Source of the DNA: Limisphaerales bacterium
GTDB taxonomy: Bacteria > Verrucomicrobiota > Verrucomicrobiia > Limisphaerales > UBA11358
Assembly: GCA_025360325.1 (NCBI GenBank)
Contig: JANYCI010000240.1
Location: 1 to 38,041, forward strand
Length of the DNA: 38,041 bases
Reading direction: 5' to 3'
A program made the translations under genes and the position numbers. Each line of letters begins with the position of its first letter. Within the stretch, counting starts at the first letter, position 1. Shown piece after piece: positions 1-38,041 of the stretch. The notes under the pieces were generated by a model, which was not told the origin of the DNA, did no database searches, and saw only the letters and a list, made by a program, of their open reading frames with translations.

Positions 1-1649
1 AGCAGCAGCACTGCGCCAGCAACCACGAGCCAGCGGAAGCGCAACGCCCAATCCAGCGACGGTGCGTAAAGTTTTTTCGCCCAGCGCATGAGAAAGTTGT
101 CGCCCTCACTGATGTTCCCGCGCAACGCGAACGAGCAAAGCACCGGCATGAGCGTGAGCGTGAGCGCCAGTGCGCCGCCAAGCGCGAGCATCACGGTCAC
201 GGCCATCGGATGAAACATTTTTCCCTCAATGCCGGTGAGCGACATGATCGGGAGATAAACCATGCCGATGATCAGCACGCCAAAAAACGTCGGGTTCGCC
301 ATCTGTTTGCTCGCGGTGAGAACGGTGTGCGCGCGTTCTTCCGTCGTGAGCTTGCGCCCAAGGTGTTTTTGTTTTTCCGCCATTTGACGCACGATGTTTT
401 CCACCATCACGACCGCGCCATCAATGATGAGGCCGAAATCAATCGCGCCCAAACTCATCAGGTTGCCGGAGATTTTTCCCTGCACCATGCCGGTCATCGC
501 GAACAGAAACGAAAGCGGAATCGCCAGCGCCACGATGAGCGCCGCGCGCCAGTTGCCGAGGAATGCAAGCAGGATGACGACAACGAGAATCGCGCCTTCA
601 AAAAGATTTGTTGCGACCGTGTGAATCGTGCGGTCCACCAAATCGGAACGGTCGTAAAGCGCACGGATCACCATGCCCGGCGGAAGTTTTGGCTGAATCT
701 CCGCGAGCCGTTCCTTCACGCGCAACGCGACGAGCCGGCTGTTCTCGCCCGCAAGCATCATAGCCGTGCCGACGACGGCTTCTTCGCCATCATGGAGGCC
801 CGCGCCGGTGCGGAAGTGCGTGCCGATGGCCACATCCGCCACGTCGCGCACGAGCAACGGTTCAACGCCGCCCGCAAATTTCACCGGCAGTTCCGCGATT
901 TCCTCCATCGTCTGCACGCGACCAAGCCCGCGAATAACCACTTGCTCCGAATCGCGGCTGACCGTGCCGCCGCCCGCGTTCTCGACATTCTCGCGGATGA
1001 CATCAGCGAGTTCGGCGAAGGAAAGATTCGCGGCGTTCAGCTTTTCAAACTTCGGCTCGATGACAATTTGTTTTTCGTAGCCGCCGATGGCGTTGACCTC
1101 CGCGAGTCCAGCCACGGTGCGGAGCAAGGGTTTGATGGTGAATTCCTGAACGAGCTTCAACGCCATCAATTGTTCGCGGCGTGCCGTCGGTTTGTTCGTC
1201 GCGTCCGGCGCGTAATCCACGGTGTAATAATAAATTTCACCCAGCCCGGTGCTGATCGGCGCGAGTTGGGGCGTGACGCCGGACGGCAATTCTCCGGCGG
1301 CATTTTGCAACCGCTCGGCGACGAGTTGCCGCACACGGTAAATGTCCGTGCCGTCCGCGAAGATACAGGTGACTTGCGACAGACCAAATTTGGTGAGCGA
1401 CCGCATCTCCACCAAACCGGGCACGCCGGAGAGTTCCGTTTCCAGCGGGAGCGTGACGAGCTTTTCAATCTCTTCCGGCGCGAGCGCGGAGACTTCGGTG
1501 TTGATCTGCACCTGGGCATTGGTAATGTCCGGCACGGCGTCAATCGGCAGTCGCGCCGCCGACCACAGTCCGACGCCCACGAGCAACGCCGTCGCCAACA
1601 AAACAAACGCGCGCTGACGCAAAGAGAATTCGAGGATGCGCGTGATCAT
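1..1649 (-). CDS. Heavy-metal efflux RND transporter, CzcA/CusA family (N-terminal part; runs off the window edge)
   Basis: Reverse-strand frame is open from ATG at 1649 to position 1: MITRILEFSLRQRAFVLLATALLVGVGLWSAARLPIDAVPDITNAQVQINTEVSALAPEEIEKLVTLPLETELSGVPGL..., the typical CzcA/CusA N-terminus. Absent from the ORF track because it has no stop in the window. Confidence 0.93.
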   Translation of the reverse strand, partial: MITRILEFSLRQRAFVLLATALLVGVGLWSAARLPIDAVPDITNAQVQINTEVSALAPEEIEKLVTLPLETELSGVPGLVEMRSLTKFGLSQVTCIFADGTDIYRVRQLVAERLQNAAGELPSGVTPQLAPISTGLGEIYYYTVDYAPDATNKPTARREQLMALKLVQEFTIKPLLRTVAGLAEVNAIGGYEKQIVIEPKFEKLNAANLSFAELADVIRENVENAGGGTVSRDSEQVVIRGLGRVQTMEEIAELPVKFAGGVEPLLVRDVADVAIGTHFRTGAGLHDGEEAVVGTAMMLAGENSRLVALRVKERLAEIQPKLPPGMVIRALYDRSDLVDRTIHTVATNLFEGAILVVVILLAFLGNWRAALIVALAIPLSFLFAMTGMVQGKISGNLMSLGAIDFGLIIDGAVVMVENIVRQMAEKQKHLGRKLTTEERAHTVLTASKQMANPTFFGVLIIGMVYLPIMSLTGIEGKMFHPMAVTVMLALGGALALTLTLMPVLCSFALRGNISEGDNFLMRWAKKLYAPSLDWALRFRWLVVAGAVLL

Positions 1650-2182
1650 GGGTTCGTTCTTTCCTTCGGCGGATGAAAGGTGAGTTTGTCAATCCACGCG
1701 AGCACCACGGCGGAAACCACGAACGTCATGTGAATCACCACCTGCCAATACATGGTCTTCTCGGTCTGGTTGTTCGCATCCACAAACGTCTTGAGCAAAT
1801 GGATCGACGAAATGCCGATCAGCGCCGTGGCAAGTTTCACCTTGAGGATGCCGGCGTTGACGTGCGAGAGCCATTCCGGTTCGTCCGGGTGATTTTTCAA
1901 ATTCAACCGCGAGACAAAGGTTTCGTAACCGCCCACGATAACCATGATGAGCAGGTTGGCGATCATCACCACGTCAATCAGCCCCAGCACCATCAGCATG
2001 ATTTCGGATTCGGTGATCGTGGTCATGCGCTGCACGAGGTGCCACAGCTCGATCATGAAGTGATAGACATAAACGCCTTGGGCCACGATGAGGCCGAAGT
2101 AAAGCGGCGCCTGCAGCCAGCGGCTTAAAAAAATCAGGCTGCCAAGTGTGCGGGTGGAGCGGGTGGTATTTTGGTTGTTCAT
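1646..2182 (-). CDS. UPF0114 / YqhA-like membrane protein
   Basis: 178 aa with hydrophobic segments; GGYETFVSRL and LKVKLATALIGISSIHLLKTF are typical of UPF0114. ATGA overlap with the downstream czcA-like start. Confidence 0.85.
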   Translation of the reverse strand: MNNQNTTRSTRTLGSLIFLSRWLQAPLYFGLIVAQGVYVYHFMIELWHLVQRMTTITESEIMLMVLGLIDVVMIANLLIMVIVGGYETFVSRLNLKNHPDEPEWLSHVNAGILKVKLATALIGISSIHLLKTFVDANNQTEKTMYWQVVIHMTFVVSAVVLAWIDKLTFHPPKERTNP

Positions 2183-2190
2183 TTTTGGTT

Positions 2191-3501
2191 TTATTGTTGG
2201 TTGATCAGCAATGATTCACCGGTGAGTGATTCTAAATTCTGGGCCGCCAGCAACGCGTCCTGCTTCGTGGCCAGCATGGCATCGATGGCTTCGAGATATT
2301 GCTTCTGCAATTCGACGTAAGTAGCAATTGGCACTGCGCCCAAACGATAATGCCGGTCGGCGAGTTCGGCGGCTTCGCGAAAGTTTTGCGGAGCGTCGGC
2401 CTGCCACCTCGCCATTTCCGCGAGCTTGGTTTGCAAGGCCAATGAATTTTCCGTGACGCGCCGCTCGACTTCGCGCTGTGTGAGGAGCAAGGAAGTTTGC
2501 GCCTGTTGCTCACGCGCCTTTGCGATTTCAATGTTTCCCACGTTTCGGTTCCACAATGGCAGCGGCAGCGAAACGCCAAGGCCAATCGTGCGTTCCGTGT
2601 CACCCGCTTTTGCTTCCGAGATGAACGGCCCGACGGTCACGCCGGAAAACCGCTCGTTCTTCGCCAACGAAACCTTGAAGCCTTGCTGCTCCAATTCCGT
2701 TTGCCGGATGCGAAGCTCAAAAGCATTCGTGCGCGCGGTGTCGAGCAACGTTCCCAGCGACGGTGACGCGCGGAAATTTAATTGCGCTCCGGTCACACTC
2801 ACGACCACGCCCGGTGGCTGGCCGCGAAGTTGGTTCAGTTCCAGCAACGCCGACTGCGCCGCGATAGTCGCCTCGCTCGCCTGCCGTTGGAGCGTGATCG
2901 TGCTGGCTTCGATGATGCGCGTTTCTAAAACGGGCGTGATGCCGGCGGGATCGCGTTGCACCAGCACTTCGGTCAACGCCTGGAAGCGATCCGCCACTTC
3001 GCGCGCGGCGGCGAGTTTTTCCTGCGCGATGAAAATGTTGTAGCCCAACGACCGAACCCGCGCCGCCAATGTGAGTTTGAATTGCGCGAAGCCAAGCCCC
3101 GCCAATTGAATGTCGCGATTGGCAATCGCCTTGCGGAGCGAGAGTCGCCCCGGATATTCAAACGTCTGGTTAACTGATACGGCCCACGCTGCGCCTTCAC
3201 CGAGCAACGCGCCCGACGAATCCTTCACGCGCTTCTGCCCGATTTCCGCGCTCACTTCGGGATTCGCCCACGCGCCCGCTGACTTTCGCCCGCCGCGCGC
3301 CGCCGCGATTTCCGCGCGGTAGAAATTCAACTCGGGATTTTTCTCCAACGCCTCGTTCACCAAATCGTCGAGCAACACCTGATTGGTGATGACGGGCGAG
3401 TTGGTAACAGCGGACACCGCATCCGCCGCTTGCATGATAACAACTGTGGCAGCGACATAGGCCGTCGCCAAAAAGGAAAACTTCAAAACATTCTGCTTCA
3501 T
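2191..3501 (-). CDS. TolC-family outer membrane efflux protein (CzcC-like)
   Basis: ORF 2191..3537; likely start MKQNVLKFSFLATAYVAATVVIMQAADA (signal peptide) at 3501. OEP-type helical repeats (NPELNFYRAEIAAARGGRKSAG..., VPIATYVELQKQYLEAIDAML). Confidence 0.88.
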   Translation of the reverse strand: MKQNVLKFSFLATAYVAATVVIMQAADAVSAVTNSPVITNQVLLDDLVNEALEKNPELNFYRAEIAAARGGRKSAGAWANPEVSAEIGQKRVKDSSGALLGEGAAWAVSVNQTFEYPGRLSLRKAIANRDIQLAGLGFAQFKLTLAARVRSLGYNIFIAQEKLAAAREVADRFQALTEVLVQRDPAGITPVLETRIIEASTITLQRQASEATIAAQSALLELNQLRGQPPGVVVSVTGAQLNFRASPSLGTLLDTARTNAFELRIRQTELEQQGFKVSLAKNERFSGVTVGPFISEAKAGDTERTIGLGVSLPLPLWNRNVGNIEIAKAREQQAQTSLLLTQREVERRVTENSLALQTKLAEMARWQADAPQNFREAAELADRHYRLGAVPIATYVELQKQYLEAIDAMLATKQDALLAAQNLESLTGESLLINQQ

Positions 3502-3604
3502 AAAAATTAAGTTAAAATACGGACAACACGACGACACACGAAAACAAAGCAGCGCGAAATCGCGCCGGACGATGGGGAGAAAAAATCCTCGAACGAGGAC
3601 TTAA

Positions 3605-3991
3605 TTAAGAAGCGAACGAAGGCGCACGCGGCGGGGAAGCGGTGCGGAAAACAAACTGCCAGCACGGAGAAAGTTCGCGCGGAACTGAATCAGAAACAAA
3701 ATAATTTCCAACGGTGGGCGGGATTGTTTCCGACCAGATCAAAGCTAGAGGAATTTGCGCGAGCAATGGAGCCGCCGTCGCCAGCTTGCCGTCCTCCATT
3801 TTGTAAAAGCTGGATTCGACGCTCGCACACCCGTCGGTCTGGCAATCAGCTTCGGGATGCGCCGCCGTCATGGCCGGCTCGCCGCATTTCAGAAATTGAA
3901 ATCCCGGCAGTTGCTCCAACTGGCAATGGTTCGCCGCCAGCGACCACAGCGCCAGCATTACCAAGGCTAGAATTTTTTTGACCCACTGCAC
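3605..3991 (-). CDS. Small exported cysteine-containing protein of unknown function, first gene of the metal-efflux operon
   Basis: Signal-like N-terminus MQWVKKILALVMLALWSLAANHCQLEQ; several Cys (NHCQLE, LKCGEP, DCQTDGCAS); co-directional with the efflux genes. Confidence 0.6.
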   Translation of the reverse strand: MQWVKKILALVMLALWSLAANHCQLEQLPGFQFLKCGEPAMTAAHPEADCQTDGCASVESSFYKMEDGKLATAAPLLAQIPLALIWSETIPPTVGNYFVSDSVPRELSPCWQFVFRTASPPRAPSFAS

Positions 3992-4104
3992 GGGGCATAG
4001 ATACTCGTGTGAGTTAAATTGTTCAAATTATTTTTCTGCCGGCGGCGTTGCAGCGGATCCAAATTTAACTTGCCAAGTGCGCTGGGCGACAGGCATTTTC
4101 TGTC

Positions 4105-5670
4105 ATGGCAGCGACGCGCAATTCCAATCTCGACGACACTTTTTACCAAACGGCGGAAACTTTTTTCCCCGCGAACAGCAAGGTCGGTCTCACCTACGAC
4201 GACATCACGCTGGCGACGTTGTATTCCGACATTTTGCCGCGCAACACGCAGCTCGACACGCAGCTCGCCGACACGTTGCAACTGAACATCCCCGCCGTTT
4301 CCGCCGACATGGACACGGTCACCGAATCGCGCATGGCGATTGCGATGGCACTCAATGGCGGGCTTGGTCTTATCCATTACAACATGGCCGAGCGGCAGCA
4401 GTTGTCCGAAGTCAGCCGTGTGAAGAATCACGTCAACGGCCTCATTCAAGAGCCGATTCAAGTTTCGCCCAGCCTGCTCATCGGCGATGTCCTCGCGCTG
4501 ATCGAACAAAAAAAATTCGGCTTCAGCACGTTTCCCGTGGTGGATGAAAAGGGCAAACTCGTCGGGCTGCTTTCGGGCCACGTCGTCAAGCCGCGTTACG
4601 CTGCGAAAAAAGTTTCCGACGCGCTCACGCCACGCAAACAAGTCCACACGATCACGAAAAAGGAACTCGGCAAAGACCCGATTGCGCGTGCGGATAAATT
4701 TTTTACCGAGCATCTTGGCATCCACAAATTGCTCGTGGTGGATGACCAAGACCAGATGCTCGGCCTCATCACGATGAGCGATGTCGAGCGCATCACGGAG
4801 GAACGCAAGGCGCAGTTCAAGCCCGCGCGCGATGCGCATTTCCGCCTCGTCTGCGGCGCGGCGGTTTCGGCCACACGCAATGCGTTTGGCGAGCTGGATA
4901 AGAAAAAAATTCTCGAACATGTCAGCGCGCTTGTGGAACGTGGCATTGATTGCGTAGCCGTTTCCACCGCGCACGGCCACAGCGCGGGCGTCGGCGACAC
5001 CGTGAAAGTTCTCCGCGATGCGTTTCCGAAATTGCCGATCATCGCGGGCAATGTGACGAGCGCGGCGGGCGTGGAATTTCTCGCGGACTGCGGCGCGAAT
5101 GTCATCAAAGTGGGGCAGGGGCCAGGTTCGATTTGCACCACGCGAATTGTTGCCGGAGTTGGAATTCCGCAGATGACGGCGCTCTACGTTTGTTCACGCG
5201 CGGCGGCGAAGAAAAAAGTTTCCATTCTCGCCGACGGCGGCATCACGAAGTCAGGCGATATCGTGAAAGCGTTGACGCTCGCGCACGGCGTGATCTGCGG
5301 CGGAATTTTTGCCGGTTGCACCGAAGCGCCCGGCGATGTCGTCGAGATCAGCGGCAAAATGTATAAGCATTATCGCGGCATGGGCAGCCTCGCGGCGATG
5401 AAATCCGGCAGCGCGGCGCGTTACGGCCACGAGAAATCCGACACCACGCGCAAGGTCGCGGCGGAAGGCATCGAGGCACTCAAGGAAGCGTGCGGCCCGG
5501 TGGACCGCGTGCTCGCGCAACTCATCGGCGGCATCCAGAGCGGCATGGGTTATCTCGGCGCGAAGAATCTGGAATCGCTCCGGGCGAAGGCGCGCTACAT
5601 CCGTGTCAGTCCCGCCGGCCAGCGCGAAGCCGCGCCGCATGATGTGGTGGAATTGAAGACGGGAAGTTGA
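4105..5670 (+). CDS. guaB: IMP dehydrogenase
   Basis: [55 protein letters not shown], two CBS-type segments, active-site loop [29 protein letters not shown]. Confidence 0.95.
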
Positions 5671-5697
5671 AAGGAGGATTTGTGGCCTAGCTTTATA

Positions 5698-6102
5698 TTA
5701 GGTGACCTGTGGCTTGGGGTCATAATATCTGAAATGTTTTGATCCCAACTCGTCGCTGATTCGATTTAGAATCTCATCTCGCCTATCTTTCGCCCAGTCC
5801 GGCATCTTTCGTTGCCAATCATCAGGGTCTGGAAAATAAACATGGCGTGGCCCGCGTGCCATAAGCTCGCCACAAATCATCAAGCGACGAATCTGACCAG
5901 CCTCAATCTCCTCATAATAAAATGAATCTCTTCCATACCAACGAACTCGATACCCCTGCCTACGAAGATGCCAAGACGAACGAACACGGCTTAATATGAT
6001 GTAGAAAATAATGCCGCCATATAAGATGCCCGCGATAATCGGAAAGCTGCGAAAGAAACGGTAAGACAAACCGGCAAACATCGCCACCGACAGCCAAGCC
6101 AC
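5698..6102 (-). CDS. Hypothetical protein with N-terminal membrane segment(s)
   Basis: 134 aa ORF, MAWLSVAMFAGLSYRFFRSFPIIAGILYGGIIFYIILSRV...; lower GC than the neighbours. Confidence 0.5.
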   Translation of the reverse strand: MAWLSVAMFAGLSYRFFRSFPIIAGILYGGIIFYIILSRVRSSWHLRRQGYRVRWYGRDSFYYEEIEAGQIRRLMICGELMARGPRHVYFPDPDDWQRKMPDWAKDRRDEILNRISDELGSKHFRYYDPKPQVT

Positions 6103-6228
6103 AGGACTGCGATATAATTTGTTCCTGGCGTGAAGTCGCTTAACAGTGCATTAAGCCGAGCGGATGTTCTCCAATTTCAATCGGCAACAACCAGTCACAC
6201 TCGTGACGAAACATTTTTGACGTGGTTT

Positions 6229-7707
6229 TCAAACCGGCAACAACTTGATCTGCGCGTCTTCTTTCGTCGCCGCTTCGCCGAGAGTTTGCGTCTGTTGGCG
6301 GCGGCGTTCGATGATGTGTTTGTCGAGCAGCGGATCGTAGGCCACGGGATAATTGCCGTCGTAACACGCCATGCAAAAATTTTCCTTGGGCTGACCCGTC
6401 GCCGCCACCATGCCAGCTTGCGAGAGATAATGCAGCGAGTCGGCGTTCAAGTATTTTCTGATTTCATCCACCGTGTTGTTCGCGGCCATGAGCTTGCTGC
6501 GGTCGGGAAAATCAATGCCATACACGCACGGATGCTGATGCGGTGGGCAACTCACGGCGACGTGAACTTCTTTCGCGCCCGCGTCCTTCAACGTCTTCAC
6601 CCGCGAACGGCACGTCGTCCCGCGCACGATGGAGTCATCCACGATGATGACGCTTTTGCCCTTCACGAGCGATTCGATGAGGTTGAGTTTCACGCGCACG
6701 TTGGCGTCGCGGATGAGCTGCGTGGGCTGGAGAAAACTGCGTCCGACGTAATGGTTGCGGATGAAGGCCATCTCGTAGGGAATGCCAGATTGTTCCGCAT
6801 AACCCATCGCCGCGCACACGCCGCTGTCCGGCACGGGAATCACGAGATCGGCTTTGACGTTGTGTTCGCGGGCGAGCTGGCGACCCATTTCTTTGCGGAC
6901 TTCATAGACGCTGTGACCTTGGATGACGCTGTCAGGCCGCGCAAAATAGACGTATTCAAAAATGCAGAATGCTTTCTTTTGGTGTTCGGGAAATGCCTGG
7001 ATGCTGGTCAAACCTTTTTCGTTGATGATGACAATTTCTCCCGGCGCAACGTCGCGGATAAAACGCGCGTGAATCAAATCAAACGCGGTCGTCTCGCTGG
7101 AAAGAACGTAAGCACCTTCCGCCGTTTTGCCGATTGAGAGCGGACGAAAGCCGTGCGGATCACGCGCGCCGATCATTTCTTTCTCGGTCATTATCACCAA
7201 TGAATACGCGCCTTCAATGCGGCGGAGCGTTTGCACGATGGAATTTTGCACGCCGCCGAGTTCCGGCTGCGCGAGCATCATGATAATAATTTCACTGTCC
7301 ACCGTGGTCTGAAAAACGAGGCCGCGCGTTTCCAATTCATCGCGCAGTTGTGCGGCGTTCGTGAGATTGCCGTTGTGCGCGACGGCGATCTGGCCGCGCG
7401 CGCAATCCACCGTGAGCGGCTGGGCGTTGCGGAGATTGGAGGAGCCGGTGGTCGAGTAGCGCGTGTGGCCGATGGCGCGGTCGCCGACGAGGTCGTGCAA
7501 AATTTTCGGGTCGTTGAAAATCTGCGGGACGAGGCCCATGCCGTGATGCTTGAAAAATTTTCCGTCGTGGCAGGTGACGATGCCCGCACTTTCCTGCCCG
7601 CGATGTTGCAGGGCGTAGAGGCCGAAGTAGGTCAGCTCGGCGGCGTTCGGATGGCCGAAGATGCCGAAGACTCCGCAGTAATGTTTGGGATAGTTTTTAT
7701 TTTGCAT
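6229..7707 (-). CDS. purF: Amidophosphoribosyltransferase
   Basis: CGVFGIFGHPNAAELTYFGLYALQHRGQESAGIV; PRPP loop SVIIVDDSIVRGTT; ORF extends to 7809 but MQNKNYPKHYCGVFG (start 7707) places the N-terminal-nucleophile Cys correctly. Confidence 0.95.
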   Translation of the reverse strand: MQNKNYPKHYCGVFGIFGHPNAAELTYFGLYALQHRGQESAGIVTCHDGKFFKHHGMGLVPQIFNDPKILHDLVGDRAIGHTRYSTTGSSNLRNAQPLTVDCARGQIAVAHNGNLTNAAQLRDELETRGLVFQTTVDSEIIIMMLAQPELGGVQNSIVQTLRRIEGAYSLVIMTEKEMIGARDPHGFRPLSIGKTAEGAYVLSSETTAFDLIHARFIRDVAPGEIVIINEKGLTSIQAFPEHQKKAFCIFEYVYFARPDSVIQGHSVYEVRKEMGRQLAREHNVKADLVIPVPDSGVCAAMGYAEQSGIPYEMAFIRNHYVGRSFLQPTQLIRDANVRVKLNLIESLVKGKSVIIVDDSIVRGTTCRSRVKTLKDAGAKEVHVAVSCPPHQHPCVYGIDFPDRSKLMAANNTVDEIRKYLNADSLHYLSQAGMVAATGQPKENFCMACYDGNYPVAYDPLLDKHIIERRRQQTQTLGEAATKEDAQIKLLPV

Positions 7708-7845
7708 CGCGCGCGTGGCTGATTTTTGCAGACGGAAATGCGCCGTGCAAGCGGGAATGGATTTGGCTAAACGAAAGGCGATCCCGCTGCGGGGAAGAAT
7801 CAATTTCATGGCGGCTCATTCCGTGTTACGCTCCTGCAAATTCGT

Positions 7846-8256
7846 ATGAATGTTGACACGATTTCCATCGTTGACCTTGAAGTGTTTTATCGCGTCGGCG
7901 TGCCGGACGCGGAACGCGCGCAGCCGCAACGTCTGTTGCTCACGGTGATTCTGGAATCCGATTTCACCGCCGCCGCCGCATCGGATGCGATTGCGGACAC
8001 AATCAATTATTTCTCCGTCACGCAACGGCTCTTGAAATTTGGCGAGGGGCGCGAATGGAAATTGATCGAAAAACTTGCCGCTGACATTGCGGAAACCATT
8101 TTGAAAGAATTCCAACCGCAGTCTGTTTCCGTGGAGGTGAAAAAATTTATCATCCCAGAGGCGAAATACATTTCGGTGTCGCTTTTCAGGGAAAGTGATG
8201 CGCGTCGATCGGGAACGGAGCGCGGCTGTGTCGAAGACCAGCCGCAGCAGCTTTGA
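7846..8256 (+). CDS. folB: Dihydroneopterin aldolase family protein
   Basis: MNVDTISIVDLEVFYRVGVPDAERAQPQRLLLTVILESDFTAAAASDAIADTINYFSVTQRLL... Confidence 0.85.
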   Translation: MNVDTISIVDLEVFYRVGVPDAERAQPQRLLLTVILESDFTAAAASDAIADTINYFSVTQRLLKFGEGREWKLIEKLAADIAETILKEFQPQSVSVEVKKFIIPEAKYISVSLFRESDARRSGTERGCVEDQPQQL

Positions 8257-8294
8257 ACGCGCTGCGGCTGACGCTGCGCGCACGGCCGCGCTCC
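8217..8294. repeat. Palindromic repeat-like element with nested stems
   Basis: Outer arms ggagcgcggc (8217) and gccgcgctcc (ending 8294); inner arms cagccgcagc / gctgcggctg. Confidence 0.65.
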
Positions 8295-8298
8295 CATG

Positions 8299-8328
8299 AA
8301 AAAAGGCGAGGCTGTTAAGCCTCGCCTT
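8299..8328 (-). terminator. Rho-independent terminator downstream of rplS
   Basis: On the minus strand: aaggcgaggc-ttaaca-gcctcgcctttttt (10-bp stem plus U-tract), 22 nt past the rplS stop. Confidence 0.85.
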
Positions 8329-8349
8329 GGAGATTCGTGGCGCGAAAAA

Positions 8350-8724
8350 TTATTTCTTCGGAGCCGTAACTTTCTTGGCCTTTTCGTTGACCAACGTGGC
8401 ACCTTTACCGACGCGCTTGCGGAGGTAGGTGAGCTTGGCGCGGCGCACTTGGCCTTCGCGTTCGACTTCGATTTTGTCCACGCGCGGGGAGTGCAGCGGG
8501 AAAATACGCTCCACACCTTCGCCGTAGCTGATGCGGCGCACGGTGAAGGTTTCGTTCAGACCGCCGCCGCGTTTGCCCATGACGACGCCCGAGAAAATCT
8601 GGATGCGTTCCTTGTCGCCTTCGACGACTTTGGTGTGGACTTTGACGGAATCGCCGACGTTAAACTTCGCGTCGTCTTTGCGAAACTGTTCCGATTGAAT
8701 TTTTTTCAACAATGCCTGGTTCAT
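8350..8724 (-). CDS. rplS: 50S ribosomal protein L19
   Basis: [70 protein letters not shown]. Confidence 0.96.
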
Positions 8725-8808
8725 AATAAATTAATTTTTAGTTTTTGATTCTTAATTTTTAGTCGCTGCGTTTTGAAAATCAAAAACTCAACTCTAAAAA
8801 CATAAAAC

Positions 8809-9477
8809 TTATTGCAACAAATCTGGTCGCTTGGCTTTTGTTCGCGCCTTCGCCTGCTCGCGCCGCCATTTTTCAATCTCGGCATGATTGCCGGAGAGCA
8901 ACACATCCGGCACTTTTGCCCCGTGAAATTCCGCCGGGCGCGTGTATTGCGGATACTCCAGCAATCCGGCGCTGAACGATTCGTCGGACGAACTCGCATC
9001 ATCGCCCAACACTCCGGGCAGCAGCCGCGTCACCGCATCTATCACCACCATCGCTGGCAGTGCGCCGTTCGTCAGAACGTAATCGCCGATGGACAATTCA
9101 TCATCCGCCAGCATCGTCCGCACCCGCTCGTCAAAACCTTCGTAATGGCCGGTGACGAGCAATAAATTTTTTTGCGCCGCGAGTTCGCGCGCGATGCTCT
9201 GGTTGAACTTGCGTCCGCCGGGCGAGAGCAAAATCACTTTCGTCTCCGCGCGCTTCAAACTTTCCACCGCTTCAAACAGCGGCTCCGGCTTCATCAACAT
9301 TCCCGGCCCGCCGCCGAATGGACGATCATCCACCGTCTTGTGCCGGTCGTGCGTCCAGTCGCGCAACTGGTGGATGTTCAAGTCCAGCAAGCCCGCCTTG
9401 CGCGCCCGCATGATGATACTTTCATCGAGCGGCCCGGCGAACATCGCCGGGAACAAAGTCAGCACGTCAATCTTCAA
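8809..9477 (-). CDS. trmD: tRNA (guanine-N1)-methyltransferase
   Basis: [13 protein letters not shown]..., [79 protein letters not shown]. Confidence 0.96.
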
Positions 9478-9480
9478 GTG

Positions 9481-9543
9481 ATGAGTTATGAGTTATGAGT
9501 GATAAGCATTACCGGTCTCGCCACTCATCACTTATCACTCGTC
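9481..9543. repeat. Low-complexity inverted/direct repeat of a (g)agtgataag / gagttat unit
   Basis: tgatgagttatgagttatgagtgataagcattaccggtctcgccactcatcacttatcactcgtcac; gagtgataag versus cttatcactc are inverted arms. Confidence 0.6.
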
Positions 9544-9544
9544 A

Positions 9545-9784
9545 CTATTTTTCGTCTTCAACAATTTCCACAGAACAACGCAAGCCTTTGTTCGCGCTGC
9601 CGGCTTGCAGTAAAGAGCGAATCGCATTGATCGTCACGCCCTGTCGCCCGATGATCTGGCCGACATCCGACGGGTTCAGGCGCAGCTCAAAAACCGTCAC
9701 GCCCGCGCGTTCCACTGGTGTGACCGTCACGGACTCCGGGTGCTGCACGAGTCCTTTGACGACGTATTCGAGGAACTCCTGCAT
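9545..9784 (-). CDS. khpA: KH-domain RNA-binding protein KhpA
   Basis: MQEFLEYVVKGLVQHPESVTVTPVERAGVTVFELRLNPSDVGQIIGRQGVTINAIRSLLQAG; KH motif IIGRQG; position after rpsP. Confidence 0.88.
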   Translation of the reverse strand: MQEFLEYVVKGLVQHPESVTVTPVERAGVTVFELRLNPSDVGQIIGRQGVTINAIRSLLQAGSANKGLRCSVEIVEDEK

Positions 9785-9794
9785 GGCGGGAAAA

Positions 9795-10049
9795 TCAAAC
9801 CTTAGCCGCGCTCTTGGCCAGCTTCTTGAGGAAGCTCGCCACGGTATCGCTCGGCTGGGCGCCTTTGCTGATCCAATACTGCGCGCGATCCTGCTTGAGG
9901 ATAAAGTTTTCGCCCTCTTTGAGGGGATAGTAATTGCCGATTTCCTCGATGAATTTTCCATCACGCGGACTGCGGCTATCGGCGACTACAATGCGGAACA
10001 CCGGGGTGTTCTTCGTGCCGACACGTTTCATGCGAATTTTTACAGACAT
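9795..10049 (-). CDS. rpsP: 30S ribosomal protein S16
   Basis: [42 protein letters not shown]... Confidence 0.96.
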
Positions 10050-10405
10050 AATTATTTCAAAAGAGCGCGTAAATTATCAAGCCCACGCGGTTTTGCAAGA
10101 CATGATTTAGAAAACTTCGGGATAATCCAGATGGGAAACAATTCATTGGCAAGGAACTCCGAAAAACTGGCGCGTTCCTAGACAACTTCCGAACGGCGCG
10201 AAGCGTCATGGACTTCCGCCTGCGTCCAACTTCGGCGAGACAAGTCCGTGGGTGCGGGGTGAGGGCACATACCGCTTTGAATTGTGCGACTTCAAATTTT
10301 AATCGCACACATCGGTTGCAGGCGAGAGCGGTGTCAGCCCCATTCCCCGCCAGCCCCGCAGTCCAAGACGTTGGCGCATTGGTGGCGGCCTTCGGAAACG
10401 CGGGA

Positions 10406-10489
10406 GCGTCTTGGAGTGCGGCGGGTGGTGAAATCAAAATCATTTCGAGCGTGCGAAAAGCAGTGCTAAAGCCACCTCATTCCAAACGC
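10406..10489. repeat. Degenerate long inverted repeat (hairpin element)
   Basis: gcgtcttggagtgcggcgg (10406) pairs imperfectly with ccacctcattccaaacgc (ending 10489). Confidence 0.5.
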
Positions 10490-10540
10490 TGGCGCGAAGT
10501 TTGGAGGCGAAAGGAATGGTCGTGCTTTCCATCAATACAA

Positions 10541-10580
10541 AAACGCCCCGACCGGTGAAGGTCGGGGCGTTTGAATTTTT
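10541..10580 (-). terminator. Strong rho-independent terminator for the Calx-beta gene (possibly bidirectional)
   Basis: aaacgccccgacc-ggtgaa-ggtcggggcgttt; T-rich on both sides (minus: ...gcgtttttg; plus: gcgtttgaattttttt). Confidence 0.85.
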
Positions 10581-10589
10581 TTACTCCAC

Positions 10590-13500
10590 TTAATTATAGT
10601 GAGTGCGGAACTTACCGTTCGTGACTTCCAGCACGGCTGGGGTCGTGCCGGTATCGCCGATAGCATGGAAGGTGAAGCGGCCACTCACCGTCTTGGTGCT
10701 CGTGTCAATCGCGTCAATAATCACGGTGCCATGACTCCCCACGGACGCACTGCCGTTAGCCACCGCCCAAATTTGAGTTCCAGTAGCGGTTAATGGGGTT
10801 CTAGTATAAAGCATGATGCCGCCACTGCCGGAGTTGTCCATCTGCTTGGTGCCGGTCGAAAACTGGACGCCTTCAAAATCAAAGATGTTCAATGAGCCAT
10901 TGTAGAAATTGACTTGCAGCTTGAATCCTGTGCCAACAACCCCGTTCACCGCATTTCCCAAGGCGTTCGGGGTGATGTTCACCGCCGTGCTGCCAAGTGT
11001 CGCTGACATAAATACCGGGCCCGTGATCGGCACGGCGTTCACATCCGGTTTGTCTGCGAGGCTCAACGTCGCGGTGGTCTGTGCGCCGAGCGTCGCAAAG
11101 CCGTTGGGCAACGGCGTGTTCAGCGTGAGGTTCACCGTCTCGGTCGGTTCCGCCAACGCATCCGCGATGATGGGCACGAGAATGGTCTTGTTCGTCTCGC
11201 CTGCCGCGAAGGTGAGTGTGCCGCTCATGTCTGTGTAATCCAAACTAGAGGTCGCCGTGCCGCCGCTCATCGTGAAGTTCACGCTGACGCCGCTTGCCAC
11301 GCCGCCGGTGCGGATGACGTGGATGGTAGCGTTGCCGCCTTCCGTGCCGCTGAAACTCGCCGCGCTAAATTGAATCGCGCCAGCAAAATCATTGTTCGTG
11401 ATGGTGATGGTCTGCGTGGTGGTGGTGCCGAGTTGCACGCCGCCGCCTTGGGCATTGGAAATGGTGAAGGTGAAGTATTCGTTATTCTCCGCGAGGGTGT
11501 CGTTCACGATTGGAATCGTGATGGTCTTGCTGCTGACGTTGGCGGGAATCGTGACCGTGCCATTCGTCGCGCCGTAATCGGAACCGGCCGTGGCCGAGCC
11601 GTTGGCAGTGGCGAAACTGACGGTGACGGGTGAGGTCAACACACCGCCGCGCAAGAGCGTGACGATGACATTGCCCACACCTTCGCCAACGGTGACGACG
11701 GCGTTGCTGATGCTAATGCTATTCTCGTCATCAATGATGGTGAGCGTGGCCGCGTAGTTTGTAAGCGTTGCGCCGCCCTGGGCGTTCGTCATGGAGAAGG
11801 TGAAGGATTCGCTGCCTTCAATCGTGGTGTCTTGAATGATCGGAATGGCGATGATTTTATTCGTCTCGCCGGCTGCAAAATTCAACGTGCCAAAGGTGTT
11901 GGTGAAATCCACATCGGAAGTGGCCGTGCCGCCGGTGGTGAAATAATCCACCGACACGCCCGCCGCCTTGCCGCCGGTGCGGATGACGTTGACGTAAAAA
12001 TTCGTCGCGCTTTCGCTGGCGGAATAATTCGTTTTGACGAAGCTGATTTTACCGCCGAGATCGTCTTCGGAAATCGTCAGCAACGCGTTGGTGCGTGAGC
12101 CGAGGCTGCCGCCACCATTCGCATTATCCAGTGAGAGCAAAACTGTCGTGTTACCGCCGACGACGGTGTTGTTCAAGATCGGCACTTTGATTTTTTTCAC
12201 CGTCTCCCCGTTGGTGAACGTCACCGTTTGCGTGACATTGGAATAATCCACGCCCGCCGTGGCCGAGCCGTCGGTGGCAGTGAAACCTACCGTGACGCCG
12301 CTCGCGAGGCCGTTGCTGCGAGTAAGCGTGATGATCGCATTCGTGCCGCCTTCGGAGACGGTGTAATTATTCGTGCTGAAATTAATCGCGCCGCCGAAAT
12401 CGTTGTTGGTGATGGTCACCGTGGTCAATGATAACGGGGTGATAACGGACGGTGTGTGTGCGGACACCGAGTTGGCGACCAACCCGTCGAGCAGGCAGTT
12501 GGTCGGGTTGGAGAGCTGCACGAGGAAAGTTTCATTGTCTTCCACCAGCGTGTCGTTGGAGATGGTGAGACTGAACGTTTTGGATTTCACGCCGACCGGG
12601 AAAATCAAGGTGTTGTTAGTGGCACGATAGTCTAGCCCGGCGATGGCCGTATCATTAATGGTAGAAAAATCCACGCTGGCCGGTGTGATAAGCGCTCCGC
12701 TGCGGACAACGGTGACGCTGAACGTGCCGACGCCTTCGCCGACGACATAGTTGGCATTCGTGAAGCCTACGGTGGATTCATCATCCTTCACCGTCAGAAT
12801 CGCAGTCTTGGCCGTGTTGTTCGTGTTGATTTTCGCGCCGCCGGTGGCGTTGGTCAATTGCACGGAGAAACTTTGGTCGCCATTGAAAATCGTGTCATTG
12901 ATGAGATTCACCCGGAACGATTTGGACAATTCATTCGAGCCGAACGACAGCGTGCCGTTCGTGGCGACATAACGCACGCCAGCCAGCGCCGCGCCGTCCA
13001 GCGTGTTGAAATCCACCGTCACGCCGCTCGCGCTGCCGCCGGTGCGGACAACGGTGATGAGGAAGTTCGTAGAATTTTCATTCGTGACGTAGTTGCTCTG
13101 CTTGAAGGCGAACGTGCCGCCGAGATCATCGTTCACAATGCCGACGGTCGTGGCGAGGTTCGTGCCGAAGGCCGCGCCGCCGGTGGCGTCGGTGATCTGC
13201 ACATGGAAAAACAAATTCGATTCCACCACGGTGTTATTGATGATCGGAACCAAAATCGTCTTGCTGGTGATGGTGGGGCCGAAGACCAGCGTGCCGTTCG
13301 TTGTCACATAATTTTGGCCGGGCAACGCCGTGTCCGGCACGGTGGCAAACGAAACCGTGGCGGTGCCGGCACTGCCGCCGACCCGGTTGATGATGACCGG
13401 CGCGAACTTGATCGTTTCCGGCACCGAGTTGCTCAACGTGGCAAATTGGAATTTTCCCGCCGCCGCCGTTTCGTCGTCAATGATCGTGAACATCGCGTTG

Positions 13501-14579
13501 GAACGTCCGCCGAGTTCCGCGCCGCCCAGCGGATCCGCGAGGTGAAGATTCACCGTGCGGTTGCCGTCGAGCAGATGATTGCCAAACGCTTGCAGGGTGA
13601 TGGTTTTCTCCGTTTCGCCATCTGCAAAACTGACCGTCTGGTTGATGGGATTGTAGTCATCATTCGCGATGGTGGCCGTGCCGTCCGTCGTGAAGCAAGT
13701 CACGGAAACGATGCTGGCATCGCCACTGCGGGTGATGGTGACGTTGTTAAATAAATCGGGATTTTCCGGGCCGGCAAACTGGCTGGCGGCAAACTGGATG
13801 CGGCCATTGCTCGGCGGCGTGGGCAGCGTGGCGAGTGGGAAATCCGTCTGGCGGAAATAACCGGCCAGACCTTTCGCGCCGGGATAATTCGTCGAGAGCG
13901 TTGCGCGTTTGACGAACAGGAGGCTGCCCTGATACGCCGTGCCGTCATTCAGAGTGTCCGCCGGGATTTGCGCCACGAGGTTCGTGCCGTTCAGCGCATT
14001 CGTCACGAACAACGCGGGCGTCGAGATTACCGAGGAGCCATCCAGCGTGGCGATGCTCACCATAATAAAATCATTCGTGGTGCCGTTCGTGAACGTGCCC
14101 CACGAGAGGTTCAAGGGCTGCAAGGCTTCCACTGTTTGCACATCATCCCAGTTCACGAGCTTCGGCACGGGCGGAAAATTATCCGCCGGCAACGCCAGCG
14201 CCGGTTTGTTGGTGCCGTCGTGTTGGCCAACGATGGTGTAGGCGTAACTGCCCACGGCATACGCTGCATCCAACGAAGTCTTGTTGGTGAATCCCGTTTC
14301 AAATTCAAACGTGCCGTCGTTGTTCGTCAGCACGCGCACCTGAGTGTTGGGCAGTTTCAAAGTGACCGACAACACCGAGTCCGTGGCCGCGCCGTCCACG
14401 ATTGACGTGAATCTGAAGGGCTTGTTATTCGTCAGCGTCAACACCGTGGTGGCATTGGTTTGGAAATAATCCTGACCTTTGGCGACCAAGAAACGGGTCA
14501 CGTCACCGGCCTGCACGGAGGTCAGTGAGCTGAACGCCAGCGCGGTTAATAGTGAGGTGCAGAGATTTTTTATTTTCAT
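10590..14579 (-). CDS. Large exported protein with about 8 tandem Calx-beta domains
   Basis: Signal peptide MKIKNLCTSLLTALAFSSLTSVQAG (start 14579; ORF to 14630); repeated units such as IQFSAASFSGTEGGNATIHVIRTGGVASGVSVNFTMSGGTATSSLDYTDMSGTLTFAAGETNKTILVPIIADALAEPTETVNLTL. Confidence 0.9.
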   Translation of the reverse strand: MKIKNLCTSLLTALAFSSLTSVQAGDVTRFLVAKGQDYFQTNATTVLTLTNNKPFRFTSIVDGAATDSVLSVTLKLPNTQVRVLTNNDGTFEFETGFTNKTSLDAAYAVGSYAYTIVGQHDGTNKPALALPADNFPPVPKLVNWDDVQTVEALQPLNLSWGTFTNGTTNDFIMVSIATLDGSSVISTPALFVTNALNGTNLVAQIPADTLNDGTAYQGSLLFVKRATLSTNYPGAKGLAGYFRQTDFPLATLPTPPSNGRIQFAASQFAGPENPDLFNNVTITRSGDASIVSVTCFTTDGTATIANDDYNPINQTVSFADGETEKTITLQAFGNHLLDGNRTVNLHLADPLGGAELGGRSNAMFTIIDDETAAAGKFQFATLSNSVPETIKFAPVIINRVGGSAGTATVSFATVPDTALPGQNYVTTNGTLVFGPTITSKTILVPIINNTVVESNLFFHVQITDATGGAAFGTNLATTVGIVNDDLGGTFAFKQSNYVTNENSTNFLITVVRTGGSASGVTVDFNTLDGAALAGVRYVATNGTLSFGSNELSKSFRVNLINDTIFNGDQSFSVQLTNATGGAKINTNNTAKTAILTVKDDESTVGFTNANYVVGEGVGTFSVTVVRSGALITPASVDFSTINDTAIAGLDYRATNNTLIFPVGVKSKTFSLTISNDTLVEDNETFLVQLSNPTNCLLDGLVANSVSAHTPSVITPLSLTTVTITNNDFGGAINFSTNNYTVSEGGTNAIITLTRSNGLASGVTVGFTATDGSATAGVDYSNVTQTVTFTNGETVKKIKVPILNNTVVGGNTTVLLSLDNANGGGSLGSRTNALLTISEDDLGGKISFVKTNYSASESATNFYVNVIRTGGKAAGVSVDYFTTGGTATSDVDFTNTFGTLNFAAGETNKIIAIPIIQDTTIEGSESFTFSMTNAQGGATLTNYAATLTIIDDENSISISNAVVTVGEGVGNVIVTLLRGGVLTSPVTVSFATANGSATAGSDYGATNGTVTIPANVSSKTITIPIVNDTLAENNEYFTFTISNAQGGGVQLGTTTTQTITITNNDFAGAIQFSAASFSGTEGGNATIHVIRTGGVASGVSVNFTMSGGTATSSLDYTDMSGTLTFAAGETNKTILVPIIADALAEPTETVNLTLNTPLPNGFATLGAQTTATLSLADKPDVNAVPITGPVFMSATLGSTAVNITPNALGNAVNGVVGTGFKLQVNFYNGSLNIFDFEGVQFSTGTKQMDNSGSGGIMLYTRTPLTATGTQIWAVANGSASVGSHGTVIIDAIDTSTKTVSGRFTFHAIGDTGTTPAVLEVTNGKFRTHYN

Positions 14580-14730
14580 GGTGGTGTAAATTCCTTCAAA
14601 AACGGGGCGTGAGAATTTCATTTTTTGCACGCGCGTTCAAGCAAAAACCCGGATTCGTTTCCCGCCCGTGCGGTCGTGGCCAATTTCTGCATTGGACTTT
14701 CTCGCGCCGCTGCATTTACCCTTTTCCCGC

Positions 14731-15204
14731 ATGAGCCGCCCTTACGAAGAAATTCTCGATGGAGCCACTTTGCCGCGATCCGCGCCCGGTGAACGCCACG
14801 AAAAAATTTGTGCGTTGCTGCACCGGGAACTCGCCATCGCCGTCAATGGCCTCGCGGCGGTGCAACTGCTCGCGCCGCGCACCGCCGTGCCCGTCACGCG
14901 CGGCACGCTGCTGCGCCCCGACCTCGCGCTGGTCACTGCGGCCACGGGGAAATTATTTCTCGCCGTCGAAATCGTCAGCCGCGACGATCATAAAAACGAC
15001 ACCGTCACCAAGAAGGAAATCTACGACCAGATTCGCGTGCCGCGCCTGTGGATGGTGGATCCGCGCTACGACAATGTGGAAATCTATCACAGCTTCGAAT
15101 TTGGTTTGAAACTTCACGGCATCTTGGCTGGCAGCGAAAAACTCACCGAGAAATTAGTCCCGCAATTTCAAATCAGCATCACGGAAATTTTTTCAGCCGC
15201 GTGA
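14731..15204 (+). CDS. Uma2-family (DUF820) restriction-endonuclease-like protein
   Basis: LLRPDLALVTAATGKLFLAVEIVSRDDHKNDTVTKKEIYDQIRVPRLWMVDPRYDNVEIY, with PD..(V)E and K/Y motifs of Uma2. Start MSRPYEE at 14731. Confidence 0.8.
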   Translation: MSRPYEEILDGATLPRSAPGERHEKICALLHRELAIAVNGLAAVQLLAPRTAVPVTRGTLLRPDLALVTAATGKLFLAVEIVSRDDHKNDTVTKKEIYDQIRVPRLWMVDPRYDNVEIYHSFEFGLKLHGILAGSEKLTEKLVPQFQISITEIFSAA

Positions 15205-15463
15205 ATACGCATGGTTTCCCCCCCGTCAGCAGCCAATAGCAAAGCTCGTTTTCAACTGGATAAAATCACGAGAACTCGTAGTGACTGGAATTCAACGGCG
15301 CGAATATAATTGGGCCTTGCCACAAAGTGTTGTGTGAGGCTCGGTGAGCATGCGACTCACTTGGTTGCTATGCAGCGCCACCAAGTGGCAGCACTGGAAC
15401 GAAAATGTAGTCCGGAAATTTCAGGTGTCCTCGAAAGTGCCCAACACAGAAATTGGTAGTGCG

Positions 15464-15925
15464 TTATGATTCCTTTTTATTTAGTGCAGACTTAACTTTT
15501 CCAGCCGCAGTTTTTTTGGAAGTGGTGACGGGGTTAGCTTGCAGCCGACGGTCATAGAGATGGTCGCCCAGTTCGCGGGTGACTTTGGTTAGTTCATCAT
15601 AGGGCGTGTCCGTGACATCCACAAAGCCGATAGGCGCATTTTCGCCATCCGCGCGGCCGGTAAGCGGTTGATCCAAGTATTGAAACCAATGCGTGCCGAC
15701 GACCAGCGGATTGTCCAGCGCACCGGTGAGATAATACCAATAGCTATCCGCGCGTTGTTCTTCGCAGAGCTGACCGCAATCAGCGTTGGCGGCAAAGCTG
15801 CGATCCCAAGCGGGGAAATGGAATTCGCCAATGATGATGGGGCGATCCAAATTATCCGGGAGCTTCAAGTCGCGGATACTGGTGGCGTATTTGTTGAAAC
15901 TCACCACATCGCAATGCTTGGCAGC
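15464..15925 (-). pseudogene. C-terminal fragment of a glycoside hydrolase (clan GH-A, agarase/beta-galactosidase-like), N-terminus missing
   Basis: AAKHCDVVSFNKYA...RPIIIGEFHFPAWDRSF...YYLTGALDNPLVVGTHWFQYLDQPLTGRADGENAPIGFVDVTDTPYDEL. GEFHF resembles a catalytic-Glu strand. Homology stops abruptly near 15.92 kb, where DUF1553 sequence starts on the other strand. Confidence 0.6.
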
Positions 15926-17697
15926 CGTTGCGCCCGGCCTCTGCCAGCAGTGCCGTGCCGATTCTGACGATTCAAGCTGATAGCTCGATTTTTTGCAGCG
16001 GTGATTTTTCCAAGAGCGATACTTACACGGTGAAATTTCACGACGTGCCGGCTGGGTTGCAGGCCTTCCGGCTGGAAATGTTGCCGGACGACCGTCTGCC
16101 CAATCACGGGCCTGGCTCGATTTATTACGAGGGGACGCCGGGAAATTTCTGGCTCTCCACCGTCCGGCTCAAGGCCGACGGCCAACCGGTCGCCCTCACT
16201 AACACCACGGAAAGTTTCGCTGAAAAAATTAACACCGCCGCCATGACGCTGGATGGCGACGCGCAAACGGGCTGGTCCATCGCGGGCGGCGTCGGGAAAA
16301 CGCAGAGCGCCGTTTTTCAATTCGCGCAAAGCCTCGCGGCCTCGAACGAGCTGCAACTTGATTTGACCTGTGAAAAATATTACGCCGCCGGGCTGGGGCG
16401 GTTTCGAGTTTGGGTAACGACAAACTGGAATGCCCGCGCCAGCAAACTAGACGACGCGACTTTGGCGGTGCTGGGTAAATATCGGGGCAAGGAAAAACTT
16501 GAAGCCTTGATCGCCGCGACCAACAACTCGCTGGATCGCGAACTTTTACTGCGGCAATTTGCCTTGTTATCCCCAGACTTCGCCGACCCGCGCAAGGAAA
16601 TTGACAAGCTAACGATGCCGGAACTTCCCACGACGCTCGTGATGCAGGAACGTCCGCCGGGAGAGGAAAGGAAAACGTTCGTCCACCATCGCGGCGAATT
16701 TTTGAGCACCGAGGCGGAAGTGAAACCGGGCGTGCCGGCGTTTTTGCCGCCGTTGCCACAGAGTGAGTCGAAGAATCGTCTCACCCTCGCGAAGTGGCTG
16801 GTGTCTGCGAACAATCCGCTCACGAGCCGCGTGATCATGAATCGCCAGTGGGAAGCGTTGTTTGGTCGCGGCATCGTGGCGACGACCGGAGATTTTGGCT
16901 TCCAAGGTGAACTGCCATCGCATCAGGATTTGCTGGACTGGCTCGCGATAGAATTTATGAAGCAGGGTTGGTCGCAGAAAAAAATGATTAAGCTGATGGT
17001 GATGAGCGCAACGTATCAGCAGTCCAGCGTGGCCACGCCGGACTTGGTTGAGCGCGATCCGCAAAATATTTTGCTCGCGCGTGGCCCGCGCTTTCGCATG
17101 GATGCAGAAATGGTGCGCGCCGCCGCGCTCGTCGCCAGCGGTTTGCTCTCGGAAAAAATCGGCGGGCCTAGTGTGTATCCGCCGCAGCCGCCCGGCGTTT
17201 CGTCCGAAGGCGCTTACGGTCCGCTGGAATGGAAAACCAGTGTCGGGCCGGATCGTTATCGTCGCGGACTTTATACGTTCGCCAAACGCACCGCACCTTA
17301 CGCGATGACCGCGATATTTGACGGCCCGAGCGGCGAAGTTTGTCTGGCGCGACGCGACCGCTCGAACACTCCGCTGCAGGCACTCACTTCGCTAAATGAC
17401 ATGGCCTTCATGGAATGTGCCCGCGCCTTGGGGCAACTCGCCGCCAAGGTTGAGGGCGATGAAGCTGCGCGTGCCGAAATCATTTTCCGCCGTTGCCTCA
17501 CGCGTCCGCCAACGAACGACGAACGCGCAGCGCTCGTAAAATTTTTCCAAGCGCAACTTGCGCGATTTGCGGGCGGTGAACTGAAAGCGACGGAGATCAT
17601 GGAAGCCAAGGACGACGCGCACTTGAACGAGCAGGCCGCGTGGACGACCGTGGCGCGCGTATTGCTAAATCTGGATGAAACCATCAACAAGAGCTGA
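15913..17697 (+). pseudogene. C-terminal fragment of a planctomycete/verrucomicrobial DUF1553 (PSD1) protein lacking the N-terminal cytochrome-like and DUF1549 regions
   Basis: Recognisable from AWQPLRPASASSAVPILTIQADSSIFCSGDFSKSDTYTVKF; C-terminus NRLTLAKWLVSANNPLTSRVIMNRQWEALFGRGIVATTGDFGFQGELPSHQDLLDWLAIEF...RSNTPLQALTSLND is typical DUF1553. In-frame TGA at 15895; only TTG starts nearby. Confidence 0.75.
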
Positions 17698-17700
17698 ATT

Positions 17701-19161
17701 ATGAATTGCCACGACCATCTTTATTCCTGGAGCAACCCGCAGGTAAATTCGCGCCGTTGGTTTTTGAAAGAGTGCGGCCTCGGTCTCGGCAAACTTGCGC
17801 TGGCGTCGCTGCTCACGGATTCGTTTCTTCCGAAAGCTTTCGCCGCGAACATTTCTGCCGCTGATGCGCTCAAGCCGCGCACGCCGCATTTTCCGGGCAA
17901 GGCGAAACACGTCATTCATCTTTTCATGGCGGGCGCGCCGAGCCATTTGGATTTGTTCGATTACAAACCGGAATTGGAAAAGCTCGCAGGCAAGCCGTTG
18001 CCGCCGTCGGTGATCGCGGGGCAACGTTACGCTTTCATCCGATCCGATGCGGCAGTGCTCGGACCGCAGTTCAAATTTTCCAAGCACGGGCAGTCCGGGG
18101 CGGAACTTTCCGAAATGCTCCCGCACCTTGGTGAAATCGCGGACGATGTTTGCCTCATCAAGTCCATGAAGACCGAGCAGTTCAACCACGCGCCGGCCCA
18201 GATTTTTTTGAACACCGGTTTCGCGCAGCCGGGCCGGCCAAGCATTGGCTCGTGGGCGCTTTACGGCTTGGGCAGCGAATCGCAAAATTTGCCGGCGTAT
18301 GTGGTCATGTCCACCGGCTCTGGCATCAGCGGCGGCTCGGCGAATTGGTCGAGCGGCTTCATGCCGTCCCTCTATGCTGGCGTGCGCTTTCGGAATCAAG
18401 GCGATCCAATTCTGGACGTGAGTAATCCGAAAGGCGTTGATCCGAAATTACAACGAGCTTCTCTCGATCTTATTGCAGAATTAAATCACGCGCGGCTGGG
18501 AATTGTCGGTGATCCGGAAATTGAATCGCGCATCGCGTCTTACGAAATGGCGTATCGCCTACAAACCTCCGCGCCCGACTTGATGGATTTGAAAAGTGAG
18601 AGCAAGGAAACGCTCGCGATGTATGGCTGCGACCCGGACAAGCCGAGTTTTGCGCGGGCCTGCCTGCTCGCGCGGCGCATGATCGAACGCGGCGTGCGCT
18701 TCGTGAACATTTATCACGAAGGCTGGGACGCGCACTCGGACGTGGTGGGCAATCTAAAAAAAAATTGTGGCGCAACCGATCAAGCTTCTGCTGCACTCGT
18801 CAAAGATCTCAAGCAGCGCGGGCTGTTGGATGAAACCCTCGTCGTGTGGGGCGGTGAGTTCGGTCGCACGCCGATGGTGGAAAGTAACGCGTCGCTGGGT
18901 CGCAGCCTCGGTCGCGATCACCATCCGGCGGCGTTCACAATGTGGATGGCGGGTGGTGGCATCAAGCCCGGCCTGACTTATGGTGCGACTGATGAAATGG
19001 GCTTCCACGTCGTGCAGGACGAAGTGCAGATTTACGACCTACAGGCTACGATCCTCCACTGCCTCGGCTTCGACCATGAACGACTTACTTACACACATCA
19101 AGGTCGGCAGTTCCGACTTACGGATGTTCACGGTAAGGTGGTGGAGAAGATTCTCGCGTGA
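17701..19161 (+). CDS. DUF1501 family exported protein (Tat-type leader)
   Basis: NSRRWFLKECGLGLGKLALASLL leader; GKAKHVIHLFMAGAPSHLDLFDYKPELEKLAGKPLP; WGGEFGRTPMVE..LGRDHHPAAFTMWMAGGGIKPG. Usual partner of DUF1553 genes. Confidence 0.92.
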   Translation: MNCHDHLYSWSNPQVNSRRWFLKECGLGLGKLALASLLTDSFLPKAFAANISAADALKPRTPHFPGKAKHVIHLFMAGAPSHLDLFDYKPELEKLAGKPLPPSVIAGQRYAFIRSDAAVLGPQFKFSKHGQSGAELSEMLPHLGEIADDVCLIKSMKTEQFNHAPAQIFLNTGFAQPGRPSIGSWALYGLGSESQNLPAYVVMSTGSGISGGSANWSSGFMPSLYAGVRFRNQGDPILDVSNPKGVDPKLQRASLDLIAELNHARLGIVGDPEIESRIASYEMAYRLQTSAPDLMDLKSESKETLAMYGCDPDKPSFARACLLARRMIERGVRFVNIYHEGWDAHSDVVGNLKKNCGATDQASAALVKDLKQRGLLDETLVVWGGEFGRTPMVESNASLGRSLGRDHHPAAFTMWMAGGGIKPGLTYGATDEMGFHVVQDEVQIYDLQATILHCLGFDHERLTYTHQGRQFRLTDVHGKVVEKILA

Positions 19162-19375
19162 TGGCGTTCGGGTTGAAGAACCGATCTTACGGCGGTTGTT
19201 TCCTCGAGAATTACGGGAGCTTGCCCGAAATCTCGTGGTGTGAAAAAGTTAGAAAACAATGCAACTTGCCGAATAGATTCACGGCTCAATTAACACGAAA
19301 AGGACTCGTCGTTATTTGCTATCTGGTAAGTCTGGCACGGGTTGAGTTTTTAAGCAGCGCGAACCGATTGGCACC

Positions 19376-19630
19376 ATGAAACAAAACACTATGAAACAAT
19401 TCTGGCCATATATTCTTATCGCTGCGGGTTTGTTGCTGATGGTTGGCGGCTTCGTTTACGACGTGATATTTGCCGGCATTCCTTACCAAGATCCCACGGC
19501 GGAGATGTCGGCCAATTATAATCGGCACGCGCACATTGCCTCCACCATCCGTTGGTGCGGGGTCGTTGCCTTTATTATCGGTGCGTTGGGCGGAATTGAA
19601 CGCCGGGTTGTTGCGACCAAAAAAAAATAA
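19376..19630 (+). CDS. Small two-TM hypothetical membrane protein
   Basis: 84 aa MKQNTMKQFWPYILIAAGLLLMVGGFVYDVIF...RWCGVVAFIIGALGGIERR; two hydrophobic helices. Confidence 0.55.
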   Translation: MKQNTMKQFWPYILIAAGLLLMVGGFVYDVIFAGIPYQDPTAEMSANYNRHAHIASTIRWCGVVAFIIGALGGIERRVVATKKK

Positions 19631-19690
19631 AAAACGAAAATAAAACCAATTAAATCTGGGATTATGTAGATAACAAACTTTTAGCTTTGC

Positions 19691-19760
19691 ATCCGCAGAT
19701 TTCACTGATGACCGCAGATTTCCCTGCTATTATCCGCGAAATCTGCGTCATCTGCGGATA
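19691..19760. repeat. 'atccgcagatt' type inverted/direct repeat
   Basis: atccgcagatttcactgatgaccgcagatttccctgctattatccgcgaaatctgcgtcatctgcggat; arms are reverse complements. Confidence 0.65.
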
Positions 19761-19780
19761 AAACCCGGCACAGGTTTGTT

Positions 19781-20171
19781 TTGTGCATAATTCCAATTAA
19801 ATCCGTTCTCGCATTGGCTCTTATCGCCAGCGTGATTTTTGTCGGCTCCAACTGCGCGACCGCGAGTGACACAAATTCACTACCCACCGAAACTCCCGCG
19901 CAGCGCGAGGCGCGGATGGCGTGGTGGCGGGATGCCAAGTTCGGGATGTTCATCCACTGGGGCGTTTATTCCGTGCCGGCAGGTTTTTATCACGACCAGC
20001 CCGTCAAGGGCATCGGCGAGTGGATCATGAACAAAGGAAAAATTCCGATGGCCGAATACCAGTCGTTCGCCAAAGAATTTAATCTCGTAAAATTTGACGC
20101 CGACGCGTGGGTAAAAGCCGCTGCCGACGCGGGCATGAAATACATTGTCATCACCTCCAAGCACCACGATG
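19781..20171 (+). pseudogene. N-terminal fragment of a GH29-like alpha-L-fucosidase
   Basis: AWWRDAKFGMFIHWGVYSVPAGFYHDQPVKGIGEWIMNKGKIPMAEYQSFAKEFN...AAADAGMKYIVITSKHHD: classic GH29 N-terminus, stopping right after TSKHHD. Confidence 0.82.
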
Positions 20172-20747
20172 TAACAATCACGGGGTTTGGAATGAAAACG
20201 GCGCACGATTGTCGTTTCAAGTGCTGCCGCTTTTTTGGCAAACAGCGTGGTTCAAATTACTGATTGGGATGGTGGTGGTCGCCGTGCTGATTTTTTTTAT
20301 CGCATCAAACTTGCGCGTTTGCGGGCGCTAGAAAAACTTCGCCAGCAGATCGCACGCGATCTCCATGACAAAGTGGGGGCTAATCTAGGAAGCATTTCGC
20401 TGCTCACCGAAGTCATGGAGCAACGTCCGCAACCGGGCGACCTCGCCCAAATCCGTTCGACGGCGGATCAGACCGTGGACACCTTGCGCGATCTGGTGTG
20501 GATCATCAATCCCTCGCACGAACATCTCTCGGACTTGATTGCGCGGCTCAAGCAGATTGCCGCGATCATGCTGACAAATCTCACCTACGAATTCGCCGAA
20601 ATGGAGTCGGCAAACAACATCAAGCTATCGTTGGAACTCCGGCGGAATGTGCCACCGCTATTCAAGGAGGTGTTGAACAACATCCGCAAACATTCCAAGG
20701 CGCGTCGCGTCGCCATCCGGTTGTATTGCCAGGATGGTTTTTTGATC
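20170..20747 (+). pseudogene. Internal fragment of a Y_Y_Y/HisKA_3 sensor histidine kinase, frameshifted at a T8 run
   Basis: CNNHGVWNENGARLSFQVLPLFWQTAWFKLLIGMVVVAVLIFF, then a frame change at gattttttttatc, then YRIKLARLRALEKLRQQIARDLHDKVGANLGSISLLTEVMEQ...LFKEVLNNIRKHSKARRVAIRL (H-box and N-box). Confidence 0.8.
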
Positions 20748-20864
20748 GGTGAAGAACGCGGAGTGGATTTTGCCTTTGCGCGCCACACGCACAAAGAAAC
20801 CGTGATTCCTTTTTTTCGGTTGATCAATCCGGCAGATGCCGGGTGTGGCGGAAGGGCGGTTCAT
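20745..20864 (-). pseudogene. Fragment of an AP2-domain-like protein
   Basis: Minus-strand ORF 20658..20864: ICRIDQPKKRNHGFFVRVARKGKIHSAFFTDQK resembles an AP2-like (G-x-VRV..RGK...FFsD) core; what follows is antisense to the kinase fragment. Confidence 0.55.
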
Positions 20865-20881
20865 AGATTATTTTTTCCTAA

Positions 20882-21078
20882 GTCCCGGCAGGGACGAACG
20901 ATAATAGCCCACGATTTCAACCGTGAGTTGCGAACGCAAATCCAGCCAAGCCCCGGAGGGGCGAAAGAACGCCTCGGAATACCAAGACGATTTCTTCCGT
21001 CCCTGACGGGACTCGCTCCGTTCGCGCGCGTTTACCCAGCGATGAATCGCTGGGCTATTTTCGGGCGTCCCGATGGGA
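20882..21078. repeat. Cluster of palindromic elements, two copies in opposite orientation
   Basis: gtcccggcagggac (20882), agccccggaggggc (20949), gtccctgacgggac (20999), cccagcgatgaatcgctggg (21035), gtcccgatgggat (21066); shared 'atagccca'/'gggctatt' segments. Confidence 0.75.
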
Positions 21079-21444
21079 TTTTGATTCGGATTGTGCATGG
21101 ATTCTTTCCAATAATTTCTCGGCAGGTTCCGCCTCTGACATATTCGTGAGTATGAGCCGGTTTGAAAAAGCAGGGAAGCAGAAAATCCCAATTGCGTTGG
21201 CCAAGATCTGCGTAGTCCGTGTTTTGCGACAGGGCGTGTTCGGGCGGTCAAAACATTAGGCTTGCTTCCACCAGACCGACGCCTTACCAGATTGGCAGGT
21301 ATTATCCGGGCTATAAAATTCCAATGAATCTTAATAGGATTAAATCATTGACCTTGTCGCAGGCAGAACTCCCGCACCTCCACGTCTATTTTAATTCTGT
21401 CGGCCTCTCAACGCGGATCAACCATCTAGCCACCTCATCGAAAA

Positions 21445-22575
21445 ATGAAAACCAATAAAAAGAATCGGTCCGCGAAAGCAACGCCGCCCGCGAAGGCGGT
21501 GCGACGTGCCGCCCTCCTGACCGATAGCGGTTCTGTGACTCTGGAGCAGGCCAAAGCTATCGTTCAGGATCGGGCTCCAAAGCGCGCCTTAACTCGTCAG
21601 TTGGTGGCAACCGTTCCGCTGGCCACGCCGGGTAGCGTCGGTGCCGAGCGCAAAAAACTCCGACTGCAACACCGCAAAGAGAATCAGCAGCGTATCCGCG
21701 AATACAAAGCCACCATGCAAATCATGAAGCAGCGCGGCGTCACCGGCTTGGCTCACCAGGCGGCCAAAGCTGGGAGTCAGCGCGGCCCTATTGGTCCAGT
21801 AGGAAGCCGGGCACCCGCTGCGCTCGCACCGCAACCGTTGCAAATTTTTGCCGAGGGCGATTCATGGTTTGATTATCCCATTCCTTTTTTTGGCGGCGGC
21901 ATCATTCCGCGTTTGGAAGATCAGCTCGGCGTGCCCATCCTCAATCTCGCCAAGGCCGGTGACGAAGTCCGGTTCATGTTAGGTGTGGAGGAACGTAAAG
22001 TTCTGGCGAAACACCTCATGGATGGTTGTCCGGTTGGCGGAGCTTGGGATGTTTTGCTTTTCTCCGGCGGCGGAAACGACATTGTAGATAACCCGATGGC
22101 TCTCTGGATCAAAGATTTCAATCCCGGCGTTCCGCCGAGCGCGCTGATTCATCAGGCGCGTTATGACGCGGCCTTGGCGCTCGTGCGCGCTGGCTATGAA
22201 GATTTGATCACTCTGCGCGACACCTTTAGTCCCGGCACGCATCTGGTCTTCCATGCCTATGACTTTGCCATTCCTGATGGTCGTGGAGTTTGTTTCCTCG
22301 GTCCTTGGCTAAAACCAACTTTTGATCTACGAAAATTCCCCGTCAGCTCGCCCGCAAGGTTTGAGGTGGTAAAAGCCATGCTGCAACAATTCGCCGCGTT
22401 GCTCCTATCGTTGGAAAGCCGTGGTAACGTAACCTTCATCAATGGGCAGGGAACCTTGGCACCGGTTCCTAGTTCTTGGCACAACGAACTACACCCCTCA
22501 AAGCAAGGCTTCGATAAATTTGCCAACCTATTCCACGCGAAGCTAAAAGCCCTTTTCCCGGCGCGCGTGCTTTAA
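21445..22575 (+). CDS. SGNH/GDSL-type hydrolase, leaderless, with a basic N-terminal extension
   Basis: Block I FAEGDSWFDYP, block III-like FSGGGNDIVDN, block V WHNELHPSKQGFDKFANLF; N-terminal ~120 aa basic and helical, no signal peptide. Confidence 0.8.
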   Translation: MKTNKKNRSAKATPPAKAVRRAALLTDSGSVTLEQAKAIVQDRAPKRALTRQLVATVPLATPGSVGAERKKLRLQHRKENQQRIREYKATMQIMKQRGVTGLAHQAAKAGSQRGPIGPVGSRAPAALAPQPLQIFAEGDSWFDYPIPFFGGGIIPRLEDQLGVPILNLAKAGDEVRFMLGVEERKVLAKHLMDGCPVGGAWDVLLFSGGGNDIVDNPMALWIKDFNPGVPPSALIHQARYDAALALVRAGYEDLITLRDTFSPGTHLVFHAYDFAIPDGRGVCFLGPWLKPTFDLRKFPVSSPARFEVVKAMLQQFAALLLSLESRGNVTFINGQGTLAPVPSSWHNELHPSKQGFDKFANLFHAKLKALFPARVL

Positions 22576-22693
22576 TCAATAGAATAAATAAGAACTGATG
22601 AGACGATTCAATTAGCCAGAGAGAACTAAAAAAATTGGTTCAAAAATTGATAACTAATGCCTTCTGTCCGATCTATCTCAACCTTTCAAATAT

Positions 22694-25600
22694 ATGATCT
22701 CCGACTTTCTAGATGAAAAGTATGTCCTCGCTCAAGCGCGCGCTCAACGCCACTGGCTTCAAGATTTGCTGAAAAAAACGAAAGCAAAAAATTCTGCCGC
22801 GCTCGCGGCCTTGAAAAAATACGGTGTGTCGGCCAAACAAATAGAGACTGCCATCAAGGCACTAGATGCGGCGCTCATGCTGGCCAGCGCCGCCAAGCCC
22901 GGCTCGCACGCGGCGTTCATTCCGTCTATCCCTGTGCTCTGCGCTTTTCAAGCAGGCATGACGAGCATGGCGGATCGGCGAGCCAATACGGTCTCGGATT
23001 CGCCCGTGCCCTCGCCCGCTTCGCGCCGTGTCGTATCGAGAAGCGCAGGCGCAAGACCGATGGCGGTCATTGACACTTCGGCGACGGAACACTTGAAGCG
23101 CCGGGCTGACGCCGGTGCGATCACCGGGCCGGGGCGCGCGGTGGTGCGGGCGCCGTTTGTGGAAGGCGATGACATTCATTACGGGCTGGATGGCTTCGAG
23201 GCGAAGTTCGGGGCTTTATTCAGGGGCCGCCGGAAGTTCAACAACAAGGCCGCCGTGTCTGCGCTTTCGACCAAGCCGTTGCGGCTATTTGTTTTTGGTG
23301 ATTGGGGCACGGGGCTGCCGCTCGCGCAGATGGTCACGCAACAAATTCGCCAGCAGATTGATCTTGCCGATGACACCCGCCAGCAACATGTGGTGCATCT
23401 CGGTGATGTTTATTATGTAGGTGAGCCGGAAGAATACTCGGAGCGAATGATCGCATCGGGTATGTGGCCGGTGACGGGAATAGAGAAGGACAAGATTGGT
23501 TCGTGGAGTCTCAACGGAAATCACGATATGTATGTCGGTGGCTTCGGCTACTTCGACAAACTGCTGCGTGATGGTCGTTTCCTGCGCTGGCATCGCGACG
23601 CTGCGGGCGAGCCTTCGAGTTTCTTTGTCATCGAGGATGCGGACTGGCAATTTTTTGGATTAGATACTGCGTGGAACCTTCCCTCGCTCGCTAGCGCTAT
23701 CTTTGGGGATCCAACGCTGAAGGACTACGGCGGACAAAATGGAATCCTCACCAAGGAACAGGTGAAGTGGATGGCTAGTCAGCGCAATGCCGCGAAAGGT
23801 TGTGTGCTGTTCACGCATCATCAACCGGCAGCATCGCGCACAACAGAAAAGCAGCACGCAGACGAGGCCGTTAAGTTACTCAAGCAGGAAGGGGTGTATG
23901 CCCAGATTGATGCCTGGTTCTGGGGGCATGAACATCGTTGCGTTGTTTTCAAACCGAAGGCGGAGCGCACCACGCCACGACTCGCGGACGCGCCGGAATT
24001 TTGCGCCTGCATCGGCCACGGCGGTATCCCGGTGACGGCCAAAAATTTTGAAGAAGATAAGACGATTTCAGATGTCGCCTGGCAAGAAAATCGCCTTGAT
24101 GGAACTTCGCCGGTGTATGAAGGCGAGCGTATCGTGCCTTTCGGATTTGCGCGGATTGACACGGCGCCGGGCGCACTCGATATACGCATCTTCGATCACA
24201 ATGGTGCCGAGCGTTACCAGACTACCTTCGTGCGGCCAGTGCCTGCATCAGTGGCACTAGCTGATACTAAGTCGCCATCCCGCTCTATCAGCCGCAGCTT
24301 CGTTGTTAGCAAGCAAAAGAAATTAACTAAGTCCGCCAAAAAACAAAACGCGCACGCAACCATCGTAGATAAACGACAATCAAGCCAACCTAACCACCAT
24401 CAGACTATGAGCAAAAAAATCACGGCCAGCACCAGTAAACCAACACCCGTCACCGTTGCCGAGTGGACTATCCTTATCTACATGGCGGGCGACAACAATC
24501 TAGATTCGTTCGGCGGAAAAGATTTGCAGGAGATGAAGCGGGTCGGCTCCACGGACAAGGTGCGGGTCGTCGTGCAACGCGACAGCGCGAAAGAAGGCGC
24601 GCATCGCTACCATGTGCAAAAGGGCACTACCCTGAAGCAGGATGAAATCGCGGCGCTCGGCGAGATCAACACCGGTGATCCGCGCGTGCTTGAAGATTTC
24701 CTCAATTGGGGATTAGCTAAGTATCCTGCGAAGCGCACGATGGCCGTGGTGTGGAACCACGGCAACGGCTGGGACGACACCGATATTTACGCGGCGGCGA
24801 AAGCGCGGGGACTCAAGCCAATGCCGGCGGCTGGCGATGGCGCACGGCGCGGCATCGGCGGGTTGGACACGGGCTTTGCCGTAGCCCGCGCAGTGAACAT
24901 TCCACGCGCGCGCGGTTCATTTTTTGTTACCGCCTTCGACATGAAAAAAGTGAACGGCCTTCGCCGCGCCATTGCCTTTGATGACAAGGCGCAGGACTTT
25001 CTCGACAGCGTGGAACTCAAAAATGTTTTTTCCTCCGTCGCGAAAAAAATGAAAAAGAAATTCGATGTCATCGGCATGGACGCCTGCATGATGAGCATGA
25101 TAGAGAATGGCCTACAGGTGCAGGGCGGCGGCGAGGTCTTCTGCGGCTCACAAGAAATCGAACCGGGCAATGGCTGGCCCTATGACCGTATCCTCGCGGC
25201 GCTTAATGCGACACCAGTGATGCCTGGCCAGCAGCTCGCTAGTTTGATCGTGAAGGAGTTTGTGGCTTCTTATCCCAAGACTGAAGCTGTGACCCAATCC
25301 GCTTTCGATCTCGCGGCCTTGACCGCCGTGCAGAAATCTGCGGACGCATTCGGCGATTTGTTGATCAAGGCGCTGGCTAATCCAGATGACCTAGCCGTCG
25401 AGGGCGCAATCAATCGCGCCCGCAAACAATCGCAGAAGTATGAGCACCCGGACTACGTGGATCTTTGGGACTTCACCGCCAAGCTCGCCGCTCTTTGGCC
25501 CGGTTGCGCGCCCGCCGCCAAAGCGGTGCAGCAGGCTATCGGCAAGTGTGTCTTCGCCAATGCCGCGCCGCACGCCAACGTCAGCCAGTCACACGGTCTC

Positions 25601-25699
25601 TCGATCTACCTGCCGGTGGACAAGGTGAACGATCTTTACACGCGGCTCGACATTGCGGGTCGCGGCTGGGCGAAATTTCTTAAAGCCTTCAAAGGTTAA
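22694..25699 (+). CDS. Fusion protein: calcineurin-like/purple-acid-phosphatase-like metallophosphoesterase plus clostripain-like (C11) cysteine peptidase
   Basis: MPE motifs LFVFGDWGTG, HLGDVYY (GDxxY), NGNHD, FTHHQP, WFWGHEH. C11 motifs WTILIYMAGDNNLD, VVWNHGNGW (His), DVIGMDACMMSMIENGLQ (Cys), GSQEIEPGNGWPYDRIL. One uninterrupted 1001-aa frame; internal Met at 24407. Confidence 0.88.
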   Translation: MISDFLDEKYVLAQARAQRHWLQDLLKKTKAKNSAALAALKKYGVSAKQIETAIKALDAALMLASAAKPGSHAAFIPSIPVLCAFQAGMTSMADRRANTVSDSPVPSPASRRVVSRSAGARPMAVIDTSATEHLKRRADAGAITGPGRAVVRAPFVEGDDIHYGLDGFEAKFGALFRGRRKFNNKAAVSALSTKPLRLFVFGDWGTGLPLAQMVTQQIRQQIDLADDTRQQHVVHLGDVYYVGEPEEYSERMIASGMWPVTGIEKDKIGSWSLNGNHDMYVGGFGYFDKLLRDGRFLRWHRDAAGEPSSFFVIEDADWQFFGLDTAWNLPSLASAIFGDPTLKDYGGQNGILTKEQVKWMASQRNAAKGCVLFTHHQPAASRTTEKQHADEAVKLLKQEGVYAQIDAWFWGHEHRCVVFKPKAERTTPRLADAPEFCACIGHGGIPVTAKNFEEDKTISDVAWQENRLDGTSPVYEGERIVPFGFARIDTAPGALDIRIFDHNGAERYQTTFVRPVPASVALADTKSPSRSISRSFVVSKQKKLTKSAKKQNAHATIVDKRQSSQPNHHQTMSKKITASTSKPTPVTVAEWTILIYMAGDNNLDSFGGKDLQEMKRVGSTDKVRVVVQRDSAKEGAHRYHVQKGTTLKQDEIAALGEINTGDPRVLEDFLNWGLAKYPAKRTMAVVWNHGNGWDDTDIYAAAKARGLKPMPAAGDGARRGIGGLDTGFAVARAVNIPRARGSFFVTAFDMKKVNGLRRAIAFDDKAQDFLDSVELKNVFSSVAKKMKKKFDVIGMDACMMSMIENGLQVQGGGEVFCGSQEIEPGNGWPYDRILAALNATPVMPGQQLASLIVKEFVASYPKTEAVTQSAFDLAALTAVQKSADAFGDLLIKALANPDDLAVEGAINRARKQSQKYEHPDYVDLWDFTAKLAALWPGCAPAAKAVQQAIGKCVFANAAPHANVSQSHGLSIYLPVDKVNDLYTRLDIAGRGWAKFLKAFKG

Positions 25700-25730
25700 T
25701 TCAGCTACTTAATTTCACCCATTTATTGTC

Positions 25731-28031
25731 ATGGTAAAGAAACGAATCGCTGCCCCAAAGCCCGGACGCGCAGTCGCTATCGCCGGGCGTGAGAAGACTT
25801 ATCAAGTCGTGCTCCGAACGCGCGAATTTAAGATCACGGCCAACGTCGAAGACCGCGCGTTGTATCCGCGCGCGGTGGCTTGGAATCGCCTGCTGACTTC
25901 GGATCGCGGACGGCAGTCAGACCAGCCTGCCGACCGTCGCGTTTGGCAGGAGTCCGGGCTGCAGGCCATTATAGAACTCGCGAGAGTCGGCGGCGTCGAA
26001 CCCAAGGAGGCCGAGGACTTCCTTGCTTCCGCCGCGAAATGTGGCGAAGTCCAGGTCGAGATGGAGTGGGAGGCTGAAACCATTGGCTGGGCCGCCCGCG
26101 TATTTCCTTGGGAGGCACTGATTGCGCTGGCGACCAAACCGGCGCGCGAAAAACTTGCTGGCGAAGGCCGGGGAATTGTGGTCGTGCGTTGGTTGCGTTG
26201 CAAAGCTCCGTTGCTACCATCTGCCACGGGGCCGATTTGTTTTGCCGTCAGCGCTGAAGCGAAACAAGCGGGCTATGATACCGACACCGAGCATGCCGCC
26301 ATCGAAGCCGCCATTGATCCGCTAAAGCTAGTAGATATCCCATCAGGATCGCTGGCACAGTTGGGCGACAGTCTTAAAGATAAGAAGCCGCGCGTGCTTC
26401 ATTACGTCACGCCTTCAGCGCGCGATGTCGGGCGCGGGGAGTCGGTGGCCGAGGGACAAAAACTGGAGGACATCGCGAGAACCGTCGCGGCCCATCACCC
26501 GCAACTCGTCGCCTTCAGTTCCTGCCACACTGGACGCCGACTCGCGCCGCTGGCGATCGCGTATGGCGCACAGCTCGCCGTGGGCTTCCATGACGACGTG
26601 ATGGACAGCAGTTGCCCGGTGTTTTTCGGCGCGTTCTATCGCGAGTGGGCCAAGACGGGACTGGTCTTCAAAGCCCTGCGGGAGGGTCTCGAAGCTCACA
26701 ATTGGAAAAAGTCACCGAACGATCTCGGTGGCATCACCCTCTGGTCCGCGACGGATCTCCTCCAAGGACCGAAACGTTCCGTGAAAATCCCTGCGCGCTC
26801 CAGTGCCACGGTTGAACGTTTGGAGAAGCCGGAACTTATTCTCGAAGCCCTCAAGGTCACCTGCGTTTTGGAAACCGCGCTGAACTACTCCATGCTCCAC
26901 AACAAGCGCGGTGGACTCTTCGCCAACTTCGGCGTGCTCAAACTCAAGTCTGGAAAAATTGATGACCTAGAGATCACTGTGAAAATTGACACCGGCCTAG
27001 ACCGGCCGGTGGAATGTCATTTCTTTGCGGCCATTCCTGACCAGCCGGATCGCACCGTGGACTTCATGGAAAATATTACCGTGCCGCTCGGCTCCGAGCT
27101 ACTGCGGCGGCGTGGCGAGATGCTGCGCGGCATCGTCGAAGTCACCATCTACTGTGGCCAGGTGCGCGTCTTTCATAGTTTTGATTCCATCGAACTGCCG
27201 CCCTGTGATGAATGGAAAGATGACGAAGCCGGACGGCGCTTCCTGCCCTCCTTCATCTTCCCGCGTGACCCGGCCGTGCGCGAGATACTTACCAGCGCGC
27301 AGCCTTTTCTGCGCGCGCTCAAAGATGATGTCCGCGCAGCGTTTGATGGGTATCAAAATTCAGGCAACGCCGGAGTGATTGATTCGCTGGACGCACAACT
27401 CCGTTCCATCTGGGGCGCACTCCAGCAAAATTGCCGACTCGATTATACCAACCCGCCGCCGTCTTACACCAAGAACGTCCAGCGCGTGCGCACGCCCGAG
27501 GAAATCATGCGCTCCCGCCGCGCCACCTGTCTCGAACTTGCCCTACTCCTCGCGTCTTGCTGGGAGCACATCGGTCTCTATCCCGTGATCTTTCTCTCCA
27601 AAGGCCACGCCTTCACCGGCTACTGGGCGAGCGATGTGGCGTGGCGAGATTTTTTTGACACAAAGAAACGTCTGAACGCGGCCAAAGATATTAACCCTGC
27701 CGATGAAGACGTGCAGGACAAGACCCTTAATTCGATTGATCCTGCAAAGGCTTCCGGCGGCGGCATGGCGTCCAAAGATCCAGACTGGTTGCTGCGAGCC
27801 ACGCACCATCTCGCACTCATCTCCCGCGAAGTCAAAGCCGGGCGTCTCGTTGCCGTTGAAGCCACGGCCGTCGCACGTTTAGAGTCGTTCCGTGATGCCA
27901 TCAACCTCGGACGTGCTCAACTTTCCGAAGCGTTCGCCGCCGGAACCTTTGACGGGATGATTGATGTCCGCACCGCCCGCGATCAACGCGTCACTCCACT
28001 CGCCATCATCACCGAAGGCATCGTTGCATAA
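25731..28031 (+). CDS. CHAT-like (caspase-fold) protein with C-terminal transglutaminase-like domain
   Basis: WAARVFPWEALIAL...GIVVVRWLRC and PQLVAFSSCHTGRRLAPLAIAYGAQLAVGFHDDVMDSSCPVFFGAFYREWAKTGLVFKALREGLEA resemble CHAT. RTPEEIMRSRRATCLELALLLASCWEHIGLYPVIFLSKGHAFTGYWASD resembles a TGL Cys/His core. Confidence 0.72.
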   Translation: MVKKRIAAPKPGRAVAIAGREKTYQVVLRTREFKITANVEDRALYPRAVAWNRLLTSDRGRQSDQPADRRVWQESGLQAIIELARVGGVEPKEAEDFLASAAKCGEVQVEMEWEAETIGWAARVFPWEALIALATKPAREKLAGEGRGIVVVRWLRCKAPLLPSATGPICFAVSAEAKQAGYDTDTEHAAIEAAIDPLKLVDIPSGSLAQLGDSLKDKKPRVLHYVTPSARDVGRGESVAEGQKLEDIARTVAAHHPQLVAFSSCHTGRRLAPLAIAYGAQLAVGFHDDVMDSSCPVFFGAFYREWAKTGLVFKALREGLEAHNWKKSPNDLGGITLWSATDLLQGPKRSVKIPARSSATVERLEKPELILEALKVTCVLETALNYSMLHNKRGGLFANFGVLKLKSGKIDDLEITVKIDTGLDRPVECHFFAAIPDQPDRTVDFMENITVPLGSELLRRRGEMLRGIVEVTIYCGQVRVFHSFDSIELPPCDEWKDDEAGRRFLPSFIFPRDPAVREILTSAQPFLRALKDDVRAAFDGYQNSGNAGVIDSLDAQLRSIWGALQQNCRLDYTNPPPSYTKNVQRVRTPEEIMRSRRATCLELALLLASCWEHIGLYPVIFLSKGHAFTGYWASDVAWRDFFDTKKRLNAAKDINPADEDVQDKTLNSIDPAKASGGGMASKDPDWLLRATHHLALISREVKAGRLVAVEATAVARLESFRDAINLGRAQLSEAFAAGTFDGMIDVRTARDQRVTPLAIITEGIVA

Positions 28032-28075
28032 TTTTTTGAACCAGTGAACCGACATTGAAGGATATCGCCTATGAA

Positions 28076-28250
28076 TTAGAGGAACAACACGCCTTCGCTT
28101 GGCCAGTCTTTGAATAGATTCAGCGCCTCACCTCCCAAGTGAATAATCACCGGCCTATCAGTTTTTTTTGCGAGTGAAACTCACCGCGCCGTTCTGCCAG
28201 TCCACATCCTCGCCATTCAGATTGGTGCGGCGCTTATTCCCACGAGTCAA
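28076..28250 (-). pseudogene. Tyrosine recombinase/integrase remnant, frameshifted
   Basis: Minus strand: RGNKRRTNLNGEDVDWQNGAVSFTRKK, then A8 run (28162-28169) with a frame change, then TDRPVIIHLGGEALNLFKDWPSEGVLFL*; matches the usual '..NLxxEDVDWQ.G.isf.RKKT..pv.ihLG' integrase segment. Confidence 0.65.
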
Positions 28251-31200
28251 TGGCCTGACGTAGAGTCTGGAGGCTGCTTTGGCGATTATTTTCATCCAGC
28301 CAATTCCCAACTCGGTATAATTTTTCTAACTGGTCAGCTTGCGCTTGATAATACGGCTTGCCCGCCGCGCCCACCGGCCCAAGCTTCGCGGTCGGATTGA
28401 TTTCCGCGTATTTCAGTTCCGGCGGGATGCTGGCTCCGAACGACGCCAGCAGTTCAATCAACCGCCCGTCGAGGCGGCGAACAATCTTTGATTTCAATTG
28501 CCCGATTGCCGGATTTTGTTTTTGTAGTGTCAAGGCTTTGTCGGCCAGCGTCAGGGCGTTGGCGTAGTTTTCGAGCACATAGGCGGACTGCGCTTGGCTG
28601 ACCGTTTCCGTCAACTGTTTCAAAGACTGTTGAGCCGCTTCTTTAATTTTTGTGGCGGCGGAATCACCGGGCATTTTTTTTAAGGCGCTGCTGGCCGCCG
28701 TCACGGCTCCGGCAAAATCTTCGCGGGTCAATGTCGCTTGGGCGTTGGCCAGTTCAAGCTGATAGCTTTTGAGACTTCCAAGTTTGTCCAAAGCATTGGC
28801 CTTGAACTTCCGCATCGCTGGGTCATTGCCATAAACCGCAAGGGCATTGTCAGCATTGGTGGCGGCGGCAAAAAAATCTCCATTCTTGAACGCGGTGGTC
28901 GCGGCGTTCACGGACGTATGATAGCCGTTGAGAATGTCCTGTGCCGACTCGCGCACGGTGATGGCGGTGCGCTCGCCCGGAACCTTGTCCAAGGCACTGT
29001 TGGCAAAACGGACGGCGTTGGAATAATCCTGACGGTTCAGCGCGGCTTGCGCGCTTTTCAACGCTTCGACATAAATTTTTTGACCATCAAATCTGGTGGC
29101 GGCATTGGTGCGGAGTTGTTGCATGGCCGGGTCATAAGGATAAATCGAGAGCGCGAGATCGGCATTTTCCTGCGCGGCCAAAAAGTTCAGTCCGGCCACC
29201 GCCGCGTGGGCGGCGTTCACGGCTTGATGATAGTCATTGAGATTTTTTTCCGCCCGCCCGCGCAGTTGGTCCGCCTCGACATCGCCGGGAATTTTTTGGG
29301 CAGCCGTTGCCGCCAGCAATGCGGCGTTCGTGAAGTCGCCAGACTTGAACGCCGCTTGCGCCTGCACCATCGCCGCTTGGTAAGCCGCGATGTTCAGCCG
29401 CTTGGCATGAGCCTCCGCTTTGAGCTGCTGCATCACTGTGTCTTTGGCCGACAAGTCCAGCGCGCGATCAGCATTCGTCTCGGCACTAGCGAAATCGCCA
29501 CTGGTGAAAGCAACTTGTGCGGACATCGTGGCCGCCAAAAAATTTGTCAGGCGCAGCCGGGCATTTTCCTGCAAGGCCAGCGCGTTGCTATTGCCACTGA
29601 ATTTTCCAAGCACCGCTTCCGCCCAGAGCAAGGCATTAGAATAGTCTTGATGCGCCAGCGCGGTCTGACCGTTTTGCAGCAACGCAGCCAAACTCGTTTG
29701 CAACTGGTGACGCTGCTGGCTGTCGGACGCCAGTTTTTGCAAGGCCGGATCATCGCCGCGAATCGCCAGAGCTTTCTCGGCGGCGGCGGCGGCACCGGCA
29801 AAATCTGCGCGGTTAAAATCATCATGCGCCTGCGCCACGGCCTGTTCATACGCTTTGGCGCGCAGATGACTGCGGGTCTGGTTGAAGCTGAAATAGCCGA
29901 GCACGACCACCAACCCCGCCGCTGAAACCACGATGGCGCTGCGGATATTTTTACGGATGCCGCGCCATTTTTGAACCGACTGCACGACAGAATTTTTTAC
30001 CGCACTCCGAAAGGCGAGCCAGCCCGCAACCGATTTGATTTTTGATCGCCTAACTTTTTCCGCAAAACTTTTTGCCGGACGAGATGAGCGCGCCGCCGAA
30101 ATTTTTTGCAAAACGAATTGCCATGCCCGGCCCACCCACCCAACAATTTTGCCGCCAAGTTGCCGAGGCTTTTCCACCAGTCCGCGAAGCCCGCCCAAGT
30201 CCCGCCACTTGCGAGTAGCTTGGGTGAACACTTTTTGTCCCCGCGCTTTTGCGGCCTGGAAAAACTGGCCGCAGGCTCTGCCAATTCGGGCGGCTTGTTG
30301 CCACAGTTGCGCCTTGATGTCGGCGATGTCTTGATTGCGCTGCTGGCGAGAGACTTGTTTTTTTTTCGATTCTTCGGCCTCGGCCTGGCGCTGAAGTTCT
30401 TGCGCGGCGAGTTCCTCGGCCTTGCGTTTAACTTCGTCCTCCTGCCATTTCGCCTCCATCACGCGTCGCCGCGCGGCGGTCTCGGAGGCGCGTTGCTCGA
30501 CTTGTTCGGCGAGCTTTTGCGTATGTTCCAATTCCGTCTTCAGATTTTTTTGAGCCGCTTCCTCGGCGGCAAGCCGCTGGTTTTCCAACTCAACCGGATC
30601 AGGTTCAACGACGGCTGGCTCGACGATTTCAGTGGCGGACGGTGCGGCTTGAATTTCCGCTGCCACTGGTGCGAGTTCCGTTTCCAGACTCGGCAAGATC
30701 GTGGATTTAACAAACAACGTGACCTCGGTCGCTTGGTCGGGATTGCGACCCGCCGTTGCCAATTCCCATTTGAGCAGCCCGCCATTGATTTCATCGCGCA
30801 TCGCTGCCGCACTGTCGAAACGTTCGGCGGCAGTAGGTGCGAGACAGCGTTGCAACAGCGGAACCAACTCCGGGCGCGCTTGAAAAACGGGATGCTCGAA
30901 GCTGCACGGCAACGGCTTTTCCGATCGCCGGAAAAATTCCACCCACGCCTCCGACTCGGATTTTGGCAGGCGAGGGAAGGGGAGCTTGCGCGTGAGCGTC
31001 TGGTAAAGCGTCACGCCGAGCGAATACAAATCCGATTGCGCCGACCCTCGTCCGCTGCTCTGCGACGCAAATTCCGGTGGCATATAATCAAGCGTGCCGG
31101 GAACTTGCCCGCGCGTTTTCGTTCCCTCGTCGTCGCGCGCGATGCCGAGGTCGAAAATCTTTGCGCGCTGCGACTGACCGGCGGGCGCATACAAATTACC

Positions 31201-32508
31201 CGGCTTGAGATCGCGGTGAATGATGCCGTTGCGATGCAGATGATCGAGGCAGTCGAGGTAGCGCGCGAACAGTTGCAGCGTCTCGATCGGCTCCAGCCCG
31301 CTGACCGTGGCCTTGATGCGTTCGCGCAAACCGGCGCCGGGCATCCCTTCGAGAAATTCCAAGACGAGATAAAATTCTCGTTCGTCCTCGCGCACTTTGG
31401 CTTCGACAAAATCCACATACTCCGTGAGGTTCGGATGCGCCGCCTCGCGCAAAATTTTCGCCTCGCGCACGAAACGCGCCGATTGTTCCGCGCCGAACAA
31501 TCGCTTGATGGCTACGAGACGACCATCGCGCACACGCTTCGCTTTGAAGACTTCGCCGAAGCCGCCTTTGCCGAGCCATTCCAGAAAATCGTAGGTGTCC
31601 GCGCCGTGCTTGAGCTTGCGAAAATTTATTTCTTGGAAGTTTGCGGCAACTTCGCTGAACGACTTGAACCGCGCCGCACGGTCGGGGTTGATGCACTTGG
31701 CAACGCACGCGCCGGCTTGATTCAACACGCGAAAAATCGGATGGCGAAAATCTGGCGCGGGCGCGGCGGCCGATCCGATCCAGCGAATGAAATAGCCACG
31801 GTTCGCATCATCGCCGAGCGCGGGAAACGGCAGACCACCCGTTAGTGTGTAATGCAAAATGATGCCAAAACTAAAAATGTCCGACTGCTCATCGCCGCGA
31901 AATTTTCCGTCCTTCGCAAAGTCCGGTGCCATGTAATCGAACGTCCCCTTCGCGCCCGCTGTGCTCGCGGTCGCGTCCGCCTCGCCATCGTCCTGCCGCG
32001 CAATGCCGAAGTCCATGAGCTTGGGCACGGCGGCACTGGTGATGTGAATGTTCGATGGCTTGAGGTCGCGGTGGATGACACCATTTTCACTTGCGTATTG
32101 CAATGCCTCCAAAACCGGCAGCAAAACACCGCGCGCTTTTTCCCACGCCAAGCCGCGCGGATTTTTTTCGAGCAACGTCTTGAACGATTCGCCATCGAGC
32201 AGTTCCATCACGAGGCAATGCAAGTCTGCTTCCAACTCCGTTTCGCGCCACACGAACGAGTCTTTGTAACGAACGATGTTCCGGTGGTTGAGCTTGCTTA
32301 AAATTTCGATCTGCCGACGGAACTGTTGCGGCTCTTTGTCCTGCCCCGGCTTTTTGAACAGGCGTTTGATCGCCACCGCCTCGCCGAGCGCCACGCCGGA
32401 AATAGTTTTCACCGCGCAGACCGCCTGATAGACGCGCCCTTCCGCACCATCGCCAAGCACGCGCTGCAACTCGTAGTTGCCGAGAACGGTTTTGGTGGTG
32501 TCAGCCAT
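28234..32508 (-). CDS. Membrane protein with two tandem Ser/Thr protein kinase domains, one TM helix and about 9 C-terminal ~53-aa helical repeats
   Basis: Kinase 1: YELQRVLGDGAEGRVYQ, VAIKRLF, GVIHRDLKPSNIHI, LMDFGIAR. Kinase 2: YDFLEWLGKGGFGEVFKA, VAIKRLF, GIIHRDLKPGNLY, IFDLGIAR. TM SAIVVSAAGLVVVLGYFSF. Repeats such as YQAAMVQAQAAFKSGDFTNAALLAATAAQKIPGD. Start MADTTKTVLGNYEL at 32508. Confidence 0.92.
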   Translation of the reverse strand: MADTTKTVLGNYELQRVLGDGAEGRVYQAVCAVKTISGVALGEAVAIKRLFKKPGQDKEPQQFRRQIEILSKLNHRNIVRYKDSFVWRETELEADLHCLVMELLDGESFKTLLEKNPRGLAWEKARGVLLPVLEALQYASENGVIHRDLKPSNIHITSAAVPKLMDFGIARQDDGEADATASTAGAKGTFDYMAPDFAKDGKFRGDEQSDIFSFGIILHYTLTGGLPFPALGDDANRGYFIRWIGSAAAPAPDFRHPIFRVLNQAGACVAKCINPDRAARFKSFSEVAANFQEINFRKLKHGADTYDFLEWLGKGGFGEVFKAKRVRDGRLVAIKRLFGAEQSARFVREAKILREAAHPNLTEYVDFVEAKVREDEREFYLVLEFLEGMPGAGLRERIKATVSGLEPIETLQLFARYLDCLDHLHRNGIIHRDLKPGNLYAPAGQSQRAKIFDLGIARDDEGTKTRGQVPGTLDYMPPEFASQSSGRGSAQSDLYSLGVTLYQTLTRKLPFPRLPKSESEAWVEFFRRSEKPLPCSFEHPVFQARPELVPLLQRCLAPTAAERFDSAAAMRDEINGGLLKWELATAGRNPDQATEVTLFVKSTILPSLETELAPVAAEIQAAPSATEIVEPAVVEPDPVELENQRLAAEEAAQKNLKTELEHTQKLAEQVEQRASETAARRRVMEAKWQEDEVKRKAEELAAQELQRQAEAEESKKKQVSRQQRNQDIADIKAQLWQQAARIGRACGQFFQAAKARGQKVFTQATRKWRDLGGLRGLVEKPRQLGGKIVGWVGRAWQFVLQKISAARSSRPAKSFAEKVRRSKIKSVAGWLAFRSAVKNSVVQSVQKWRGIRKNIRSAIVVSAAGLVVVLGYFSFNQTRSHLRAKAYEQAVAQAHDDFNRADFAGAAAAAEKALAIRGDDPALQKLASDSQQRHQLQTSLAALLQNGQTALAHQDYSNALLWAEAVLGKFSGNSNALALQENARLRLTNFLAATMSAQVAFTSGDFASAETNADRALDLSAKDTVMQQLKAEAHAKRLNIAAYQAAMVQAQAAFKSGDFTNAALLAATAAQKIPGDVEADQLRGRAEKNLNDYHQAVNAAHAAVAGLNFLAAQENADLALSIYPYDPAMQQLRTNAATRFDGQKIYVEALKSAQAALNRQDYSNAVRFANSALDKVPGERTAITVRESAQDILNGYHTSVNAATTAFKNGDFFAAATNADNALAVYGNDPAMRKFKANALDKLGSLKSYQLELANAQATLTREDFAGAVTAASSALKKMPGDSAATKIKEAAQQSLKQLTETVSQAQSAYVLENYANALTLADKALTLQKQNPAIGQLKSKIVRRLDGRLIELLASFGASIPPELKYAEINPTAKLGPVGAAGKPYYQAQADQLEKLYRVGNWLDENNRQSSLQTLRQAIDSWE

Positions 32509-32645
32509 GCGCGTCAGTGGTTGGCCGTCGCCGTCGGGCTGGTGGCGGGCGCGGGCGCATTGGTGGCGATTCCGTTCAGCCGATTCAGCCACTCGGTTTT
32601 AGTGGCGGCGAACTGCGGGCTGAACCAAACAGGTCGTTCTGATAC

Positions 32646-34088
32646 TTGTTCAACTTGAAAAACGGTGACACAATCCGCATCGGCACTGCGACACTAGTTT
32701 TTTCTGATGCAGTCGCAGCGGTTTCCGCTCCGGCAAAAGTCTCCCGCCCGGTATCCGTAAAAAATTCATCGGCGGCGGCGAATGCCGACTTCGCCGTGCC
32801 GGAGCGGCTTTACGCGGACGATGTCATAGCGTTGAAAAACCGGATTCACGAGAAGGTTCTCGAAAAATTAAATCTCCGCGAAATCGCTTCCAAGGAAACG
32901 CAAGATCACGAGATGCTCGCGAAGATGGAGGAGGCGCTAGACCGCGTGCTGCGCGATGTGCGCCACGAAATTCCGCAAGACTTGTCGCCGGAGTTGCTGC
33001 GCTCGGCGATGCTGGATGAACTTGTTGCTTACGGCCCTATCACGCCGATGCTCAAAGACCCGACCGTCACGGAAATCATGGTGAACGGTGCGGGCTGCAT
33101 CTTCGTGGAGCAGGGAAAACTCAAGCAGACGCGTGCGCGGTTTTACGATGACAAACATTTGATGGCGATCATCCGCCGCATCGTCGAACCGCTCGGCCGT
33201 CGCGTGGATGAATCTTCACCGCGCGTGGATGCGCGTTTGCCCGATGGCAGCCGCGTGAACGCCATCATCCCGCCCATCGCGCTCGACGGCCCGTCGCTGA
33301 CTATTCGCAAATTTCCCGAACGCAAATTAACCGTGGAAGATTTGGTCGGCTACGGCAGTTTAACTTCGGCGATGGGACAATTTTTGCAGGAAGCCGTGCG
33401 CGCCAAGCAGAACATCGTGGTCTCCGGCGGCACAGGTTCCGGCAAGACGACGTTGCTGAATGTCTTGAGTCAGTTCATCCCGGAAGACGAACGCATTGTC
33501 ACGATTGAAGATTCGGCGGAACTGCGGCTCACGCATCGCAACCTCGTGCGGCTCGAAGCGCGTCCGCCGAACATCGAAGGCAAGGGACGCGTGACAATTC
33601 AAGACCTCGTGATCAATGCGCTGCGGATGCGGCCCGACCGCATCGTCGTCGGCGAATGTCGTGGCGCGGAGGCGCTGGATATGTTGCAGGCGATGAACAC
33701 CGGTCACGACGGCTCGCTCACGACGGTTCACGCAAACACGCCGCGCGATTCCATCGGGCGCATGGAGACGATGGTGATGATGGCAGGCTACGATTTGCCG
33801 TCGCGCGCCATCCGCGACCAAATTTCGGCGGCGGTGCATTTGATTGTGCAGCAGACGCGTTTCGTGGACCACTCGCGCCGCATTGAAAAAATTTCCGAGC
33901 TAACCGGGCGCGAGGGTGACGTGATTTTGATGCAAGACATTTTTGTTTTCGAGCAATCGGGTTTTGATGCGCGCGGCAAAGTGGTCGAGCGTTTCAAGGC
34001 CACCGGCAACAAACCGCGCTTCATTGACGAGCTGCGGCAGAAGGGCGACTTGCAGCTCGACATGAGTGTTTTCAAAGCCGACACCTGA
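32646..34088 (+). CDS. CpaF/TadA-type secretion ATPase with truncated N-terminal FHA remnant
   Basis: Walker [90 protein letters not shown]-terminus [16 protein letters not shown] resembles the last strands of an FHA domain. TTG start. Confidence 0.9.
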
Positions 34089-34109
34089 AATTTTTATGCC
34101 GACACCTAT

Positions 34110-34612
34110 ATGTGGCCGCTGATGTGGCTGCGGCGCGCGGCGCAGGAACGGCAGGAAAAGATTTCCAAGGAACTGCCTTACGCGATTGATTTGCTGACGG
34201 TGGCGATGGAGGCAGGACAGGATTTCGGCGCGGCGGTTCGGCATTTTGTGAACGAGGTCGGCACTGGCCCGCTGCGGCAGGAATTCGCCGTCATGCTGCG
34301 GGAAACTGATTTGAATAAATCGCGCGTCGAAGCCATGCGCTCGATGGCGGCGCGGATGCAGGTGGAGGAATTCAAATCCATCGTCACCGCCGTGGTGCAA
34401 AGCACCGAGATGGGCGCGAGCGTGGCGGCGGCGCTCAAGGTGCAGGCGGAAGAAATCCGCAGGCGCGTTTTCATCGCGCCGAACGCAAAGCAGCGCGCGC
34501 GCCGTCACTCATGCTTATTCCCGTCGCGCTATTTATTGTGCCGGCAGTTTTCATCATCATCCTCACGCCCGTGGCCATGCGGATGATTGACACCATGCAC
34601 CGAGTGAAATGA
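34110..34612 (+). pseudogene. TadC-like (T2SSF) fragment, N-terminus missing and frameshifted near 34460
   Basis: AAQERQEKISKELPYAIDLLTVAMEAGQDFGAAVRHFV...STEMGASVAAALKVQAEEIRR in frame 1; RFHRAERKAARAPSLMLIPVALFIVPAVFIIILTPVAMRMIDTMHRVK* continues in another frame. Confidence 0.8.
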
Positions 34613-36114
34613 AATCTTTCAAACTCCAAGTTGAATCCGGCGAGCAAACCGGCGTGGAATTCGTGCTGCGAGAAGGCGAAAATATTTTAGGCCGCTCGCG
34701 CAGTGTGGAGATCCAACTGACCGCAGCGGATGTTTCCAGCCGCCACGCGCGCATCACCGTCAAGGGCGACGCAGTGAGCGTCGTCAACTTGAGCCAGTAT
34801 GGAACGAGTATCGGCGAACAAAAAATTTCCGGCGGCGAGCCCGTTGCGTTGGCGTTGGGGCAATTGATTCGCGTTGGGAAAAATAATTTGCGCCTGCTGG
34901 AACTTTCCATTGAGCCGGTTGTGCCCGTGGCAGTGGAAGCGGACAACACGGCGACTGGCGTTGCGGGCAAGACAGTTTTAGATGCGCTGTCGCGAGATAA
35001 CACCTTGACCGGTGTGGCTGCTACGAGCGACTTTGACCAGACCATGCGCGCCAAGGCGCAGTCCGCCGACCTCTCCGATCCCGATGACGATGACAGCGCA
35101 TCAGTGGATAAAACCTTCGCGCAGAAAACCGTGTTCGCGCCCAAGGAAGAACTGGAGCGGCGATTGGCCGAGGAACACGCCAAAATTCGGCGGCGGAATT
35201 TTGCCTTTTTGGGCGGCGGAATTTTGCTGCTGGTGCTGCTGTTCACTTTCTGGCCCAAGTCCGTGCCGGAGGGAAAGATTGAATTTGATTCCACTTACGA
35301 TGTGGGTGAAATCCCCGCGCCACTGGGAGGTTTCAAATTGTTGTATCCCAAAAACAGCACTTCCAAGGTGCAGACGGTGGCCGATGGCGCGGTCGTTAGC
35401 ACGGCGGTGGGACACAAACGCGATGTGCCGCTGACGATCCGGCTGCAAGAATCAGCGAACGACAAGTGGGCTACTCAGGACAGCGCCGCCAGCCTGCGCG
35501 AATGGATGAACAGCCATCCCGAACTGACTTTCGGCCTGCCGCGCGGAAAATTCGAGGGCGATCAAAACGGTATCTGGGTTTTCAGCCTGCCCTATACGCG
35601 CACTGGAAATGAAATGGCCGTGGGCGAAGTGCGCGTGTTTTTTCACGGTCGCCGGCTGGAGGCAATTTTTGCGGAGGTCGCGGCTGCCGATCAGGGACGC
35701 GCGGAAAATATGTTCAAGGGCTGCAACTATTTTGAATTCACGCCGGAGTTTGAAGCGGGCAACTGGGCGGGCATGGCCATCGCAGTAAAATTAAATTCGC
35801 CCGCCGTTTTTTCGCAGATCAGCGACGACCTAGGACGGGAAGCGCCGTTGACGTGGGCCTCTATCGCGCTACAACTGCGCCAAATCCTGAGCCAGTCCGT
35901 GCTTGAAAACCGCGCCGACATGGAAGAGCAGGCGGTGCGTTTGCTCGTCAACCTTCGCCAGCAACAGACACGTTGGTATAACAGCCAGCGGTTGCTGTAT
36001 CTGAACACGCAGCGGTCGGGTGATGCCCGCACCTTGGCGCAAGTAGTCCAGCGCGGTCAGGCGGTTTTCTCCGACCAGTCCGACAACCGTTACTTTGAGG
36101 TTCGCAAATGGTGA
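34609..36114 (+). CDS. FHA-domain protein with one TM helix and a C-terminal extracytoplasmic region
   Basis: FVLREGENILGRSRSVEIQLTAADVSSRHARITVKGDAVSVVNLSQYGTSIGEQKI is an FHA core; TM FAFLGGGILLLVLLFTFW. Confidence 0.85.
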   Translation: MKSFKLQVESGEQTGVEFVLREGENILGRSRSVEIQLTAADVSSRHARITVKGDAVSVVNLSQYGTSIGEQKISGGEPVALALGQLIRVGKNNLRLLELSIEPVVPVAVEADNTATGVAGKTVLDALSRDNTLTGVAATSDFDQTMRAKAQSADLSDPDDDDSASVDKTFAQKTVFAPKEELERRLAEEHAKIRRRNFAFLGGGILLLVLLFTFWPKSVPEGKIEFDSTYDVGEIPAPLGGFKLLYPKNSTSKVQTVADGAVVSTAVGHKRDVPLTIRLQESANDKWATQDSAASLREWMNSHPELTFGLPRGKFEGDQNGIWVFSLPYTRTGNEMAVGEVRVFFHGRRLEAIFAEVAAADQGRAENMFKGCNYFEFTPEFEAGNWAGMAIAVKLNSPAVFSQISDDLGREAPLTWASIALQLRQILSQSVLENRADMEEQAVRLLVNLRQQQTRWYNSQRLLYLNTQRSGDARTLAQVVQRGQAVFSDQSDNRYFEVRKW

Positions 36115-38041
36115 ATGATTCCAAGTCCAGCCCCGGCCTGCGCCTCCGTTTGTTTTACAACGACAAGGTGCTGCACGAAACCAACGCAGGCAGCATCGTC
36201 GGCGAAATTGAGATTGGCCGCAGTTCCGCGTGCGCTTGGGCCGTGCCCGCCGCCGACACGCTCATCAGCAGCCATCACGCGGTGCTGGTGCGGGACGGCA
36301 ATGAAATTACCTTGCGCGACAAAGGCAGCAAGAACGGCACTTGGTTTCAAAGCAAGCGCATCACCGAAAAAAAAATCAAGGTGGGCGACCACTTCACGCT
36401 GGGACACTGCGTGCTGAAAGTGGAGATGGAAAGCGCGGAGGCCGTCGCCAAGCATCCGGTTGAACTCGAAGTTTTGAACGGCAATCAGCGTGGGGAAGTG
36501 AAAGCCATCACCACCGAGCGCCTCATCATCGGCACCTCGCCTGAAGCGGATTTGTTGCTGACGGATGAATTGGTTTCGCGCCAGCACGCCACCATTCTTC
36601 GTCGCAACGAAGACAGCTACTGGCTCAAGGCGTTGGCCACGACGAACGGAACCAAGGTCAACGATGTGCCGTTGCGCGCCGATCAGGAACGGCTTTTGAA
36701 AAATGGCGACCGCATCGCGCTGGCTCATGTGGAACTGCTTTTCCGTGATGGCAGCAGCCATCACAACCACGGGCAGGCGTTGCGCCGCCTCGGCGTCATG
36801 GCCGCCGCCGTGGCGGTTTTCATGTCGCTTTATTTTGGCTGGCAGTTGATTCGTTCGTCCGCCGCCAGCGCCATCAACCAAGCGCAGGTGCTCAAGGAAG
36901 CTGGAAATTTTTCCCATGCGCGCGAACTGCTGGACGGCGCGGTCAACCGGCGCGGGTATCACAATGTGCAGATGAATGCCGACCTGCTGCGCGCCCAAGT
37001 GTCCAAATGCGAAACTACCTCCTTGCAGTGGAGCAACGTCCAGCAGCAGTTGGACAAAAAAGATTGGGCTGCCGCTGCCGCGCAGCTTGGTTCGCTGCAA
37101 TCGCTCTCCAATGACAACGACGCCTGGGGCTGGCGCGAAGGTTCCGCCGTGCGCGAACACGCGCGGCAGGTTAAGACCTGGCTCGATGCCTACCTTAACT
37201 CCGGTCATCCCGAAAATTTTTCCGGCGCGGCTCTGGCCGACGGCACGCAACAACTCGCGACCGCCATCAAGCAGATGCAGTCGCAAAAGAATTATGATCC
37301 GCTCGTGACCGCCGCCAACGAGCGCCTGAAAAATTTGCAGCAATACGCCGCCAGCTACGCCAACCTGAACGCCGCGCTGCAAAAATTCAGCCAGCCCGCA
37401 CTCCCCAGCGCGGCGGTTTTGAAATCAGCCCTTGCCGAAATTGATAATTGCCGCACCAATCCGGCGGCTTCCGTCCGGCAAAAAGCGGAAGCCATGCTGC
37501 CGCTGGCCCGGCAACTTGCGGCCAGCCATCAGCAGCTTGAACAGGCCGTGCGGCTGGCGCGGGAATTAAAATTCAAAGAAGCTGCCAGCCTCAAACCCGG
37601 ACTGCCCTCCCCCGAAGACTGCATGGTAGAGGCCCAGCTGTTTGATTTTCGCCGCAACCTTGAAAATAGTTGGAGCAATTTCAAATCCGATCTGACCGTG
37701 GTCAGCCGTCTGGTCGGGGCTTTGTCCAGCCGCATCAGTTCACCGGAAACGCAACCGCCGGACTTGCTTTATTGGCGAGATCAGGTGGCGCTCGAAAAAG
37801 TTTTTCAATGCGACTCGCTCACCCGGCCTTTTCCCAAACGCACGCGCCCGGAACCTTCCAGCGAATATGACCGCGCCGTCGGCATCGAATTTTTTTACGG
37901 CTGGCTGCGCGCCTTGGGCAGCCCGAATAGCGGCAGCCAGCAGGAACCGTTGTTTGAAACCAAGCTCATGGCTGCGCGGCAGACTCTTGAGGCCGCCCGC
38001 GCTCTGGCGAATTTTTTCCCGAACCCCACCGCCAAGTCATA
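36108..38041 (+). CDS. Protein with two FHA domains and a TM helix (continues past the window end)
   Basis: Frame from ATG 36108: EIGRSSACAWAVPAADTLISSHHAVLVRDGNEITLRDKGSKNGTWF; LIIGTSPEADLLLTDELVSRQHATILRRNEDSYWLKALATTNGTKVNDVPL; TM LGVMAAAVAVFMSLYFGWQLI. No stop before 38041. Overlaps the upstream stop (ATGGTGA). Confidence 0.87.
   Translation, partial: MVNDSKSSPGLRLRLFYNDKVLHETNAGSIVGEIEIGRSSACAWAVPAADTLISSHHAVLVRDGNEITLRDKGSKNGTWFQSKRITEKKIKVGDHFTLGHCVLKVEMESAEAVAKHPVELEVLNGNQRGEVKAITTERLIIGTSPEADLLLTDELVSRQHATILRRNEDSYWLKALATTNGTKVNDVPLRADQERLLKNGDRIALAHVELLFRDGSSHHNHGQALRRLGVMAAAVAVFMSLYFGWQLIRSSAASAINQAQVLKEAGNFSHARELLDGAVNRRGYHNVQMNADLLRAQVSKCETTSLQWSNVQQQLDKKDWAAAAAQLGSLQSLSNDNDAWGWREGSAVREHARQVKTWLDAYLNSGHPENFSGAALADGTQQLATAIKQMQSQKNYDPLVTAANERLKNLQQYAASYANLNAALQKFSQPALPSAAVLKSALAEIDNCRTNPAASVRQKAEAMLPLARQLAASHQQLEQAVRLARELKFKEAASLKPGLPSPEDCMVEAQLFDFRRNLENSWSNFKSDLTVVSRLVGALSSRISSPETQPPDLLYWRDQVALEKVFQCDSLTRPFPKRTRPEPSSEYDRAVGIEFFYGWLRALGSPNSGSQQEPLFETKLMAARQTLEAARALANFFPNPTAKS

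Follow-up and report, generated by a model that had tools for sequence, protein, structure and literature searches.

Organization of the three-gene locus

The question raised by this locus is whether three adjacent genes of unrelated catalytic fold work together and, if so, in what kind of system. The genes lie within a stretch of 38,041 nucleotides from a Limisphaerales bacterium, referred to here as the window. An initial annotation proposed that they form a proteolytic conflict or regulated-death module with two caspase-like modules, placed on a mobile or defence island. The layout it described was confirmed: P1 (21,445-22,575, 376 aa), P2 (22,694-25,699, 1001 aa) and P3 (25,731-28,031, 766 aa) are consecutive ORFs on the forward strand, with gaps of 118 bp between P1 and P2 and 31 bp between P2 and P3. 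Profile matches and AlphaFold models also bear out a different catalytic fold for each protein, namely an SGNH (GDSL-type) hydrolase in P1, a metallophosphoesterase joined to a C11 peptidase in P2, and a CHAT-fold half followed by a beta-sandwich and transglutaminase-like (TGL) half in P3. By eye, none of the three shows a signal peptide, as had been noted, and the N-termini of P1 and P3 are rich in Lys and Arg. Near the start of the unit there is a single promoter-like match, located upstream of P1 (21,292-21,319, forward strand); it agrees with the consensus at 10 of 12 positions, and the number of such matches is not above chance expectation. On the right-hand side of the operon, the scan of window ORFs identified a kinase-TPR protein, T2SS E and F, and FHA proteins.

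Catalytic domains of P1 and P2

P1 (within 21,445-22,575, forward strand) begins with a basic region of about 130 aa with a net charge of +21, which is followed by a catalytic domain containing S140, G172, N211 and H350. The Pfam GDSL model scores P1 at 26.3 bits, under its curated cut-off of 32.9. The AlphaFold model matches SGNH esterases in the PDB, the best being EstL5 (Foldseek E 4e-8, probability 1.00), and the four residues are invariant in six aligned sequences. P1 thus has the fold and the residues of an SGNH hydrolase.

The initial reading of P2 as a metallophosphoesterase fused to a clostripain-type peptidase is supported by Pfam scores and by motifs in both domains. The N-terminal part (22,694-24,250, forward strand) consists of a helical N-terminus and a calcineurin-like metallophosphoesterase, which scores 42.9 bits against the Metallophos cut-off of 21.5; its metal-binding motifs GDWGTG, GDVYY, GNHD, HHQP and GHEH are found in P2 and four relatives. 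The C-terminal part (24,461-25,699, forward strand) scores 147.7 bits against the Peptidase_C11 cut-off of 25.8, and its His (in NHGNGW) and Cys (in DACMM) align with those of the solved C11 enzyme 6n9j. The Lys/Arg-rich linker between them (24,251-24,460, forward strand; net charge +12 over 75 aa) bridges what are two separate genes in one relative, L050.

P3 joins a degenerate CHAT fold to a transglutaminase-like domain

The N-terminal half of P3 (25,731-26,820, forward strand) was described as a CHAT (clan CD) domain, and this fold assignment stands. The Pfam CHAT match is weak (20.7 bits, cut-off 24), and a profile of 25 P3 members matches the SAVED-CHAT structure 8tl0 at 1.9e-7, while the AF2 model matches SAVED-CHAT, gingipain, separase and Csx29/TPR-CHAT. 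When aligned to SAVED-CHAT, none of the 25 members has the canonical His of the GH(G) motif. The Cys is present in only five, as Cys265 in the window and in four other Verrucomicrobiota; Tyr, Trp, Phe, Arg or Ser occupies this position in the remaining 20. Because of these losses the CHAT half is probably a pseudo-protease, and P3 as an active CHAT protease was rejected on residue grounds. Thus, both caspase-like folds reported in the window, C11 and CHAT, are present, but they are not two active modules.

The C-terminal half of P3 (26,821-28,031, forward strand) contains a beta-sandwich and a TGL domain with C600, H626, E710 and D745, all four of which are invariant in the 25 members. Pfam TGL models match 15 of 25 and 7 of 25 relatives, with DUF553/Transglut_core among the matches. 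The TGL fold that had been read from the sequence is therefore upheld by matches in relatives and by invariant Cys, His and acidic residues, and the domain is predicted to be an active-looking cysteine peptidase. This half also matches the N-terminal part of the NCBIfam model NF058533, 'anti-phage protein ProA' (1e-52), as do all 25 P3 members, which indicates on sequence grounds that it shares ancestry with the N-terminal region of ProA/DUF4011-DUF3320 helicases. Membership of P3 in ProA itself was rejected, as the match reaches 178.9 of the 1500 bits required and covers only the N-terminal 318 of 1903 positions.

The P3 family and its partner genes

The P3 family comprises 33 loci in Verrucomicrobiota, Planctomycetota, Acidobacteriota, Gemmatimonadota and Pseudomonadota. 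In 26 of these, across several phyla, a DUF7379 alpha/beta-hydrolase gene with an intact Ser-Asp-His triad lies directly 3' of P3. In 18 of the 26 pairs the start of the hydrolase overlaps the stop of P3 as ATGA or GTGA with the frame open, and the divergence of the two proteins is weakly correlated (rho 0.29, Mantel p 0.017). Where the pair is present, the genome has an over-cut-off DUF7379 as the P3 neighbour; none scored over the cut-off in the five verrucomicrobial genomes searched or in the one from Gemmatimonas. The verrucomicrobial P3 sequences fall into two clades, and all six of their loci have a phosphoesterase and/or a C11 or HExxH peptidase in place of DUF7379. Another lipase-type gene (SGNH, patatin, LCAT-CHAT or PGAP1-like) is present at three verrucomicrobial loci and at the Gemmatimonas locus. 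P3 relatives outside the Verrucomicrobiota likewise adjoin a lipase-type hydrolase. When the unrelated types are counted (SGNH in the window, patatin, LCAT, PGAP1-like), an esterase or lipase adjoins P3 in 30 of 33 loci. Neither a sensor nor an NTPase gene is found consistently with P3.

A published account of the CHAT-TGL/DUF7379 pair was not found, nor was a relevant paper on DUF7379. For ProA and DUF4011 the only paper found concerns P. aeruginosa hotspots, for which a DUF4011 gene serves as a flank (PMC10250203). P3 therefore apparently centres a widespread and undescribed operon type of at least five bacterial phyla, and the pairing with a lipase suggests a putative proteolytically controlled membrane-damage or defence system.

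The neighbourhood of P3 is conserved, in support of part of the initial annotation. P3 occurs with a phosphoesterase and/or C11 gene in other Verrucomicrobiota, but an SGNH gene or a P1 orthologue is missing from all 32 other P3 loci. P1 is not conserved in the cassette, and its place is filled elsewhere by other esterases. P1 is therefore assigned to the module by its adjacency and by the company that its family keeps. The neighbourhood could accordingly be due to chance, with P2 and P3 a real pair and P1 part of an unrelated unit. The gap before P2 is the largest in the operon, and P1 relatives occur in six genomes of the phylum in which full-length P3 was not seen. However, P1 shares the strand of P2 and P3, the promoter-like match noted above is upstream of P1, and SGNH proteins of the P1 type belong to the enzyme class that fills this place elsewhere. 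Moreover, an SGNH relative of P1 is fused to a caspase in G333. We consider a chance neighbourhood rather unlikely.

Genomic context

The argument for a mobile or defence island was rejected. Tandem Repeats Finder found no tandem array, and the repetitive ORF on the left encodes a Calx-beta protein of eight domains. The integrase relic proposed on the right was not recovered either, as no match to the tyrosine integrase family PF00589 occurs in the contig. No tRNA was found, and neither plasmids nor phages yielded a full-length P3. Known defence systems seldom adjoin P3. No PADLOC-DB model matched P1, P2 or P3, and a scan of 132 neighbour proteins identified Septu at one locus and generic DinG, RecD, caspase and subtilase matches, which is too weak to count as defence-island enrichment. 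The same scan returned a few single matches, for example PDC-S68. The surroundings of the P3-hydrolase pair are constant across species of Rhodopirellula/Stieleria and of Thiodiazotropha, unlike those of a mobile defence island.

These constant chromosomal surroundings in Pirellulaceae and Thiodiazotropha, together with the lack of plasmid or phage copies of full-length P3 and the scarcity of nearby defence genes, would also fit a housekeeping role in regulated proteolysis or lipid turnover. In this case P3 and its hydrolase would act in uninfected cells to remodel or repair lipids or lipoproteins of the envelope, and would take no part in defence. This explanation is disfavoured for several reasons. 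First, the distribution is patchy, as a search of 117 relatives and 390 phylum members found full-length P3 only in the window and two other genomes. Secondly, unrelated folds replace one another as partners, a pattern more typical of conflict systems than of core metabolism. Lastly, the SGNH relatives of P1 adjoin caspases, subtilases, SIR2 and CHAT-STAND genes, and one of their loci also has DUF7379-CHAT and CHAT-STAND genes. A purely housekeeping function thus has a minor share of our confidence.

Alternatively, the hydrolases may be antibacterial effectors secreted or injected into competitors, with P3 as a processing or immunity scaffold. The lack of apparent signal peptides, the basic N-terminal tails on P1, P3 and C11 relatives, and the T2SS genes to the right of the operon are compatible with such cargo. 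In addition, L047 has a lysozyme-like neighbour, and L094 has caspase together with peptidoglycan-binding. However, the neighbour clusters of the 33 P3 loci include no linked gene for a contractile-injection or secretion apparatus, no small immunity-type gene is conserved, and elsewhere P3 does not have the T2SS genes as conserved neighbours. Secreted or injected cargo is consequently improbable.

Proposed mechanism and significance

With about even confidence, P1-P2-P3 is read as the verrucomicrobial variant of the P3-centred operon, in which P3 would be a scaffold or regulator that works with a partner esterase or lipase in putative proteolysis-gated death or defence. The degenerate CHAT part of P3 would serve as the scaffold for the fused, active-looking TGL peptidase. 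For most phyla the partner would be DUF7379, and for the window it would be P1, the SGNH hydrolase. Verrucomicrobiota would additionally use a phosphoesterase together with another peptidase, either C11 or an HExxH zincin. A trigger may bind through the CHAT/beta-sandwich part and activate the TGL peptidase and, in the verrucomicrobial branch, the C11 peptidase with its basic linker as well. Proteolysis, presumably with TGL cleavage of the partner, would then release the hydrolase to attack a membrane lipid or other ester. The result would be growth arrest or cell death, most likely directed against phage or other invaders. An anti-phage function is plausible. The esterase could have a target other than membrane lipid.

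The best reading of the module class is a proteolytically gated hydrolase of the bacterial caspase/hydrolase conflict type. The conserved P3 neighbourhood and the placement of P1 relatives beside caspases, subtilases, SIR2 and CHAT-STAND genes make a conflict or regulated-death module a reasonable class; the accompanying ideas of two active caspase-like modules, a mobile island and a conserved P1 were not retained. It is possible, and proposed here only tentatively, that these operons form a distinct immune or regulated-death class, in which a pseudo-CHAT sensor-TGL protein gates a membrane-lipid hydrolase and the lipase, phosphoesterase and second peptidase are exchanged between unrelated folds across phyla. 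If so, a pseudo-caspase sensor with a transglutaminase-like activator would join a catalogue of proteolytically gated bacterial death systems that so far contains mainly active caspases and trypsins. The analysis also provides a concrete two-gene unit, CHAT-TGL with a DUF7379 hydrolase, in sequenced isolates that include Bradyrhizobium, Stieleria and Tahibacter. It further points to a possible role for DUF7379 and for the TGL half of anti-phage helicases of the DUF4011/ProA type, both of which are uncharacterised domains.

Comparison with known systems

A pairing of caspase and alpha/beta-hydrolase is known from the MoxR-vWA (VMAP) ternary conflict systems (Kaur et al. 2020, PMC7159879). As in the P3 module, a protein of clan CD peptidase fold always occurs there with an alpha/beta-hydrolase gene. 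The exchangeable effectors are also the same, among them calcineurin-type phosphoesterases in the related GTPase systems (PMC7159879). Unlike in those systems, the clan CD domain of P3 is degenerate and fused to a TGL domain. No MoxR, vWA or VMAP gene was found among the window ORFs scanned or as a conserved P3 neighbour cluster, and the module was not assigned to the ternary systems. That paper never mentions CHAT and mentions a transglutaminase-like peptidase once.

The SAVED-CHAT and TPR-CHAT (Craspase) proteases of type III CRISPR have the closest solved fold to the N-terminal half of P3. In contrast to them, P3 lacks the GHG-type His in 25 of 25 members and in most cases the Cys as well. 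It contains neither a SAVED nor a TPR region, and no CRISPR link was seen. In the ProA model NF058533, of the DUF4011/DUF3320 helicase type, positions 21-318 match the beta-sandwich and TGL domain, whereas P3 lacks the remaining 1600 or so positions and has the CHAT fold in their stead. The clostripain family C11 (PmC11 and clostripain) shares its aligned catalytic His and Cys with the C-terminal domain of P2; unlike these enzymes, P2 is cytosolic by sequence with no apparent secretion signal, is fused to a metallophosphoesterase and adjoins P3. Lastly, protease-activated effector pairs are known in phage defence (PMC12799240). The caspase-nuclease (canu) and nuclease-protease pairs share the principle proposed here, a protease that gates a co-encoded hydrolytic pro-effector; in them the effector is an MBL-fold nuclease and the peptidase is an active caspase or trypsin (PMC12799240).

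The P3 family and its partner

The P3 family was identified by searching 85,462 species genomes with an alignment of three P3 sequences as the query. The search detected 30 more full-length or near-full-length relatives, and two further relatives came from the window's phylum. The 33 loci compared, the window included, span Verrucomicrobiota, Planctomycetota, Acidobacteriota, Gemmatimonadota and Pseudomonadota. Clustering of neighboring genes revealed one family of approximately 450 aa, encoded directly after P3 at 26 loci. This family corresponds to Pfam DUF7379 (9e-31) and, judging by its conserved HGTFS, HSRGG, ND and HH motifs, is an alpha/beta-hydrolase. At 18 of these 26 pairs, a four-base overlap links the P3 stop codon to an ATG or GTG from which an open frame runs into the DUF7379 gene, an arrangement that points to coupled translation. 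The five-member sets from Thiodiazotropha and Pirellulaceae are non-independent samples; the pair is present in at least a dozen other lineages. The module is conserved and real, and it apparently has no earlier description, being a new arrangement of familiar parts.

Architecture and active sites of P3

P3 (25731-28031, forward strand) encodes 766 aa in two halves. Residues ~24-340 have a CHAT (clan CD) fold by profile and AF2 model, and residues ~370-766, a beta-sandwich and a transglutaminase-like (TGL) domain, are homologous to the N-terminal part of the NCBIfam "anti-phage protein ProA" (1e-52). A profile of 25 relatives matches SAVED-CHAT in the CHAT half at 1.9e-7, and the AF2 model (pLDDT 79.8) has structural matches to SAVED-CHAT, gingipain, separase and Csx29/TPR-CHAT. 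However, where SAVED-CHAT has HFIGHG...LNACC, the P3 family has HLAGFD...LNLYNS at the aligned positions. The canonical histidine is found in none of 25 aligned members, and the cysteine in only five, all Verrucomicrobiota (C265 in the window); the others have Tyr, Trp, Phe, Arg or Ser. Thus, the probable role of the CHAT half is in binding or scaffolding. TGL residues C600, H626, E710 and D745 are invariant in the family alignment. The initial annotation had proposed two caspase-like modules in series, but with the CHAT histidine never kept and the cysteine seldom, the probable proteases of the cassette are the TGL and C11 domains.

The TGL half is also common to DUF4011/DUF3320 proteins. Plasmid genes matching the C-terminal half of P3 are mostly annotated as DUF4011 or DUF3320, and a DUF4011 gene forms the conserved right-hand border of the P. 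aeruginosa defence hotspot cDHS1 (PMC10250203).

The window operon

The window contig, C224, belongs to a 4.03 Mb assembly of 372 contigs. The three ORFs of the initial annotation were reproduced in position, common strand and gaps (118 and 31 bp). P1 (21445-22575, forward strand; 376 aa) scores below the Pfam GDSL cut-off and is an SGNH hydrolase by its fold and four invariant residues. P2 (22694-25699, forward strand; 1001 aa) joins a metallophosphoesterase, a Lys/Arg-rich linker and a C11 peptidase, both domains scoring above their Pfam cut-offs with catalytic motifs present. P2 looks like a gene fusion, since the same two parts are individual genes immediately upstream of P3 at another verrucomicrobial locus, L050. 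Basic linkers precede C11 at three loci and, because clostripain-type enzymes have basic specificity, are possible self-processing sites. P3 is the sole CHAT protein and P2 the sole C11 protein in the window genome, in which no C14 caspase was found.

Immediately left of the operon (19781-21149) lie two apparently broken genes, one limited to the first third of an alpha-L-fucosidase and the other a fragment of a HisKA_3 histidine kinase. Convergent to P3 (28234-32592, reverse strand) is a gene whose 1452-aa product contains two protein-kinase domains and gives weak matches to TPR; a relative of this gene lies close to P3 in Gemmatimonas (L051). Neither the repeats nor the integrase relic reported earlier was recovered in the window; a 1346-aa protein with eight Calx-beta domains (10590-14630, reverse strand) probably accounts for the "repeats on the left."

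Exchanged partners in the verrucomicrobial branch

A DUF7379 gene is absent from all six P3 loci of Verrucomicrobiota (window, L013, L047, L050, L063 and L078), and no DUF7379 protein scored above cut-off genome-wide in the five verrucomicrobial P3 genomes searched or in the Gemmatimonas genome. The six loci form two sub-types, congruent with two well-supported P3 clades. In the window, L050 and L047, C11 is upstream of P3, and the window and L050 have a phosphoesterase as well. The genes upstream of P3 in L013, L063 and L078 encode an HExxH protein (HEAGH/HETGH ... WRAE[IV]FADH) along with a phosphoesterase. The phosphoesterases are homologous (33% identity across the domain).

Lipase-type genes of other folds occur in the same gene runs: SGNH in the window, patatin in L013 and LCAT-M17N-CHAT in L078. 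At L051 the neighbors are a caspase-like gene and one for an alpha/beta-hydrolase, both with weak, sub-threshold Pfam scores. Counting SGNH, patatin, LCAT and the L051 hydrolase, an esterase or lipase is beside P3 at 30 of the 33 loci; among the three others, L063 is interrupted by a contig end and L047 instead encodes a membrane metacaspase together with a subtilase and a lysozyme-like protein. The L047 metacaspase has a membrane-anchor-like N-terminal region, a relative of which occurs without the caspase in L078; the protein that follows has DUF5675 and lysozyme/pesticin-like domains, and both genes (5758-9840) lie upstream of C11 and P3.

Relatives of P1

No SGNH gene was found at any other P3 locus in the 33-locus comparison, and P1 is therefore only a likely member of the operon. 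Within the window's phylum, P1-type SGNH genes adjoin SIR2, subtilase and caspase genes in genome G308 and a subtilase gene in G370. G333 encodes a fusion of an SGNH domain with a C14 caspase; CHAT-STAND-TPR, another caspase and a DUF7379-CHAT fusion are encoded in the same run, so that DUF7379 also occurs fused to CHAT. These contexts indicate that the P1 family associates with peptidase-based conflict genes. The G333 locus (L094, C50, 1140-12657), whose second caspase carries a peptidoglycan-binding domain, is a compact multi-caspase conflict locus. The G308 genes (L093, C6, 3292-12468) are SIR2_2, SGNH hydrolase, subtilase and caspase in a single-strand run.

Possible defence role and proposed mechanism

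Known defence genes rarely adjoin P3, with Septu found once among the loci. The surroundings of the P3 pair are constant across species in two groups, and no full-length P3 copy was found on plasmids or in phages. For these reasons, a role in defence is a preference, with about an even chance of being correct, over a housekeeping or cargo role. The one Septu case is in a Blastocatellia MAG (L058, 13810-15968), where Septu-like PtuA and PtuB are immediately 3' of the P3-DUF7379 pair.

In the proposed mechanism, a trigger would be sensed through the CHAT/beta-sandwich region of P3, the TGL peptidase would process its partner or partners, and the partner hydrolase would damage membrane lipids. 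The window's variant would have two further functions, an activity directed at nucleotides or phosphate from the phosphoesterase and a second proteolytic step from the C11 peptidase. We infer this mechanism by analogy with two kinds of published system: VMAP conflict systems, in which an alpha/beta-hydrolase is reported always to adjoin caspase-type domains (PMC7159879), and several phage-defence systems, in which gated effectors are reported to be activated by paired proteases (PMC12799240).
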